From: Candidatus Nitrosopumilus sp.
GTDB lineage: Archaea > Thermoproteota > Nitrososphaeria > Nitrososphaerales > Nitrosopumilaceae
DNA: 64,000 nt
Direction of reading: 5' to 3'
NCBI GenBank assembly: GCA_003331425.1
Contig: QOOS01000007.1
Coordinates: forward strand, 1-64,000
The position numbers were made by a program, and so were the translations under genes. The first letter of the stretch is position 1. Each line of letters opens with the position of its first letter. Below, one piece after another: positions 1 to 64,000 of the stretch. A model generated the notes under the pieces. It saw only the letters and a program-made list of their open reading frames with translations, had not been told where the DNA came from and made no database searches.

Positions 1-1
1 A

Positions 2-103
2 CCAGAACCAACACCAGAACCAACACCAGAACCAACACCAGAACCAACACCAGAACCAACACCAGAACCAACACCAGAACCAACACCAGAACCAACACCA
101 GAA
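2..103 (+). repeat. 12-bp tandem repeat encoding Pro-Glu-Pro-Thr
   Basis: Eight exact copies of the 12-mer CCAGAACCAACA run from 2 to 97, followed by a partial copy. The repeat touches the window edge, so the true copy number is higher. It is in frame with the Alba gene. The lack of any third-base variation suggests recent expansion or homogenisation by slippage. Confidence 0.95.
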
Positions 104-418
104 ACTTCGATCACATCTGAAAATTCTAACAAATCAAATATCACTGAAGAACGAAATATAATTTTCATTGGAACTAAACCCATAATGAGTTATGTTTCTG
201 CAACCTTGACTCAACTTTCCACTAGACCTAGTATTACAATTAAAGCTCGAGGAAAAAGAATTACTCAGGCAGTTGATGTATCTCAAATGATTGTTAAAAG
301 AATGGATACTGTTGGTTATGTAATTAGTGACGTTCGAATTTCTTCTGATTCACTTACTTCCCAAGATGGAAAACAGAGAAACGTTTCTAATATGGAAATT
401 GATATTACAAAAGAATAA
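2..418 (+). CDS. alba: Alba-family DNA/RNA-binding protein with PEPT-repeat N-terminal extension (5' end outside window)
   Basis: The frame is open from the left edge to the TAA at 416-418, so the N-terminus lies outside the window. The last ~85 residues form an Alba domain: an IFIGTKP-like first strand with Pro then Met-Ser-Tyr, a central IKARGKRI segment matching the Alba nucleic-acid-binding loop, a helix ending in VDVSQMIVKR, and a C-terminal strand following the SQDG turn. Alba proteins are small (~90-100 residues) dimeric chromatin or RNA-binding proteins. Here the domain is preceded by at least eight exact Pro-Glu-Pro-Thr repeats and a Ser/Asn-rich linker. Such an acidic, proline-rich arm is not part of standard Alba. 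The Alba assignment is firm; the role of the arm is unknown. Confidence 0.85.
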   Translation, partial: PEPTPEPTPEPTPEPTPEPTPEPTPEPTPEPTPETSITSENSNKSNITEERNIIFIGTKPIMSYVSATLTQLSTRPSITIKARGKRITQAVDVSQMIVKRMDTVGYVISDVRISSDSLTSQDGKQRNVSNMEIDITKE

Positions 419-635
419 TTTAAGGAATATTTTTTTTATTATTTTAACAATTATTGTTGTTATTTTTTTTCTCACATATGATAAATCATGCGGTATTGAT
501 CATATGTATATTTTAAATGAAATAAAAATTTATGAAAAATCTCTTAATCCTGAATTCTGTGAAGAAGTCCTTGAAAAAATAATTTTTTATAATGATAGTT
601 GTACTCCTGTAATTGAAATTTTAGATTGTGGTTAA
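366..635 (+). CDS. small membrane-anchored hypothetical protein
   Basis: Not recognised. The frame ending at 635 encodes about 89 residues from the ATG at 366. The first ~20 residues overlap the end of the Alba gene in another frame, and the protein-like part starts around 420 with a strongly hydrophobic segment (residues ~20-40: Ile/Phe/Val-rich), followed by a polar domain with three or four Cys. That suggests a signal anchor with a small extracytoplasmic Cys-containing domain. No ATG lies right at the hydrophobic segment, so the start is doubtful; an internal non-ATG start is possible. It is convergent with and overlaps by 4 bases the LysE gene. Confidence 0.45.
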   Translation: MENRETFLIWKLILQKNNLRNIFFIILTIIVVIFFLTYDKSCGIDHMYILNEIKIYEKSLNPEFCEEVLEKIIFYNDSCTPVIEILDCG

Positions 636-1252
636 TTAATTACATCTGTCAAAAATGTAATTCCGAAATAAATCAATACTGCACTTAGTGCCAACATAAT
701 TATTTTATAATTTGTATTTGAAATGATTTTTTTACTTTTTGATATTAAAAATGCAGTAGATCCTAACCATACAAAATCCATCCAAACATGCAATACAAAT
801 ACAATTAAAATTCCTACAAATGCCCATATTGCCATTGCATCTGAAATTAATTTTAATCCAATTGTTAACCACCAAATTATAAAAAATGGGTTTAATGCAC
901 TTAGTAAAACTCCTGTAATGATTGGTCCTTGCTTCAGTTTTGTTTCAGATTTTTCATTTTTCTTTAATGTTGATTTAATTTGTATAAATGCAAATACAAA
1001 AAGTGTAATTGCACCTAAAATTGAAATAATTGTTTTAAATTCTGGAAAAATTTCTAACGACAAAATTCCAATTCCTAATAAAATTACTAATGGTAATTCT
1101 ACAAGTGAATGTCCTATTGCAATTTTAATTCCTGCTTTAGTTCCCTGCTTTAATCCGTATGTGATGTTTGCTGCAAATAATGGACCTGGTGACATTACTC
1201 CTGACGCTGAAATTATTATGACGATAATTGCAAATTCAATGATGTCGCTCAT
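632..1252 (-). CDS. LysE/RhtB-family amino-acid exporter
   Basis: This 206-residue integral membrane protein has about six hydrophobic segments. It carries family landmarks: SPGPLFA near residues 21-27 after the first helix, the TYGLKQG turn at 31-37, and LNPFFIIWW at 120-128 opening the second half. LysE/RhtB proteins export amino acids or related metabolites. The length matches the family. The substrate cannot be read from the sequence. The gene is monocistronic or paired with the PAC2 gene upstream on the same strand, 32 bases away. Confidence 0.8.
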   Translation of the reverse strand: MSDIIEFAIIVIIISASGVMSPGPLFAANITYGLKQGTKAGIKIAIGHSLVELPLVILLGIGILSLEIFPEFKTIISILGAITLFVFAFIQIKSTLKKNEKSETKLKQGPIITGVLLSALNPFFIIWWLTIGLKLISDAMAIWAFVGILIVFVLHVWMDFVWLGSTAFLISKSKKIISNTNYKIIMLALSAVLIYFGITFLTDVIN

Positions 1253-1284
1253 AATTTTTTCATATATTTCTCATTAGAACAGAA

Positions 1285-2001
1285 TTACCTGTACATTGAA
1301 TCTTTGAGATGGGTTGATTCTTCTTGTGTTTCTTTAATTGTTGCTTCAGCTTTTTCAGCTTCTTTTTGTAAGGATGGAATGTCACATGAAGCTCCTGGAA
1401 TTAGTTTTGACATTGACATACACAAATCTGCACTGGATTTAAAATCTGGGCCATCTCCTAATGTATTGAAAATTATTACAATGACGTCTTGATTTGTTAT
1501 ACTTCCTTCATTTAGTAACATCCCTGGTATTCCTGGAATTGTTCCATGATCTAAAATTTTTAATCCTGCTTCCTCTATTTTTTTTCTGGCTGAATCAGTA
1601 CTTCCTACACCCATCATTTCAGAATTTTCTTTATCTGATTTTATTGCAACACTGCTAACAATTAATTTAATTTTGTGTGTTTTTGCCCATTGTAACATTG
1701 CATCTGAAACTTGTCTATGTAATGATTGATCTAAATTAAGATATGATGAAAATACTCCTACTTTCAAATCTTCATTAACAAAAATTCTTGATGGATAATT
1801 TGGTTTTCCATTTTTAATTACGCTGATTGGTGGGAATGTTTCTGAATCAATAACTCCTCCTAATTCAAATTGTGATGTATGAATCATTGATTCTGTAGCA
1901 ATTGCACTGCTAAATCCTACTGAAGGAAATCCATCAATCAAATAACCTCCTTCTAAATTGATTTTTTTAAATTCTTTAATGTTGATCTCATTAGATGTCA
2001 T
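1285..2001 (-). CDS. PAC2-family (proteasome assembly chaperone-like) protein
   Basis: The 238-residue soluble protein matches the archaeal PAC2/PbaB-like family: an N-terminal beta region with GGYLIDGFPSVGFSSAIA, an internal VINKGKP-type strand, then an alpha/beta segment ending in a domain with TLGDGPDF and CDIPSLQKEAEKAE. PAC2 relatives are ATP-independent chaperones or assembly factors linked to the proteasome. Residues after ~210 form a charged helix. A proteasome beta gene occurs in this window but 43 kb away, so the functional link is by family only. Confidence 0.75.
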   Translation of the reverse strand: MTSNEINIKEFKKINLEGGYLIDGFPSVGFSSAIATESMIHTSQFELGGVIDSETFPPISVIKNGKPNYPSRIFVNEDLKVGVFSSYLNLDQSLHRQVSDAMLQWAKTHKIKLIVSSVAIKSDKENSEMMGVGSTDSARKKIEEAGLKILDHGTIPGIPGMLLNEGSITNQDVIVIIFNTLGDGPDFKSSADLCMSMSKLIPGASCDIPSLQKEAEKAEATIKETQEESTHLKDSMYR

Positions 2002-2096
2002 GATTATTCTGTAATTTTATTAAATAATAGGCTTTTCTGGACATCTGTTCAAGAAAAATTTTTACTTTGCTTAGAAACCTAGTTGATTAAGCAAAC

Positions 2097-2102
2097 TTTA
2101 AA
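2097..2102 (+). promoter_or_regulatory. TATA box for inositol-phosphate synthase gene
   Basis: TTTAAA preceded by GCAAAC lies with its centre about 27 bases before the ATG at 2127. This is the archaeal TATA-to-TSS spacing, so the transcript is probably leaderless. Confidence 0.5.
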
Positions 2103-2126
2103 CCGCCTTATTTTATTAGAATTGCT

Positions 2127-3221
2127 ATGGCAGGTAGAATTAAAGTTGCTTTAGTTGGTATTGGCAATTGTTTTTCAGGATTAATTCAAGGAATTGAATA
2201 TTATCGACAAAACCCTTCCCAAGAGGTAATTGGAATTATTCACGATAAATTAGCAGGATATGGTATTCATGATATTGACTTTGTGTGTGGATTTGATGTT
2301 GGTGAAAACAAAGTAGGCCAACCCCTCAATGAAGCAATTTATGCATACCCAAACATGGTTGATTGGATTCCAAAAGATACTATGCCTAAAACTGAGGCAA
2401 AAGTGTATCAAAGTCCATTGTTAGATGGTGTCGGAATATGGGTTGAAAATCGTGTAAAACCTATTGATACAAAATTAACTGATGCTGAACTTGCAGAAAA
2501 TGCAAAAAAAATTCTTAAAGAAACCGGTGCTGAAATTCTTGTCTCATATTTGCCAGTTGGTTCTGATAAAGTAACAGAATTCTGGGCTCAAGTATGTCTG
2601 GATACTAATACTGCTTTTGTTAATTGTATTCCTTCATTCATTGCATCTGATGAAACTTGGGCAAAAAAATTCCAAGAAAAAAATATTCCATGTATTGGTG
2701 ATGATATTAAAGGTCAAGTGGGTGCAACTATAGTTCATAGAACATTGGCAAAATTATGTAATGATCGAGGTACAAAAATTGAAAAAACATACCAAATCAA
2801 TGTTGGTGGTAATACTGATTTTCTTAACATGAAAGAGCAAGATCGACTAGTTTCTAAAAAAATATCAAAAACTGAGAGTGTTCAAAGTCAACTTGATGAA
2901 CGATTAGATGATGACCAAATTTATGTTGGTCCTTCTGATTTCATTCCTTTCTTAGGTAATACTAAACTAATGTTCATGCGAATTGAGGGAAGACAATGGG
3001 CAAATATTCCTTACAATATGGAAGTTCGCTTAGACGTTGATGATAAAGCAAATTCTGCTGGAATTGTAATTGATGCAGTTAGATTGGCAAAAATTGCATT
3101 AGACAGAGGGATTGGTGGTCCAATAAAATCTGCCAGTGCTTACTTGATGAAGCATCCTATTGAACAAACATCTGATGTTCAAGCAAGACAAGATTGCGAA
3201 CAATTTGTTGCTAACGAATAA
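2127..3221 (+). CDS. ino1: myo-inositol-1-phosphate synthase
   Basis: The 364-residue protein is the archaeal/actinobacterial short form of inositol-3-phosphate synthase, which converts glucose-6-phosphate to myo-inositol-1-phosphate using NAD. It starts with a Rossmann motif (VALVGIGNCFSG, ~8-19). A strongly conserved central part, VNCIPSFIASD then GDDIKGQVGATI, gives the substrate-binding Lys and the catalytic region, and NVGGNTDFLNM follows. In archaea inositol phosphate feeds archaetidylinositol lipids and sometimes compatible solutes. The gene stands alone, divergent from the PAC2 gene, with its own TATA box. Confidence 0.93.
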   Translation: MAGRIKVALVGIGNCFSGLIQGIEYYRQNPSQEVIGIIHDKLAGYGIHDIDFVCGFDVGENKVGQPLNEAIYAYPNMVDWIPKDTMPKTEAKVYQSPLLDGVGIWVENRVKPIDTKLTDAELAENAKKILKETGAEILVSYLPVGSDKVTEFWAQVCLDTNTAFVNCIPSFIASDETWAKKFQEKNIPCIGDDIKGQVGATIVHRTLAKLCNDRGTKIEKTYQINVGGNTDFLNMKEQDRLVSKKISKTESVQSQLDERLDDDQIYVGPSDFIPFLGNTKLMFMRIEGRQWANIPYNMEVRLDVDDKANSAGIVIDAVRLAKIALDRGIGGPIKSASAYLMKHPIEQTSDVQARQDCEQFVANE

Positions 3222-3378
3222 TTTTAGGCTCAATTATTTTTAAATCATATTTTTACAAAGTTATTTCATAATTACCTCCATTACGAAAAATTTGATAATG
3301 TAACAAGAAAAATTAATCAATAGAGTCAACAAAAATTGTTAATCATCGATTATCCTATCGAATTTGAAATGATCTACA

Positions 3379-6300
3379 TTGGTACATGTAAAAAAAGTAG
3401 AGATCTTTGGATTCAAATCATTTGGATTTAGAAATACTACTGTTAATTTTGAACCTGGGCTTGTATCGATCTCAGGTCCAAATGGTTCTGGAAAAAGTAA
3501 CATCTTGGATGCTATCATTTTTGCAATGGGTGAAAATAAACCAAAAGTTATGAGAGTTGATAAACTTCGATCACTGATTCATGATATTGAAGGTAGTGGT
3601 CGCCGTGGCCCCAAAATGGCAAGATCAAGTGTACACTTTGATAATACGGATAGAAAAATCCCTGTCGATAGTGATGTTGTTGAAATTACTAGAGAACTAG
3701 ATGAAAATGGTGATAATACCTATTATCTAAACAAAAAGAAAACTCAACGTAGTCATATTCTAGATTTACTAGATATGGCAAATGCTGGATTGGGCCAACT
3801 TAATGCTGTACAACAAGGAACTGTAACTAGAATTTCTGAATTTACTTCAGAAGAAAAAAGAAAGACTATCGAGGATTTAATTGGACTCTCTTATTTTGAT
3901 GAAAAAAAATCTGAATCCATAAAACAACTTGATGAAGCTGATAGACGTCTTGAGATTGCACTTGCAAAAATGGGTGAAATTAAGAAACGTATTGATGAAT
4001 TGGAGGAAGAACGGAATCAAAAATTACGTCATGATATTCTTGAACGTGAATTAAATCGATACAAAGCCATATCTGCTGCAAATAAAATGAAGACGATTTC
4101 TCTACAAAAATCCGAAAAAGAAGGGAAATTAGATGGTTTGAAATTACAAATTACTACTTTAGATGGTGAGAGGTCTATCTTAAGAGATGAAATTAGTGTC
4201 TTAGATACTGAAAAATCAAAATTAATGAATGCTGCAAATGATTACACTCAAGCTAAAGCCACTCTTGATGCTGAAATTAGTTCTGCAATGGAACAATATG
4301 AAATTGATAATACCGCAATATCTGCATCAAATAAAAGACTTGAACAAATTAACACCAGACTGCCTCAAATAAAAATTGAATTAGAGGAAATTGTAAATGC
4401 TAGAGCTGACATTGATTCACAAATACAAAAAATCAAGGATTCCATAGAAATTACTAATGGAGAAAAAAATAAAATTAATCATGATTTAGAATTAATTGAT
4501 TCGGAACGTAACAAAATTTTAACTGAACAATCTGAAGCTGCAGCAAAAAAATCTGAAATTGATAATAAAATAAAAATTCTAACTGATCAATCTAATAATG
4601 TCAAACTAAAACTTTCTAAAATTTTACATGAAAAAGAAGAATCTGAATTAAAAATAAAATCTAATTCTGAAAAATTAAATGAATTGGAAAAAGACATTAT
4701 AGAGCTAACCAATTTAGAATCAAAATTATCATCATTGACAAATAATCATCAAGCTACTATTTCTGAATTAAAATCTAGAATTTCAAAATTAAAAACAAAA
4801 AAATTAAAAATAATTCATGATATGGATGAATTAGGATTTATTTTAGAAAAATCTGACAAAGCTGCTAATCAATATGAATCAAAAATAAAAACCGTGAAAG
4901 GTTTCATGCATGAAGATTATACTGTTGCAAAATTAAAAGAGGATGCTGACAAATTGGGAATAGATGGCTTAGTTTATGAAATGATTTCTTGGGATAAAAA
5001 ATATGAGCGCTCTGTTCTTGCTGTTAGTTCTGATTGGATTAAGGCATTAGTGGTAAAAGATTTTGCAACATTACTTGGTATTGCTGAAGTTGCTAGGAGT
5101 AAAAAACTTCCAAAATTAAAAATTATTCCCCTTGACGCTATACCCAAATTCAAACTTTCCATGCCTAAGGAATCTGGAATTATTGGTGTCTTATCTGATT
5201 TTGTTAAGTGTGCTGATGCATACTCTGCCCTCAAAACATTCCTTTTTGGAAATATTATTCTGGCTGACAGTCGTGAATCAGCTTACAATTTATCCCAATT
5301 AGGCTACAAATCTGTAACTCTTGAAGGGGAATTCTTTGAAGCTAAGGGCGGTACTGTTGTAATTGATATAAATTCAAAAATCTCAAAATTAACTAAATTA
5401 ATTTCCATGAGTAGTGATATTGATGGATTAATCCAATCTATCAGTCTGATTAAAAAATACATGTTAAAGAAAAAATATTCATTAAAAAAATTGGAAGACT
5501 CAATACAATCGTACTCTGATAGACTATCTATTTCTGAAAATGCTTTAACATCTGCATCTGAAAATTATACCAATCTAAAATCTAGAATTATTTCTGCAAA
5601 AAATACAAAAGTACAACTAACAAAAAGAATTTCTGATTTGACATCAAGAAATAATATTATATCATCTGAAGTTTCTACTAATGAATCTCATCTTGAATCT
5701 TTACTTGATCGTATAGGAATTGTTGAACAAAATTATGCTAGTGGAGAACAAACTAGAATTGCAAGTGAATTATCAAAAATAAATATTAAAAAATCTGATA
5801 TTGAAAAATTGTATACTTCAATTATGAATGATTACCGTGATAAATCCTCACAACTAACAACTATGCAAACACAAGATAATCGTGAAAAATCTCAAACAGC
5901 TCGATTAAGTGATGAAGAAAATTCTTTACATTTGGAGTCTGAACAGATTGAATCAAAAATTGATGATTTGGAAAAACAAAAAGATCCTAAACGAGAAATT
6001 TTGGAAGGTTTAAGACAAAAGGAACAAGAATTAATTTCAACATCTGGTTCATCTATTGGAGAAGTTCAAGAAATAGATAGTAAACTCAAAACTTTAACTG
6101 AAAAAGATATGGATTTGACCAAACAAATTAATAATTTTGAGCGTCAATCTGATTCATTAAATCGTGATTTACATGATTTGATTGAAAATGAGACAAAACT
6201 ACAACAAATTCTTTCTGCATTTGGATTTGATAAAAATATGGAAACATTTGATGTTGATCCAATTGTTCAGGGATTGACTACTGAATTATCGTCTCTAAAT

Positions 6301-6906
6301 GCACTAAATGCAAAGGCTCCTGAAACATATCTTGAAGTTTCTTATGGGTATAGGTCGATGTCTGTTAGAAAGAATTCATTGGAGGAAGAAAGAACAGGAA
6401 TTGTTAGGTTTATTGAAAGTATTGAAAGAGATAAACGACAAACTTTCTTGGATGCATTTGATAAAGTTGATAAAGAAATTCGATTAATTTTCAATAAAAT
6501 GACTGGCGGTAATGCTTGGTTGGAATTACAAAATGAGGATGACATATTTAATTCTGGAATATCTTATTTGATTCAATTTCCAAATAAACCCAAAAGAGAA
6601 TCTACTTCTATTAGTGGTGGTGAAAAAACACTTGCCGCAATTGTATTCGTTCTTGCATTACAAAAACTCAAACCTTCTCCATTCTATTTGTTTGATGAAG
6701 TTGATGCACATCTTGATGCACCTAATGCTGAAAGATTATCTACAATTCTGGAGGAAAGATCAAAAGAAAGTCAATTCATTATGGTTTCTCTAAAAGATTC
6801 AGTTATACAAAAAGCAAAATTGATTTATGGTGTTTTCCCAAAGAATGGGGTTTCAAATGTTGTGACCTATAAGGATAAACGCGTACCTTCTGTTAAGACT
6901 ACTTAG
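3379..6906 (+). CDS. smc: chromosome segregation protein SMC
   Basis: The 1175-residue protein is a full-length SMC ATPase. The Walker A motif GPNGSGKSN is at ~33-41. Two long coiled-coil arms flank a hinge domain at ~505-660, marked by the GIDGLVYEMI segment. The C-terminal head has the ABC signature SISGGEKTL (~1076) and Walker B with D-loop FYLFDEVDAHLD (~1101). SMC dimers compact and segregate the chromosome together with ScpA/B-type partners, which are not adjacent here. Translation starts at TTG 3379, directly before VHVKKVEIFGFKSF, the canonical N-terminus; no in-frame ATG fits better. It is convergent with the ABC ATPase and overlaps it by 4 bases. Confidence 0.96.
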   Translation: MVHVKKVEIFGFKSFGFRNTTVNFEPGLVSISGPNGSGKSNILDAIIFAMGENKPKVMRVDKLRSLIHDIEGSGRRGPKMARSSVHFDNTDRKIPVDSDVVEITRELDENGDNTYYLNKKKTQRSHILDLLDMANAGLGQLNAVQQGTVTRISEFTSEEKRKTIEDLIGLSYFDEKKSESIKQLDEADRRLEIALAKMGEIKKRIDELEEERNQKLRHDILERELNRYKAISAANKMKTISLQKSEKEGKLDGLKLQITTLDGERSILRDEISVLDTEKSKLMNAANDYTQAKATLDAEISSAMEQYEIDNTAISASNKRLEQINTRLPQIKIELEEIVNARADIDSQIQKIKDSIEITNGEKNKINHDLELIDSERNKILTEQSEAAAKKSEIDNKIKILTDQSNNVKLKLSKILHEKEESELKIKSNSEKLNELEKDIIELTNLESKLSSLTNNHQATISELKSRISKLKTKKLKIIHDMDELGFILEKSDKAANQYESKIKTVKGFMHEDYTVAKLKEDADKLGIDGLVYEMISWDKKYERSVLAVSSDWIKALVVKDFATLLGIAEVARSKKLPKLKIIPLDAIPKFKLSMPKESGIIGVLSDFVKCADAYSALKTFLFGNIILADSRESAYNLSQLGYKSVTLEGEFFEAKGGTVVIDINSKISKLTKLISMSSDIDGLIQSISLIKKYMLKKKYSLKKLEDSIQSYSDRLSISENALTSASENYTNLKSRIISAKNTKVQLTKRISDLTSRNNIISSEVSTNESHLESLLDRIGIVEQNYASGEQTRIASELSKINIKKSDIEKLYTSIMNDYRDKSSQLTTMQTQDNREKSQTARLSDEENSLHLESEQIESKIDDLEKQKDPKREILEGLRQKEQELISTSGSSIGEVQEIDSKLKTLTEKDMDLTKQINNFERQSDSLNRDLHDLIENETKLQQILSAFGFDKNMETFDVDPIVQGLTTELSSLNALNAKAPETYLEVSYGYRSMSVRKNSLEEERTGIVRFIESIERDKRQTFLDAFDKVDKEIRLIFNKMTGGNAWLELQNEDDIFNSGISYLIQFPNKPKRESTSISGGEKTLAAIVFVLALQKLKPSPFYLFDEVDAHLDAPNAERLSTILEERSKESQFIMVSLKDSVIQKAKLIYGVFPKNGVSNVVTYKDKRVPSVKTT

Positions 6907-7868
6907 CTAATTTTAACATGACATGCTGAATAATGATCATTTCCTACTTCTTCCAAATTTGGTTCAATTGAACACTTTTCAATTTCATATGGGCATCTAT
7001 CTCTAAATTTACATCCACCATTTTTTTTAACTCCTGATATTTCTTTAATTCTGATCACTCTATCTTTGTTTAAATTTTCAGGATTTGGTTCTGAAATTGC
7101 ATCAATTAATGCCTGAGTGTATGGGTGTTTTGGATTATCTAATACTTGGTTAATTGGACCTCTCTCCACAATTTTCCCTAAATATAAAATTCCAATATTT
7201 TGACCAAAATACTTGGCTGTTGCTAAATCATGTGTAATGTAGATAAATGAAATATTGTATTTTTTTTGTAATTCTCTCATTAATTCTAATACCTCGGCTC
7301 TAATTGATACGTCTAGCATTGATACTGGTTCATCAGCTAAAATGATTTTTGGTTTAATTGCTAATGCTCTAGCTAAAACTACTCTTTGCCTTTGACCTCC
7401 AGATAACATGTGTGGGTATTTTCTACTAATTTCTTCAGCTGGTTCTAGTTTAACTTCTTTTAATACTTCAATTACTCTATTGTTTATTTCCTCTTTATTC
7501 ATGATGTTGTGAATTTCAAGTGGTTCAGAAATAATATCTTTAATTCTCATTCTGGGATTGATTGAATCATATGGATCTTGATGAATCATTTGACAATTCA
7601 TTCTAATTTTTTCTAAATTTCTTTTTTGATTATCTATGTGTTCCTGCTCAAAAATAATTTTTCCAGAATCTGCTTTAATTGATTTTAAAATTAATTTTGC
7701 TATCGTTGATTTTCCAGAACCTGATTCTCCTGCTAATACAAAAACTTCTCCCTGTTTTAATGAAAATGAGACATCATCTACAGCTTTTACTGTGGAAGTT
7801 TCTGATGTAAAAATTTTCTTTTTGATGAAATATTTTTTTAAATGTTCAATTTTTAATATTTCTGTCAA
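6903..7868 (-). CDS. oligopeptide/dipeptide-type ABC transporter ATP-binding protein (OppF/DppF-like)
   Basis: This ABC ATPase of ~321 residues has Walker A GESGSGKST (~47-55), signature LSGGQRQRV, Walker B IILADEP and the C-terminal oligopeptide-transporter extension with LDNPKHPYTQALIDAI. The tail holds four Cys (CKFRDRC, then KC and AC) in the spacing seen in OppD/OppF C-terminal motifs, thought to bind an Fe-S cluster in some homologues. I chose TTG 7868 because it begins right at the family start (TEILKIEHLKKYF); an upstream in-frame start at 7898 adds ten unrelated residues. No permease or binding-protein gene is next to it, so partners must be elsewhere. Confidence 0.85.
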   Translation of the reverse strand: MTEILKIEHLKKYFIKKKIFTSETSTVKAVDDVSFSLKQGEVFVLAGESGSGKSTIAKLILKSIKADSGKIIFEQEHIDNQKRNLEKIRMNCQMIHQDPYDSINPRMRIKDIISEPLEIHNIMNKEEINNRVIEVLKEVKLEPAEEISRKYPHMLSGGQRQRVVLARALAIKPKIILADEPVSMLDVSIRAEVLELMRELQKKYNISFIYITHDLATAKYFGQNIGILYLGKIVERGPINQVLDNPKHPYTQALIDAISEPNPENLNKDRVIRIKEISGVKKNGGCKFRDRCPYEIEKCSIEPNLEEVGNDHYSACHVKIS

Positions 7869-7932
7869 TGTTTGTATGTATTTTATCCAGTATATCAAGA
7901 AATATGTTCTGTGCGTAATTTTTGTGAGAAGA

Positions 7933-7940
7933 ATTTTAAG
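7933..7940 (+). promoter_or_regulatory. TATA-like box for egtD
   Basis: ATTTTAAG is centred about 27 bases before the TTG start at 7964, consistent with a leaderless transcript and with the choice of that TTG. Confidence 0.4.
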
Positions 7941-7963
7941 TTAATCAAAAAAGGAATTATTGT

Positions 7964-8986
7964 TTGAATAATTTCTCTGATAAAAAATTAGATTATAAAC
8001 AATATGTTGTTGATTCTAAACTTCGTTATTTTAAACCTCATGCAACAAAAATCGAAAAATCTTTTGCTGAAGAAATATCTTTTAGTCTATCTCAGAATTC
8101 AAAATTTATCAATCCAAAATTTTTTTATGATTCTAAAGGTTCATCACTGTTTGAATCCATTTGCTTACTGCCTGAATACTATCCAACTAGAACTGAACTT
8201 GGTATTTTAAAAAATTTGGAATCTGATTTACTACCTTTTCTAGATGAGCAAACCAAATTGGTTGAACTTGGAAGTGGTGCATCAGTAAAAACTAGAGTTC
8301 TAATTGACATTTTTACAAAATTACAGACAAAAACTGAATATTTTCCGATTGATATTTCTGAAATCCTTACTGAAAGTTCAGAGCAATTGTTGAAAGACTA
8401 TGGCACTTTACACATTACTGGGATAATTGATACTTATGAGGGAGGTTTAGAATTCCTAAAAAATTATGATGAGAAAAAAAATCTAATAATTTTTCTTGGT
8501 TCTAGTTTTGGGAATTTTACTCCAAATAGTGGAAAAGAATTTTTAAAAAATATTTTTTCTACAATGAAATCAGGTGATCTTTTTTTAATTGGTTTAGATT
8601 TAGTTAAGGATAAAAATATTTTAGAATCTGCTTATGATGATTCTGCAGATATTACTGCTCAATTCAATCTCAATGTTTTATCAAGAATTAATGATGAACT
8701 TGATGCTGATTTTGATCTTAACAATTTTTCACATTACTCAATTTATAATGAAATTGATCAACGAATTGAAATGAACTTAAAATCTCTCGTATCTCAATCT
8801 GTAATTATCTCAAAATCTAATTTGCTTTTAAATTTAGAAAAAAATGAATTAATTCACACTGAATATTCTCACAAGTATCAGGTGAACCAAATTAAAAAAA
8901 TACTTTGTGATGCTGGATTTGAAATCAAAAAAATGTGGTTAGATGATAAAAAATATTTTTCATTAACCTTGGTTTCTAAAAATTAA
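7964..8986 (+). CDS. egtD: L-histidine N-alpha-methyltransferase (ergothioneine biosynthesis)
   Basis: The 340-residue SAM-dependent methyltransferase matches EgtD over its full length. The N-terminal family block PKFFYDSKGSSLFESI is at 51-66, followed by PEYYPTRTE, and SAM motif I is ELGSGASVKT (101-110). Later come the FLGSSFGNF loop (~175) and the C-terminal ELIHTEYSHKY segment that contributes to the substrate site. EgtD trimethylates histidine to hercynine, the first step of ergothioneine synthesis. It is convergent with egtB and their stop codons overlap by four bases. The start codon is TTG; a TATA-like element sits at the right distance. Confidence 0.9.
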   Translation: MNNFSDKKLDYKQYVVDSKLRYFKPHATKIEKSFAEEISFSLSQNSKFINPKFFYDSKGSSLFESICLLPEYYPTRTELGILKNLESDLLPFLDEQTKLVELGSGASVKTRVLIDIFTKLQTKTEYFPIDISEILTESSEQLLKDYGTLHITGIIDTYEGGLEFLKNYDEKKNLIIFLGSSFGNFTPNSGKEFLKNIFSTMKSGDLFLIGLDLVKDKNILESAYDDSADITAQFNLNVLSRINDELDADFDLNNFSHYSIYNEIDQRIEMNLKSLVSQSVIISKSNLLLNLEKNELIHTEYSHKYQVNQIKKILCDAGFEIKKMWLDDKKYFSLTLVSKN

Positions 8987-10293
8987 ATTTTTTCTACGCA
9001 TCTAAATCCTGAAAATAACCATCTTTCGTCTAATCTGAAGAAATTTCTATAACTTCCTCTAATTGACATATTTGGAGTTCCAAATGATCCTCCTCTCAAA
9101 ACTTTTTGATTTGTAAACCATTTGTCATTATATTCATCAAAACCTGATTTGAACCCTGGATATCCTACAAATTCTGATGATGTCCATTCCCAAACATCTC
9201 CAATCATTTGTTGACATCCTGATGGACTTTTTCCATTGGGGTATGTGCCTATTTCTGTACATCCCCAATGATATGATTCTAATAAATTACAATTTTCTTC
9301 TGTTGGACTACTGTTTCCCCATGGAAATGTTGTTTTTTCTTGTTTTTCATCATTCCAGCATGCTGCTTTTTCCCATTCTGCCTCTGTAGGTAATCTTTTT
9401 CCTGCCCATTTACAATATGCATCAGCTTCATAGTAACTAACATGACATACTGGTTCATTTGGATTAATTTTTCTAATTCCTAAAAAGTCTCTCACATACC
9501 ATTCTTCATCAATTTCTTCCCAATACATTGGAGATTTCCAATCATTTGATTTGACTTTCTCCCATCCGTCTGATAACCAGTGTTTGTAAGTTTCATACCC
9601 TCCATCATTCATGAATTCTAAATATTCTCTATTTGTAACTGGAAAAATTCCTATCTTGTAATCTTCAAGATATGTTTTATGTTCTGGTAATTCGATATCA
9701 TAAGAAAATCCATTACCATTATAACCCATTTCAAATATTCCTCCTTTTATTTTAACAAATTCCTTTTCTTTGTTTTCTTGAATGCTGATTTTATTTTTTC
9801 TTACTGGTAAATATTGTTCAGCAAGAAGATGTTGCAAATCGTATACAAGTAATTCTTGATGTTGACATTCATGATGAAATCCTGTAACGATTAATTTTTT
9901 TTCTTGTTCATTTAATTCGTGAGTTTGAATAAATTTTTCAACTTTTTGATTGATTGTATTGAAATATTGGAAAATTTCATTTATTGTTGGTCTTGATATG
10001 ATGCCTCTAAGTCCTTTGTCGTGAGGGGCACCAAATTGTTGATAATATGAATTCAGATATTCTGATAATTCCTTTGAATGAAATTGATAATTTTTATCTA
10101 TTTTGCTAATTATGGCCTCATAAATCCAACTGACATGACCAATATGCCATTTTGGTGGGCTCATATATGCTGCAGTTTGAACAACAAAATCATCTTTTTC
10201 TAAATTTTTTACTAATTCTAATGTCCTGTTTCTTGTTTCTTTAAATTGCTGTAATAATTCGTTATTTTTTTGTAATTCTGGGTTAACTGTCAT
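8983..10293 (-). CDS. egtB: EgtB-type sulfoxide synthase (DinB-like iron domain plus SUMF1/FGE-like domain)
   Basis: The 436-residue protein has an N-terminal DinB-like helical domain with the iron-ligand set seen in EgtB: H53 in WHIGHVSW and H141-x3-H145-x-E147. The C-terminal half is a formylglycine-generating-enzyme-like domain (KGGIFEMGYNGN, RLPTEAEWEKAA, GDVWEWTSSEF, RGGSFG). EgtB joins hercynine to gamma-glutamylcysteine or cysteine with O2. The methyltransferase domain of OvoA is absent, so EgtB fits better than OvoA. No EgtC-like amidohydrolase or EgtE lyase lies nearby; the sulfur donor cannot be decided from sequence. Confidence 0.88.
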   Translation of the reverse strand: MTVNPELQKNNELLQQFKETRNRTLELVKNLEKDDFVVQTAAYMSPPKWHIGHVSWIYEAIISKIDKNYQFHSKELSEYLNSYYQQFGAPHDKGLRGIISRPTINEIFQYFNTINQKVEKFIQTHELNEQEKKLIVTGFHHECQHQELLVYDLQHLLAEQYLPVRKNKISIQENKEKEFVKIKGGIFEMGYNGNGFSYDIELPEHKTYLEDYKIGIFPVTNREYLEFMNDGGYETYKHWLSDGWEKVKSNDWKSPMYWEEIDEEWYVRDFLGIRKINPNEPVCHVSYYEADAYCKWAGKRLPTEAEWEKAACWNDEKQEKTTFPWGNSSPTEENCNLLESYHWGCTEIGTYPNGKSPSGCQQMIGDVWEWTSSEFVGYPGFKSGFDEYNDKWFTNQKVLRGGSFGTPNMSIRGSYRNFFRLDERWLFSGFRCVEKI

Positions 10294-10342
10294 TATCTAA
10301 AAAAAATATTTTTTGTATTATTGTGTTGCGGTAATAAACTTC

Positions 10343-11785
10343 CTAGTACCCTCTGGCAAAAATTGGAACAGATGTACTTTGTTGTTTACAATAAATGCAC
10401 TTTTTAGAAGTATTTTCACTATTAAATGGAATTACTCTTATTTCTGCACCTGTTTCTTCCTTGATTTTTTCTTCACAATCCAATTTTCCACACCATGGAG
10501 AATTAAAGAAACCACCTTTTTCCATTTTCATTTTAAATTCATCATAATTTTCAATATCTATTGTATTGCCTGCAGCTTCTGTTTTGGCCTTTTTTAACAT
10601 CTCTGTTTGTATTTCATCCAAAATTGTGACAATTTTTTCTACTTCATCTAACCCCATTTTCATTTTTTCAAGATTGTATCTCTTGGCAAGAACCATACTC
10701 TGATTTTCAATATCTTTTGGCCCAATTTCTATTCTGAGTGGAACTCCTTTTAATTCCCAGTCATTAAATTTGTAACCTGGTGTAAGTTCTTCTCTGGAAT
10801 CAATATGGATCCTGATATTTTTTAATTCTAGAATATTTGCAATTTCGTTTACTTTTGTTATGACATTTTCTTTGTCGTTATCATTTTTGTAAATTGGTAC
10901 AATCACTACTTGCATTGGTGCAACTTTTGGTGGTAAAACTAATCCTTTATCATCCCCATGTGCCATTATCATTGCTCCGATTAATCTCCATGAAACTCCC
11001 CATGAAGTTTGCCATGCGAAATGTTCTACGTTATCTTTGTCAGCAAATTTAACTTCAAATGGTTTTGAAAAATTTTGTGCTAAGAAATGTGAGGTTCCCA
11101 TTTGCAGTGCTTTTCCATCTGGCATTATTGATTCCATTGTTGTTGTATATTCTGCACCCACAAATTTTTCTTTTTCACTTTTTTTACCTGTTGTGACTGG
11201 AATTGCTAATTCTTCTTCAACTGTATTTTTGTAAATATCTAGGATTTTGATTACTTCTTTTTCAGCTTCTTCTTTTGTTGAATGCACTGTGTGTCCTTCT
11301 TGCCAAAGAAATTCAGATGTTCTAAGAAATGGTTTGGTTGCTTTAATTTCTGCCCTTAATGCTGTATTCCAAAAATTAATTTTTAATGGTAAATCTCTCC
11401 AACTTTGAATCCATTTTGAATATAGTGTATACGCTAATGTTTCTGATGTAGGTCTTAATGCCAATCTATCTCCAACTTCATTTGTTCCTGAATGAGTAAC
11501 CCAAAAAACTTCTGGATTAAACCCTGCAAAATGTTTTTGTTCTTTTCCTAACAGTGATTCTGGGATTAAAATTGGTAAAAATCCATTTCTAATTCCGTTA
11601 CGTGCAAATTTTTTATCAAATGTACTTCTTAATGATTCCCAAATTGAGTATCCATCTGGTCTTAGAACAATTAATCCCTTTACCGGTGCATAATCTGCAA
11701 GTTTTGCCTTTAAAACTACTTGTGTATACCATTCACTAAAATCCTCTTCTTTTGAGACTGTTATTCCTACGTCTTGTTTACCCAA
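10343..11785 (-). CDS. proS: prolyl-tRNA synthetase (archaeal/eukaryotic type)
   Basis: This 480-residue class II synthetase attaches proline to tRNA-Pro. Visible marks are the N-terminal YTQVVLKAKLADYAPVKG block, motif 2 region around LRPTSETLAYTLYSKW and FLRTSEFLWQEGHT, motif 3 with GTSHFLAQNFSK, and the anticodon-binding domain beginning near VVIVPIYK. The C-terminal extension has a CGKLDCEEKI...CIYC zinc-site pattern and ends in Tyr, which identifies the archaeal/eukaryotic ProRS group without a bacterial editing insert. The length is usual. Confidence 0.95.
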   Translation of the reverse strand: MGKQDVGITVSKEEDFSEWYTQVVLKAKLADYAPVKGLIVLRPDGYSIWESLRSTFDKKFARNGIRNGFLPILIPESLLGKEQKHFAGFNPEVFWVTHSGTNEVGDRLALRPTSETLAYTLYSKWIQSWRDLPLKINFWNTALRAEIKATKPFLRTSEFLWQEGHTVHSTKEEAEKEVIKILDIYKNTVEEELAIPVTTGKKSEKEKFVGAEYTTTMESIMPDGKALQMGTSHFLAQNFSKPFEVKFADKDNVEHFAWQTSWGVSWRLIGAMIMAHGDDKGLVLPPKVAPMQVVIVPIYKNDNDKENVITKVNEIANILELKNIRIHIDSREELTPGYKFNDWELKGVPLRIEIGPKDIENQSMVLAKRYNLEKMKMGLDEVEKIVTILDEIQTEMLKKAKTEAAGNTIDIENYDEFKMKMEKGGFFNSPWCGKLDCEEKIKEETGAEIRVIPFNSENTSKKCIYCKQQSTSVPIFARGY

Positions 11786-11846
11786 ATCTAATTTTTAAGA
11801 ATTAATTTAATTAATGAGCCTTTCGTGATATGTTAAAGTTCTACAG

Positions 11847-12137
11847 TTATTTGAGCGGGTCGCCTTTACAGAAGACTTCTCCCATAACTCTACTTTGAAA
11901 ATTAGGACATATGAAACATTGTACAAATTGAATATCTTCTTTTAAAACCGGACATTCTACAAACTCCTGTTTCATTCTTTTGAGCATTTTTGGACTAACT
12001 CCTTTGAGTTTTAATTTACCTTTGTCATCCATCATACCTGATTCTTTTAATTTTGCCTTTAATTCATCTGGGAATTTTACTTTATCTTCAGTTGATAAGA
12101 TCTTTACATCATATTTTCGTTCAAGTTCTTCTACCAT
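11847..12137 (-). CDS. conserved hypothetical protein with four-Cys C-terminus
   Basis: Not recognised. The 96-residue, Lys/Glu-rich protein ends in a compact segment with four Cys (ECPVL, QCFIC, FCKG), likely a zinc or Fe-S site. The N-terminal two thirds look helical (VEELERKYDVK, PKMLKRMKQEF). It lies 61 bases upstream of proS on the same strand and may be co-transcribed with it, though nothing in the sequence shows a shared function. Confidence 0.7.
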   Translation of the reverse strand: MVEELERKYDVKILSTEDKVKFPDELKAKLKESGMMDDKGKLKLKGVSPKMLKRMKQEFVECPVLKEDIQFVQCFICPNFQSRVMGEVFCKGDPLK

Positions 12138-12278
12138 ACCATTATGAAATCATTCCGTGATTTATTATTACCGTTTTTGAATATTTTTTTATAGTTTAAT
12201 ACTGTGAATTTGAAAATTTCAAATTAAGATGCCACTACTTTAATATTATTAGATTTTTTTTCAAAATTTAGAAATCCA

Positions 12279-12923
12279 TTGCTAATAATTTTTGATGTTG
12301 AGGGTGTACTATTGGACGAAGAATACCTTCCAATTCTTGCAGAAAAATTAAACAAAGAAGATGAGATTTGGGAAATTACTAAACAAGGAATTCAAGGTAA
12401 AATTAATTGGGAAGAAGGACTTCGAACTAGAGTTGCTGCATTAAAAGGATTAGACGAAAAAGTATGTCAGGAAGTTGCTGATAACTTGCCTATTATGACT
12501 GGTGCTAAAGAAGCATGCCGAATTTTAAAATCTGCAGGTTGGAAAATCATGGCAGTTTCTGGAGGTTTCACATTGATGATGGACCGATTACAAAAAGAAT
12601 TGGGGTTGGACCATGTTTTTTGTAATGATTTGATTTTTAAAGATGGGAAATTAGATGGCGTAAAAATTAATGTTGATTCTGATAAATCAAAGTCTGCAAA
12701 AATAAAAATTGAAGAATGGGGTGAAAAGAAAGAAAATATTGTTTGTGTAGTTGACGGTGCAAATGACATTAAACTATTTGATGTTTCTGGGCTTGGAATT
12801 GCATATCGTGCTCAAGACTTGGTGAAAGATTTGGCTACTACTACACTTGAAGAAAAAGATTTGTCCAAAATTTTAGATATAATTAACAAGCATTTCAAAT
12901 TAGAATTAGAAACTACTGTCTAA
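12279..12923 (+). CDS. serB: SerB-like phosphoserine phosphatase (HAD superfamily)
   Basis: The 214-residue HAD phosphatase resembles archaeal SerB: motif I at the N-terminus (IIFDVEGVLL), motif II VSGG (~95), a Lys in the SKSAKIKIEE segment, and motif III/IV VVDGANDIKLF (~162). It would release serine from phosphoserine. In motif I the second acidic residue is Glu (DVEG) rather than the usual Asp; the same DxEG form is known in the ThrH-type phosphoserine phosphatase, so activity is still likely. It starts at TTG 12279, directly at the first beta strand; no ATG is available. Its substrate is inferred from the family. Confidence 0.78.
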   Translation: MLIIFDVEGVLLDEEYLPILAEKLNKEDEIWEITKQGIQGKINWEEGLRTRVAALKGLDEKVCQEVADNLPIMTGAKEACRILKSAGWKIMAVSGGFTLMMDRLQKELGLDHVFCNDLIFKDGKLDGVKINVDSDKSKSAKIKIEEWGEKKENIVCVVDGANDIKLFDVSGLGIAYRAQDLVKDLATTTLEEKDLSKILDIINKHFKLELETTV

Positions 12924-12957
12924 ACAATTTTTTACTTCTTTGTTTTATGAACAATAA

Positions 12958-13683
12958 TTGAAAATAAATCCCATTCATATTGATAAAGAAATTATTTCTG
13001 GTGATGATCTTGCTGAAATTATTTTAAACTCTGCTGATGTTTGTGATGGTGATATTCTTGTAATTGCTCAAAAAATTATCTCTAAACAGGAAGGAAGATT
13101 AGTTGAATTATCTACAGTTAATCCATCATTATTATCTGAAGGAATCAGTTCGCAATACAAAAAAGATCCACGCGTTGTAGAATTGGTTTTATCAGAATCT
13201 AAAAGAATAGTACGAATGAAAAATGGCTTAATTATAACCGAAACTAAAAATGGGTTTATCTGTGCAAATTCTGGAATTGATGAAAGTAATGTTGTTAATG
13301 GGTTTGCTACATTACTCCCATTAAATTCAGATGAATCTGCAGAACAATTAAGAAAAGAAATTTTTAACAAAACGGGTAAAACTGTTGCCATAATAATTTC
13401 TGATACTTTTGGACGACCTTTTAGAATGGGTCAGACAAATTGTGCAATAGGTATTTCTGGTTTGCAACCTATTCTTGATTATTCTGGAACTTTTGATTCT
13501 TTTAATCGCATGTTGCGTGTTACTGCAATAGCTATTGCTGATGAACTTTCTTCAGCTGCAGAATTAGTTATGGGAAAAACAACTAAGTGTCCTGTAGTGA
13601 TAATTCGTAATTATTCTTTTAATTCTGACAAACACAGTATTCAGGATTTAATTCGACCTGAAAATGAAGACCTTTTTAGATAA
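12958..13683 (+). CDS. cofE: coenzyme F420-0:L-glutamate ligase
   Basis: The 241-residue protein is CofE, which adds glutamates to the F420-0 side chain using GTP. Family marks are GDILVIAQKIISKQEGR near residues 32-48, an IDESNV segment, IISDTFGRPFRMGQTNCAIG (~145-164), and DELSSAAELVMGKT (~196-209). It begins at TTG 12958, 34 bases after serB, and may share its transcript. Its presence implies an F420-dependent metabolism, normal for this phylum. Confidence 0.93.
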   Translation: MKINPIHIDKEIISGDDLAEIILNSADVCDGDILVIAQKIISKQEGRLVELSTVNPSLLSEGISSQYKKDPRVVELVLSESKRIVRMKNGLIITETKNGFICANSGIDESNVVNGFATLLPLNSDESAEQLRKEIFNKTGKTVAIIISDTFGRPFRMGQTNCAIGISGLQPILDYSGTFDSFNRMLRVTAIAIADELSSAAELVMGKTTKCPVVIIRNYSFNSDKHSIQDLIRPENEDLFR

Positions 13684-13745
13684 TTACTCTTGTTTCTATT
13701 TTTAACACCTTAACTGATAAAATATTTTTAATTTTTTACTTAAAC

Positions 13746-13753
13746 TTTAATAT
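13746..13753 (+). promoter_or_regulatory. TATA box for TusA-like gene
   Basis: TTTAATAT, preceded by AAAC, is centred about 27 bases before the ATG at 13777. This spacing implies a leaderless mRNA. Confidence 0.45.
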
Positions 13754-13776
13754 GACAAATTTGTTTTGGATATTGA

Positions 13777-14013
13777 ATGTCAGAGTCTGATGAAAAAAAA
13801 TTAGATGCAACTGGATTATTTTGTCCAGAACCTGTATTTAGAACAAAAATTGAACTTGAAAAAATGCAAGTTGGTGAAATCATAAATGTCTCCGCCGATG
13901 ATCCTGATGCTGAAGAAGATATTTCTAGATGGGTTACACGAAATGGTCATGAATTATTAAATTTGAATAAGGATGGTTCAGTTACCACCCTCAAAATTAA
14001 AAAATTGAAATAA
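13777..14013 (+). CDS. TusA/SirA-family sulfur-carrier protein
   Basis: The 78-residue protein has the TusA signature: LDATGLFCPEPVFRTK with the Cys-Pro-x-Pro motif at ~16-19 and a two-layer alpha/beta pattern (IELEKMQVGEIINVSADD, then a second helix and final strand). TusA proteins carry persulfide sulfur for tRNA thiolation, molybdopterin synthesis or other sulfur transfers. The role in this organism is not set by its neighbours. It has its own promoter and a T-rich end. Confidence 0.88.
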   Translation: MSESDEKKLDATGLFCPEPVFRTKIELEKMQVGEIINVSADDPDAEEDISRWVTRNGHELLNLNKDGSVTTLKIKKLK

Positions 14014-14020
14014 TTTTTTT
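14014..14020 (+). terminator. T-run terminator after TusA-like gene
   Basis: A run of seven T follows the stop codon with no stem-loop. This is the simple T-tract form expected of archaeal transcription termination; the convergent gene ends at 14020. Confidence 0.4.
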
Positions 14021-14493
14021 TATTCTAAGATTCTTTTTACTTCTTCATCATAAAATTTTCTAAAATTTAAATTCATAGTCTTCTCATGTTCTAAACAATT
14101 AGTACTAATTTCTATTAGTTTTTCTTTGACATTTTTACTCCATTGACTTTGTTGTTTATCTTTTGAATTTATTATGGATGGTGTTTCTTCAATTTCTTGC
14201 ATTATTTTTTTTAATTCTGTTCCTAATTGGTGGAATTTACTTATTTGTAATAGAAATCTGTCTCCTTTTTCTTTATCAATCAGGTTCATCATATTTTGAA
14301 CTTGATTGTAATATGCTATGGATGATTCATTATATTTTTGTAGATCTTCAATTCTATTTTGCCAATATTCTTTAGATTTTTTTTCTTCAATTTTGTAGCT
14401 GAATTGATTTTTTGCTAAAATTGAACCTAATTTCATAAGTTTTTCACTATTTTCTTTTACTTTATTTTTAATTTCATTAGATTCTGAATTCAT
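14020..14493 (-). CDS. hypothetical coiled-coil protein
   Basis: Not recognised. The 157-residue protein is soluble, charged and largely helical (KNKVKENSEKLMKL, EKLIEISTNCLEHEKTMN), with a high content of Lys, Glu, Asn and Gln. No metal-binding or catalytic motif is visible. It lies 21 bases downstream of a small Cys-motif gene and trxB on the same strand, possibly the end of that transcription unit. Confidence 0.6.
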   Translation of the reverse strand: MNSESNEIKNKVKENSEKLMKLGSILAKNQFSYKIEEKKSKEYWQNRIEDLQKYNESSIAYYNQVQNMMNLIDKEKGDRFLLQISKFHQLGTELKKIMQEIEETPSIINSKDKQQSQWSKNVKEKLIEISTNCLEHEKTMNLNFRKFYDEEVKRILE

Positions 14494-14514
14494 ATATTTT
14501 ACTTAATTTTTGTA

Positions 14515-14748
14515 TTAAAGAACTTGACTTTTCTGACTATTCCATGCTTTATCTAATTGATCTGAATATTCTTTAAGACATTTCTCACAAAATGAATCCC
14601 ATTCTCCAATTTTTAATTTATTAAAAAATTTTAATGTCCATTGATAATTTGGTTCTTTTTTGTATTGAAATTGTTGAATTGTGTAAATATCTTTTTGATA
14701 AAATTTCTTCAAACATTTATTGCATTTGGCATTTTTATTTGTCTGCAT
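14515..14748 (-). CDS. small zinc-finger-like hypothetical protein
   Basis: The 77-residue protein contains two Cys-x2-Cys pairs (KCNKCLKKF at ~9-12 and FCEKCLKEY at ~57-60), enough for one zinc site, with an aromatic and basic region between. The ATG overlaps the end of trxB by 14 bases, suggesting translational coupling. No specific family was recognised. Confidence 0.6.
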   Translation of the reverse strand: MQTNKNAKCNKCLKKFYQKDIYTIQQFQYKKEPNYQWTLKFFNKLKIGEWDSFCEKCLKEYSDQLDKAWNSQKSQVL

Positions 14749-15733
14749 TTTCTGTAAGGAATTTATCTACATCAATTGCTGCCATACATCCATATCCTGC
14801 AGCTGTAATTGCTTGTCTGTAACTTCTATCATGTACATCTCCTGCTGCAAAAACTCCTTCCATGTTTGTATGTGTTTTATTTTTTAAAACAATGTATCCT
14901 TCATCATCCAAATCGATTTGATTTTTAAATAATTCTGTATTTGGTTGATGCCCAATAGCAACAAACAATCCTCCTACTTTGATAGTTTTTTGTTCATTTG
15001 TTTTTAGATTTTTCAAAACAGCTTGTTGCATCTTTTCATCCCCGTTAATCTCTACCACTTCTGAATCCCAATGGAATTGTATTTTTTCATTATTCATAGC
15101 TCTTTCTTGCATAACCTTACTTGCTCTTAATTCGTCCCTTCTGTGTACCACGTGCACTCTAGTTGCAAATTTTGTAAGAAATGTTGCCTCTTCAATTGCA
15201 GAATCTCCTCCACCTACAACAATTAATTCCAAATTTCTAAAGAATGGACCATCACATGTTGCACAATATGATACTCCTTTACCTGAAAATTCTTCTTCAC
15301 CTGTAATACCCATTTTTTTAGGATTTGCCCCTGTTGCAATAATTACGGCCTTACTCTCATATTCTTCTGAACCTGTTAAAACTTTGTACGGTGCACGTCT
15401 AAAATCTACATCTACTGCAATATCATCAATTATGGTGGTACCCATTCTTTGAGATTGTTTTCTCATATCTATCATTAGATCTGGACCCATTATGCCGTTT
15501 TCAAATCCTGGATAATTTTCTACTTCTGTGGTATTGACTAGTTGACCTCCAGGCAAAATTCCTGATAAAATTAATGTGTCATATCCTGCTCTTGAACAAT
15601 AAATTCCTGCCGTATATCCTGATGGTCCTGCTCCAATAATTATGACATCAAATTTTGTTTTCTTTTTGTCAGGGATCTTTGGTCCATCATTATTAGTTTC
15701 TAAAACTGCTGCACCTGCATCTGCTGCCATCAT
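14735..15733 (-). CDS. trxB: thioredoxin reductase
   Basis: The 332-residue flavoprotein has FAD-binding GAGPSGYTAG (~34-43), the redox-active CATC motif (C157, C160) in YCATCDGPFF, an NADPH-binding VVGGGDSAIEEA (~173) and the C-terminal FAD motif GVFAAGDV. It reduces thioredoxin or a similar carrier with NADPH. An N-terminal extension of ~25 residues rich in Ala and Asp precedes the Rossmann strand; start codons inside that extension are possible. It heads a likely three-gene unit with the Cys-motif and coiled-coil genes. Confidence 0.93.
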   Translation of the reverse strand: MMAADAGAAVLETNNDGPKIPDKKKTKFDVIIIGAGPSGYTAGIYCSRAGYDTLILSGILPGGQLVNTTEVENYPGFENGIMGPDLMIDMRKQSQRMGTTIIDDIAVDVDFRRAPYKVLTGSEEYESKAVIIATGANPKKMGITGEEEFSGKGVSYCATCDGPFFRNLELIVVGGGDSAIEEATFLTKFATRVHVVHRRDELRASKVMQERAMNNEKIQFHWDSEVVEINGDEKMQQAVLKNLKTNEQKTIKVGGLFVAIGHQPNTELFKNQIDLDDEGYIVLKNKTHTNMEGVFAAGDVHDRSYRQAITAAGYGCMAAIDVDKFLTENADK

Positions 15734-15781
15734 AGTGAATGATGTTTTTATTTCATTAATTTAAGTCAATATCTCATTCTA

Positions 15782-16555
15782 TCATGTACTATTTTTCATT
15801 TCATTTAGAATCTTTGAATGTTGATTACATAATGATTGATTTTTGATCTGTGAAATGAATAGATCTTTTTGCCAATGTGCATTAAACAACCTACATTGAG
15901 CATCATTACAAAAAGCATCCCCTGTTTCATAATACATGATTGATTGTAGTAGATATCCTTCAATAATTTCCGGTAATCTGTCATCGTCATATTCTAAAAA
16001 TTCTCCTTTGTATTTTTCTCTAATTGTTTCCTCTAATTCATTTGAAAAATTTGTCACTAGATCCATGTAGTATTGCTTGGGTTTTGCTGGAGCTTCAATG
16101 ATTCCAGTAGTTGAGATAATTATTGGATTTGAGCCTACCCATGCTCTTGCATGGTATTTGTAATCATCAAAATCAAATGTACCTGTTAATTTATTTGTAA
16201 AAATTATGTGAAGCATATTTTCGATATTTTCTGCTACTGGTGTGATTTCTTCAATAACTTTATTCATTTCAATTCCATCGTAAATGGGAATCTCTTTTTC
16301 TCTAGACATGTCTAAATTTTCTGATTCCATTGAAATTTCCTTAAATGATGGCTTATGTTTTTGAAATGGTTTTTTTAAATCAAATACTCTTGTATTTGCA
16401 ATTTTTTCATATTCTTTTTCATTTAATTTTTTAAAAATATTTTCTCTAATCTCACTGTTAATTCCAAATGTTTGCATAATGAATTTTTGAATATTTTTTA
16501 AATCTAATTTTGAAACAGATGGTTCATTATATAATATAATTTTTGAAATTTTCAC
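15782..16555 (-). CDS. DUF6775-like archaeal protein (putative metal-binding)
   Basis: The 257-residue protein resembles a family widespread in archaea (DUF6775, described as putative metallopeptidases). Visible features are an HARAWVGSNPIIISTTGIIE block near 135-155 and a C-terminal AFCNDAQCRLFNAHWQ block with a late LCNQH, giving a Cys/His cluster that could hold a metal. No classical HExxH is present. It is 25 bases downstream of thi4 on the same strand. The family label is from memory of conserved blocks and the function is unknown. Confidence 0.6.
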   Translation of the reverse strand: MKISKIILYNEPSVSKLDLKNIQKFIMQTFGINSEIRENIFKKLNEKEYEKIANTRVFDLKKPFQKHKPSFKEISMESENLDMSREKEIPIYDGIEMNKVIEEITPVAENIENMLHIIFTNKLTGTFDFDDYKYHARAWVGSNPIIISTTGIIEAPAKPKQYYMDLVTNFSNELEETIREKYKGEFLEYDDDRLPEIIEGYLLQSIMYYETGDAFCNDAQCRLFNAHWQKDLFISQIKNQSLCNQHSKILNEMKNST

Positions 16556-16580
16556 TGAATATTCTGGGAATTTAAATTAT

Positions 16581-17423
16581 TTATCTTTCTAACTCTTTGA
16601 TTTTTTCTGCTGCAATCTCTGCTGCTCTTTTTCCAGAATACAACATTGAACCAAATGTTGGTCCCATTCTTGCTAAACCATGAGTTTCAGTAACTGACAT
16701 TCCTGCTGCAATTAAACCTGGATATACTTCACCTGTTTTGTGAACAACATGCTCTTCTCCATCGTTAACATACATTGGTTCCATTCCTTTCCATTCTGCA
16801 AGTCCTCTATCTACTAATCTTTTTACTCCAACAGAATCGTGACCTGATGCATCTATGATTATTTTAGCTTCAAATGCAACTGGATCTACACAAGTAATGT
16901 TTCGTGGCAATGCTGATACTGGCATCCAGTTAACAACAATGCCTGCAACTCTTCCATTTTTTAATACTAGATCGTCGAATTTTGTTAATTGAAGGAATTT
17001 AACTCCTGCATCACATGCACCTGCAATTAATTTTGATACTGCATGTGGTCCTGGTGTTAAGTATAACCCGTCTTGAACTTTTTTGTATGGAACTCCTAAC
17101 TCATCCCATATTTTTTGAGCTGGCTCTCTTACTGTAACTGGATTCATCATGTATCCTCCTAACCAATAACCTCCTCCCAGATAGTTATTTTGTTCAATGA
17201 CTAAAACTTTGTAACCTAAATTTGATAATTCTCTACTAGCAGTTAATCCTGCAGGACCTGCACCGATTATGATTACATCTGACTCTGCTCTGTCAATTAA
17301 CACATCATGAAATTCATTTGCAATTGCACGTGTGATTTCTACTTCCCGAACGTCTGTAAATATTTTTGATGATTGCTCTGCAACTGTAGCTTCTTGCATA
17401 GTGATATTCTCTCTTTTATCCAT
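16581..17423 (-). CDS. thi4: thiamine thiazole synthase Thi4 (Cys-type)
   Basis: The 280-residue Rossmann protein matches the Thi4/Thi1 family: IIIGAGPAGLTASREL (51-66), EQNNYLGGGYWLGGYMMN (77-94), a DASGHD strand near 191 and a glycine-rich end (GPTFGSMLYSGKRAAE). It makes the ADP-thiazole precursor of thiamine from NAD and glycine. The residue directly before the conserved V-D-P is Cys178. In sulfide-using Thi4 of Methanococcus-type archaea that residue is His, while in yeast and haloarchaeal enzymes it is the Cys that donates sulfur. So this looks like the self-sacrificing type. Confidence 0.92.
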   Translation of the reverse strand: MDKRENITMQEATVAEQSSKIFTDVREVEITRAIANEFHDVLIDRAESDVIIIGAGPAGLTASRELSNLGYKVLVIEQNNYLGGGYWLGGYMMNPVTVREPAQKIWDELGVPYKKVQDGLYLTPGPHAVSKLIAGACDAGVKFLQLTKFDDLVLKNGRVAGIVVNWMPVSALPRNITCVDPVAFEAKIIIDASGHDSVGVKRLVDRGLAEWKGMEPMYVNDGEEHVVHKTGEVYPGLIAAGMSVTETHGLARMGPTFGSMLYSGKRAAEIAAEKIKELER

Positions 17424-17446
17424 AAATACATTCGCACGTACAAATT

Positions 17447-17461
17447 AGGTTATACTAACCT
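17447..17461. promoter_or_regulatory. perfect inverted repeat in the thi4 / sulfite-reductase intergenic region
   Basis: AGGTTA-TAC-TAACCT is a perfect 6+3+6 inverted repeat 24 bases upstream of the thi4 ATG on the minus strand. It has the size of an operator for a dimeric regulator and overlaps the expected promoter zone of thi4. Chance occurrence cannot be excluded. Confidence 0.3.
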
Positions 17462-17536
17462 GTTTTTTCAATGAATAAACCGGAAAATTTTGTTTGTTTC
17501 TTGAAATTTTATACTAAAACATACCAATATCAAAAA

Positions 17537-17543
17537 TTTATAA
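17537..17543 (+). promoter_or_regulatory. TATA box for sulfite/nitrite reductase gene
   Basis: TTTATAA within AAAATTTATAACC is centred 29 bases before TTG 17569. The upstream in-frame TTG at 17554 lies only ~14 bases away and would precede the expected transcript start, so this box decides the start in favour of 17569 or later. Confidence 0.5.
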
Positions 17544-17568
17544 CCAAACCCCATTGAATTTTATTGTA

Positions 17569-19377
17569 TTGACTATATCTGATTTGACTCATTCTAAAGT
17601 TGATTCTGTCTCCCCTAAAATTAATTGGGCTAGGGTTGATGAAGCTGATAATTTTGCTGAAACTGTAAAATTATATCGCCAAGGTAAATACGATGAAGCT
17701 AGTTTTAGACGATTCAGATTACAACATGGTGCATATGGAACCAGAATGACTAGTGATTATGCAATGGTTCGTGTTAAATTACCTGCTGGTGAAATTTATC
17801 CAAAACAATTTGAAAAATTATCTAAACTTAGTGAACAATATTCTATAGGAAGTGCTCATTTTTCAACTCGTGAAAATATCCAATTACACTGGGTAATTTT
17901 AGAAGATGTCTCTGAAATTTTTAGATCACTTGCAGAAGTTGGTTTAACTTCTAGAGAAGCATGTGGTAATTCTGTTAGAAATGTAATGTGTAGTCCTCTT
18001 TCTGGTGTTTGTAGTGACGAAAAATTTGATTCAACTCCTTATGCTTTAGCAACTGCTAAATTTTTCTTACGTAATCCTATGGCTCAAAGTCTTCCCCGTA
18101 AATTCAAATTTAATTTCACTTGCTGTGAAAAACATGGGATGGTTAGAATGGTTGATGTTGGTTTAATTCCTGAAATTCGCCAAGTTGATGGTTCTGACCA
18201 AAAAGGTTTTAAAATTTTCCTAGGTGGTGGATTGGGTAACAAATCATTTGTTGGACATCAATTAGAAGACTTTACTCCTGAAGAAGATTTACTTTATACT
18301 TCTATTGCTGTCATGAGAATATTTGATAGATTGGGAGATAGAAAAAATCTTGCTAGAAACAGAATGCGTTATCTTGTAAATGACATGGGTTGGGAAAAAT
18401 TCCAAAACCTTGTATTGAAAGAAAGAGCAATTGTTAGAGCTACGCAATCTGTAGTTACTAGATTAAAAGTTGATACTACTCCCGACAAAATTACCCGACC
18501 ATTAAAAATTAGTGATGAAACTGGTGGATCTGCCCCTGATGGTTATGCAAGATGGCTAAAAACCAATACTGTAAAACAAAAGCAATCTGACTATCGTTCT
18601 GTGTTTATTACTTTAGAAGCTGGAGATATTACTTCTAACCAATTATCTGCATTAGCTGATGTTATTCGTGACTTTTCTTCTGAAGGTAAAGCTAGAACTG
18701 GATTTGTACAAAATGTCGCATTAAGATATGTTCATGAGGATGACTTGATTCCATTATATTCTAAATTATTGCAATCAGGACTTGCAAAATCTGGCGCCTT
18801 GACTATGACTACACCTGTAGGTTGTTCTGGAACTACTTCTTGTAATTTAGCATTAACCAATTCTCATAGATTGGCAAAAGAAATTCAAAGAAAATTCTTA
18901 GAATTGAAACTTGATGAAGATGATGATTTAACAGATTCTTCAATTAAGATCAGTGGATGTCCAAACTCCTGTGGACAACATGGAATTGCAACCATTGGTT
19001 TCTTTGGAGGAGGTGGACGTAATGGTAAAGATATGTATGCAAATTACCAAATGTCTCTTGGTGGTAGATTTGATGGCGAGACTATGTTGGGTCAAACATG
19101 TCTTAGAGTTCCTGCAAAAAGAGTGATTCCAGTAATTTTAAAAATAATTGAATTGTTTAAAGAAAATAAAAAATCTGATGATACATTGAAATCTTGGATT
19201 CATAGAATTGTAAATGACAGTGAAGATTCTGCTGTTAAATCCATTAATGATATTAAAAAAATCTTGGAGCCTCTAATTGTTCCTCCAAGTATAGATGATG
19301 ATCCTGATTTCTATCTTGATTATGGTAGCGATACTAGTTATCACACAAAAACTGGTAAAGGTGAATGTGCTGCTTGA
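17569..19377 (+). CDS. nirA: siroheme-dependent ferredoxin sulfite/nitrite reductase
   Basis: The ~602-residue protein has the two-repeat sulfite/nitrite reductase architecture. It includes the FSTRENIQLHWV substrate segment, the GNSVRNVMCSP block and the cluster/siroheme ligands C419-x5-C425 (GCSGTTSC) and C464-x3-C468 (GCPNSCGQH). It reduces sulfite to sulfide or nitrite to ammonia in assimilation. Which substrate is used cannot be fixed from sequence, but the directly overlapping rhodanese gene points to sulfur. The start at TTG 17569 is chosen from the TATA position. Confidence 0.88.
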   Translation: MTISDLTHSKVDSVSPKINWARVDEADNFAETVKLYRQGKYDEASFRRFRLQHGAYGTRMTSDYAMVRVKLPAGEIYPKQFEKLSKLSEQYSIGSAHFSTRENIQLHWVILEDVSEIFRSLAEVGLTSREACGNSVRNVMCSPLSGVCSDEKFDSTPYALATAKFFLRNPMAQSLPRKFKFNFTCCEKHGMVRMVDVGLIPEIRQVDGSDQKGFKIFLGGGLGNKSFVGHQLEDFTPEEDLLYTSIAVMRIFDRLGDRKNLARNRMRYLVNDMGWEKFQNLVLKERAIVRATQSVVTRLKVDTTPDKITRPLKISDETGGSAPDGYARWLKTNTVKQKQSDYRSVFITLEAGDITSNQLSALADVIRDFSSEGKARTGFVQNVALRYVHEDDLIPLYSKLLQSGLAKSGALTMTTPVGCSGTTSCNLALTNSHRLAKEIQRKFLELKLDEDDDLTDSSIKISGCPNSCGQHGIATIGFFGGGGRNGKDMYANYQMSLGGRFDGETMLGQTCLRVPAKRVIPVILKIIELFKENKKSDDTLKSWIHRIVNDSEDSAVKSINDIKKILEPLIVPPSIDDDPDFYLDYGSDTSYHTKTGKGECAA

Positions 19378-20171
19378 CTCAATCAGTTAAAATTACTTCT
19401 GACATTGATTCGGTTCGTTCAGAAATTCGTGATAATAGTATACGAGTAATAGATGTGAGACGTGAGGGTGATTACAAACAAGATCATATTCCTAACTCTG
19501 TAAATTTACCTTTGGCAACATTACTATCTGATGATAGTCCTGAAAATGTTTTGAAACTTGTAAATTCAATGGGCATTGATGATGAAACTCCTGTAGTTGT
19601 TTATGATGACACTTTTGGTGCATTGGCATCTAGAGTGGCTTGGACATTGGAATGGATTGGTCATTCAAACGTTACTTTACTTGAAACCACATATGGTAAT
19701 TGGAAATCATTAGGATTAGAAAATGATTCAAAAGTTCCTGATGTTTCTAAAAAAGATCATTCAATGAATCTACAATCTGATATTTTGGCAACATCTGATT
19801 ATTTAGAATCTGCAAAAACTCGAGATGATGTAATTTTGATTGATAATCGAGAACGATTAAACTATTTGGAACAACATATTCCTGGTGCAATTAGTCTTCC
19901 TTATCGTACTCTTGCAAGTGATGATAAAATTCTTCGTTCAAAAGAAGATATGAAAAGATTGTTAGGTAATCGAGGTGTTTCAGGAGATTCAGAAATAATT
20001 ACTTATTGTGGTAGTGTTGGTACATTATCTGGTTTGGCATATTATGCTCTTAAATCTGCAGAACTACCAAATGCAAAATTATATGTTCGCTCCTTTAAGG
20101 AATGGAAAAATCTTCAAAAACCCACTGTTAAACAAGAAGATGCAAATTATTGGGATTTATCTGCAGAATAA
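19365..20171 (+). CDS. tandem-rhodanese thiosulfate sulfurtransferase
   Basis: The 268-residue protein has two rhodanese domains. The first (~10-120) has VIDVRREGDYKQDHIPNSVNLP but carries Asp (VVYDDTFGA) where the catalytic Cys should be, so it is structural. The second (~140-262) keeps the active loop around C215 (TYCGSVGTLSG). This is the standard layout of thiosulfate or mercaptopyruvate sulfurtransferases. The ATG at 19365 overlaps the reductase end by 13 bases; a TTG at 19374 forming TTGA with the upstream stop is an alternative. Co-transcription suggests joint sulfane-sulfur handling. Confidence 0.88.
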   Translation: MCCLTQSVKITSDIDSVRSEIRDNSIRVIDVRREGDYKQDHIPNSVNLPLATLLSDDSPENVLKLVNSMGIDDETPVVVYDDTFGALASRVAWTLEWIGHSNVTLLETTYGNWKSLGLENDSKVPDVSKKDHSMNLQSDILATSDYLESAKTRDDVILIDNRERLNYLEQHIPGAISLPYRTLASDDKILRSKEDMKRLLGNRGVSGDSEIITYCGSVGTLSGLAYYALKSAELPNAKLYVRSFKEWKNLQKPTVKQEDANYWDLSAE

Positions 20172-20172
20172 T

Positions 20173-21306
20173 CTATGCTATTTCGTCTCTAAGTTTTTTA
20201 GTAATTGTAACTTCAATATTGTCTAAAACTTCTAACATCTTATCTTTATTGTCGATAATGTAATCTTCTCCTCTGTCGTTTAATCTTATTTTCCATAATC
20301 TTATTTCTCTATGTTCTTCAAAGAAGTTTTCAATCATTTGTTCTCCTGATTTTGTTGGATCAATAAACTCTTCAAAAATTCGAATAGTTTTTTCCACATC
20401 GCCTTCTTCAATTGCTTCTTTTGCAGATTGTATGGCTTGACTCATTGCTTTCAAATTTTTAACTGGTTTTGGTAACTTCTTTTTTGTAATTCCAAATAAT
20501 CCGATTTTCTCTTTACCAATTTTTTCTGCAATATTGTCTGCAAGATCATAAATTGGAATTTTACTTAGTCCATCACGTTTTTCATTTTGAACAATCAATC
20601 CTTTTTCTAATAATTTCCTTAAAGATAATTCTGCATCTGCTTTGTCTAGAAATGTTGTCCATACAATTGCACCGAGCGTATGATATCCTTGTCTAACTGA
20701 TTCTAAAACTACTACTTCTTGAATTCTTTTGAAACCTTCTTCAATTCTTACATTTGCAAAGTCTTTATCCCTAATTGATTTTCTTGCATTTTTTACATCA
20801 ATTTCTATTGAATGTTTTAATGCTTGTAATGATTCTGGTACTTGATTTAACAATGATAAGAAACATGCTTTGTTATACCATGCCATTCCGTATGTTTTAT
20901 CTGATTCAATTGCTTTGTTAACTGCATCTAAAGCTTGAGCATATTTTTTTTGTTCGTAGTGAACTAATCCTTTGAGATTCCATGCTTCTGGATTTGTTAC
21001 ATCTATTTCCAGAACTTTATCATATACTTTTAATGCATCATTGTGATTATCTAAATGGAATTCTGCATATCCTAATTTCATTAAAATTTCTACATTGTCT
21101 GGTTCAATTCTTAATGCTTGTTGAAATATTTCTACGGCATCATCTAATTTTTCATCTGCCATCAAGTTTATTCCTTTTTTAAATAATTTTTTAATATTGT
21201 AACTTGGATCTACTAAACTAGTTTCCTTTGTAACTATTTTTTTTGATTCTTCATCATCTGATTTCTTTTCTGCTTTTTTATTTTTCTTACCAAACAACTT
21301 ATTCAC
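20173..21306 (-). CDS. TPR-repeat protein
   Basis: The 377-residue protein has a charged Lys/Glu start (~1-35), then four consecutive tetratricopeptide repeats (~38-175; for example GINLMADEKLDDAVEIFQQAL, GYAEFHLDNHNDALKVYDKVL, GLVHYEQKKYAQALDAVNKAI). A mixed alpha/beta C-terminal half follows, including a winged-helix-like stretch (ELSLRKLLEKGLIVQNEKRDG). TPRs are protein-binding scaffolds. A DNA-binding role for the C-terminal part is possible but not shown. Convergent with the rhodanese gene, one base between stop codons. Confidence 0.8.
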   Translation of the reverse strand: MNKLFGKKNKKAEKKSDDEESKKIVTKETSLVDPSYNIKKLFKKGINLMADEKLDDAVEIFQQALRIEPDNVEILMKLGYAEFHLDNHNDALKVYDKVLEIDVTNPEAWNLKGLVHYEQKKYAQALDAVNKAIESDKTYGMAWYNKACFLSLLNQVPESLQALKHSIEIDVKNARKSIRDKDFANVRIEEGFKRIQEVVVLESVRQGYHTLGAIVWTTFLDKADAELSLRKLLEKGLIVQNEKRDGLSKIPIYDLADNIAEKIGKEKIGLFGITKKKLPKPVKNLKAMSQAIQSAKEAIEEGDVEKTIRIFEEFIDPTKSGEQMIENFFEEHREIRLWKIRLNDRGEDYIIDNKDKMLEVLDNIEVTITKKLRDEIA

Positions 21307-21420
21307 TTTCCATTTTTCTCTAGATAAATACCATCTTAATCGTATATTTTCTTATATTTTCGGGTTTATTCAAATGCGGCGATCCAAATCCTGAAATACT
21401 TCAAATATTAACAAACGGAT

Positions 21421-23082
<1,662 letters not shown>

Positions 23083-23086
23083 TTTC

Positions 23087-23177
23087 AATTTTATTTTTCA
23101 ATTTTATTTTTCAATTTTATTTTTCAATTTTATTTTTCAATTTTATTTTTCAATTTTATTTTTCAATTTTATTTTTC
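23087..23177. repeat. seven 13-bp T-rich tandem repeats downstream of collagen-like gene
   Basis: Seven exact copies of AATTTTATTTTTC run head to tail, starting five bases after the collagen-gene stop. On the plus strand each copy carries T4 and T5 tracts, so the array may act as a multi-T terminator block. On the minus strand it is A-rich. No open frame crosses it convincingly. Confidence 0.92.
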
Positions 23178-23258
23178 AATTGATAGTTTTCACTAAATGA
23201 ATTAGAAAAATGAAAACAATTCGTCGTCTGTATGACGATTGTTAATTTGCAAACGAGA

Positions 23259-23723
23259 TTATCGTCTTTTTGCTGCTTTTCTCTTTGGAGCTGCTTTGCG
23301 TTTTGCTGCTGCTTTTCTCTTTGGAGCTGCTTTTCTAGTTGCTGCTTTTCTCTTTGGAGCTGCTTTTCTCTTTGGAGCTGCTTTGCGTTTTGCTGCTGCT
23401 TTTCTCTTTGGAGCTGCTTTTCTCTTTGGAGCTGCTTTCTTTGCTGCAGTTTTTCTCTTTGGAGCTGCTTTGCGTTTTGCTGCTGCTTTTCTCTTTGGAG
23501 CTGCTTTGCGTTTTGCTGCAGTTTTTCTCTTTGGAGCTGCTTTGCGTTTTGCTGCTGCTTTTCTCTTTGGAGCTGCTTTTCTCTTTGGAGCTGCTTTGCG
23601 TTTTGCTGCTGCTTTTCTCTTTGGAGCTGCTTTTCTAGTTGCAGTTTTTCTAGTAGCTTTTCTTTTTGGGGCTGCTTTTGTAGTTGATCTACGTTTAGTT
23701 GCAGCTTTTCTTTTTGTAGCCAT
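23259..23723 (-). CDS. histone-H1-like Lys/Ala/Arg/Pro-repeat protein
   Basis: The 154-residue protein begins MATKRKAATKRRS and then consists almost only of Ala, Lys, Arg, Pro and Thr, built from many KAAPKRK and KAAAKRK units. There is no folded domain. The composition matches the disordered tail of eukaryotic linker histone H1 and of bacterial Hc1/AlgP-type proteins that bind and condense DNA. I chose this frame because it starts with ATG and gives a strongly basic product; the opposite-strand frames are mirror artefacts of the repeat. A DNA- or RNA-binding role is inference from composition. Confidence 0.75.
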   Translation of the reverse strand: MATKRKAATKRRSTTKAAPKRKATRKTATRKAAPKRKAAAKRKAAPKRKAAPKRKAAAKRKAAPKRKTAAKRKAAPKRKAAAKRKAAPKRKTAAKKAAPKRKAAPKRKAAAKRKAAPKRKAAPKRKAATRKAAPKRKAAAKRKAAPKRKAAKRR

Positions 23724-24009
23724 GCTAAAATCGATATTTTCATTGTTTTTCAGTGGTTAAACTAAAAAAATTTACACAATTTGATTACAATTATTGAAGT
23801 AATTTGATCATTGGAAAAAACTACTGATCGATATTTTCTATGCTTATTTTTTTATTTAATTCATTTTCAATTTATTTTTTCATTTTTTGTCTATTCTTGA
23901 AATTTTTGAGCATGTAATTGATCATTACTCTGCATGTAATTGATCTTTAATCTGATTTTTTCTAATTTTTAGTAAATTATTTTTATTTTATTTGATCTAA
24001 TTTTATTTT
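23724..24009. other. 286-bp AT-rich intergenic region with direct repeats
   Basis: No gene was seen between the DRG gene end and the H1-like gene start (both minus strand). It holds two 13-base direct repeats, CATGTAATTGATC at 23911-23923 and 23933-23945, spaced by 22 bases (about two helical turns), plus several TGATC and GATCGAT words. It should contain the H1-like gene promoter, for which no clear TATA box was picked. Confidence 0.5.
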
Positions 24010-25128
24010 TTATTGAGAACTTACACCTTTAATTTTGATTATTGTTAATACATCCTCATCTTGCATTATGTGAGTTAATCCTACTCTTTGTCCTCCAAAC
24101 TTTACACTTTTACCCCAGACTAATCCATATCTGAATTCTCTTCTTAATCTTCTGTGAAGCTTATTACAAATATCTTCTACTGTGTCTCCTTCTCTTGCAA
24201 TAAACGGTTCTTTGAAATCAGTTTCTCCTCCTTTTGGACGCATGTATATTCTAATGAATTTCAATTTTTCATAAATTTTTTCTTTTAATTCTTCTATGTT
24301 CAAATCTGCGTTTGCAGAAACCTCTATGACGTCTGATTTTATTTTTGTTTTTAGATCTTTTAGAAATTCTTCATCTACTAAATCAATTTTATTTAGAACT
24401 GTGATGGCTTTAGAATAACTAATGTTACCTGCAATGTGATCTGCTAACTGTTCTGATGTTAAATCTTCACGTACTACAACTCTTGCACTTACAATTCCAT
24501 AAAGGTGCAAAATATCTTTAAGATGTTTTTCTGTAATTTTTGTTAACTTTGCTTGTTGAGCAATTGCAATTCCTCCCATTGATGCTTTCTCTATTGTAAT
24601 ATTTGGTGGTAATTGATTTAATCTAATTCCTATATTTCCTAATTCATTAGTTAGAACATCTTCGTGATATGGTTGAAATACATCTAAAACTAATAATACT
24701 AAATCTGCAGTTCTTGCAACTGAAAGGATTCTTTTTCCTAATCCCTTACCCGTTGATGCTCCTTTGATAATTCCTGGAAGATCTAAAACCTGAATTTTTG
24801 CACCTCTGTATTCCATCATTCCTGGAACTACTGTTAACGTGGTGAATTGAAATGCACCGACAGTTGATTTGGCACTTGTCATTTTATTTAGTAATGTTGA
24901 TTTTCCAACACTTGGTAATCCGATAAATACTACTGTTGCATCTCCTGAACGCCTGACATCAAAACCGTCTTGCTTCATTCCTGATTTTTTGGTAATATCA
25001 GCTTCTTGCTCTCTCTTTAATTTTGCAATTTTAGCCTTTAGTAATCCTATGTGATGTTCTGTAGCTTTATTGATCTGAGTTTTTGCCATTTCATCTTGAA
25101 TGGCTTTAATTTTTTCAGGAATTCCCAA
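24010..25128 (-). CDS. drg: DRG-family GTP-binding protein
   Basis: The 372-residue GTPase matches the DRG/Rbg subfamily of Obg proteins shared by archaea and eukaryotes. An N-terminal helical region (PEKIKAIQDEMAKTQINKAT) is followed by the G1 loop GLPSVGKST (~70), switch II DLPGIIKGAS (~115), an inserted S5D2L-like domain, NKID (G4, ~245) and a C-terminal TGS domain ending in DEDVLTIIKI. DRG proteins act with ribosomes in translation; the exact archaeal role is uncertain. Length is typical. Confidence 0.92.
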   Translation of the reverse strand: MGIPEKIKAIQDEMAKTQINKATEHHIGLLKAKIAKLKREQEADITKKSGMKQDGFDVRRSGDATVVFIGLPSVGKSTLLNKMTSAKSTVGAFQFTTLTVVPGMMEYRGAKIQVLDLPGIIKGASTGKGLGKRILSVARTADLVLLVLDVFQPYHEDVLTNELGNIGIRLNQLPPNITIEKASMGGIAIAQQAKLTKITEKHLKDILHLYGIVSARVVVREDLTSEQLADHIAGNISYSKAITVLNKIDLVDEEFLKDLKTKIKSDVIEVSANADLNIEELKEKIYEKLKFIRIYMRPKGGETDFKEPFIAREGDTVEDICNKLHRRLRREFRYGLVWGKSVKFGGQRVGLTHIMQDEDVLTIIKIKGVSSQ

Positions 25129-25281
25129 TACAGTTCATTTTTTCTTTATTCTTTTCAAATAAAACCGTACACTTTACAATCTTTTTTGTAGAAATCATTT
25201 TAGATTTAATTTTTAACCATTAAAATTACTAACTTGGTTCAATCTGTTTCATTTTTTAATAGTGTTTGAATTTGAATTTAT

Positions 25282-25863
25282 GTGAAGAAAATTTTAATTT
25301 ATTCTGCAGGGTTTGTTTTACTATTTGTGTATTTTCTACTAACTGTGTTTATACTTCCTTCTGAATTTTTGATGACTGAACAATTGATTCCTCAACCAAT
25401 TTTTGAAGCAATATTGTCTGAAACTGAAATCAAATTGGGTGATTCATTCCGTCTTGACATTGTCTCAAAAAATATTGGCGATTATGCAGATATTCATATT
25501 GTATCTGTGGGGTTTCCTGATCTTACTGAAATCGATGATGTTGTAAAAATTGCTACATATGATTTTTCTCTTTCACCTTCTTACATTGATGTAGATGATG
25601 AAATTGGTTCTAGTTATAGTGGGGGTGTGGATACTACTTTCGCCAAATATCCTTTAATTGAAGCAATGAGTAGACCGTTGAAACCTGATGTTGAAACTCA
25701 TTTTGATATTGTTGTAACTCCAAAAAATTCTGGAATTTTTAATGTATATGTAAAATCTATAGGCATCCCTCATTCTAGCGATGTTTCTCATTATCCTTTT
25801 TCTGGTGTTCTAGATCATCAAAATGAACATGTTTTAGTATATTCGGTAACTGTAAATCCCTAA
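25282..25863 (+). CDS. secreted or membrane-anchored hypothetical protein
   Basis: Not recognised. The 193-residue protein starts at GTG with KKILIYSAGFVLLFVYFLLTVF, a signal anchor or signal peptide, followed by a beta-rich extracytoplasmic domain (KLGDSFRLDIVSKNIGDYADI; DIVVTPKNSGIFNVYVKSIGIP) that looks immunoglobulin-like. It lies 10-25 bases before a multi-spanning membrane gene on the same strand, so the two probably form a module. Confidence 0.7.
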   Translation: MKKILIYSAGFVLLFVYFLLTVFILPSEFLMTEQLIPQPIFEAILSETEIKLGDSFRLDIVSKNIGDYADIHIVSVGFPDLTEIDDVVKIATYDFSLSPSYIDVDDEIGSSYSGGVDTTFAKYPLIEAMSRPLKPDVETHFDIVVTPKNSGIFNVYVKSIGIPHSSDVSHYPFSGVLDHQNEHVLVYSVTVNP

Positions 25864-25888
25864 TATTTTATGATTGACTAGTAGAGAT

Positions 25889-26968
25889 ATGACTATTTCA
25901 AAATCAGAAGTTTCAGGAAATTTTCTACAACATTATTCACAGGGCATATTTCTATTTGGAAGTATTTTGACTAGTCTTGGAATTCTTTTAGTTACTGTCG
26001 GAGGTAGTTGGGATATTACAAATCACTTACTTAGTAAACCTGAAACTTTTTTTTCTCCTCCTCATGCATTAATGTATGCTGGTGTTGCAATTTCATTAAT
26101 TGGAGTTGTGTTAACTTTTGTTGGTTGGAAAAATTTACAACAGTTTAGAGATTCATATTTTTTATCATTAAAAATTAAGTTAATTGGAATAGGGTTGTTG
26201 ACTGGTGCTGGTCCTCTAGATTTTGTTTGGCATTCTTATTTTGGTTTGGATGGATTACTCAGTCCACCCCATTTTACTTTGATTGTAGGAATGTTTTTGT
26301 GTAGCGTCGGGGGATTAATTGGAATTTCAAGATATCTGAAATTCAATGATTCAAAATCTATTTCAAAATTTTTACTAATTTTAGCTGTTATTCCTGTTTG
26401 GTTATCTGCTTCAGGAATCATTTCCTCTTTATCTCTACCTTTTTCTAGCACTGATTATTTTGAATTTAATCCAGAACCTACTATTGCATTTATTATTGCA
26501 TCCTTAGCATATCCTTTTTTAATTTCTTTTTCTTTAACTTTGATTTTTCGATTATCTAATTATCAATTTGGAATTATGAGTATTCTGGGAGGTTTATTTT
26601 TACTAATTTATAGTTCCACTGCAATTGTTCCAAACTTTGCAATGTTTGATACTGTCCTATTTTATTCATTAAATCTAATCCCCTTTGTTATTGCTGATAT
26701 TTTTCTGAAATTAAACCGTTCAAAAATAAGTATGTTTTTTGTTGGTGGTTTAGTGGGCTCTGTTTTCTATATGGTATATTATCCGTACATTATGTACACT
26801 TACAATGAAATCTTGTTGGGTAAGTTAGTATCTCCTAGTCTAATTTATTTTGTTTATTTTGAATTGATTCAAACTGTTTTACTCTATACTTTGGTTCCTG
26901 CGATTGTTATGGGAGTTGTTGGTGTGGTATTGTCTAAAAAATTATCTGTTAAAATTTTGATGAATTAA
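25889..26968 (+). CDS. multi-spanning membrane protein of unknown function
   Basis: Not recognised. About 359 residues form roughly ten hydrophobic segments. Conserved-looking polar spots at helix ends include WDITNHLL, FFSPPHALMYAG, DFVWHSYFGLDG and LLSPPHFTLI; the repeated SPPH plus further His could bind a metal or heme. I took the ATG at 25889; a TTG at 25874 adds five residues. It pairs with the anchored beta-domain protein directly upstream. Confidence 0.7.
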   Translation: MTISKSEVSGNFLQHYSQGIFLFGSILTSLGILLVTVGGSWDITNHLLSKPETFFSPPHALMYAGVAISLIGVVLTFVGWKNLQQFRDSYFLSLKIKLIGIGLLTGAGPLDFVWHSYFGLDGLLSPPHFTLIVGMFLCSVGGLIGISRYLKFNDSKSISKFLLILAVIPVWLSASGIISSLSLPFSSTDYFEFNPEPTIAFIIASLAYPFLISFSLTLIFRLSNYQFGIMSILGGLFLLIYSSTAIVPNFAMFDTVLFYSLNLIPFVIADIFLKLNRSKISMFFVGGLVGSVFYMVYYPYIMYTYNEILLGKLVSPSLIYFVYFELIQTVLLYTLVPAIVMGVVGVVLSKKLSVKILMN

Positions 26969-26972
26969 TTTT

Positions 26973-27446
26973 TTATTCAATTATGTGATTTCTAAAATCA
27001 GAAACACATTTTCTTAATGTATTCATATCTACATCAAATGTAATCCATGTTGGACTGCCTTCATCATCTAGATCCACATTTAAAATATTCATTGGCATTT
27101 TGGTAAATCCTGCCTCAAACAAATCATTAATTGATTTTGGTAATTCTGTTAATGCGAGATGATATTTTGTCGTATGATCTCGAAATTTATGCCTGTAATT
27201 GACTTCATACTTGTTATCTGACTCTAAAGTCAATGATTTCATATAGATTAATTTCCCATATTCTTCTATGGCATTGGCAAATATTGAATACATTTCATTG
27301 ATATAGATTTCTGATAATTCTACATTTGGATTATTTGGTTCTCCTAAACATTGATTGAGAAAATCTAACATACTTGAAACGTTGTCTCGAATCTTTTTTT
27401 GTGTTTGATTCATTTGATCACTTGTAATTTTCTTAAAACTGGCCAA
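26973..27446 (-). CDS. hypothetical protein
   Basis: Not recognised. The 157-residue soluble protein has a helical N-terminal part (TQKKIRDNVSSMLDFLNQCL; YSIFANAIEEYGKLIYMKSL) and a C-terminal strand-rich end (GSPTWITFDVDMNTLRKCV). The helical part is loosely like HEPN/nucleotidyltransferase-binding helices but no RxxxxH motif is present, so I do not assign it. Confidence 0.6.
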   Translation of the reverse strand: MASFKKITSDQMNQTQKKIRDNVSSMLDFLNQCLGEPNNPNVELSEIYINEMYSIFANAIEEYGKLIYMKSLTLESDNKYEVNYRHKFRDHTTKYHLALTELPKSINDLFEAGFTKMPMNILNVDLDDEGSPTWITFDVDMNTLRKCVSDFRNHIIE

Positions 27447-27619
27447 GTGAATATTTGATTAATTGTATGAACTTAACCTTATGTATTGTTGTTTATTATA
27501 CAATTTTGATTAGAAATTTGAATATTTTAGTATGAAATCCTATTTTTATTCTCTATACTCCTATTCATTATTCAAATATACTAAGCAACTTATTATTTAC
27601 CAAAAAAAAAATTCAATTT

Positions 27620-28315
27620 ATGAAAAAGAAAACTTTTGCAGTGGATATTGATGGAACAATCACGGAAAATGGTGGAGGTAGAATTCATCTTGATGCTTTG
27701 GAATCACTTCGAAGACTAACTAACATGGGACATGATGTGATCTACGTTACTGGTAGATCTTCAGTTGAGGCATACTTGCTTTCCGTGTTTGGTGGAACTA
27801 AAAAAATTGCTGTTGGTGAAAATGGAGGTTGTATTGCATTTGATGCTGATGATCATATGTTATTGGGAAATATTGAAGAATGCAATAGGGCTTATGACTT
27901 AATTAAAAACAGTATTGATAATGTACAAAAAAAACCTGTATTTCCTAGATTGACTGAAGTTGTTTTGGAAAGAACATTTGAATTAGACGATGCTAGAAAA
28001 ATTCTTTCTGAACATAATCTTGATGTTAATCTCTCTGACAGTCAATATGCAATTCATATTAATTCTAGAGGCATAGACAAAGGAACTGGTTTTACTGAAT
28101 TAATGAAGAAATTCAATATACTCAAAGATGATGTTATTGCCATTGGAGATAGTGCTACTGATGTTCCTTTGTTTAAAGTGGCAAAAACAAGCATCGCCTT
28201 AGGCAATGCCTCTGATTTGGTACGTTCTGAGGCTACGATGACTGTATCTGCAAGTAGTGGTGATGGTGTTTTAGAAGCATTAGATAAATTAGCACCTAAA
28301 TTCTCTGAGATATAA
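27620..28315 (+). CDS. archaeal phosphoglycolate phosphatase (HAD superfamily)
   Basis: The 231-residue HAD phosphatase matches the archaeal TA0175-type phosphoglycolate/sucrose-phosphate phosphatase group: motif I AVDIDGTIT at 7-15, motif II YVTGRS (~52), a C2-type cap region, Lys in IDKGTGFTEL and motif III/IV AIGDSATDVPLFKVA (~175). It hydrolyses 2-phosphoglycolate or related phosphosugars. The last codon overlaps the first base of argS (TAATG), so the two are translationally coupled. Confidence 0.85.
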   Translation: MKKKTFAVDIDGTITENGGGRIHLDALESLRRLTNMGHDVIYVTGRSSVEAYLLSVFGGTKKIAVGENGGCIAFDADDHMLLGNIEECNRAYDLIKNSIDNVQKKPVFPRLTEVVLERTFELDDARKILSEHNLDVNLSDSQYAIHINSRGIDKGTGFTELMKKFNILKDDVIAIGDSATDVPLFKVAKTSIALGNASDLVRSEATMTVSASSGDGVLEALDKLAPKFSEI

Positions 28316-30201
28316 TGACCTTTCAAACTATAATTAATGAAATTGAAAATAATCTAAAAAAAATTCTTCAAGACCTTTCTATTTCTGATATCTCCTTTTC
28401 TGTGGAAGTTGCAAAGCCTGGATTTGGTGATGTAAGTTCTAACATTGCATTTTTACTCGCAAAAGAATTGAAAAAAAGCCCCAAAGAAATCACTCAAATT
28501 ATTTCTGAAAAATATTCTCAATGTCCTAATGTGTTTGTCTTGAAATCTGAAGGACATCCATCTGGATATCTAAACTTTTTTGCTGATTGGCCAAAATTAA
28601 CTAAATTAATTTTATCTGAATCTTATTTTGATACATATGGTGATATTGATATTGGTAAAAACTCTGATATTGTAGTAGAACATACTAGTGTAAATCCTAA
28701 CAAAGCATTACACATAGGTCATATTCGAAACATTGTTGTCGGTGACACTATTTCTAGAATTTTAAAAAAGGCAAATTACAAAGTTAAAGTTCTTAATTAT
28801 ATTGATGATTCTGGGTTACAAGTTGCCGATATAATTGTGGGCTTCAAACATTTTGGATTTGATGAAGAACCTCCAAACGGAAAAAAGTTTGATCACTATT
28901 GTGGTGATGATGTTTATGTTAAAACCACTCAAAAATATGAACTTGATCCATCTCTTGAAGAAGTCAGAAAAAATACTTTAAAAGAATTAGAAGATGGTGA
29001 TTCTGAAATTGCAAAATTTGGTGATTTGATTACCAGAAAAGTTTTGTCTGGTCAATTACAAACATGTTGGAATCTCAATGTATCTTATGATTGTCTAAAT
29101 TTTGAATCTCAGATAATTCGTTCAGGATTGTGGCTAAAAATATTTGAAAAACTCAAGGATATGGGACTAATAGAATTCGAAAAAAGTGGTAAAAATGCTC
29201 AATGTTGGGTAATTCGTGGTGATGGCAAAGAAGAAGATAAAGTAATTGTTAGAAGTAATGGCACTGCTACCTACATTGCCAAGGATATTCCATATGCTGC
29301 TTGGAAATTGGGATTATTACAAGATCCATTTAGTTATAAAAAATACAACTCAAATCAACCTGAATCTAAAACTCTCTGGGAAACTACTTTGGATGATTCA
29401 AATCAACCCTCTCAAAATTTTACTGCACAAAAAGTAGTAACTGTTATTGATTCACGTCAAGAGAGATTGCAAAAAATTATCACTACTTTAATGGAAAAAT
29501 TCAATTCTATTCCTAATAGTTATGTACATCTTGGCTATGAATCTGTAACATTAAGTGCAAATACTGCAAAAACACTCGGATTAGAAACTGATGGTAAACA
29601 AGCTCAGATGTCTGGTAGAAAAGGATTGTATGTAAGTGCTGATTCTGTTTGTGAACTTTTAAAACAAAAAATAACTGAGGAAACAAAAAAACGACATTCT
29701 GGAATGGCTGATTCTGAAATTGAGCAAATTGCACAATCTGTTTCAATTGGAACTTTGCGTTATGAAATGATTAAACAAGATTTAGATAAAATAATTACAT
29801 TTGATCTAACAAAATCTCTTAGTTTGGAAGGGGATACTGTTCCGTATATTCAATATTCATATGCCAGAGCATCAAGAATTTTGGAAAAATCTGGAATCGA
29901 ACCTAATACTGATGTTGATTTTTCATTACTCAAAGAAAAATCTGAAATTGATTTGGTGAAAATAATTGGTCTTTTCAATTTACAAGTTCGTGATGCTGTG
30001 AATAATTTTGCACCTAAAGTAATTGCTAGATACTGTCATGATCTTGCTGTTGCATTTAATTCGTTTTATGAACATGTGAAAGTTTTGGATTCAAACAATG
30101 ATGATTTAAAATCAACTAGAATATGTCTGGTTAATTCTTTTAATTTGACGTTGGAAAAATCTTTGGATTTACTTGGAATTTCTGCTCCATCTAAAATGTA
30201 A
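28315..30201 (+). CDS. argS: arginyl-tRNA synthetase
   Basis: The 628-residue class I synthetase has the N-terminal Arg-tRNA-binding domain (~1-110, with VEVAKPGFGDVSSNIAF), the HIGH motif H133-IGHIRN, a KMSK-like QMSGRKG loop near 431, and the C-terminal DALR anticodon-binding domain beginning about PYIQYSYARASRIL. It charges tRNA-Arg. Length and domain order are normal. It overlaps the phosphatase stop by one base. Confidence 0.96.
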   Translation: MTFQTIINEIENNLKKILQDLSISDISFSVEVAKPGFGDVSSNIAFLLAKELKKSPKEITQIISEKYSQCPNVFVLKSEGHPSGYLNFFADWPKLTKLILSESYFDTYGDIDIGKNSDIVVEHTSVNPNKALHIGHIRNIVVGDTISRILKKANYKVKVLNYIDDSGLQVADIIVGFKHFGFDEEPPNGKKFDHYCGDDVYVKTTQKYELDPSLEEVRKNTLKELEDGDSEIAKFGDLITRKVLSGQLQTCWNLNVSYDCLNFESQIIRSGLWLKIFEKLKDMGLIEFEKSGKNAQCWVIRGDGKEEDKVIVRSNGTATYIAKDIPYAAWKLGLLQDPFSYKKYNSNQPESKTLWETTLDDSNQPSQNFTAQKVVTVIDSRQERLQKIITTLMEKFNSIPNSYVHLGYESVTLSANTAKTLGLETDGKQAQMSGRKGLYVSADSVCELLKQKITEETKKRHSGMADSEIEQIAQSVSIGTLRYEMIKQDLDKIITFDLTKSLSLEGDTVPYIQYSYARASRILEKSGIEPNTDVDFSLLKEKSEIDLVKIIGLFNLQVRDAVNNFAPKVIARYCHDLAVAFNSFYEHVKVLDSNNDDLKSTRICLVNSFNLTLEKSLDLLGISAPSKM

Positions 30202-30206
30202 TCCTT

Positions 30207-30389
30207 ATGAGATTTATTCTGATAATCCCTTTATTTGCTCTGTTAAGTATTGTAATTGGAACTGTGGCATTTCAATATTCTATGGAATATTCTGAAGAAC
30301 GTGAATTAGAAAATTTAATAATTTCATGTATGGAGCAATTTGGTCATTATAGTGATGAACTTGTTTCTTGTTTGAACAAGAATCTTTAA
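30207..30389 (+). CDS. small single-pass membrane protein
   Basis: Sixty residues: one N-terminal hydrophobic segment (RFILIIPLFALLSIVIGTVAF) and an acidic tail with two Cys (ISCMEQFGH, VSCLNKNL). It lies six bases after argS and is probably read through from it. Function unknown. Confidence 0.6.
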   Translation: MRFILIIPLFALLSIVIGTVAFQYSMEYSEERELENLIISCMEQFGHYSDELVSCLNKNL

Positions 30390-30474
30390 TTAATTCCAAA
30401 AATTTGAATCTATTTTTTTACCACTAGTGATAATTTTTCATGTTCCTGATATATTGTAATTTAAAAAAATTCTT

Positions 30475-30603
30475 ATGGTCATGAAATTAGGTGATACCAA
30501 AACTTTACTGCTGGGGCTATCTCTAACCTTGGGAATCACCGTATTTGGCGGTTTTATTATTGTGACTTTTTTAATGCCTCATTGTAAAGATGTTATGTGT
30601 TAA
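30475..30603 (+). CDS. 42-residue membrane micro-protein
   Basis: A short frame starts at ATG 30475 (second ATG two codons later). It encodes a polar start (KLGDTKTL), one membrane segment (LLGLSLTLGITVFGGFIIVTF) and a short Cys-containing end (MPHCKDVMC). Composition is clearly membrane-like and GC content of this stretch is higher than the flanks. Function unknown. Confidence 0.55.
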   Translation: MVMKLGDTKTLLLGLSLTLGITVFGGFIIVTFLMPHCKDVMC

Positions 30604-30659
30604 TTTTGAAATTTATCATTTATCGTCAACCTTAAGTTGTAAATGAATTAACCAAGTTC

Positions 30660-30854
30660 ATGAATTGTTTTGTTTGTGGGAAAAAGAAACAAGATTTTGA
30701 AGTATGGTCAAATAAATTGGTTATAGGTATTACATATGACTCTGATTTCCAAAACAATGATGTCATATCTAGTATGTCTGATAAATCCATAATTTGTCAT
30801 CAATGTATAATTGAAATTCAAAAAAAAATTAAATCCCAATCTAATTCTGAATAA
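30660..30854 (+). CDS. small zinc-ribbon-like protein
   Basis: This 64-residue protein has two Cys-x2-Cys knuckles (NCFVCGKKK at ~3-6 and ICHQCIIEI at ~45-48), the pattern of a small zinc ribbon, with an acidic-polar centre. Third in a run of small plus-strand genes after argS. No family assigned. Confidence 0.6.
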   Translation: MNCFVCGKKKQDFEVWSNKLVIGITYDSDFQNNDVISSMSDKSIICHQCIIEIQKKIKSQSNSE

Positions 30855-30871
30855 ATTTGTACTAATAATGT

Positions 30872-30895
30872 CAGTGGCAACATGTGTTGCCACTG
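30872..30895. repeat. perfect inverted repeat (10-bp arms, 4-base loop)
   Basis: CAGTGGCAAC-ATGT-GTTGCCACTG is a perfect hairpin, followed by GAGAATTTTTG. A third copy of the arm core, GTTGCCACAT, is at 30917-30926. It could be a terminator-like hairpin for the zinc-ribbon gene or an operator. Intrinsic hairpin terminators are not the archaeal norm, which makes a regulatory or RNA role worth considering. Confidence 0.8.
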
Positions 30896-31050
30896 GAGAA
30901 TTTTTGTAATATGGCTGTTGCCACATCACATGTTATTCTCAGGCGTGCAAACCTGTTTTACTTCATTTCTACTTTTAAAAATATCTTGACATATCCCTAT
31001 TTTGTTTTCAACATTTTTTAAGGCTATTTTCTAATAATTTGTGAGTATCT

Positions 31051-31326
31051 TTGAAAAATAAGCGTAGTAAATTGCAGATTTATTTTGATGTACTCTCTGC
31101 AATATTGGTTGAAAAGCAAGATAATGCTGAAATTTCAAAAACAAGACTTCAACACAAATCAAATACATCATATGATAAACTTTTAAAATATCTTGATGAG
31201 ATGAGCGAAAAAGGATTGATCAAACTAGAAAATAATATAGATACTACTGATATGGGACTAAAATTTTATCAAGATTACTCTGCTGTAAATGACTTAATTG
31301 ATGAAATTACTCAAAGATTATCTTAG
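31051..31326 (+). CDS. winged-helix transcriptional regulator-like protein
   Basis: The 91-residue protein fits the archaeal one-domain winged-helix type: helices SKLQIYFDVLSAILVE, a recognition-helix region KTRLQHKSNTSYDKLLKYLDEM, then the wing EKGLIKLENNIDTTDMGLKFYQ and a final amphipathic dimer helix. It starts at TTG 31051. It sits at the left edge of the sensor/photolyase cluster and is convergent with the MEDS gene, overlapping by four bases. Confidence 0.75.
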   Translation: MKNKRSKLQIYFDVLSAILVEKQDNAEISKTRLQHKSNTSYDKLLKYLDEMSEKGLIKLENNIDTTDMGLKFYQDYSAVNDLIDEITQRLS

Positions 31327-31883
31327 GCAAATGTGAATTTTTCAATTTTATCTTCTTTTGTTAAAAATAGTATCTCATGATGTGAATCTAGTAAATTTTT
31401 CATAAATTCTGGTGCTAACTCTTTATCTACACTTGGTACGTGAAATGAACAGATGAAATTTCCTGGAATTTTATGAAATCTATCATCTACACATTGTTCA
31501 ATCTCTTCCATTGATTCTGTTTTTTTCTCTGAATTAAAATCAAAATAATGTGTTGAAACAACTCGAATTTTTACATCCTGCGGTAGTTCTTTTACTTTAT
31601 CCATGATCATTTTTTCATATTCTTCAAATTCTTTTGGAATCTGAACAATGTTTAGTAGTTTATTTTCAACATTGTTCTTTACATCAATGCCAAATTCTGT
31701 CATTTTATCTTTTAATCTGTCAGGATTATTTGTTGTGTAAAAACATGTTTGATTTTTCTCTAAACCTGTTTTAATAAATTTAAATTCTATTTCTTCAGCT
31801 TTTTTCTGTTCTTCGTGAAATAATAGAATATGTGTGTCATCTAAAGTTTCTAAATGTTCATGTCCAATTTCTCTATAACTCAT
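31323..31883 (-). CDS. MEDS-domain sensory protein
   Basis: The 186-residue protein looks like the MEDS (DcmR-type) sensor domain, a RecA-like fold first seen in methanogen and methylotroph regulators. Marks: THILLFHEEQKKAEE (17-31), FIKTGLEKNQTCFYTT (~36-51), a middle DVKIRVVSTHYFDF strand and the end FICSFHVPS. MEDS domains often sit beside PAS, DICT or kinase domains. Here it stands alone, so it would signal through a separate partner. Confidence 0.7.
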   Translation of the reverse strand: MSYREIGHEHLETLDDTHILLFHEEQKKAEEIEFKFIKTGLEKNQTCFYTTNNPDRLKDKMTEFGIDVKNNVENKLLNIVQIPKEFEEYEKMIMDKVKELPQDVKIRVVSTHYFDFNSEKKTESMEEIEQCVDDRFHKIPGNFICSFHVPSVDKELAPEFMKNLLDSHHEILFLTKEDKIEKFTFA

Positions 31884-32044
31884 AATTCTGTATTTTCCTC
31901 ATTTCTTGTACTATTAAGATATTATTGTTGAAATGACCTGTTTTGGAAATGTACCATTATTGTACAGTAATTTCTACTTTTAAACTTCCTTTGGTACTCA
32001 CTAAGGTGCGTAATTGGATTAAATACTAAAACAATATCTTAATC

Positions 32045-32908
32045 ATGGCATATCTTAGAGTAAAATCAATTCGTGGGCAAAAATACCTATATCTTGTAAA
32101 AAGTGACTGGGATACTGTAAAAAAGACTTCAAAACAGACAATTATCAAATATTTGGGAATAGAATCTGATGTAACTATTAATGATGTTCCTGAAGACTAT
32201 CGAAATTCTAAAAAAATTTCTGACTACTTCTTAAACCAAAAATATTTTCAACCTAAAGTGCAGAATGAATTGATTGAGAAATTACAGGCAGATTTGTTAT
32301 CCTCATTTAAAAATGGAGATTTTGTAACTGCTCATTGCTTCCTTGAATCATATGAAAAAATATATGGATTTGAATCCTTCATTGACGAAGTTATGGTTCC
32401 TCTAATTGGGGAAATTGGAACATTAGGAAATTCTAAAAAAATTGATTTGGGAACTCAAACAACTTGCTATAATGCAATTGAGGATCTATTGAATATGATA
32501 ATTGAACACAGTTCTGTAAATCCATCTAAGAAAAAAATCCTAATTTGTGTGCCTAATGGTGAACAACATACATTGGGAACAAAAATTCTCCAAACTAAAC
32601 TTTCATTAAAAGGAAATACGGTTTACAACCTCCCTCCATTTACTCCATCTTCACTAATTATGGAATCAATTGAACATGACGCACCTGACTGTGTTTTTGT
32701 CTCTGTAACTTTAGATGAGAATCTTTTATCAGCTAAAAGAATGGTTGAGAAAATTAATGAAAAATACGGACTTCCAATTTTTGTCGGTGGGAATGCTATA
32801 AAAAATAATTCTGAGAATTGGGATATACCTATAGGAAAAAATCTCTCTATTCCAAAAATACTAAAATTGATTCAGTCTAAGAAATTACAAATTCTTACAA
32901 CTGCATAA
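32045..32908 (+). CDS. cobalamin (B12)-binding-domain protein
   Basis: The 287-residue protein has three parts. A short N-terminal domain (~1-65, AYLRVKSIRGQKYLYLVKSD) resembles starts of some transposases but without a nuclease. A helical cap (~75-165) follows, then a B12-binding Rossmann domain (~168-285). Binding marks are E-x-H-x2-G (GEQHTLG, ~178-184), where His would ligate cobalt, SVTL (~220) and VGGNA (~253). In light sensors of the CarH/LitR kind the same cap-plus-B12 unit senses light, but the CarH cap Trp and Glu-His signature is not obvious here. Regulatory function is inference. Confidence 0.75.
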   Translation: MAYLRVKSIRGQKYLYLVKSDWDTVKKTSKQTIIKYLGIESDVTINDVPEDYRNSKKISDYFLNQKYFQPKVQNELIEKLQADLLSSFKNGDFVTAHCFLESYEKIYGFESFIDEVMVPLIGEIGTLGNSKKIDLGTQTTCYNAIEDLLNMIIEHSSVNPSKKKILICVPNGEQHTLGTKILQTKLSLKGNTVYNLPPFTPSSLIMESIEHDAPDCVFVSVTLDENLLSAKRMVEKINEKYGLPIFVGGNAIKNNSENWDIPIGKNLSIPKILKLIQSKKLQILTTA

Positions 32909-32911
32909 TTT

Positions 32912-34294
32912 TTATTTTAAAGATTTTTTTCTGGTTGATTTAGTTGTTTTTTTGATTGATTTTTTTGATTTAACTTTTTTTAGAATTTTATCTTTTTTAC
33001 TGATTTCTTTATTAATTTTAGACTGTTTTTCCTTTAATTTTTGATTTTTTTCTTTAATTTTTTCATCTATTTTTTTACGTTTTTTTTCTAGAATTGCAAA
33101 TTTTTTCTCCTCCTTGATAATTTGCTTTTTAGCGTTTTCTTGCTTTTTTACCTCGATTTTTTCTTGCTTTGACTTCTTTTTGATATTGTTTTTTTCTTTA
33201 ATGATAATTTTAGAAATTTTTAACCTCTCTTTGACTGATTTATTGAGATCATTTTCCATTATTTTGATCTCTTTTTTTAATTTCTCTGATTGTATAATCT
33301 CCTCTTTTTCTGCAGTTATTTGTGACATAATTTCATCATATTCCTTTTTGGTTTTTTGTAATTCTGCCTGTTTTTCTTTAATCTTTTCAGCCATTTTTGC
33401 TTGGTCAATTAATCTATCTTTTTGATCTTTAGCCATTTTTGCTAATTTTTGTTTTTCTGCATTAACTTGTGATTCTATTTTTACTTGTTCTACTTGTGCT
33501 TGAACTAGTTGTTTTTTCTGTATTTCTAATTCTTTAGAAATGGTGTTCTTTTCAAAATCAATTTTTTTTAAAATTTTTGAATGTTCATTTTTTACTTTGA
33601 GTAATTCTTTTCTTTGTAAATTTACGGTTTCTGTTAATTTAGTTTGATTTTGAATTAGAATTCTTTCATTGTTGATTTCTCTTTCTAATATTTCTCGTTG
33701 ATCATTTAATTTTCTATCATTATTTTTTCGTTCTTCAATCAATTCATTTAATTGCTTTTTCTTTTGCTCCATTTCTCCTGAATTTTCTTTTTGCTTGGTT
33801 GTTTCTGTTTTTACTATTTTGGCATCATCTTGCATATTTGTTAATTCCTTATTGATGTTGTCTGGTTTCCAATCTTTAGGCATGGCTCCTTGAACTTTAT
33901 TTTCTATTTTTTCAATTTTGACCTTTCCTTTTTGTTTTTCAATTATTTTTATTTTAAAATTATTTTCTAAGTATTGTTTGTCTGATTCATACAGTTTTTT
34001 TTGCTTTTTTAACATTGTCTGAATGTGTTCTAGTCTTCCAGGATCTCCTTTTCCTGATTCAATTAATTTTTCAATTTGTTCACTTTCACTTTCTTTTTTT
34101 ATGATCTTTTTCTTTTCTACAATAATTATTTTTGAATTTATTTTCTTTTCTAAATATTTCTTATCTGTATTGTATAGTGGTTTGTTCTTTTTTAGAAAAT
34201 CTGATATGTGTTCTAATCTACCTATGTCTCCAGAATTATCCTCAATTAATCCTTGAATTTTTTCAATTGTTGATGTTACTGAAATTTGTTCCAC
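32912..34294 (-). CDS. long coiled-coil protein with duplicated N-terminal motif
   Basis: The 460-residue, Lys/Glu-rich protein starts with two copies of a ~45-residue motif: DIGRLEHISDFLKKNKPLY then DPGRLEHIQTMLKKQKKLY, each followed by a D-K-x-YLE block (1st ~5-50, 2nd ~68-115). The rest (~165-450) is nearly continuous coiled coil ending in a basic tail. It lies downstream of the DICT-photolyase-DICT genes on the same strand, 110 bases away. It may be a scaffold; function is unknown. Confidence 0.7.
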   Translation of the reverse strand: MEQISVTSTIEKIQGLIEDNSGDIGRLEHISDFLKKNKPLYNTDKKYLEKKINSKIIIVEKKKIIKKESESEQIEKLIESGKGDPGRLEHIQTMLKKQKKLYESDKQYLENNFKIKIIEKQKGKVKIEKIENKVQGAMPKDWKPDNINKELTNMQDDAKIVKTETTKQKENSGEMEQKKKQLNELIEERKNNDRKLNDQREILEREINNERILIQNQTKLTETVNLQRKELLKVKNEHSKILKKIDFEKNTISKELEIQKKQLVQAQVEQVKIESQVNAEKQKLAKMAKDQKDRLIDQAKMAEKIKEKQAELQKTKKEYDEIMSQITAEKEEIIQSEKLKKEIKIMENDLNKSVKERLKISKIIIKEKNNIKKKSKQEKIEVKKQENAKKQIIKEEKKFAILEKKRKKIDEKIKEKNQKLKEKQSKINKEISKKDKILKKVKSKKSIKKTTKSTRKKSLK

Positions 34295-34404
34295 TTTTAA
34301 TTCCTAAATTAATTTCAATAAATATAGTATAAAACAACTATTAATTCAATATTTTTAATTTTTCTTCAATGAATTTAGTAAAATTACTTGATTTTAACTC
34401 TATT

Positions 34405-34956
34405 TTATATCGTTATTTTAATTTTCAATTGTTCATTGATGTCATCAATTACCTTGTCTAGGATATTTGAATTTGACGTGAAGAATCCTCTATATTCCTT
34501 ATCTCCTATATCTTCTGCAACTAATCCAAATGGGCCATTTTCTCCTTTTGTGAGTACAATCCACATTGGAGAAATATTTGTGCCATCACAACTTATCACT
34601 TCTGCAGTTGCTGGAGGATGTGGGGCTAATTCAGGATTGATGAAATTGCCTATAATCCATGCTTTAGAAATTTTTGATAAAATTTCCAAATATCTTTTTT
34701 CAACATACTTGTATCGTGCTTCGGTTTCAAATGTTGCCAATAATGGCGTATCGTGCTTTTCTGCATAATTTTCCAATAAGATGCTTAGTCTGTAAAGTTC
34801 TTTTTTACCTGTTTTAAAATTTACATAATTTGCTTTACGGTATTCGTCTAATGACCAAAGTAAATTGTGGTTTGTAAGGTCTGTGTTTTCTTTTTCAGCA
34901 AATGTTGGAAATTTCTCCCAAATATCATCCAAAAAACTTACGAAGTGATCTGTCAT
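34405..34956 (-). CDS. DICT-domain-like sensory protein, copy 2
   Basis: This 183-residue protein is paralogous to the one at 36387-36947. Both share a FVxxxWEEFP start, LYxLSxxIENYAxxHxxPLLATFE (~68-90), an RYxE helix, a KVWIIxxF strand and the pattern W-(I/V)-(V/I)-(L/I)-T-(K/R)-G then GPFGL(V/I)AE and (Y/F)RGFFTxNSN. This agrees with the DICT domain, predicted to respond to light and usually fused to cyclic-di-GMP or kinase modules. Here it is free-standing, directly downstream of the photolyase gene. The label is from motif pattern only. Confidence 0.65.
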   Translation of the reverse strand: MTDHFVSFLDDIWEKFPTFAEKENTDLTNHNLLWSLDEYRKANYVNFKTGKKELYRLSILLENYAEKHDTPLLATFETEARYKYVEKRYLEILSKISKAWIIGNFINPELAPHPPATAEVISCDGTNISPMWIVLTKGENGPFGLVAEDIGDKEYRGFFTSNSNILDKVIDDINEQLKIKITI

Positions 34957-35019
34957 ATCATTACAATTTTTTTAAACTATATAATCTACTAATTATTTTT
35001 GTAACTAGTGCCAACCAAT

Positions 35020-36366
35020 TTATTTTTGTAATTTGAAAACTATTTTTGTTTTTTCTGCCTCTATTTTGTGTTCCACTATTGATTCTGGATATTTTAAATT
35101 CTCTGGAAATTTTTTCCATAAATTATGAATTATTTGAGGTTCAATTTCTTCTAATTCTGGAATCCACTTTTTAATATATTCACACTCTGAATCAAATCTC
35201 TCTTGTTGTCTCCATGGATTAAATATTCTAAAGTATGGAACTGCATCACATCCTGTTGATGCTGCCCATTGCCAATTCCCTGAATTAACAGCTGTATCGT
35301 AGTCAATTAATTTTTCTGCAAAATATCTTTCTCCCCATCTCCAGTCAATGTGTAAATCTTTAGTTAGAAATGATGCGACAATCATTCTGACTCTGTTGTG
35401 CATAAAACCTGTATTGTTTAATTGTCTCATTCCTGCATCTACAATTGGAAATCCAGTTTTCCCTTCTTTCCATTTTTTAAATAAATCTTCAGAGTTTTCC
35501 CATGGAATATTTTGAAATCTTTGTTTAAATGATTTTTTTTCTACGTATGGGAAATGAAATAAAATATAATTAAAAAATTCTCTCCAGTATATTTCTCCCA
35601 TAATAGTATGATTTACGCCTAAAATTTCCTTAATTTGACTATAAATTTCTCTAATTGACATAGTTCCAAATTTATTATGTGCTGAAAGTAGTGTGGTCTG
35701 ATTTAATCCTGGAAAATCTCTAACTTTATCATAATCTCTGAATTTTTCTAAATTTTTTAAAATTCTTAATCCCTCTTTTCTACCTCCCTTTATTTCTGAA
35801 TCCCAAATTTTTAATTCCTTAATAGAATTGTTAGAAATTATTTCTTTTGAATAATTTTTATTTGAATTTTTTACACTTTTTCTAACTGGGAATATTTTTG
35901 CTTTTTTATAGAAAAATGAATAAATTGTATATGGTGAGTCTTCATTTGTTTTAATATCATTTGGATTATGAAGTAAAAAATCTAGTGTACTGTGAAATGA
36001 AATTTGATTTTTTTTACAAACTTGAAATATTCTTTCATCTCGTTTTTGTGAATAATTGGAGAAATCTGTATTACTAAAAATTGATTTTATTTTATGTTTT
36101 TTAATTATTTTTTCTAAATTTTTTTCTGGAATCCCTTCAAGTATTTGTAATCTACTTCCTTTTTTCTGAAGTTCTTTATCCAAATCTAATAATGACTCAT
36201 TTAGAAAATTCCATCTAAATTTTGCATCTGTTAATTTTTTAATTAAATTGGAATCATAAATAAAACATGGAATTACTTCTTTTGAATTTTGAAGAGATTC
36301 AATTAATCCTATGTTATCTTCTAATCTTAAATCTCTATGAAAAAGAAAGATACTTTTTTCATACAT
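35020..36366 (-). CDS. phr: class I CPD-type DNA photolyase / cryptochrome family
   Basis: The 448-residue flavoprotein has the N-terminal photolyase domain (SIFLFHRDLRLEDNIGL at ~5-21) and a full FAD-binding half. Conserved catalytic features of CPD photolyases are present: Glu in GEIYWREFF, Asn in FMHNRVRMI, and the Trp-rich segment GNWQWAASTGCDAVPYFRIFNP that carries part of the electron-transfer chain. It repairs cyclobutane pyrimidine dimers with blue or near-UV light. It is flanked on both sides by DICT-like paralogues on the same strand (20 and 63 bases away). Confidence 0.93.
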   Translation of the reverse strand: MYEKSIFLFHRDLRLEDNIGLIESLQNSKEVIPCFIYDSNLIKKLTDAKFRWNFLNESLLDLDKELQKKGSRLQILEGIPEKNLEKIIKKHKIKSIFSNTDFSNYSQKRDERIFQVCKKNQISFHSTLDFLLHNPNDIKTNEDSPYTIYSFFYKKAKIFPVRKSVKNSNKNYSKEIISNNSIKELKIWDSEIKGGRKEGLRILKNLEKFRDYDKVRDFPGLNQTTLLSAHNKFGTMSIREIYSQIKEILGVNHTIMGEIYWREFFNYILFHFPYVEKKSFKQRFQNIPWENSEDLFKKWKEGKTGFPIVDAGMRQLNNTGFMHNRVRMIVASFLTKDLHIDWRWGERYFAEKLIDYDTAVNSGNWQWAASTGCDAVPYFRIFNPWRQQERFDSECEYIKKWIPELEEIEPQIIHNLWKKFPENLKYPESIVEHKIEAEKTKIVFKLQK

Positions 36367-36386
36367 TTGAATTCTTTATGTAATTT

Positions 36387-36947
36387 CTATTGGATATCGA
36401 ACTTGGAATCTAATGTTTTACCCATAACTTTTAGCGCATATCTACATACGTTAGAATTAAGTGTAAAGAATCCTCTAAATTTACCATCTTCATATTCTTC
36501 AGCGATTAATCCAAATGGTCCATATGGCCCTCTAGTAATAACAGTCCATACATTTGCTAAGTTGGTATTGCTACAACTTAGGAATTCTGAATTTGGAATT
36601 ATTACATCTGTTGGAATTACTTCGTCATCAAAATCTGCAATAATCCATACTTTCGGCATGCCTTTTACCATTTCTTGATATCTTTCTTTTACATATGAGA
36701 ATTTGGCAATTTTTTCAAACGTTGCAAGTAATGGTTCTTTATGATCTTGAGCATAATTTTCTATCATTCTACTCAAATGATATAGTGGTTTTCTATCTGC
36801 ATCAAAATTGTGATATCCTGCTTCAATAAATTGATCTAATTTCCAAATTGGTAAGATATCGTTATCTAGGTTATGCCATTCGGCTAATTGAGGAAATTCT
36901 TCCCATACTTCGTGTACAAAATCTTTGTCTGTATATGGGTTATCCAT
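36387..36947 (-). CDS. DICT-domain-like sensory protein, copy 1
   Basis: This 186-residue protein is paralogous to 34405-34956. Core: PLYHLSRMIENYAQDHKEPL (~70-89), RYQEMV, PKVWIIADF (~115), a VWTVITRGPYGPFGLIAEE strand-turn and RGFFTLNSN. No membrane segment and no catalytic motif. The match to DICT sensory domains is by pattern and by association with photolyase. As first gene of the DICT-photolyase-DICT series it would be transcribed first; the photolyase ATG follows 20 bases after its stop. Confidence 0.65.
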   Translation of the reverse strand: MDNPYTDKDFVHEVWEEFPQLAEWHNLDNDILPIWKLDQFIEAGYHNFDADRKPLYHLSRMIENYAQDHKEPLLATFEKIAKFSYVKERYQEMVKGMPKVWIIADFDDEVIPTDVIIPNSEFLSCSNTNLANVWTVITRGPYGPFGLIAEEYEDGKFRGFFTLNSNVCRYALKVMGKTLDSKFDIQ

Positions 36948-37044
36948 GTAATTGCTCTAATCAAATCAGTTATAAATTATTTTTTTACCTTTTTCTAGTG
37001 CCAATTATTGACACTAATGAATAATAGTTTTTATTCTACAAAAA

Positions 37045-37464
37045 ATGATTCAGTGTATGTCTCGATATGAGAAATTACTTCACATGTTAATGGATTATGA
37101 ACCCACAATCATACTAACAGCTATTAGCGATACATCTGGAAATATTATATGGAATACAGTTAGAGATGACTCTGAAATTAAAATTCCACTACCAGAAATT
37201 AAAAAAACACTTGTACGTGAATCCTCTGATTGGATAAATCGATGTAAAATAGAGGACTCTGATGATCTTGGTAGAGCTATGTATCATATTGCATCTTTTC
37301 AAAAAGTAAAACAAGTTACTATTCCCCTTGATGCATTTCATATGTTGTTGATCTATGTTGATAACACTCCTCTCAAGAAAACAAAAACAAAAAGTTATGG
37401 TAGATATGTCCAAATGGGAAAAATCATGTCTATAGTTGATTTTGTTAATACTTTTGAAGAATAA
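37045..37464 (+). CDS. roadblock/LC7-like small protein (thaumarchaeal family), copy A
   Basis: The 139-residue protein and the next gene share a layout: YEKLLHMLMDYEPTI helix, a strand with AISDTSGNIIWN, a helix with a Trp near 60, then two strands QVTIPLDAFHMLLIYVDN and a final helix VQMGKIMSIVDFV. This looks like the profilin-like roadblock/LC7 fold found in many thaumarchaeal small proteins (DUF6659-like). Such folds serve as dimeric adaptors in small-GTPase systems. No partner GTPase is adjacent. A later start at ATG 37057 would remove four residues. Confidence 0.6.
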   Translation: MIQCMSRYEKLLHMLMDYEPTIILTAISDTSGNIIWNTVRDDSEIKIPLPEIKKTLVRESSDWINRCKIEDSDDLGRAMYHIASFQKVKQVTIPLDAFHMLLIYVDNTPLKKTKTKSYGRYVQMGKIMSIVDFVNTFEE

Positions 37465-37537
37465 TTATTTGGAATAATTTGGCACTAGAATTAGTAATTT
37501 CGAAGATTATATTAACCGAAATGCTATTGATCAGATA

Positions 37538-37939
37538 ATGGAAAAATATGAACAGCTTTTGAATATGCTAATGGATTTTAACGAATCTGTTAGATTTGCA
37601 GCAGTCTCTGATGGAAGTGGAAATTTACTTTGGAATAGTCAAAGAGATGGAGTTTCTAATATTGTTCCAATTGAAAAGACAAAGGCAACAATGTCTAGAT
37701 CTAGAGGTGAATGGGATGATTATGCTTCATCTGCTGAAATTATAGGTGACGGCATGTACTCTATTACTTCATATGCTAAAATTAAACGAATAACTATTCC
37801 TCTTTCTGATGGTAACATGCTATTTGTTAGTGTAAATAACAAACCCATGAAAAATGCAAAAAATACAAGTTATGGTCATCTTGTCGAAATGGGTGAGATT
37901 CTTTCAATTGTAGAGTTTGTAGAATCCAAAAACTTTTGA
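37538..37939 (+). CDS. roadblock/LC7-like small protein (thaumarchaeal family), copy B
   Basis: The 133-residue protein is a paralogue of copy A, matching from YEQLLNMLMDFNESV through AVSDGSGNLLWNS, RITIPLSDGNMLFVSVNN and GHLVEMGEILSIVEFV. The pair arose by tandem duplication with 73 bases between them. Sequence similarity is clear over the whole length; the fold assignment is inference and the biochemical role is unknown. Confidence 0.62.
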   Translation: MEKYEQLLNMLMDFNESVRFAAVSDGSGNLLWNSQRDGVSNIVPIEKTKATMSRSRGEWDDYASSAEIIGDGMYSITSYAKIKRITIPLSDGNMLFVSVNNKPMKNAKNTSYGHLVEMGEILSIVEFVESKNF

Positions 37940-37969
37940 AATTTCTAAATTTAATTACGCTGTGATTTT

Positions 37970-38125
37970 ATGAATGATTTCGTTGCCAAATGTCGAAAAT
38001 GTACCTCAAAAATTTTAATTCCTGATCAGGGTCCTTGCACTGATTTAGAATTCATGGATTACATTGTAGGATGTGGAAAACAATGTAAATGTGGAGAAAA
38101 TGATTGGGAACTCTTACCTCAATAA
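37970..38125 (+). CDS. 51-residue Cys-rich protein
   Basis: The ATG-started frame encodes KCRKCTSK near residues 8-11 and CGKQCKCGENDW near 35-41, giving five or six Cys in knuckle spacing, so a zinc-binding micro-protein is likely. It follows the roadblock-like pair by 30 bases on the same strand. No family recognised. Confidence 0.55.
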   Translation: MNDFVAKCRKCTSKILIPDQGPCTDLEFMDYIVGCGKQCKCGENDWELLPQ

Positions 38126-38133
38126 TTTTTTAA

Positions 38134-38433
38134 TTATTTTCTTGGTCTTCTTCTAGGATTTAATTCATAAAATCTTTCAATATTATCTAACCATTTTTTA
38201 GTTTCAGGTAAACGCGAACGTGCATGTGGTTTTTTTCCATTTTTTGATAATATTTCACTATGATTTTTGTAAAATTGGTCTATTTCATTAATCATTATAT
38301 CTAAAAACTCTGATGCATCTTTAGCTTCTACACTTTTTGGTTCTCTATGAACCATGATAGATTTGACTAGTGTATCTACTTTTGCTACTTTGATTTTATA
38401 TTCGCTTAAAATTCTATATTCAAAAGATATCAT
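38134..38433 (-). CDS. hypothetical protein
   Basis: Not recognised. The 99-residue basic protein is mostly helical (EYRILSEYKIKVAKVDTLVK; DASEFLDIMINEIDQFYKNH) and ends with a Pro/Arg-rich tail (ELNPRRRPRK). It may bind nucleic acid, judged by charge alone. Confidence 0.6.
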   Translation of the reverse strand: MISFEYRILSEYKIKVAKVDTLVKSIMVHREPKSVEAKDASEFLDIMINEIDQFYKNHSEILSKNGKKPHARSRLPETKKWLDNIERFYELNPRRRPRK

Positions 38434-38495
38434 TTGCTTATTTTTTTTAATCAGTCTATGTATACTTTGGTATATCTGTAAAATTCTTTTCAGAT

Positions 38496-39008
38496 TTACC
38501 CATACATTGTTTTAGCTGTTGTTTCATCTGTCAAATTATTTTTTGATGAAAAGCTGCTAAAATTTGAACGTAGTATTTTTTGAACATGCCCTGAAACCCT
38601 GGCTACATTATCCCAAACATTATGAAATGAAATTCTATTCAAATTTTGTTCATCCACATGAGAAAAAATTGCCAAACCTGCTATTATTTCGCCATCTTTA
38701 ATCCATTGATGTCCCATATTGCATATTGTACAAATCTCACTAATCTCCATAATTGTTTTCGAAAATGAAGGATTTTTACTGATTAGTAATTTTGAATCTT
38801 CTGGTGGGAATCTCATATTCACATTAATGTGTATTCTATCTTCTCTGTTAGCATTTTTACTGACAATTACATTTGTTCCAACATGAAATTGCCAGTCTAC
38901 TAGATCACTTTTCTGTTTTATTTTTTCAGTTTGATCTTCATATTTTACGTTAGTAATTCTGATAAATTCTTCCACTAATTGTTTCATTTCTGTTGATGTT
39001 TTTGTCAT
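38496..39008 (-). CDS. hypothetical protein
   Basis: Not recognised. The 170-residue soluble protein has an alpha-beta-alpha look: helix MKQLVEEFIRITN, strands VDWQFHVGTNVIVS and RIHINVNMRFPPED, helices through ICTICNMGHQWI, a strand IIAGLAIFSHVDE and a long helix with HNVWDNVARVSGHV. This arrangement recalls small two-domain chaperone-like folds (type III chaperone or DUF2299-like), but I cannot assign it. Confidence 0.6.
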   Translation of the reverse strand: MTKTSTEMKQLVEEFIRITNVKYEDQTEKIKQKSDLVDWQFHVGTNVIVSKNANREDRIHINVNMRFPPEDSKLLISKNPSFSKTIMEISEICTICNMGHQWIKDGEIIAGLAIFSHVDEQNLNRISFHNVWDNVARVSGHVQKILRSNFSSFSSKNNLTDETTAKTMYG

Positions 39009-39056
39009 AACGTTACTTTTTTTTGTTAGTTATATTTTTGATTGAAGAAAAAAAAG

Positions 39057-39197
39057 TTAACAATTGTGCCCACCACAGCCACAAGAGTCATGTCCCTCAC
39101 TACCCTGAGATTCTTTACCTGCACATCTGGAACATTTGTTTGATCCTGTTGGTGAGAAAAAACCAATTCCACATGATACGCATTTCATATTTGCCAT
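39057..39197 (-). CDS. 46-residue zinc-ribbon protein
   Basis: A short frame from ATG 39197 encodes MKCVSCGIGFFSP, KCSRCAG and a Gly/His/Cys-rich tail (SCGCGGHNC). Two Cys-x2-Cys pairs form a classical zinc ribbon; the His/Cys tail could add a second metal site. It lies upstream of nothing on its strand within 49 bases except the hypothetical at 38496-39008, which it precedes. Confidence 0.65.
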   Translation of the reverse strand: MANMKCVSCGIGFFSPTGSNKCSRCAGKESQGSEGHDSCGCGGHNC

Positions 39198-39261
39198 ATC
39201 TTTGCTGAAAAATTGCAGTATTTATTGAATACGTTTTGATTCACAAAAATGATTTTTTTAG

Positions 39262-39582
39262 TTATTCACTTTTTTTAAAAACACGATATTCTCCAATGAT
39301 TGAATTACATTGGTGACATGTGTACTGTCCTCTTTCTATTAGTATTAAGCCATCTGCAACTGCTTCGTTTGGTTTTTCTTCAATCTGTATTTTAGTTGGA
39401 CCCTCGAATTCTGAATTACATTGTTTACAAAAATGTCTAATCATTTTTGTTGTATCGAGTTTTTCAAGTTTTCCTAAAAAATATTTTTCCATGTTTGGAA
39501 CTAGTTTTGATTCTTTGACTTGTTCATCAGTGAGATCTGCTTTAACCCATCCGCCTGAACCTTCTAGTTGAATCTCTGTCAA
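39262..39582 (-). CDS. zinc-ribbon-type hypothetical protein
   Basis: This 106-residue protein has two Cys-x2-Cys motifs, FCKQCNSEF (~52-55) and TCHQCNSII (~90-93), framing a strand-rich region, so one zinc site is likely. The N-terminal half (GSGGWVKADLTDEQV) is polar. Divergent from the Mrr-like gene. No family assigned. Confidence 0.65.
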   Translation of the reverse strand: MTEIQLEGSGGWVKADLTDEQVKESKLVPNMEKYFLGKLEKLDTTKMIRHFCKQCNSEFEGPTKIQIEEKPNEAVADGLILIERGQYTCHQCNSIIGEYRVFKKSE

Positions 39583-39624
39583 TTTGATTATCTATTTTAA
39601 TTGCTATTAATAAGTCAAAATGAA

Positions 39625-40368
39625 ATGGATTCAATGTATGATTTATCTAATCTTGATAATACATTTGGTCGTGAATTTGAAGAATTTATGATTAAATTAT
39701 TTGAAAAATTAGGTTATTCAACTACTGTAACAAATCGTTCAAAAGAGTATGGATGTGATATGATGTTACAACAATCTAACTATCGTATTGCAGTTCAAAC
39801 TACTCGTTCAGAATCTGAATTAACTTTTACTTCGGTTCAAAGAGTATTGGATTCTTCAAGAAAATATAATTCTCAAATGTCTATTGTTATTACTAACAAC
39901 AAATTTCTTTCTTCTGCAAAAAACTTAGCCAAAATTAAAAATGTAGTTTTGATAGATCGTAAAAAATTATTGGAATTAATTGATTTATCCAATCTATCTG
40001 TAAATGAAAATAAAGATTTAGTTCAATTTTGTAAAAATATTAAAAATGAATTAATCAAACAAGATATTGATAAGGAAATTTTAAAATTTTTGGGTCTTGA
40101 CATTCCTAAAGTTGATCATAGTTTGTTAACAAAGGACAGCTATGGAAGACCACATCCCCTTAATAATAAAAAAGAAAAATTAATTGATATTTTTAAAGAA
40201 ATTCGAGGTGATGAAGATTTATCTGTTCAAAAAAATATTTTATTAAATTTTATGAGCAAATACCCCTTGATGTTTGGAACTAAGGCCGATTCAGAAATAT
40301 TTTTACTTAATATGGTTACGGAATTAGTAATTTTTAAACCAAAAACTGATTATTATAATTTGGTTTAA
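39625..40368 (+). CDS. Mrr-like restriction-endonuclease-fold protein, altered active site
   Basis: The ~247-residue protein has an N-terminal PD-(D/E)xK-like domain: GREFEEFMIKLFEKLGYSTTV (first helix), then GCDMML with the metal-binding Asp and IAVQTTRSE where Mrr-type enzymes have Q-x-K. The Lys is replaced by Thr, so catalysis is doubtful unless a neighbouring Lys or Arg substitutes. The strand MSIVITNNKFLSSAKNLA is typical of the family. The C-terminal 100 residues are helical and unrecognised. I use ATG 39625; an upstream TTG at 39601 is possible. No methylase is adjacent. Confidence 0.65.
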   Translation: MDSMYDLSNLDNTFGREFEEFMIKLFEKLGYSTTVTNRSKEYGCDMMLQQSNYRIAVQTTRSESELTFTSVQRVLDSSRKYNSQMSIVITNNKFLSSAKNLAKIKNVVLIDRKKLLELIDLSNLSVNENKDLVQFCKNIKNELIKQDIDKEILKFLGLDIPKVDHSLLTKDSYGRPHPLNNKKEKLIDIFKEIRGDEDLSVQKNILLNFMSKYPLMFGTKADSEIFLLNMVTELVIFKPKTDYYNLV

Positions 40369-40466
40369 TTTTCATCATTCTCGCCATCTCTGTTGATATT
40401 TTCACATTCTGGCATTGATTGAGATAATTGATCATCTTGCTTAATTAGATAATCAAGTGTGTTCAT
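40365..40466 (-). CDS. possible 33-residue acidic peptide
   Basis: A short ATG frame encodes a polar, acidic peptide (NTLDYLIKQDDQLSQSM, then Asn/Asp/Glu-rich). It overlaps the end of the Mrr-like gene by four bases. Nothing beyond the open frame supports it, so it may be spurious. Confidence 0.25.
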   Translation of the reverse strand: MNTLDYLIKQDDQLSQSMPECENINRDGENDEN

Positions 40467-40555
40467 AATTTTACTTTTCCTTATTCTTTTTATTTTTAAC
40501 TTGCATATCTTTGACCAAACATTATTAGTCGTGTTAAAGAAAGTACAGAAAGATA

Positions 40556-40702
40556 ATGGGTAAAATTTCTTTGATTATGGGTATAGTTATTGGAATTGTA
40601 TTTTCAGTTGCATTTCCGGAAGTTGCTCAAAGCATTAATGATTTTCTTATGCCTACAATAATTTCAATAACTGATCAATTGTTTAATTGGATAATTCAAT
40701 AA
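40556..40702 (+). CDS. 48-residue membrane micro-protein
   Basis: The ATG frame encodes an N-terminal hydrophobic helix (ISLIMGIVIGIVFSVAF) and an amphipathic C-terminal helix (FLMPTIISITDQLFNWIIQ). The composition is that of a small membrane protein. It lies 55 bases before trmI on the same strand. Function unknown. Confidence 0.55.
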   Translation: MGKISLIMGIVIGIVFSVAFPEVAQSINDFLMPTIISITDQLFNWIIQ

Positions 40703-40757
40703 TTCATTTATCTGTTTATGGACAAAGATTCTTATCTTAAATTTTTAGAAAAATACC

Positions 40758-41666
40758 ATGACAAAAATTAAACAAAATTCTCCTGTATTGTTCTTTTACA
40801 ACAATTCTAAAAAATGGTTAATGAATATTTCAAAAAAAGAATCCTTTCACACACACATTGGGGTAATCAAACATTCTGATGCCATTGGAAAAGAATATGG
40901 CTCTAGATTGATGACTAACAAAGACAAGTACGTGTACTTGTTGGAACCTACAATGTATGATTATATTATGAAAATACAGCATGGAACTCAAATTGTATAT
41001 CCTAAAGATCTTGGATATATCGCTGCACGCGCAGGAATTAAAGATGGACAAAAAATATTGGAAATTGGAACTGGTAGCGGTTCTTTGACATCCTTTGTTG
41101 CAAGTATTGTAAAACCTCGAGGTCATGTTTACACTTTTGATGTAGATGACAAGTTCATGAAAATTGCAGAAAAAAATATCCGTAGAAGTGGTCTTTCAAA
41201 ATATGTCACTCAGCACAATTTGGATTTAAAAACATCCAAGGAAATTCCTGTTACTGAGATGGATGTTGCCTTGATTGATTTAGGTGATCCTTGGATTGTA
41301 ATTCCTAAAGTTAGACAAATGTTGAAGGGCAGTGGTGCTATATTTGCAATATGTCCAACAATGAATCAGTTAGAAAAATTAACTATGGCATTAGTTGAAA
41401 ATGAATTTACTGATATTGAATCAACAGAACATATCATTAGAACCATTGAGGCTAGAGAAGGAAAAACTAGACATTCATTTCAGGGTATTGGACATACTAC
41501 TTACTTGTGTTTTGCAAGAAAAGCATTTTTTGGAAAAACTAAAGCAAAAACAACCACTAAAGCAAAAACAACCACTAAAGCAAAAACAACCACTAAAGCA
41601 AAAACAACCACTAAAGCAAAAACAACCACTAAAGCAAAAACAACCCGAAAAAAAACAAAAAACTAG
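40758..41666 (+). CDS. trmI: tRNA (adenine-N1)-methyltransferase TrmI with Lys/Thr repeat tail
   Basis: This 302-residue protein has the TrmI N-terminal beta domain, then the class I methyltransferase core: QIVYPKDLGYIAARAGIKDGQ (~75-95), motif I LEIGTGSGSLTSF (~98-110), DVDDKFMKIAEKNI and the ALIDLGDPW motif (~172-180) in place of the usual D-x-PxPW. It methylates A57/A58 in the T-loop of tRNAs. The last ~45 residues are six TKAKTT repeats plus RKKTKN, a basic disordered tail not found in standard TrmI. Confidence 0.9.
   Translation: MTKIKQNSPVLFFYNNSKKWLMNISKKESFHTHIGVIKHSDAIGKEYGSRLMTNKDKYVYLLEPTMYDYIMKIQHGTQIVYPKDLGYIAARAGIKDGQKILEIGTGSGSLTSFVASIVKPRGHVYTFDVDDKFMKIAEKNIRRSGLSKYVTQHNLDLKTSKEIPVTEMDVALIDLGDPWIVIPKVRQMLKGSGAIFAICPTMNQLEKLTMALVENEFTDIESTEHIIRTIEAREGKTRHSFQGIGHTTYLCFARKAFFGKTKAKTTTKAKTTTKAKTTTKAKTTTKAKTTTKAKTTRKKTKN
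41538..41645 (+). repeat. 18-bp tandem repeat encoding Thr-Lys-Ala-Lys-Thr-Thr
   Basis: Six exact copies of ACTAAAGCAAAAACAACC lie in frame at the end of trmI, 21 bases before the stop codon. Copies are identical at synonymous positions. Confidence 0.95.
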
Positions 41667-41726
41667 ACTAACACCAATTTTTATTCAAAACAATATTTAT
41701 TCATCTAGTAATTAGATTATTGTACG

Positions 41727-42590
41727 TTGGAACCTTTGATTTTATCTGCAACAACAATTGAAAATTTTATTGCTCCTAGAAAGTCTACTTCGAGAAAAGG
41801 TGAAAATGGCATTGTTCTGGTTGTTGGTGGAAGTTATATTTACCACGGTGCCCCTATTTTGTCTTCACTTGCTGCATTAAGGTCTGGAACTGATTTGGTT
41901 TATACTTCTGTACCAAAAATCAACGTTGCATCAACTCGTTCCATATCTCCTAATCTTATTGTAATTCCTCTAGTTGATCAAAAATTAACTCTTGGTGCAG
42001 TAAAGAAACTTGTTGGTGCATTACCTCGTAATTTACATTCAGCAACAATTGGAATGGGTCTTGCAATACAAGAAAAAAACTCATTGTTACATCTTGTAAA
42101 ATCCCTGTTAGATAGGGATGTTAGATTGTCTTTAGATGCAAGTGCATTAATTCCTGAGGTGTTGCCTATTTTAGCTAACAAAAATGTTGTAGTAACTCCT
42201 CATGCTGGAGAATTTAAAAGATTATTTGGAGAGATTCTTTCAGATTCAACTTCTGAAAGAATTAACTTGGTTGAGCAAAATGCTTTGAAATATGGTATTA
42301 CTATTTTGTTAAAAGGTCCTACTGATGTTATTTCTGATGGTAATATGACTTATCTTTGTGAAAAAAATACTCCTGCAATGACTGTTGGAGGAACTGGTGA
42401 TGTATTATCTGGATTAGTTGCAGGATTATTGTCTAATAATCGGAATTGTCTGGAATCTGCAGCTGCTGCAAGTTTTATTTGTAGTCTAGCTGGAAAAGAA
42501 ATTCAATCTAAATTAGGACTACATATCACATCTATGGATTTAATTGATGAACTTCCTAATGTAATGAAGCCTTTTGATAAAATAATCTGA
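41727..42590 (+). CDS. nnrD: ADP/ATP-dependent NAD(P)H-hydrate dehydratase
   Basis: The 287-residue protein is a YjeF C-terminal-type kinase-fold enzyme. Marks: KGENGIVLVVGGSYIYHGAPILSS (~24-47), a central VVVTPHAGEFKRLFG block (~152-166), LLKGPTDVISDG (~195) and the GGTGDVLSGLVAGLL phosphate loop (~219-233). It repairs hydrated NAD(P)H. The N-terminal epimerase domain, fused in many organisms, is absent. Translation starts at TTG 41727. The M20 peptidase gene follows after five bases. Confidence 0.92.
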   Translation: MEPLILSATTIENFIAPRKSTSRKGENGIVLVVGGSYIYHGAPILSSLAALRSGTDLVYTSVPKINVASTRSISPNLIVIPLVDQKLTLGAVKKLVGALPRNLHSATIGMGLAIQEKNSLLHLVKSLLDRDVRLSLDASALIPEVLPILANKNVVVTPHAGEFKRLFGEILSDSTSERINLVEQNALKYGITILLKGPTDVISDGNMTYLCEKNTPAMTVGGTGDVLSGLVAGLLSNNRNCLESAAAASFICSLAGKEIQSKLGLHITSMDLIDELPNVMKPFDKII

Positions 42591-42595
42591 TCACT

Positions 42596-43948
42596 ATGAA
42601 TGTCTTAAAACATGTAGATAATCATATGGATGATCTGATTTTAGATCTTCAAAAATTAATTCAACAACCTAGTGTATCTGCTAAAAACGAGGGAATTGAG
42701 GAATGTGCAAAATTAGTTAAAAAATTATTAAAATCATCTGGTGTAAAATCTGAAATTTTACGATTGAAAAAGGGTGTTGCTCCTATAGTATTTGGTGAAA
42801 TTAAATCAAAATCTAATCCTGGAAAAACTTTGATGTTTTACAATCATTATGATGTTCAGCCTGCTGAACCTTTTGATTTATGGGATGACCCTCCTTTTAG
42901 CGGAGTAAGAAAAGGAAATAAAATTTTTGGACGAGGCTCTACAGATGATAAGGGTGAATTGATTACTCGAATTAAAGCAGTTGAGGCATGTTTGAAAACA
43001 ACTGGTGATGTTCCATGTAATATCAAATTTGTAATTGAGGGTGAAGAAGAAACTGGCAGTGCTCACATTGAAGAATATTTGAAAAAATATCGGAAAAAAT
43101 TTTCAAATGATGGTGTGATCTGGGAATTTGGTTATGTTGATGCTAAAAACAGACCTATCATTGGTTTGGGAATGAAGGGATTATTGTTTGTAGAACTATC
43201 TGTTCAAGAATCTATTCGAGATGCTCATTCTAGTCTAGCTGTATTAATTAAAAATCCTGCATGGAGATTGATTGAAGCTATCCAAACATTACGTGATTCT
43301 AATGGCAAAATTCTGATTAAGGATTGGTATGATGAAGTTATTCCATTTTCAAAAGAGGATTTAAAATTAATTAAAAAAGAACCCTTTGATCAAAATGTTT
43401 TCAAAAAAGAATTTGGAATTGATTCTTTTGTAGGGAATAAAAAAGATCTTGATGCAAAAAAGGCTCTAGTTGGCGATGCTACCTGTAATATTGCAGGATT
43501 TGTTTCAGGTTATACTGGAGATGGTGCTAAAACTGTTCTTCCTGGAAATGCTTTAGTGAAAATTGACTTTAGATTAATTCCTAAAATGGATCCAAAAAAA
43601 CAAGTTAATCGATTAAAAAAGCATCTAAAATCACATGGATTTTCTGATGTAAAAATTAAAATTTTTCACGGGGAGGCTGCTGCAAGAACTGATTCTTCTC
43701 ACCCTTTTGTATCTCAAGTGAAGACTGCTGCAGACAAAGCATTTGGAAAATCTATTTTGAATGTTTCAAATGCTGGTACTGGTCCGATGTATCCTTTTGT
43801 TGATATTCTAAAATCTCCTTGTATTTCAATTGGAAGTACGTACATGTTTTCTAGAATTCATTCTCCAAATGAATTTGCTCGTATTGATTTGTTAAAGAAA
43901 ACTACAAAGTGTATTTGTTTAATTATGGAAAATTTTGGAAAAAATTAA
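42596..43948 (+). CDS. M20-family metallopeptidase (dipeptidase-like)
   Basis: The 450-residue protein has the M20 metal ligands and order: His in FYNHYDVQP (~83-91), Asp in GRGSTDDKGE (~113-122), the catalytic/ligand pair in EGEEETGS (~150-157), and a lid domain (~185-340) with a dimer-interface His in RDAHSS. A final HSPNE near 430 supplies the last His. Such enzymes cleave dipeptides or deacetylate amino acids; the exact substrate is not predictable. Likely co-transcribed with nnrD; convergent with DoxX, 4-base overlap. Confidence 0.9.
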   Translation: MNVLKHVDNHMDDLILDLQKLIQQPSVSAKNEGIEECAKLVKKLLKSSGVKSEILRLKKGVAPIVFGEIKSKSNPGKTLMFYNHYDVQPAEPFDLWDDPPFSGVRKGNKIFGRGSTDDKGELITRIKAVEACLKTTGDVPCNIKFVIEGEEETGSAHIEEYLKKYRKKFSNDGVIWEFGYVDAKNRPIIGLGMKGLLFVELSVQESIRDAHSSLAVLIKNPAWRLIEAIQTLRDSNGKILIKDWYDEVIPFSKEDLKLIKKEPFDQNVFKKEFGIDSFVGNKKDLDAKKALVGDATCNIAGFVSGYTGDGAKTVLPGNALVKIDFRLIPKMDPKKQVNRLKKHLKSHGFSDVKIKIFHGEAAARTDSSHPFVSQVKTAADKAFGKSILNVSNAGTGPMYPFVDILKSPCISIGSTYMFSRIHSPNEFARIDLLKKTTKCICLIMENFGKN

Positions 43949-44364
43949 TGAAGGCATCTAGGAATTTTTTTAATTATCTGTGATAATGATATTCTTCCTG
44001 GCCCTGCAACAATGATCACTAATGCAACTGCAAGTAAAATCAAATCAAATTCAATACCATTGTCGCCAGTAATGCTTTGAGCTCCTTTGACATGAAATAT
44101 TGCACCTACCATAATTATTGAAATTATTGATGCTGAAATTCTATTCAAGACTCCGATGATTAGCAAAATTCCTGGTATTACTTCTGCTAATGCAATAACT
44201 ATGGCTAATTCTCCTGGAATTCCCATGGATGAAATCCATCCAACAAATCCTTCATTACCAAATTTACTATATCCATGAAGTATGAAAATTACTCCCATTG
44301 CTAATCTCAATCCAAAAAATACTGTGTCATTCAAGATCTTTTCTTTGATTTCTGCAGTGGTCAT
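43945..44364 (-). CDS. DoxX-family membrane protein
   Basis: The 139-residue protein has four hydrophobic segments and DoxX signatures: LRLAMGVIFILHGYSKF (~19-35), GIPGELAIVIALAEVIPGILLIIG and a GPGRISL end. DoxX-like proteins are small quinone- or redox-associated membrane proteins of mostly unknown partner. It ends four bases inside the peptidase stop. Confidence 0.82.
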   Translation of the reverse strand: MTTAEIKEKILNDTVFFGLRLAMGVIFILHGYSKFGNEGFVGWISSMGIPGELAIVIALAEVIPGILLIIGVLNRISASIISIIMVGAIFHVKGAQSITGDNGIEFDLILLAVALVIIVAGPGRISLSQIIKKIPRCLH

Positions 44365-44507
44365 TTACAAAACTCCTTTTTCATATTTTCATTAAAAGTC
44401 TCTGGTTTATTTCATTATTGTACTAAATAATATCTTAGATTCATTATGCGCATGATCTATAGTTTTTAAATTTTAGCCTTGAATTTGATCTGTATTGTAG
44501 AAAGCCC

Positions 44508-44514
44508 TTTATTA
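44508..44514 (+). promoter_or_regulatory. TATA-like box for psmB
   Basis: TTTATTA after CCC is centred 25 bases before ATG 44536, supporting that ATG over the upstream in-frame TTG at 44479. Confidence 0.4.
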
Positions 44515-44535
44515 TGTGACAAAATTATTTTAAAT

Positions 44536-45132
44536 ATGTCAATGTATATGCCAGGAGCAACTGCAGTTGGAATTACTTTTGATGGTGGTGTAGTTTTTGC
44601 AAGTGAGAAAAGGATCGCATTTGGTAATTTTCTTGTAAGTAAAACCACAAAGAAAACTTTCTCTATTACTGATAAAGTTGGTGCCACATGCGCTGGCCTT
44701 GTTGCTGATATGCAAATTTTAACTTTACAAATATCTGCTTTAGCAAAGATTAGAAAAATGGATATCAAAAGAGATGTTCCACCAAACACTGTTGCTAAAA
44801 TGATGTCAAATATGATGTATGAAAGAAGATACTTTCCATTATTGACTCAAGTAATTGTTGGTGGTGTAGTTGATAAACCAATTATGTATACTCTTGATCC
44901 TTTAGGTTCTGTATTACCTGATGACTATGCTGCAGTAGGTACTGGTGCTGAAATGGCATTGGGTGTGTTAGATCCTCAATTCAAAGAAAATATGACTAAA
45001 GATGAGGCAGTAACTCTAGCAAAACATGCAGTTCGTGCAGCATCATTAAGAGATTCTGCCAGTGGTGATGGATTAGATGTTTTAATTATCACTAAAGATG
45101 GAACTGAAGAATTTACTGAAAGTATAAAGTAA
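44536..45132 (+). CDS. psmB: proteasome subunit beta lacking the catalytic Thr1
   Basis: The 198-residue protein is a 20S proteasome beta subunit. After a short leader (MSMYMPG) the mature-type start reads Ala-Thr-Ala-Val-Gly-Ile. In catalytic archaeal beta subunits it reads Gly | Thr-Thr-Thr-Val-Gly. Aligning on Val-Gly puts Ala at position 1 and Glu at position 17 (FASEKR); Lys33 is kept. The same ATA-x-G start is, from memory, found in the second beta subunit of Sulfolobus. I infer a structural or regulatory beta subunit working beside an active one elsewhere. Start chosen from the TATA box and family length. Confidence 0.88.
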   Translation: MSMYMPGATAVGITFDGGVVFASEKRIAFGNFLVSKTTKKTFSITDKVGATCAGLVADMQILTLQISALAKIRKMDIKRDVPPNTVAKMMSNMMYERRYFPLLTQVIVGGVVDKPIMYTLDPLGSVLPDDYAAVGTGAEMALGVLDPQFKENMTKDEAVTLAKHAVRAASLRDSASGDGLDVLIITKDGTEEFTESIK

Positions 45133-45139
45133 TTTTAAA

Positions 45140-45616
45140 TTAATCGTAAATAGTTTTTCCAGTTTCCCAAAATTTGTCTGAAATATAGTGTAAATTTTGT
45201 ATTACCTCACCTTTTTCCATGTTTTCTAATTCTGAACTTGACACAACTGATTTTCCAACTGCAAGGAATTTATGATGTGTTTCTTCTACGATACAAACTA
45301 GTTTATCTTTTTCAAATTCTGTGAATTTTTTAATTCCAGGCCTCATCAAATTTGCCCCTTTACACATGAATTTCACTGCACCCATATCTACTTCGACATT
45401 GGGAAACTTTTCTAAAATTGCAGTTTCAGACAAAAATGGCAAATAATCATTTTCTATTTTTAAAATTTTTAATCCTTCACCCGTAATTATTTGTGCATCA
45501 TTCAAAATTTGATGCACTCTTACATTTTTCATTTTAGGAAATTCCATATTCCATTCTTGTGAGATTTTTTTAAGTAATGTTGATGTTTCACTTTTTGAAA
45601 TTAAATTTGATTTCAA
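45140..45616 (-). CDS. PUA-domain RNA-binding protein (MCT-1/Tma20-like)
   Basis: The 158-residue protein has an N-terminal pre-PUA domain (~1-75, with LPFLSETAILEKFPNVEVDMGAV) and a PUA domain (~76-155: GANLMRPGI, VCIVEETHHKFLAVGKSVVSS, GEVIQNLHYISD). This is the layout of archaeal homologues of MCT-1/Tma20, linked to ribosome recycling and reinitiation. Its start codon overlaps the homoserine-dehydrogenase stop by four bases, so the two are coupled. Confidence 0.88.
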   Translation of the reverse strand: MKSNLISKSETSTLLKKISQEWNMEFPKMKNVRVHQILNDAQIITGEGLKILKIENDYLPFLSETAILEKFPNVEVDMGAVKFMCKGANLMRPGIKKFTEFEKDKLVCIVEETHHKFLAVGKSVVSSSELENMEKGEVIQNLHYISDKFWETGKTIYD

Positions 45617-46623
45617 TTTTTTGCAATCTCTTGTCTAATGTCTAGAAGATCTCTTAAAATGGAGCTTGCAGTTTCTGTTCCTCCTGCTCCTTTGCCGATA
45701 ATTGTTTGAGTTCCAGAATGCTCTGATGTAAATGCAATTGCATTTAATGTTCCATTTACTCCTAAAGGATCATCTTTTGGTACTTCTTTTGGACTAACCA
45801 TTAACTCTTTGTCACAAGAAGCAATTAATTTCAATACTGAATTATTTTTTTCTGCCTTTTTGATATCATCAATTGTTACTTTTCTAATTCCGACACATTT
45901 GATGTCTGGCATAGTTACTTTCATACCCATTATCCAATTTGCAAGAATAACTAATTTTGCTGCAGCATCTAATCCATCCAGGTCTAAGGATTCATCTGCT
46001 TCAACATATCCTCTGCCTTTTGCGTCCTTTAATGCTTCATCAAATGATAAACCTGTAGCCATATTTGATAAAATATAATTTGTTGTACCGTTAAGAATAC
46101 CTGCAAATGATGTAATTTTTTCTCCTCTTAAACTATTTTTAGCATAATCTAGTATCGGAGTGCCTCCACCAACTGTTCCACTAAATTTGAACATTACTTG
46201 ATTATATGTTGCTAATTCCATAAGTGATGGAAATGCTAATGCTAATGGACCTTTATTTACTGAAATAACATGCATTCCTTTTTTCATTGCAGTTGTTATG
46301 TGTGTCATACCTGGTTCGGCATCTTTGTAATTACTAGCTGTTGTTTCAATTAACACATCAGCTTCGATATTTTTTAAAATTTCACTACCTTTCATAGAAT
46401 TATTTTTTTCTGAGTAATTTTTTACTGTTCCAAATTTCTCTTTTACTTGTATGAGTTTATCTAATTCCAATCCTGATTGATCAATGGCACTACCTTTACT
46501 ATCAAATACTGCTAATACTCTTGGTTTTAATCCGTATTTGGAATACAATTCTTCTTCTCTTGACTCAAATAATTTTATTAAACTCTGAGCAACTACTCCA
46601 AAACCACATAGTATAATTCTCAT
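45613..46623 (-). CDS. hom: homoserine dehydrogenase
   Basis: The 336-residue enzyme has the N-terminal NAD(P) motif GFGVVAQS (7-14), the central VSVNKGPLAL segment with the family Lys, GGTPILDYAKNSLRGEKI, GILNGTTNYILS (~178) and the catalytic DESLDLDGLDAAAKLVILA block (~213). No ACT domain and no aspartokinase fusion. It reduces aspartate semialdehyde to homoserine for threonine and methionine synthesis. Confidence 0.93.
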   Translation of the reverse strand: MRIILCGFGVVAQSLIKLFESREEELYSKYGLKPRVLAVFDSKGSAIDQSGLELDKLIQVKEKFGTVKNYSEKNNSMKGSEILKNIEADVLIETTASNYKDAEPGMTHITTAMKKGMHVISVNKGPLALAFPSLMELATYNQVMFKFSGTVGGGTPILDYAKNSLRGEKITSFAGILNGTTNYILSNMATGLSFDEALKDAKGRGYVEADESLDLDGLDAAAKLVILANWIMGMKVTMPDIKCVGIRKVTIDDIKKAEKNNSVLKLIASCDKELMVSPKEVPKDDPLGVNGTLNAIAFTSEHSGTQTIIGKGAGGTETASSILRDLLDIRQEIAKN

Positions 46624-46761
46624 ATCTCTCTCTCCTGATAATTCACGTTATTGTAGTTCATATTATTTCTCTTTGATTCCTTAACCTTAATTGTGTTTTA
46701 TTAATAATTTTTGAATAGAATTTAGTTGAAAAAATGATTAATTTCTAGATTGGTTTGTGAA

Positions 46762-47160
46762 TTATACATCTTTTTCATGTTTCAATGAAACTGAATTAAT
46801 ACAATATCTTTGATTTGTAGGCTTAGGACCGTCATCAAATACATGTCCTAAATGTGAACCACATTTTTTACAGTTAACTTCTGTTCTTACCATTCCATAG
46901 TCTGTATCTGAAAGATATTCTATATTATCTTCTGAAACTGGTTGCCAAAAACTAGGCCATCCTGAACCTGAATCAAATTTTGAATCTGATGAAAATAGTT
47001 TCTCACCGCAACAAACACACTTGAAAAATCCTTCTAATTTGGATTCATTGTACTTACCTGAAAATGGTGGTTCAGTGCCGTGATTAATACAAATTTCATA
47101 CTGCTCTGGAGTTAACTCTTTTTTCCATTCTTCTGGTTCTTTTTCAATTTTTTCTGTCAT
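46762..47160 (-). CDS. msrB: peptide-methionine (R)-S-oxide reductase
   Basis: The 132-residue protein has the zinc ligands C48/C51 and C97/C100, SGSGWPSFW (64-72), and catalytic C120 in RYCINSVSL. It reduces methionine-R-sulfoxide with thioredoxin-type reductants; a thioredoxin reductase occurs earlier in the window. Complete length, single domain. Confidence 0.95.
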   Translation of the reverse strand: MTEKIEKEPEEWKKELTPEQYEICINHGTEPPFSGKYNESKLEGFFKCVCCGEKLFSSDSKFDSGSGWPSFWQPVSEDNIEYLSDTDYGMVRTEVNCKKCGSHLGHVFDDGPKPTNQRYCINSVSLKHEKDV

Positions 47161-47196
47161 GACTTCTCTATGTTTTGATATTATTATAACATTATT

Positions 47197-48819
47197 TTAT
47201 TTCTTGATTTTTTTCCTTTTTTCTTCAGTTCTTTTTTCAGCTTCAAATCTTTCTAGATCGTATTCTTTTAAATCCACAAATTTCATAATTTTACTTAGAT
47301 TTGGATGGACTTTGTTAATTTGATTGTACATATTTTGTGCAACTCTTCTATAATCGATATGTCCTTGAGGTATTGTTCTTAATTCAATTAAATGACATGC
47401 TTCTCTTAGATTTAATTTCATAAAGTATGGATAATTGTATGCAAAATTTACTACGTACTGACTTTGCTCTGGAAATTTATTTCTAATTTTCTCAAAAGTA
47501 TTTTTAGTATTATTCATACATTCTTTGAAATCTTTTTCTAAACCAAGTATTTTAATTTCATTTGGTAATACATATCCATGATCTGTTGTAAGTAATTGCC
47601 TTTCTAATGTAAGTGCTCTATGTCTGTGAAAATCCCTAAACATTCCAAAGTTATTACACAAATCAAATGTATAGTATGTATTTTCAAATGCACGTGATGG
47701 TCTATGTCTTCTGTTAGTTCTTATTTTTGTAAATTCATTTATTATTTTAATTTTTTTTAACTTGGACATTTTTTTAACTTGTTGCATAATATTTTGATAA
47801 GATGTACTAGGTGATTGTTCATACATAATTGAAGTAATGATTTTATCTAATGCTTGTTTTTCTGTTTCATAATCTACAATTTTTGTAATTGTACCAACTT
47901 TTGGGTTTGATTTAATTTCTTTTAACGTGATGGTCTTTGATTTATTTTTCACATCTTTGAGGTATTTTTGAAATGCTTTTCCATATTTGTCGTCTGCTCG
48001 TCTTACAAATGACTTGATTGTTGTATCTAATTCTTTTTTGATTTTTGAGGCTAATTTTTGTTCTTCATCTAGCTCAGATGAGCCTAATATTGTAAGTAAA
48101 TACTCAAATGCTCTTCCATTACCAGTAATTCCTACATTGGTTAGTGTTGATGATGGAAGTAATCCTCGCAAAATATCTAATGCTTTTGCTTTTGTTGAAC
48201 CTTTGTAAATCATATTTGCAGATTTAATGTCTGATTCATTTTTTAATTTAGAAAATAATTTTTCTTTTTTATCTGTTGAATCCTTGAAACTATATTTTTC
48301 AATTGGATATTTTTCTCTTATGTATTGTATCATTGGTTCTATGTTATTTGAATATGTTTCAAAAGAAAAATTACAACTATCTTCATATTCATTTGCAAAT
48401 TTTGAATTCATGATTTTTTCATCTCTGTAGAATCTGTATTTCCCATTTTCTTTTTTATTCCATGTTACATACCTTGATGATTTTTCTAAATATGATAGAC
48501 CTATTCTTCTATCTTCAATTTTCTTTACTGCTATGTTTGATAATCCTTCAATTGCAATTTGTGCTTCTCCTAATTCTGCTACTGAATCATCCCCATACTC
48601 TAAAAGAACTCTGTCGTAGAATTCTTCGCCTCTATTTTTATTTTTTAAAAATTCATCAAGAAAAATTCTTCTCATACTTTTGTCTGTTCTACTGTATCTT
48701 GACATTAGTGCACCACGATCTACTTGTCGTGGTGTTATTATTGCAAAAACATTGTCTTCTGTATTTGAAAAATGATCTGATAGAGTTTTCTTTTCAGTAC
48801 TTGAAAATTCTGACAACAT
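47197..48819 (-). CDS. thyX: double-domain ThyX-like flavin-dependent thymidylate synthase
   Basis: The 540-residue protein is twice the usual ThyX length and contains two ThyX-like halves. The first has [15 protein letters not shown] (~103-117), a form of the ThyX motif with the first His lost. The second has [19 protein letters not shown] (~390-408) and a late [15 protein letters not shown] block. ThyX makes dTMP with FAD and methylene-tetrahydrofolate. Normal ThyX is a homotetramer of ~220-residue subunits, so this looks like a fused pseudo-dimer. Similar long proteins may be common in this phylum; activity is not certain. Confidence 0.82.
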
Positions 48820-48847
48820 GAATAAATTATTTCACAATTATAATACT

Positions 48848-49141
48848 CTATTTCTTTTTTCCAATTTGAATTAGATCGGGAGTCTTATCTTTATTTTTAT
48901 CATTTCCTTTACTTTGCCATCTTAACAATACCTCTTTGAATCCAGCTGCATCAGCTTCATTTTCTGTATACATTATTGTGGTAACCCAAAAACCTCCTTT
49001 TGCGGTTTTTCCACCAATTGAATTCATCCAAAAATCATTTGGTAATCCTTCCATTGCTTTATTGTCAGGCTCTTTAACTGCTGCATCCCATCTGCTTGCC
49101 ACAAAGCTTAGAATTTGATTAAGTTCTTCTCTTTGAATCAT
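48848..49141 (-). CDS. hypothetical protein
   Basis: Not recognised. The 97-residue protein is soluble with a helix-strand-helix look (EELNQILSFVASRWDAAVKE; KGGFWVTTIMYTENEADAAGFKEVLLRW) and a basic end. Lies just after the thyX start on the same strand, 28 bases upstream of it, so it is probably co-transcribed with thyX. Confidence 0.6.
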   Translation of the reverse strand: MIQREELNQILSFVASRWDAAVKEPDNKAMEGLPNDFWMNSIGGKTAKGGFWVTTIMYTENEADAAGFKEVLLRWQSKGNDKNKDKTPDLIQIGKKK

Positions 49142-49248
49142 ATATTTACTAAAAAAACTCTAAATTTTAAAATTGCTCTTGAGCCCATTATTGAGATTTT
49201 GTGAATTTAATCTTACTAAAACTAAAAACATTTCTTACACTTTGTCGG

Positions 49249-49257
49249 TTATACAAA
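49249..49257 (+). promoter_or_regulatory. TATA-like box for cdvA
   Basis: TTATACAAA is centred ~22 bases before ATG 49275, consistent with a leaderless start there and against the upstream frame extension from 49173. Confidence 0.4.
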
Positions 49258-49274
49258 TCTCATTAGTCATTACC

Positions 49275-50153
49275 ATGACAAACGACGATATCGAAATAAT
49301 CGGTAAAAACGTCAAAGACATGTACGGAACATTCATGGGTAAAGTCGTAGGAACAATCACTGAAATTGACGGTAGTATTCAATCCGTTGGTATTGACTGT
49401 GGTTCTCAAGGATTACAACAAATCCAATTTGAGCAACTTGTAGTTCAAGGTGAAAGTGTAATTTTCATACCAAAATGGAGATTAGATTCCCAAAGACTAA
49501 TTCGTGAAAAACAACTTACTCTACGTCGTCTAAAAGCATTGATGGATATTGTTTCAGAAAATGATGACATGAAAGCAGATGCAGAAATCATTCATGAAAA
49601 ATACAAGTTCAAACTTGCAACATTAGATGAAATGGAGAGTGAAATCAAATCTAAACTTGAGGAAAGATTGATTGAGTTGGATACACAAATGAAATCTGCA
49701 AAGATGTTATCATTTGATGCAAAAGTACAATTCAAAAGCAATGAAATCTCTGAGACAACATTTGAAACTGTGAAATCATGCACAACTGAGGTAATTGAGC
49801 ATGTAACACATGAACAATCTGAAATTTCAAATGTAAAGAGTAGAATTGCTGATTTAGAATTGGAAGTGCAAGAGATAACTTCACCTGCAGAAGCAAATAT
49901 TCAAGAATCTGCCGTTACATATCTGGAGACTCCTGAACCACAACAAGTGATTCAAACAATACTTCCAGAAGCACCAACAGAACCAATCGTAACACCTTCT
50001 GAACCAATTGAAGCTCAAGTATCCCCTATACCAGAGCCATCAACTGAATCTGAAGTGACATTTGCATTTCCAGAACCACCACAACAGGTGACATCAGAAA
50101 CATCACATGACGACAACGATAATGATTGGCTTGCTAGAATGGAAGCACAATAA
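49275..50153 (+). CDS. cdvA: cell division protein CdvA
   Basis: The 292-residue protein starts with a PRC-barrel-like domain (~1-80: KNVKDMYGTFMGKVVGTI, GIDCGSQGLQQIQFEQLVVQGESVIFIPKW). A coiled-coil domain follows (~85-205) with two or three long helices, then a Pro/Glu-rich disordered region (~210-280), and the protein ends in WLARMEAQ. This is the CdvA architecture: CdvA binds DNA or membrane and recruits CdvB at mid-cell. Codons are visibly less AT-biased than in neighbours (TAC, GGC, GAC), as in a highly expressed gene. CdvB and CdvC are not in this window. Confidence 0.88.
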   Translation: MTNDDIEIIGKNVKDMYGTFMGKVVGTITEIDGSIQSVGIDCGSQGLQQIQFEQLVVQGESVIFIPKWRLDSQRLIREKQLTLRRLKALMDIVSENDDMKADAEIIHEKYKFKLATLDEMESEIKSKLEERLIELDTQMKSAKMLSFDAKVQFKSNEISETTFETVKSCTTEVIEHVTHEQSEISNVKSRIADLELEVQEITSPAEANIQESAVTYLETPEPQQVIQTILPEAPTEPIVTPSEPIEAQVSPIPEPSTESEVTFAFPEPPQQVTSETSHDDNDNDWLARMEAQ

Positions 50154-50173
50154 TTTTTTTAATTTATTTTTTT
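50154..50173 (+). terminator. double T-tract after cdvA
   Basis: Two T runs of seven follow the stop codon, separated by AATTTA. This fits archaeal T-tract termination just before the acs promoter. Confidence 0.45.
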
Positions 50174-50176
50174 AAC

Positions 50177-50184
50177 ATTTAAAA
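50177..50184 (+). promoter_or_regulatory. TATA box for acs
   Basis: ATTTAAAA preceded by TTAAC is centred ~25 bases before the TTG at 50206; the transcript start falls on that codon. Confidence 0.5.
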
Positions 50185-50205
50185 AAATCTAATTTCATAC
50201 ACTTT

Positions 50206-52104
50206 TTGTTGTCTGAAAAATATGATATTGGATTAGGTAACAATAATGCGGATTTACGTAAAGAAGCACAATCTGATTTTGTCTCTTTTTGGGATAAACA
50301 GGCTCATAATCTGACTTGGTTTAGTCCTTGGGAGAGAACTCTTGATTGGAATTCTCCATTTGCTAAATGGTTTGTAGGTGGTAAGATCAACGCTTCATAC
50401 AATACTTTGGACATCCATCAAACAACAAAATCTCAAAAACCAGCAATTTTTTGGGAAGGTGAAAATGGAGATTCTAAAACATATACCTATGGGGATTTAT
50501 TCCGAGAAGTACAAAAATTTGCTAATGTGCTAAAATCTCTTGGAGTTGAAAAAGGGGATCGTGTAACAATTTACCTTCCAATGGTTCCTGAATTACCTAT
50601 TGCAATGCTTGCATGTGCAAGAATTGGCGCCATCCATACTGTAATATTTTCAGGATTTAGTGCAGCATCAATTAAAGATAGAATTGATGATTCAAAATCT
50701 AAAATTGTAATTACTGCTGATGGTGGTTTTAGAAGAGGAAAAATCGTTAAACTTAAAGAGATAATTGATGACGCAATAAAGGATTTTGAATTTGTAAAAA
50801 ATGTTATTGTATTGGAGAGAACAAAAAATGAAATTACTATTTCATCTAAAGATAAACTCTGGACTGAATTAATGAAAAATGTTTCTGATTCATGTGATGC
50901 TGAAAAGTTAGATAGTGATCATCCTCTTTACATTTTATACACTTCAGGTACTACCGGAAAACCAAAAGGAGTTTTACATGAAACTGGTGGATACCTTACT
51001 CATTTACATTCGACATTTCAATGGGCATTTGACATCAAAGATTCTGATGTCTTTTTTTGTACTGCTGATATTGGATGGGTAACTGGTCATAGCTATGTAG
51101 TTTATGCTCCACTACTTCATGGTGCAACACAAGTGATGTATGAAGGTGCACCAGATTTTCCTGACATGTCTAGAATGTGGGATATTTTACAAAAATACAA
51201 AGTTTCAATTTTCTATACTACTCCAACAGCACTTCGAATGTTTATGAAATTTGGGGATCAAATTCCTAATTCCTTTGATTTGTCTTCTCTGCGTTTACTT
51301 GGAACTGTTGGAGAACCAATTAATCCTGAGGTATGGAAATGGTACTTCACAGTAATTGGAAAAGAAAAATGTCCTATTATTGACACCTGGTGGCAAACAG
51401 AAACTGGTGGTATGATGATTTCTTCATTACCTGGACTGGAAACAATTCCTTTGAAGCCTGGTTCTGGAACTTTGCCTATTCCTGGAGTAGAAATTTCTGT
51501 AGTGGATGAATTTGGAACTGAAGTTCCTCCTAATACCAAAGGTTATCTCATTATTCGAAATCCTTGGCCAGGCATGCTTCAAACGTTATGGGGAGATGAT
51601 GAAAAATACAAGACAGTTTACTGGTCCAAATACGCTAATTGTTACTATGCAGGTGACTATGCCCTAAAAGATGAGGATGGATATTTTTGGATTTTAGGAC
51701 GTGCTGATGACGTTTTAAAAATTGCAGGTCATAGAATTGGAACTGCAGAATTAGAAAGTTGTATTGTTTCAAATGAAAATGTCGCTGAATCTGCTGTATG
51801 TGGGATCCCTGATGAAATTAAAGGTGATGTAATTATTGCATTTGTTGTTTTAAAAGAAAATACTTCCACTGATAAAACAATTTTAGAAAAAGATCTTTTC
51901 AATCAAATTAGAAATGATATTGGTGCAATTGCTACTCCTAAACAAATCTATTTTGTACCAAAACTTCCAAAAACTCGAAGTGGAAAAATTATGCGACGAT
52001 TGTTAAAATCTATTGGTAGTGGGGATAGTATTGGAGATACTAGTACTTTGGATGACATTTCTGCAGTTACAGAAATTCAAAAAATTGTTGAAGAAAAATC
52101 TTAA
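50206..52104 (+). CDS. acs: AMP-forming acetyl-CoA synthetase
   Basis: The 632-residue adenylate-forming enzyme shows the Acs order: N-terminal [22 protein letters not shown]-loop-like [10 protein letters not shown] (~247-256), [21 protein letters not shown], the WWQTETGG motif (~394) and the C-terminal [21 protein letters not shown] hinge with the final catalytic Lys in TRSGKIMRR. It activates acetate, perhaps also propionate-type acids; in ammonia oxidisers the physiological acid is uncertain. TTG 50206 or the adjacent TTG 50209 is the start. Confidence 0.92.
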
Positions 52105-52108
52105 AAAA

Positions 52109-52636
52109 TTATTTTAATTGTTTTAAATTTATTTTTGATAACATCTGAAACATTTCTCTTAATCCTTCACATTCTGATTTTGATTCTTGATCTAATTTTT
52201 CAAATTCAGTAATTTTGATTTGTTTGATTTTTTGAATCGATTTTTCAAAAAACTGTTCATATTTTTCAATATTGTTTTCAGTCATTTTTGTCAAATCAAA
52301 AATCACTGTATTACTCCCAATCAAATTCTTGTTTTGATCATAAAGACTAGTTGCCTGTAATAATCCTGAAAATGTACTTTTATCTTGTCTGATGAATGTA
52401 ATTTTTCTATCTGTAACTTTACCTGTTTCAAACCAAATCTTTAGTGATTCGTTCATTGATTCCCATGATTCTTTTGGCACGTGCTCAAAAATTGGTTTAC
52501 CTAAAATCTCTGATTTTGCATATCCTAAATTTGCAGCATATGTTGAATTACAGTCTAAAATTATGCCTATGGAATTGATACGTCTCCACATTATTGGAGC
52601 ATCCTTTAGGGTTTTTCTTGCTTCTGTTTGAGGCAT
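52109..52636 (-). CDS. PAS-domain sensory protein
   Basis: The 175-residue protein has one PAS domain (~14-125): GIILDCNSTYAANLGYAKSEILGKPIFEHVP and FSGLLQATSLYDQNKNLIGSNTVIFDLT, followed by a helical coiled segment (~130-175). No kinase or DNA-binding domain, so it would signal by protein contact. The ligand is unknown. Confidence 0.85.
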   Translation of the reverse strand: MPQTEARKTLKDAPIMWRRINSIGIILDCNSTYAANLGYAKSEILGKPIFEHVPKESWESMNESLKIWFETGKVTDRKITFIRQDKSTFSGLLQATSLYDQNKNLIGSNTVIFDLTKMTENNIEKYEQFFEKSIQKIKQIKITEFEKLDQESKSECEGLREMFQMLSKINLKQLK

Positions 52637-52676
52637 TTCTTAAAATTAAATTAACTAGTTATTAAATGCAAATCTC

Positions 52677-53699
52677 TTAAAACCACTGATCTAGATTCTG
52701 ACTCTTTTTTTCTAGGGCTTTTTTTAATCTGTTTAAAGTTGATTGAATTCTATCTTCAGAAAAACTTCTCTCTTTAACTAGATAATTTACAATCCCTTCA
52801 TAATTTACTTCATTGAATGTAATTTCTTCAACTTTTGCCACTTCTGGAGTTAGGAAAATTTTTCTTATCTGTTCAAACTCAATTTCATTTAACTGCTCTT
52901 GAATTTGAGGTATGTCTTCGAGTCTTTTATGTTGTTTAATTAACTTCATTGCAGTTTTTGGACCAATTCTTTCAAATCCATTTGGATTAAAATCAGTTCC
53001 AATTAAAATTCCGACATCAATTAATTCTTCTCTGCTCATTTGAATTGATTCAAGTGTTTTTTGTGTTTCAATAATTTCTGGAACAACATCAATGTAGGTA
53101 TTTCTATTTGGAATCTTTCTTCTTCCACTACTTGTAAAATTTCTTACTAGCTTTTTTGCACCACATAAGATTGAATCATAATCTTGACTTGCTGAAGCAT
53201 AAGCTTGTCCTGTATTTGTAAGATGTGCTGCAGTAGCTTCTCCTTCTGATGGTGCTTCAATGTAAGGAATTCCAAAATGGGTTAAAAATTCTTTTGATTC
53301 TTTTACCATTCCATCTTTCATACTGGTAGTTTGCTGTGCAAATTTCCTTGCATCCTCTAAATTTCCTTCTGAAATTGCTTTTTCATATTTGACAGTTGCA
53401 TCTTTTTTGATTTGTTTTCTGCGTTCAATTTCGGCTGTTTTTAGTGATGGTGGTTTCCCATCAAAAACATAGACTGGTTTTATTCCTAGAGATAGAAAAT
53501 TAACATTTCTATAGAGAAGTCCGCTTAGATGGCTGGTAATTCTGCCTTCTGAATCTGTTAATTGTAATCCATCTGGGCCTCTGATACTAGCTAAGAATTG
53601 ATAAATTGCATTGTATGCATCAATTGCTATTATTTTATTTGAAAATGCTTCGAGTGTTGTTTTTTCTCGAATAACTAAATCCTTTAGGTTTAATCCCAT
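52677..53699 (-). CDS. fen: flap endonuclease FEN-1
   Basis: The 340-residue nuclease starts MGLNLKDLV (N-terminal processing gives a catalytic Gly2). It has the N and I regions with [12 protein letters not shown] (~79-90), [12 protein letters not shown] (~150-161), [12 protein letters not shown] (~169) and IGTDFNPNG (~230), plus an H3TH motif around [19 protein letters not shown]. The C-terminus QNLDQWF is a PCNA-binding (PIP) box. It removes Okazaki-fragment flaps and acts in repair. Confidence 0.95.
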
Positions 53700-53769
53700 A
53701 CCCCGATTTTATCTATTTGTAGTATTTTGTCTTTATCCTTTAATATCGATCAACTAATTGTTACTTGTT

Positions 53770-54039
53770 ATGGAAATTTCAGATATTCCCTTAGAATTAA
53801 CTGATAAAATTTTTCAAATAAAGTTTAATCCTGATCAAACTATTGAGAAAATTACCTCGTATTTTCCATTATCTGAACAGGAATGTTTACTGATTAATTC
53901 AATATCTGGTCAAAATACTTTTTCTAATTTTAATTCAATATTTTCTGATACTGTTACTGATGAAGAATGGAATAAAACTAAGGAACAAATCAAAAAACGA
54001 TTTCAAAGCGAACTTTTTGATATAGATAATCAGTCTTAG
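53770..54039 (+). CDS. hypothetical protein
   Basis: Not recognised. The 89-residue acidic protein begins at ATG 53770 (an upstream TTG at 53758 adds four residues). Two helices (LELTDKIFQIKFN; EEWNKTKEQIKKRFQSELF) frame a Ser/Asn-rich centre. Upstream of the tRNA on the same strand. Confidence 0.5.
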   Translation: MEISDIPLELTDKIFQIKFNPDQTIEKITSYFPLSEQECLLINSISGQNTFSNFNSIFSDTVTDEEWNKTKEQIKKRFQSELFDIDNQS

Positions 54040-54081
54040 ATACCCCATTTGTTTTATTATGAAGATTATTCTAGATTTATT

Positions 54082-54163
54082 GCCGGGGTAGCCAAGTGGT
54101 AAGGCGGCTGTCTCGAAAACAGCTACGTGAAAGCGTGCAGGGGTTCGAATCCCTTTCCCGGCG
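54082..54163 (+). tRNA. tRNA-Ser(CGA)
   Basis: The sequence folds as a type II tRNA. The acceptor pairs GCCGGGG with TCCCGGC (one G-T pair); the D stem is GCC/GGC. The anticodon stem GCTGT/ACAGC encloses CTCGAAA (anticodon CGA). A long variable arm has ACG/CGT, followed by a T arm with TTCGAAT and discriminator G. CCA is not encoded and no intron is visible. The long variable arm and anticodon identify serine. Confidence 0.95.
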
Positions 54164-54196
54164 TTCAACTAACCATTCAAATTTTTTACTATAATT

Positions 54197-55354
54197 TTAA
54201 AAATAATCTAAAAGTGTTTTTTGTCTTATCATGTCTATGATCTTTCCATTTCTTATCCATTCTGTTTTACTGACACTTGTTTTTGCTGATGCAATTTCTA
54301 ATGCTTGATTAAAATTTATGACCTCTTGTGGTTTTTGTTTCATTGCTTCTCTGATCCCCTCGCGAACTTGCCATACTCCTACAGGAATGGCATATTCTGG
54401 TCTAATTTCTCTAAAAATTAAAACTCCTGCCTGAATTTTATTTTTTAAAAGATACTCTGAAACAGCTAATTTTGCAGCAAAATATGCTCCTGCAATGTGT
54501 GGTGGATGATTAATTCCTCGTGCATCCTCATTATCTGAACCAAATCCTAATATCCCGTTTGAATACCATGCCTCAACCATTTCAAAAATCCATCGATGTG
54601 GAAATAAAATTATTGAAAAAATATTACCTAGGTGTTCATATGCAAAAACCTTTGACGTATCTATTATGTTATTTTCTAAAACTTCATCAACTATTGATTT
54701 TGATATGATGTCATCTGTTGCAGTAATGCTCCATTTTGTTGGAACTAGTTTTCTTTTTTTGCCAAGCATTCCAATACTGAAACATTTTTGAATTTTTGAA
54801 ATTTCTATTCCTGAATTGTATAGTTTTAAAACTGCATCTTCTGCTTTCATATCTTTGTCATAAAATATTTTTTCAATTGGTTTAGTTGATATGCTGCCTG
54901 AAAAGTTTGCAGATTTTATTTCCCCTATTGGACCGAATGGTGCGCTTTCGCCATCAATTGAAATATTTGACGATACTTTTTTGTTGAATATCAAATCTAA
55001 ATCTGTTGGTTTAGATGACATTGTAACTTCTTGAAGATTTTCAATGTATCTTCCTTCAGTTTGATCAATTGGAATTTTTTGAATTCCTCTTACTAGGTTT
55101 AAACGAAAATTAATAATTTCTTCTAATGTTTTTCCTTTCCATTTTTCTGGACTGTCTAATAATTCTGTATTTCCGTGAATTGGTGGTACCATTGGACCCA
55201 CAAACACCTTTGGATAATTATGTGATCCCACAAAAACTGATGGTGGGCTAGTCCCACTAACTGAATCCGATGAAAATAAATTCCCATATTTTGATAATGT
55301 TTCATGCCATTTTGATAAAATTGATCGTCGAATTTCTTGTGAGTTTGATGACAT
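54197..55354 (-). CDS. nreA: archaeal DNA repair protein NreA
   Basis: The 385-residue protein matches the archaeal Nre family. Its N-terminal domain has FVGSHNYPKVFVGPMVPP (~41-58), later PFGPIGEI, and the C-terminal domain has TKWSITATDD (~207), FPHRWIFEMVEAWY and GVWQVREGIREA. The last residues QKTLLDYF form a PCNA-interacting PIP box. Nre proteins act in DNA-damage tolerance in archaea, with unknown chemistry. The N-terminal Cys motif of NreB-type members is absent. Confidence 0.85.
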   Translation of the reverse strand: MSSNSQEIRRSILSKWHETLSKYGNLFSSDSVSGTSPPSVFVGSHNYPKVFVGPMVPPIHGNTELLDSPEKWKGKTLEEIINFRLNLVRGIQKIPIDQTEGRYIENLQEVTMSSKPTDLDLIFNKKVSSNISIDGESAPFGPIGEIKSANFSGSISTKPIEKIFYDKDMKAEDAVLKLYNSGIEISKIQKCFSIGMLGKKRKLVPTKWSITATDDIISKSIVDEVLENNIIDTSKVFAYEHLGNIFSIILFPHRWIFEMVEAWYSNGILGFGSDNEDARGINHPPHIAGAYFAAKLAVSEYLLKNKIQAGVLIFREIRPEYAIPVGVWQVREGIREAMKQKPQEVINFNQALEIASAKTSVSKTEWIRNGKIIDMIRQKTLLDYF

Positions 55355-55453
55355 AGATATTTGTGCCTAAAATATGCCTATTAACTTGACTAATTTGTAC
55401 TGTTTTGTTATTTTTCATAAAATGTTTAAAGTTTGAATGATTTATGTTGAAAT

Positions 55454-56377
55454 ATGGTTGCTCAACGAATTGTTTCTTTTTTGCCTAGTGCTACAGAATT
55501 ACTTTATGAATTTGGTGTAGATGATAAGTTATTTGGAGTCACTCATGAATGCAAATATCCTGAAGGCGCAAAATTAAAGCCTCAAGTAATTTCATCTGTG
55601 ATAAATTCTGATGATTTGAGTAGTAATGAAATCAATACTATTACATGTACATTATTAAATGAAGGAAAAAATATTTTTGAATTAAATAAAGAAAATCTAA
55701 TAGATGCAAATCCTGATTTAATAATTTCCCAAGAAACCTGTGAAGTTTGTGCTGCATATACAAATCAAGTTAAATCTGCATTAGAAATTCTACCAAACAA
55801 ACCTGAATTATATTCAATGGATCCTCATAATCTAAAAGAAATAATTCAATCAGTTACTAAGTTAGGACAAATTTTAAACAAAGAAAAAAAATCTGTTGAA
55901 ATAGTGAATTCATTAGAAAGAAGAATTCAACACATCCAAAATTCTGAAAAAAAACTCATACCTAAAGTGTTAGCAATTGAATGGATTGAACCTTTTTTTA
56001 CTGCTGGTCACTGGATTCCTCAAATGATTGAATTTGCTGGAGGCATTAATTTAATTAGCAAAACTGGTGAACATTCAAGGCGAATGGATATGGATGAGGT
56101 AGTGAATTCCAAACCTGACATAATTATTTTTATGCCCTGTGGATTTGATACTGACAGAACAGTACAAGAATATGAGTCCATTTTACACAATAATCCTGGC
56201 TGGAATTCATTACAAGCTGTAAAAAATAATCAAATCTATGCTGTAGATGCAAACTCATTTTTTAGTAAACCTAGTATTAGAACTATTGATGGGTTAGAAA
56301 TTTTGGCAAAAATCATACAACCTGAGAAATTCAAAAATTTGATTGTTCCTGATAATTCATTTTCAAAAATTTCTTAA
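55454..56377 (+). CDS. BtuF/FepB-like periplasmic-binding-fold protein without signal peptide
   Basis: The 307-residue protein has the two-lobe helical-backbone binding fold of class III solute-binding proteins: RIVSFLPSATELLYEFG (5-21), NPDLIISQETC, a long inter-lobe helix (~145-170), and VLAIEWIEPFFTAGHWIPQMIEFAGG (~177-202), then SKPDIIIFMPCG. It is related to cobalamin- or iron-complex-binding proteins. There is no signal peptide or lipobox, and no ABC permease nearby, so it is probably cytosolic. Confidence 0.85.
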   Translation: MVAQRIVSFLPSATELLYEFGVDDKLFGVTHECKYPEGAKLKPQVISSVINSDDLSSNEINTITCTLLNEGKNIFELNKENLIDANPDLIISQETCEVCAAYTNQVKSALEILPNKPELYSMDPHNLKEIIQSVTKLGQILNKEKKSVEIVNSLERRIQHIQNSEKKLIPKVLAIEWIEPFFTAGHWIPQMIEFAGGINLISKTGEHSRRMDMDEVVNSKPDIIIFMPCGFDTDRTVQEYESILHNNPGWNSLQAVKNNQIYAVDANSFFSKPSIRTIDGLEILAKIIQPEKFKNLIVPDNSFSKIS

Positions 56378-56413
56378 GAATTACTTTATGTATGATAAAA
56401 TTCTACGTTCTGT

Positions 56414-56614
56414 ATGGTTAGAGCTAAATTAACTGAAAAACAAAAGGAAAAAGCAAAAAAAGAACAAAAAACAAGAGCAGAACAATCTCGTGCTGCTAGA
56501 AGAAGTGGAAAAAGTATGAAAACTGAAGGAAAAGTCACAAAATCTACATCAAAAGCAAAAGAATCTAGATCGTCAAAGAAAATTGCTACAATAAAAAAGA
56601 GAACTAGAAGCTAA
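56414..56614 (+). CDS. small basic Lys/Arg/Ser-rich protein
   Basis: The 66-residue, highly basic protein (KQKEKAKKEQKTRAEQSRAARRSG, then Ser/Lys-rich) has no hydrophobic core. It looks disordered and nucleic-acid-binding. It resembles in composition the H1-like protein at 23259-23723 but lacks its exact repeats. 36 bases after the BtuF-like gene. Confidence 0.6.
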   Translation: MVRAKLTEKQKEKAKKEQKTRAEQSRAARRSGKSMKTEGKVTKSTSKAKESRSSKKIATIKKRTRS

Positions 56615-56702
56615 TTTCACTTATTTTTTGTCTATGATTTCTAATGTTATTGACAATGAAAGTTGTTAATCTATCAATTCTATCCTCATTATCTATTAAA
56701 AA

Positions 56703-57464
56703 ATGAAAATAATGAGTGATAATTCTGAATTAACTTTTTCAAATTTTGGTATCTATGATTTAGTGGATCAACTTGAATTAATTCTTCCAAACACATTGAT
56801 CAAATTTCATAGGATTAGTGAAAATGCTTTTTCCTACTATCGAAAAAATTCTGAAGGAAATGTTGTTGAAAAAATAATCCCTGTTAAATCACAAGATGTA
56901 AAAATTGAATTGGCTCCAATTCGACCACTTAATTATCCTGCCAGAAGAACAAATCATATCTTATTACAATTTGATAAGGAAATTTATCTTAGTGAGAATT
57001 CTGCAGCAAGTATATTTGTTAACTGCCCTATTGAAATTGGTATTTTTTTAATTCATAATTCTAAACATGATTCTCTTGATTGGATAACATGTGATCCATT
57101 GAATTCTAGATTTGGTTTGTATGGGTCTCCGGACACTGGTACTTTATGTAAATATGCAAAAGTTACCATGGCTACTGATTATGATGATTCAAATCCCTAC
57201 ATTGAAGGTGTGATACAAATTGTAGTTGAAAATACTTTATCTTTTGGGCATACAATAAGTAAAGTTGTATTTCCAATTACTGATAACACTCTCTACTATC
57301 AAAACTCTAAGACTATAATTGATGGACTTAAAATTACAATGAAAAAACGTGCTGCTGTAAATATTGCTGATGTCCAAACTACTTCTCTTGATACTGATTG
57401 GATTGCATCTCCTACATGGGAGGATAAAACAACAAGTGCACATATGGAGATGGGATTAGAATAA
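56703..57464 (+). CDS. DUF432-family protein
   Basis: The 253-residue protein resembles the archaeal DUF432 family: a strand-rich central part with IRPLNYPARRTNHILLQFDKEIYL (~77-100), FVNCPIEIGIFL and RFGLYGSPDTGTLCKYA (~140-156). DUF432 genes often precede MscS genes, as here, where its stop TAA overlaps the MscS ATG by one base. No membrane segments; a cytosolic partner of the channel is a reasonable inference. Confidence 0.75.
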   Translation: MKIMSDNSELTFSNFGIYDLVDQLELILPNTLIKFHRISENAFSYYRKNSEGNVVEKIIPVKSQDVKIELAPIRPLNYPARRTNHILLQFDKEIYLSENSAASIFVNCPIEIGIFLIHNSKHDSLDWITCDPLNSRFGLYGSPDTGTLCKYAKVTMATDYDDSNPYIEGVIQIVVENTLSFGHTISKVVFPITDNTLYYQNSKTIIDGLKITMKKRAAVNIADVQTTSLDTDWIASPTWEDKTTSAHMEMGLE

Positions 57465-58288
57465 TGATTTTAGAATTTCTTCAGACTTTATCTGAAATGC
57501 AAATTGTTGGAGAATTAACTGTTCTTTCTTTGTTAATTGGTGGTGTAATAATGGCAGGTGGTGTGATAATAGCTAAAATTGCTAAATTATTATTTCATAA
57601 ATATTATGCTCCATCATTACCTAAAGACACTGCACAAAATATCAGTAAGTTAATTTATTTTGGAATTTTAATTATTTCGTTTCTAGGTTTTACATCTAGT
57701 CAAGGAATTGATTTATCGGGAATAATGGTAGCTGGAGGAATTTTTGCTGTAGTAATTGGTTTTGCAACTCAATCTGTTGTTTCAAATTTAATTTCTGGAT
57801 TATTCTTAATTGTTGAAAAACCTGCAAAACATGGTGATACAATTGAATTACCTGATATGGGTATTTCAGGAACCCTTCTTGACATAGGAACATTTTCTAG
57901 TAAAGTTAGAAGATTTGATGGAACTGTAACCCGAATTCCTAATGAGAAATTCTTTACATCTAATATTCGTTCATTAACTCTCTCAACTGTAAGGAGAGCC
58001 GATGTAACTGTTGGAATTTCATATGAATCTGAGATAGATCATGCCATTTTGGTAATGAAAAATGAAATTTTAGAAACTATGCCCTTTGTCCTTCAAGTCC
58101 CTGAGCCTGAATTCCGTACTGAAGAATTGGGTGATTCAAGTGTAAATATCCACGTATATGTTTGGCATCCACGTGATGATTGGAGTAATGCTCAACCTAT
58201 TCTTTTGAATACTCTAAAGCGTGCACTTGATAAATCTGGAATTGAAATTCCTTTCCCTCAAAGAGTAATTTGGACTGGAAAGGATTAG
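57464..58288 (+). CDS. mscS: MscS-family mechanosensitive ion channel
   Basis: This 274-residue protein has three membrane segments (~17-40, ~62-82, ~86-112). The pore helix GGIFAVVIGFATQSVVSNLISGLFLIVEKP has the family Ala/Gly pattern. A beta domain follows (GTLLDIGTFSSKVRRFDGTVTRIPNEKF) and a C-terminal alpha/beta vestibule. It protects cells from hypo-osmotic shock. Coupled to the DUF432 gene. Confidence 0.93.
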   Translation: MILEFLQTLSEMQIVGELTVLSLLIGGVIMAGGVIIAKIAKLLFHKYYAPSLPKDTAQNISKLIYFGILIISFLGFTSSQGIDLSGIMVAGGIFAVVIGFATQSVVSNLISGLFLIVEKPAKHGDTIELPDMGISGTLLDIGTFSSKVRRFDGTVTRIPNEKFFTSNIRSLTLSTVRRADVTVGISYESEIDHAILVMKNEILETMPFVLQVPEPEFRTEELGDSSVNIHVYVWHPRDDWSNAQPILLNTLKRALDKSGIEIPFPQRVIWTGKD

Positions 58289-58578
58289 TTCATTTTAGCT
58301 TGTTTTTTATCTGCTCGTCTTTTTTTGATCAAACTAAACATGATCATTCCAACATTAATAATTGAAATTATTTCAATTAAATCTACCCCGTAAAGGAACC
58401 AATCAATAATTGGATGGACTCTTGAAATAATTCCTGCTTCAAGCATGATATCTGCATTCCACACCATATGTGGTACTTGAATGAATTGTATTATTGCAAT
58501 GATTACAATACTTCCTAGTATTTTATTTTCATACCAATTCCAAAATTTATTCCATACATTCATGATTGGTATTATCAT
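58285..58578 (-). CDS. small membrane hypothetical protein
   Basis: Not recognised. The 97-residue protein (or 92 from the second ATG at 58563) has two or three hydrophobic segments (GSIVIIAIIQFIQVPHMVW; IIDWFLYGVDLIEIISIINVGMIMF) and a basic tail RRADKKQAKMN. The His in VPHMVWNAD is a possible functional spot. It has a TATA-like TTTTAAC near 58597-58603 on its strand, with four 14-bp repeats directly upstream. Confidence 0.65.
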   Translation of the reverse strand: MIIPIMNVWNKFWNWYENKILGSIVIIAIIQFIQVPHMVWNADIMLEAGIISRVHPIIDWFLYGVDLIEIISIINVGMIMFSLIKKRRADKKQAKMN

Positions 58579-58602
58579 TTAATTCTATTAAATGCTGTTA
58601 AA

Positions 58603-58658
58603 ATTAGACGCAACTAATTAGACGCAACTAATTAGACGCAACTAATTAGACGCAACTA
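58603..58658. repeat. four 14-bp tandem repeats with inverted ends, upstream of a membrane-protein gene
   Basis: Four exact copies of ATTAGACGCAACTA lie head to tail. With the next base each unit reads ATTAG-ACGCAA-CTAAT, having 5-base inverted ends, like a half-site pair for a dimeric regulator. On the minus strand the array abuts the TATA-like element of the 58285-58578 gene, the usual place for an activator or repressor site. An HTH regulator gene ends 42 bases away. Confidence 0.9.
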
Positions 58659-58699
58659 ATTTTTTTGTTATATTTTTTATTTTTTTTCAAAAATTATTT

Positions 58700-59257
58700 T
58701 TATTCCATCATCTTTAATGTGTCTGAAGCTGTTATGATTCCAACAATTTTAGATTTTTTTGAAATTAAAATACACTTTGAATATCTAATTAATGGAACAA
58801 GTACATTTGCTGGTGTATCCCAATCGACAATTGGTGGAATTGAATCCATTGTATCTGCAAGTTTTGCTTTTTTTAATTCTGCTTCACCTAAATCTGCTAA
58901 ATGTTTTACAATTCCATCTTCTGACACTACTCCTACTATTTTTGAATTTTCAAAAACTGGAATTTGACTAATTGATAATTCATGCATTTTTTTAATTGCA
59001 TCATGAAGTGTGTTTGAAGGTTTTAATTTTACTATGTCTTTACTACAAAAGTCTCCTGCTGTATGTGATGATGACTCCCCTTCTAATTTTGAAAGATTTT
59101 CAAATATCTTTTTTGCAGTATCATAACTTGGTTGACTTCTACCTGATTCAATTTGATTAATCATAGAAGTACTGACTCCTGTCATACTGGCAAGTTTTTT
59201 TTGGGTGATGCCAATTTTTTGTCTAATTTGTTTTATTGACTCAATTCTAGGAAGCAA
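58700..59257 (-). CDS. HTH-XRE plus CBS-pair transcriptional regulator
   Basis: The 185-residue protein has a lambda-repressor-like HTH (~5-60: IRQKIGITQKKLASMTGVSTSMINQIESGRSQPSYDTAKKIF) and two CBS domains (~68-185: TLHDAIKKMHELSISQIPVFENSKIVGVVSEDGI and CILISKKSKIVGIITASDTLKMM). CBS pairs bind adenosine nucleotides, so it likely senses energy state. It may bind the 14-bp repeats downstream. Confidence 0.9.
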   Translation of the reverse strand: MLPRIESIKQIRQKIGITQKKLASMTGVSTSMINQIESGRSQPSYDTAKKIFENLSKLEGESSSHTAGDFCSKDIVKLKPSNTLHDAIKKMHELSISQIPVFENSKIVGVVSEDGIVKHLADLGEAELKKAKLADTMDSIPPIVDWDTPANVLVPLIRYSKCILISKKSKIVGIITASDTLKMME

Positions 59258-59294
59258 TTCATTTATAGTGAATTTTATTTGGTTTTAAATTGTC

Positions 59295-61973
59295 TTATTT
59301 CTTCTTCTTTTTTGCTTTTTTTGGTTGTTCTATTGCTGCTTGTGCTGCTGCAACAATTGCAATTGGAATTCTATGTGGTGATGCACTGACATAACTTAGT
59401 CCTTCACCGTGACAGAATTTGATAGAACTTGGGTCTCCTCCATGTTCTCCACATATGCCAACTTCCATATTCTTTCTAATTGATCTACCTGCATTAATGC
59501 CAATTTTGATTAAACTGCCTACACCGTTGACATCTATTGATTGGAATGGATTTCTTTCTAGTAACTCTTTTTCCATATATTCAGGTAAGAATTTACCTTC
59601 TACATCTTCTCTACTAAAACTAAATGTTCCTTGAGTTAAATCATTTGTTCCAAAACTGAAAAATTCTGCTGTATCTGCTAGTTCATTTGCTGTTAATGCT
59701 GCTCTTACAACTTCAATCATAGTTCCAAAGTTAATTTTTAATTTCATCTTATGTTTTGATTCTGTTTCTTTTTTAATTCTGTCATAGATTGCCTTGATGT
59801 GATTTAATTCTGCAATACTGCTTATTTGTGGAATCATGATTTGTGGATGTGCTTTAACTTTCTTTTTTGTTAATTCTACTAATGCATCAAACACTGATCT
59901 AATTTGCATTTCATATATCTCTGGATATGTTACACCTACTCTTACTCCTCTATGTCCCATCATTGGATTTACTTCTGCAAGTTCTCTTGCTCTTTTAAGA
60001 ACCACTTTTGCTTCAGCAATTTCATTTGTTTTTCCATCTGCTTCTAATTTTTGTATTTTTTCAACTAATTCTTCTGGATTTGGTAAGAATTCATGTAGTG
60101 GCGGATCTAATAGTCTAATAGTTACTTCGTAACCTTCCATAGCTTTTAAAATTTCAATAAAGTCACTTTTTTGTAATTTACCTAATTTCTCTAAAATTTT
60201 ATTTCTTGCTTCAATATTCTCAGCCATAATCATTTCTACAAATAAATTAATTCTATCACTACCATTGAACATTCTTTCTGTTCTACACAATCCGATACCT
60301 TGACCTCCAAACTTTCTTGCAAGTTTTGCCATGTCTGGCGTATCTGCATTAGCTCTAATTCCTAATGTCTTGGTTTTTTGTGCCCAATCTAGTATTTGCT
60401 CAAAGTCTTTTGTTACTTTAGGTTCAACTGTTGGGATTTCTCCAATAAAGACAGTACCTTCACTTCCATCAATGGTAATTGTTTCACCCTCTTTGATTGT
60501 CATTCCATTTGCAGTTCCTACATTATTATCATAATCAATTTTTAATTCTGGACATCCTACTATGCATGGTTTCCCCATTCCTCTTGAAACAATTGCTGCA
60601 TGAGATGATTTTCCTCCAAGACTTGTCAAAATTCCTTCTGAAGAGAAGAATGCTGGAACATCTTCTGGTTTTGTTTCTTTTCTAACTAAAATGACTTTTT
60701 TGCCTGAATCTCCTAATTCTATTGCTTTTTTAACATCAAATACAACTATTCCACTTGCAGCACCTGGTGATGCAGCAATTCCTTTTGCTAATTGTTTATA
60801 CTCTTTAATTTTTGATTCATCCATTGTTCTATGTAACAATGCTTCTAATTGTTGTGCAGGAATTCTTGTAAGTGCTTTGTCTTTATTGATTAATTTTTCT
60901 TTAACCATATCAACTGATGTTTTTACTAATGCTGCAGCACTCATTTTTGCAGTTCTTGTTTGTAATAAGTAGAATTTTCCTTGTTCAATTGTAAATTCAA
61001 TATCTTGTGGTTCTCTGAAATGCTTTTCTAATTTTGCACATGCGTTTGATAATTCCTTATGTGATTTTGGCATATCTTTTTTTAGTAATTCTATGCTTTT
61101 TCCAGTTCTTACACCTGCTACGACGTCTTCACCTTGTGCATTGATTAGATATTCTCCTTCTATCTCTTTTTTACCGTTATGTCCATTTCTTGTAAATACT
61201 ACACCTGTGGCACTATCGTCTCCCATATTTCCAAATACCATAGTTACAACATTAACTGCTGTACCATTTGCAATATCCTTTGTAATGTTATTTTTTTCAC
61301 GATAAACTATTGCTCTTTCTCCCATCCAACTTTTGAAAACTGCTTCAATTGATAATACTAATTGTTCATCTGGTGTGTCTGGGAATTTTCTTTTAGTATG
61401 TTCTTCACAGATTTTTTTATATTCTGTAACTATTTTTTTTAATGATTCAACATTTAATTTACTATCATCTGTAACTCCTTGTTTTTCTTTTGCAGAATCT
61501 AAAACATGATCAAATTTTTCATCATTAACTCCAAAAACTACTTTTCCAAATAATTGAATAAATCTCCTGTAGGAATCCCATGAAAATCTAGGATTTTTAG
61601 TTTGTTCTGCAAATCCTTCAACTGTTTTTTCATTTAATCCTAAATTCAAAATTGTATCCATCATTCCTGGCATTGAAATTGCTGCTCCTGAACGAACTGA
61701 AACAAGTAATGGATTTTTAGTTGAATTCCATTTTTTCCCTGTCTTTTTTTCCATTTTTGCGATGTTTTTCATTACTGCTGGCATCACATCTTTTGGAAGT
61801 TTTCTATTGTTATCGTAATACTTGTTACAAACCTCAGTTGTAATTGTAAATCCTGGTGGAACTGGTAATTTTAGGCGTGTCATTTCACTTAATCCTGCAC
61901 CTTTTCCACCTAGAAGCATTCTTTTTTTACTATCTGCTTCTTCGAATGCATAAACTGGTTTGTTCTTTGCCAT
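59295..61973 (-). CDS. ppdK: pyruvate phosphate dikinase
   Basis: The 892-residue enzyme has the complete three-domain layout. It has an N-terminal ATP-grasp (LLGGKGAGLSEMTRLKLPVPPGFTITTE, ~16-43; PQDIEFTIEQGKFYLLQTR). The phosphohistidine swivel domain has GGKSSHAAIVSRGMGKPCIVG (His ~457). The C-terminal PEP/pyruvate barrel has RTERMF, GTNDLTQGTFSFSRED and GICGEHGGDP (active Cys near 834). It interconverts pyruvate, ATP and Pi with PEP, AMP and PPi; in autotrophic archaea it feeds gluconeogenesis. A Lys-rich tail ends the protein. Confidence 0.97.
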   Translation of the reverse strand: MAKNKPVYAFEEADSKKRMLLGGKGAGLSEMTRLKLPVPPGFTITTEVCNKYYDNNRKLPKDVMPAVMKNIAKMEKKTGKKWNSTKNPLLVSVRSGAAISMPGMMDTILNLGLNEKTVEGFAEQTKNPRFSWDSYRRFIQLFGKVVFGVNDEKFDHVLDSAKEKQGVTDDSKLNVESLKKIVTEYKKICEEHTKRKFPDTPDEQLVLSIEAVFKSWMGERAIVYREKNNITKDIANGTAVNVVTMVFGNMGDDSATGVVFTRNGHNGKKEIEGEYLINAQGEDVVAGVRTGKSIELLKKDMPKSHKELSNACAKLEKHFREPQDIEFTIEQGKFYLLQTRTAKMSAAALVKTSVDMVKEKLINKDKALTRIPAQQLEALLHRTMDESKIKEYKQLAKGIAASPGAASGIVVFDVKKAIELGDSGKKVILVRKETKPEDVPAFFSSEGILTSLGGKSSHAAIVSRGMGKPCIVGCPELKIDYDNNVGTANGMTIKEGETITIDGSEGTVFIGEIPTVEPKVTKDFEQILDWAQKTKTLGIRANADTPDMAKLARKFGGQGIGLCRTERMFNGSDRINLFVEMIMAENIEARNKILEKLGKLQKSDFIEILKAMEGYEVTIRLLDPPLHEFLPNPEELVEKIQKLEADGKTNEIAEAKVVLKRARELAEVNPMMGHRGVRVGVTYPEIYEMQIRSVFDALVELTKKKVKAHPQIMIPQISSIAELNHIKAIYDRIKKETESKHKMKLKINFGTMIEVVRAALTANELADTAEFFSFGTNDLTQGTFSFSREDVEGKFLPEYMEKELLERNPFQSIDVNGVGSLIKIGINAGRSIRKNMEVGICGEHGGDPSSIKFCHGEGLSYVSASPHRIPIAIVAAAQAAIEQPKKAKKKKK

Positions 61974-62000
61974 GTAAAATTTTGTAATTTTTTTGGCTTT

Positions 62001-62657
62001 TTAAACTAATGCCTTGGCAAAATCTGAAATAATTTTTTCCCAACTTTGTGCTTTAATTATACCACTTGCAACCAAGATCCCTTTTGATCCTAATTCTGAT
62101 GCTTTCTCAACATCATCTCCTGACACTATTCCTGCACCACATAGTAACTTGGTATTATTTTTTGCACTTTTTACTGCAATTACTGCTTTTGAAATTAATT
62201 CTGGTTTTTCAGTTGAAACAGCTTTTCCTGAACCAATTAACTCTGGAGGTTCTATGGCAATATAGTTTGGATTTAATTTTGCATATTTTCTTGCTTCTGC
62301 AACGTCTTTTACACAAACTACTGATATCATTTTTAATTCTTTTAATTTCTCAACTAACTTTTTTATTTCGTTACTTGAAATTCTATGTTCGCTATGATTG
62401 ATTAGTGAACCTTTAACTTTAGATTTTTTTAATAATTCTGGAATTACAAAACCTGTTGTACTGCCAATTTTGGAATCATCAATGTGTTGAGCTAAAATTG
62501 GTATTGAACTATTTGAAACAACACCTATGAGATGTTGTGGTGGACAAATTGCAATTTTGATTTTAAATTTTTTTGAAATTTTTTCAGCTGTTTTTACAAA
62601 TTTAATTATTTTGTCCCCTGAAATCTCTTCATAGTTTTTACAATTGATAATGAACAT
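62001..62657 (-). CDS. tpiA: triosephosphate isomerase (archaeal short form)
   Basis: The 218-residue barrel enzyme has the active-site Asn-x-Lys in IINCKNYEE (~3-11), the catalytic His in LINHSEHR (~90-97), Glu in IAIEPPELIG (~133-142), and the phosphate-binding loops LLCGAGI and GILVASG. The archaeal form is shorter than the bacterial/eukaryal one. It lies 27 bases upstream of ppdK on the same strand, so glycolytic/gluconeogenic co-transcription is likely. Confidence 0.95.
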   Translation of the reverse strand: MFIINCKNYEEISGDKIIKFVKTAEKISKKFKIKIAICPPQHLIGVVSNSSIPILAQHIDDSKIGSTTGFVIPELLKKSKVKGSLINHSEHRISSNEIKKLVEKLKELKMISVVCVKDVAEARKYAKLNPNYIAIEPPELIGSGKAVSTEKPELISKAVIAVKSAKNNTKLLCGAGIVSGDDVEKASELGSKGILVASGIIKAQSWEKIISDFAKALV

Positions 62658-62699
62658 ATTCTTTTGAATTTTACATATTGTATTTAATTCTTCATTGAA

Positions 62700-62984
62700 T
62701 CATTTGACTTGTATTTTTTTGTCATATTTTCTTTTCATTGTCAAAACAATTCCCATTAACACAATTGCTGCAATATTTGTGCCTATGATGAATACATCTA
62801 TGACTATGATTCCATAAATTAACCATAAAATTGCTCCTGCAGAAATAAAAATCATTAAAAAACTTGAAACATCTTTTAGGCTTTTTGATTTGTAGCCTTT
62901 GTATATCTGATCAACCCATCCAGTTAAAATCAAAACTCCTGCAGCAACACCTAGTACTGTTAATAATATTGGATCAACTTCCAT
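62700..62984 (-). CDS. SemiSWEET/PQ-loop sugar-transporter-family protein
   Basis: The 94-residue protein has three hydrophobic helices and the SemiSWEET layout: helix 1 with a ILTGWVDQIYKGYKSKSLKDVSSF segment (~20-43, the PQ-loop region with Asp in place of Pro), helix 2 IFISAGAILWLIYGII and helix 3 NIAAIVLMGIVLTMKRKY. SemiSWEETs dimerise to move small sugars. The substrate is unknown. It sits between polB and tpiA, on the same strand as both. Confidence 0.8.
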   Translation of the reverse strand: MEVDPILLTVLGVAAGVLILTGWVDQIYKGYKSKSLKDVSSFLMIFISAGAILWLIYGIIVIDVFIIGTNIAAIVLMGIVLTMKRKYDKKIQVK

Positions 62985-62990
62985 GATAAT

Positions 62991-64000
62991 TTAACTCCAA
63001 AAGAATTCATCTAACCCTGTTTGTTTTGGTTTTCCTAAAATTGTATCAAAATCTAAATCCATAGATGATGTAATTTGTTCTAATGTTGATTCTAAAAACT
63101 CCATATATTTTTTAGAATCTATTTCTTCTTTTTTGGCTAATTCTACTGGTTTAACTCCTGGCTTGTTTAATATTTTAATAAATGAAATTTTATCTCCTTT
63201 TTTTAATTCTCTAATTGATTCTAATTGTTTTGCTGCTCTGATGTGCTGTGGTATTGTTTTTACATATTCTGATGGTGCTTTACTTAACATTACATTAAAT
63301 GTTAAATCCTCTAAGGGAATTTCTTTTGCTTCGACTTTTTTACCACAATCTGCTATTTTTTCTGAAATCTGTTTTTTAGCTTTTACAAAATCTTCCATTG
63401 TTTTTACTTCTGATAATACATCTAACAAATCAAAAAATAATTTTTTAATGAATCCTGGTGTATGTGATTTTTTACCTGTTAACCCTTTAACATCTACTTT
63501 TCCTGAATCTGTAACTCCCAAATAATTTTTCTTTCTGTTACTTAGTACACAATATCTGTATGTCTTATCAATTTCTAAATCTACACCATGATCTGTTTTA
63601 GCTTGTTCTATGAGTTTTTGAATCTGTTCTTCTGTTGGATTTTTAATAAATAATGAATCCGTATCTCCATACAAAACCTCAATTCCAGTTCCTTCACATT
63701 TTTTGATTGTCTCTAAAATTGTATATCTGCCTACTGCGGTTGTTGCTTCAGCTGCTGGTAGAAAATACAGTGGAAATATCTCTGCACCCATTACACCATA
63801 ACTTGCATTGAGTATTACCTTGAGTGCTTGACTGACTACTGTGTATTGTTGCCTTTGTTCATCTGTTAATGTCTCTTTTTTTGATAGACTTTTGTAATAA
63901 TTTACTCTCAAATCTCTTAATGAACCGATAATTATTGCTGTAAGGCCATTATTTTTAGAACATGCCCAATGGTTAGTTTGTGGTATGGTATTTTTTTTAC
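62991..64000 (-). CDS. polB: family B DNA polymerase, C-terminal part (5' end outside window)
   Basis: The frame runs open from the right edge to the stop at 62991. Seen here: QTNHWACSKNNGLTAI, IIGSLRDLRVNYYK, motif B with LKVILNASYGVMGAE, motif C YGDTDSLFI, the RKKNYLGV segment and GLTGKKSHTPGFIKK, i.e. the palm and thumb domains of a replicative family B polymerase. The C-terminal GKPKQTGLDEFFWS is a PIP-like PCNA-binding box. The exonuclease domain would be beyond the window. It is not a truncated gene, only cut by the window. Confidence 0.95.
   Translation of the reverse strand, partial: KKNTIPQTNHWACSKNNGLTAIIIGSLRDLRVNYYKSLSKKETLTDEQRQQYTVVSQALKVILNASYGVMGAEIFPLYFLPAAEATTAVGRYTILETIKKCEGTGIEVLYGDTDSLFIKNPTEEQIQKLIEQAKTDHGVDLEIDKTYRYCVLSNRKKNYLGVTDSGKVDVKGLTGKKSHTPGFIKKLFFDLLDVLSEVKTMEDFVKAKKQISEKIADCGKKVEAKEIPLEDLTFNVMLSKAPSEYVKTIPQHIRAAKQLESIRELKKGDKISFIKILNKPGVKPVELAKKEEIDSKKYMEFLESTLEQITSSMDLDFDTILGKPKQTGLDEFFWS

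Follow-up and report, generated by a model that had tools for sequence, protein, structure and literature searches.

An Ala1-type, probably non-catalytic proteasome beta subunit of Candidatus Nitrosopumilus and its paralogue branch across the Thermoproteota

A gene of Candidatus Nitrosopumilus sp., located in the 64,000-nucleotide stretch of contig QOOS01000007.1 analysed here (the window), most probably encodes a beta subunit without catalytic function. The archaeal 20S proteasome to which it would belong has two kinds of beta subunit, and the cutting would be done by the other one, which has Thr1 and is encoded by locus L002. We assign this reading a probability of about 0.86. The window protein is of the same kind as Saci0662 of Sulfolobus acidocaldarius; the kind is already known, and the two-beta arrangement is old and widespread. 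The features of the gene are collected in Table 1.

Table 1. Features of the Ala1-type proteasome beta gene and its upstream region, with the loci of a third beta paralogue
Feature	Position in window	Strand	Remark
Non-catalytic (Ala1) proteasome beta gene	44536..45132	+	198 aa plus stop
N-terminal extension MSMYMPG	44536..44556	+	7 residues; Pro-2, Gly-1; self-cleavage removal predicted absent
Residue-1 codon GCA (Ala)	44557..44559	+	in place of catalytic Thr
Glu17 codon	44605..44607	+	catalytic-triad position
Lys33 codon	44653..44655	+	catalytic-triad position
Asp166 to Ser169 codons	45052..45063	+	second active-site network, retained
Promoter-like box GAAAGCCCTTTATTATG	44500..44516	+	TATA/BRE-like; 36 to 20 bases upstream of ATG
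Third-paralogue loci			L187, L188, L189, L190, L191, L192, L199, L202, L207, L216, L277-L279

The frame is open throughout on the plus strand, and its product (P0001) consists of 198 residues; a minus-strand reading of the same interval is full of stops and was ruled out. In profile searches the protein matches PF00227 with 163.2 bits, above the curated cut-off of 22.4, and its top NCBIfam match is the archaeal proteasome beta equivalog TIGR03634, with 204.7 bits, below the cut-off of 224. Solved archaeal beta subunits are matched with E values of about 1e-39. In T. acidophilum numbering the protein carries G-1, A1, T2, A3, V4, G5, E17, R19, K33, T129, G130, D166 and S169, which bears out the earlier note's placement of Ala at position 1 with Glu17 and Lys33 kept. 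Of the residues expected in an archaeal 20S beta subunit that cuts, Thr1 of the mature protein is thus missing, while Asp/Glu17, Lys33, Asp166 and Ser169 are all present. An AlphaFold2 model built from 28 Ala1-type sequences (mean pLDDT 86.5) adopts the proteasome beta fold; Foldseek aligned it with the T. acidophilum beta subunit (1pma) at TM scores of 0.87/0.85 and with the S. acidocaldarius structure 6z46 (Saci0613/Saci0662) at an rmsd of 1.7. The T. acidophilum subunit shares the fold as well as E17, K33, D166 and S169 with the window protein, but has Thr1. Near relatives are Nitrosopumilus, and a search of named genomes with the protein found YMPGATAVG encoded in 80/80 near-relative loci, so Ala1 is not a sequencing slip.

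The start of the protein is constrained by the same loci. In 56 of the 80, a stop codon lies at most five residues upstream of the YMPG tyrosine, so there the protein cannot start any earlier than the ATG at 44536. Among the 77 loci that have both the complete MSMYMPG start and sufficient sequence before it, the full box GAAAGCCCTTTATTATG is found at -36 in 72, and its TTTATTAT element is at -28 in 76 of them and one base closer, at -27, in the remaining locus. This spacing fits a leaderless transcript that would start at the ATG, with TTTATTAT as its putative TATA box. An alternative upstream TTG start (44479) was ruled out by the stops near the YMPG tyrosine together with the box at -28. By eye, no copy of the box was seen in the 90 bases upstream of both alpha genes and the Thr1 beta gene.

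Four PF00227 genes are present in the window genome (G000; completeness 96.6%, 1.24 Mb in 16 contigs), namely the alphas L001 and L004, the Thr1 beta L002 and the window gene. The earlier note had advised looking for a partner beta with Thr1 and had counted a genome with no other beta gene against its reading; the partner is present as L002, located on another contig and reading HG/TTTVG. The second alpha, L004, has GYDM in the N-terminal region where L001 has GYDR, a region whose YDR motif presumably plays a role in the gate. In a profile search, zero genes of the window genome reached the cut-off of TIGR01242 and three (L302-L304) passed that of TIGR01243, families that we take to represent PAN and CDC48, respectively. 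Since no PAN-type ATPase exceeds its cut-off and three of the CDC48 type are present, a CDC48-type protein probably serves as this organism's proteasomal unfoldase.

To place the window protein, we used a census of 89 Thermoproteota genomes, 28 of them selected from the window's class and 61 drawn across the phylum. A beta subunit of the window protein's branch is present in 88 of the 89; the exception, an assembly of 300 contigs that is 86% complete, yielded an alpha alone. At residue 1, the 88 branch members have Ala in 80 cases, Gly in four, Ser in two and a gap in two, for which anchoring on V-G would place Gly there; Thr never occurs. A Thr1 beta accompanies the branch member in 87 of the 88 genomes. 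The canonical Thr1 beta occurs in 86 census genomes, with Thr at position 1 in 86/86. One genome (G112) lacks it and has only a third, propeptide-less Thr1 paralogue as partner, and in another (G131) only the Ala1-type beta was found. For a tree, 111 rows were drawn from T. acidophilum and a set of 187 beta rows, no family contributing more than two rows of any one type; all 52 Ala1-type rows lie to one side of a branch whose SH-aLRT value is 99. The tree was built by a quick method on the columns after residue 5, with no bootstrap and no inferred root, and the tool warns of long rows, which include the Ala1-type L228, L139 and L219. Judged from these sequences, the Ala1 protein is a member of one ancient paralogue branch, within which the Saci0662-type protein L221 also falls. 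The earlier note had described the gene as a second beta of crenarchaeal type; the branch membership stands, while the restriction to Crenarchaeota does not, as the branch spans the phylum, ammonia oxidisers included. The Ala1 beta gene is under strong purifying selection: for 60 copies of 198 codons, drawn from 79 loci plus the window, dN/dS has a median of 0.056 and a maximum of 0.20 over the 1,203 pairs whose dS falls in the range 0.1 to 1.

The closest experimental counterpart is the proteasome of S. acidocaldarius. According to a 2015 study (PMC4569737), Saci0662 without its propeptide assembles with the alpha subunit Saci0613 into an inert 28-mer, and Saci0909 by itself forms no stable complex with alpha. 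Upon three-way expression, Saci0909 enters at a lower ratio and confers activity, and all three proteins were co-purified; the authors describe Saci0662 as seemingly inert, with Saci0909 interspersed in the beta ring. The study reports equivalent threonines in both beta subunits. By our alignment, the Thr of the Saci0662 type is Thr2, not residue 1, which is the likely molecular reason for its inertness. Chain H of PDB 6z46 (titled Saci0613/Saci0662) is near-identical to L221 from Thr2 onwards, Thr2 being chain residue 2, and this numbering suggests that the Saci0662 construct starts with Met-Thr2. The two systems share the paralogue branch, a non-Thr residue 1 followed by Thr2, and an additional, Thr1-bearing beta gene. 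They differ in that Sulfolobus has one alpha and the window genome two, in the residues before position 1 (Pro-1 in L221, Pro-2 and Gly-1 in the window protein), and in the Thr1 partner, which carries Asn166 in the window genome and Asp166 in the family of L221 (f27).

By analogy with this orthologue, the same division of roles would apply in the window organism. The Ala1 protein would fold as a normal beta subunit, dock on the alpha ring and build the beta ring, lacking a nucleophile because residue 1 is Ala; L002 would insert in the same particle and do the cutting. The mixed 20S core that the earlier note had proposed, with active and inactive beta rings, finds support only by homology, in the Saci0662/Saci0909 system (PMC4569737). 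As no self-cleavage is expected where Thr1 is missing, the MSMYMPG tail would probably stay attached and make a tight turn at Gly-1/Ala1 within the subunit's own dead site. Yeast beta subunits with a T1A mutation offer a parallel: as described in PMC4792962, they show neither autolysis nor activity and carry propeptide remnants, and Gly-1 and Ala1 take one position in the mutants compared. These mutants resemble the window protein in having Ala1 after Gly-1 with the remaining active-site residues intact, and the lack of self-cleavage and activity demonstrated there is predicted here. Unlike the engineered mutants, the window type is natural, ancient and fixed, its tail has only about seven residues, and a small residue occupies position 1 throughout its branch. 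In our literature search, largely confined to openly available papers, neither a report of a thaumarchaeal Ala1 beta nor an experiment on the window organism came up.

Other readings of the gene account for parts of these data. Cleavage between Ala1 and Thr2 would make Thr2 the nucleophile, shifted by one residue; the earlier note had likewise pointed to processing before this Thr as evidence against an inactive subunit. Thr2 is indeed found in 88/88 branch members, alongside an otherwise retained active site, but it is just as invariant in the live subunits (86/86), so its conservation is not specific. Moreover, the Sulfolobus orthologue truncated to start at this Thr was inert with alpha alone (PMC4569737), and chain H of 6z46 matches from the same residue. 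Gly-1, kept in 83 of the 88 branch members, places the old cut site before Ala and likewise speaks against Thr2, and we consider this reading very unlikely. It is also unlikely, if slightly less so, that Ala1 and Thr1 subunits occupy separate particles, one inert and one active, with the inert one serving as a decoy or storage form. The assembly of the Sulfolobus Ala1-type subunit with alpha alone is compatible with such a separation, and the two alpha genes of the window genome could pair differently; in Sulfolobus, however, where there is only one alpha, a stable complex of the Thr1 beta with it did not form unless the Ala1 type was present, and the three subunits purified together (PMC4569737).

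The missing catalytic residue might also mark a degenerating duplicate without function. We rejected gene decay on the median dN/dS of 0.056, and the identical site in the near relatives, the conserved promoter box and the presence of the branch in nearly every census genome leave this reading a negligible probability. The non-catalytic beta subunit of a mixed proteasome is the reading that we retain.

The distribution of active-site residues between the two subunits raises a question: apart from residue 1, the dead subunit has lost none of its active-site residues, while the live subunit of the window's order no longer has Asp166. Among the census members of the dead branch, Lys33, Asp166 and Gly130 are each present in 88/88 and Ser169 in 86/88, with Pro-2 in 61/88; only 22 of 20,000 random column triples are jointly as conserved as columns 33, 166 and 169. 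Such retention would be unnecessary in a purely passive scaffold, and the empty site may therefore keep some role. In the window's order, Asn166 and Thr169 occur together in the Thr1 beta of 20/20 census genomes, and Asn166 recurs in 25/25 further genomes of the order (23 by script, L325 and L326 by eye), hence in all 45 examined (L002 and the Thr1 betas of families f1-f4). Outside the order, Thr1 betas have Asp166 in 64/66. In PMC4792962, D166N is described as lowering yeast beta5 activity, and D166A is recounted as stopping autolysis of an archaeal core. Thr169 possibly compensates for the loss, as might, in certain relatives, the third beta type, which has Asp166 in 13/13 members and is absent from the four PF00227 genes of the window genome. 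We tentatively raise the rather doubtful idea that the two betas of ammonia oxidisers divide active-site chemistry in an unusual manner, the proteasome being deliberately damped or partner-dependent, not simply diluted. The Ala1 beta, which keeps Lys33, Asp166 and Ser169 and whose dead site would be plugged by uncleaved Pro-Gly-Ala, might then take part in peptide binding or in the gating or regulation of the chamber, and the genome's only cutting subunit would be the one with Asn166/Thr169.

Proteasomes with non-cutting beta subunits have been thought a eukaryotic trait, and in the literature that we found, experimental proof of an archaeal counterpart comes from one Sulfolobus species. The census indicates that members of the phylum, among them the ammonia oxidisers, as a rule carry a gene for a dedicated non-cutting beta. 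The eukaryotic non-catalytic subunits are beta3, beta4, beta6 and beta7. They resemble the Ala1 type as non-cutting members of a mixed beta ring, a likeness for which we claim no shared descent; the eukaryotic ring differs in being built from seven distinct genes in fixed positions.

Several further observations were made among the collected loci. Two members of the dead branch from one family (L229 and L231) have Ser at position 1 after Pro-1, and this Ser1 could in principle act as a nucleophile. A sequence with 92% identity to the window protein (L061) stands in a record titled Phycisphaerae bacterium, probably a wrongly binned Nitrosopumilus contig. The third beta paralogue, in which Met mostly directly precedes Thr1 so that there is no propeptide, occurs in 13 of the 89 genomes. 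At two of its loci (L187 and L199) it is adjoined by an alpha-like gene with VDSA/VDRA replacing VEYA, and the two genes perhaps form a second, separate alpha/beta pair. Elsewhere in the window, the open reading frame at 40758-41666, whose product we take to be methyltransferase-like, ends in a C-terminal tail of tandem KAKTTT repeats.
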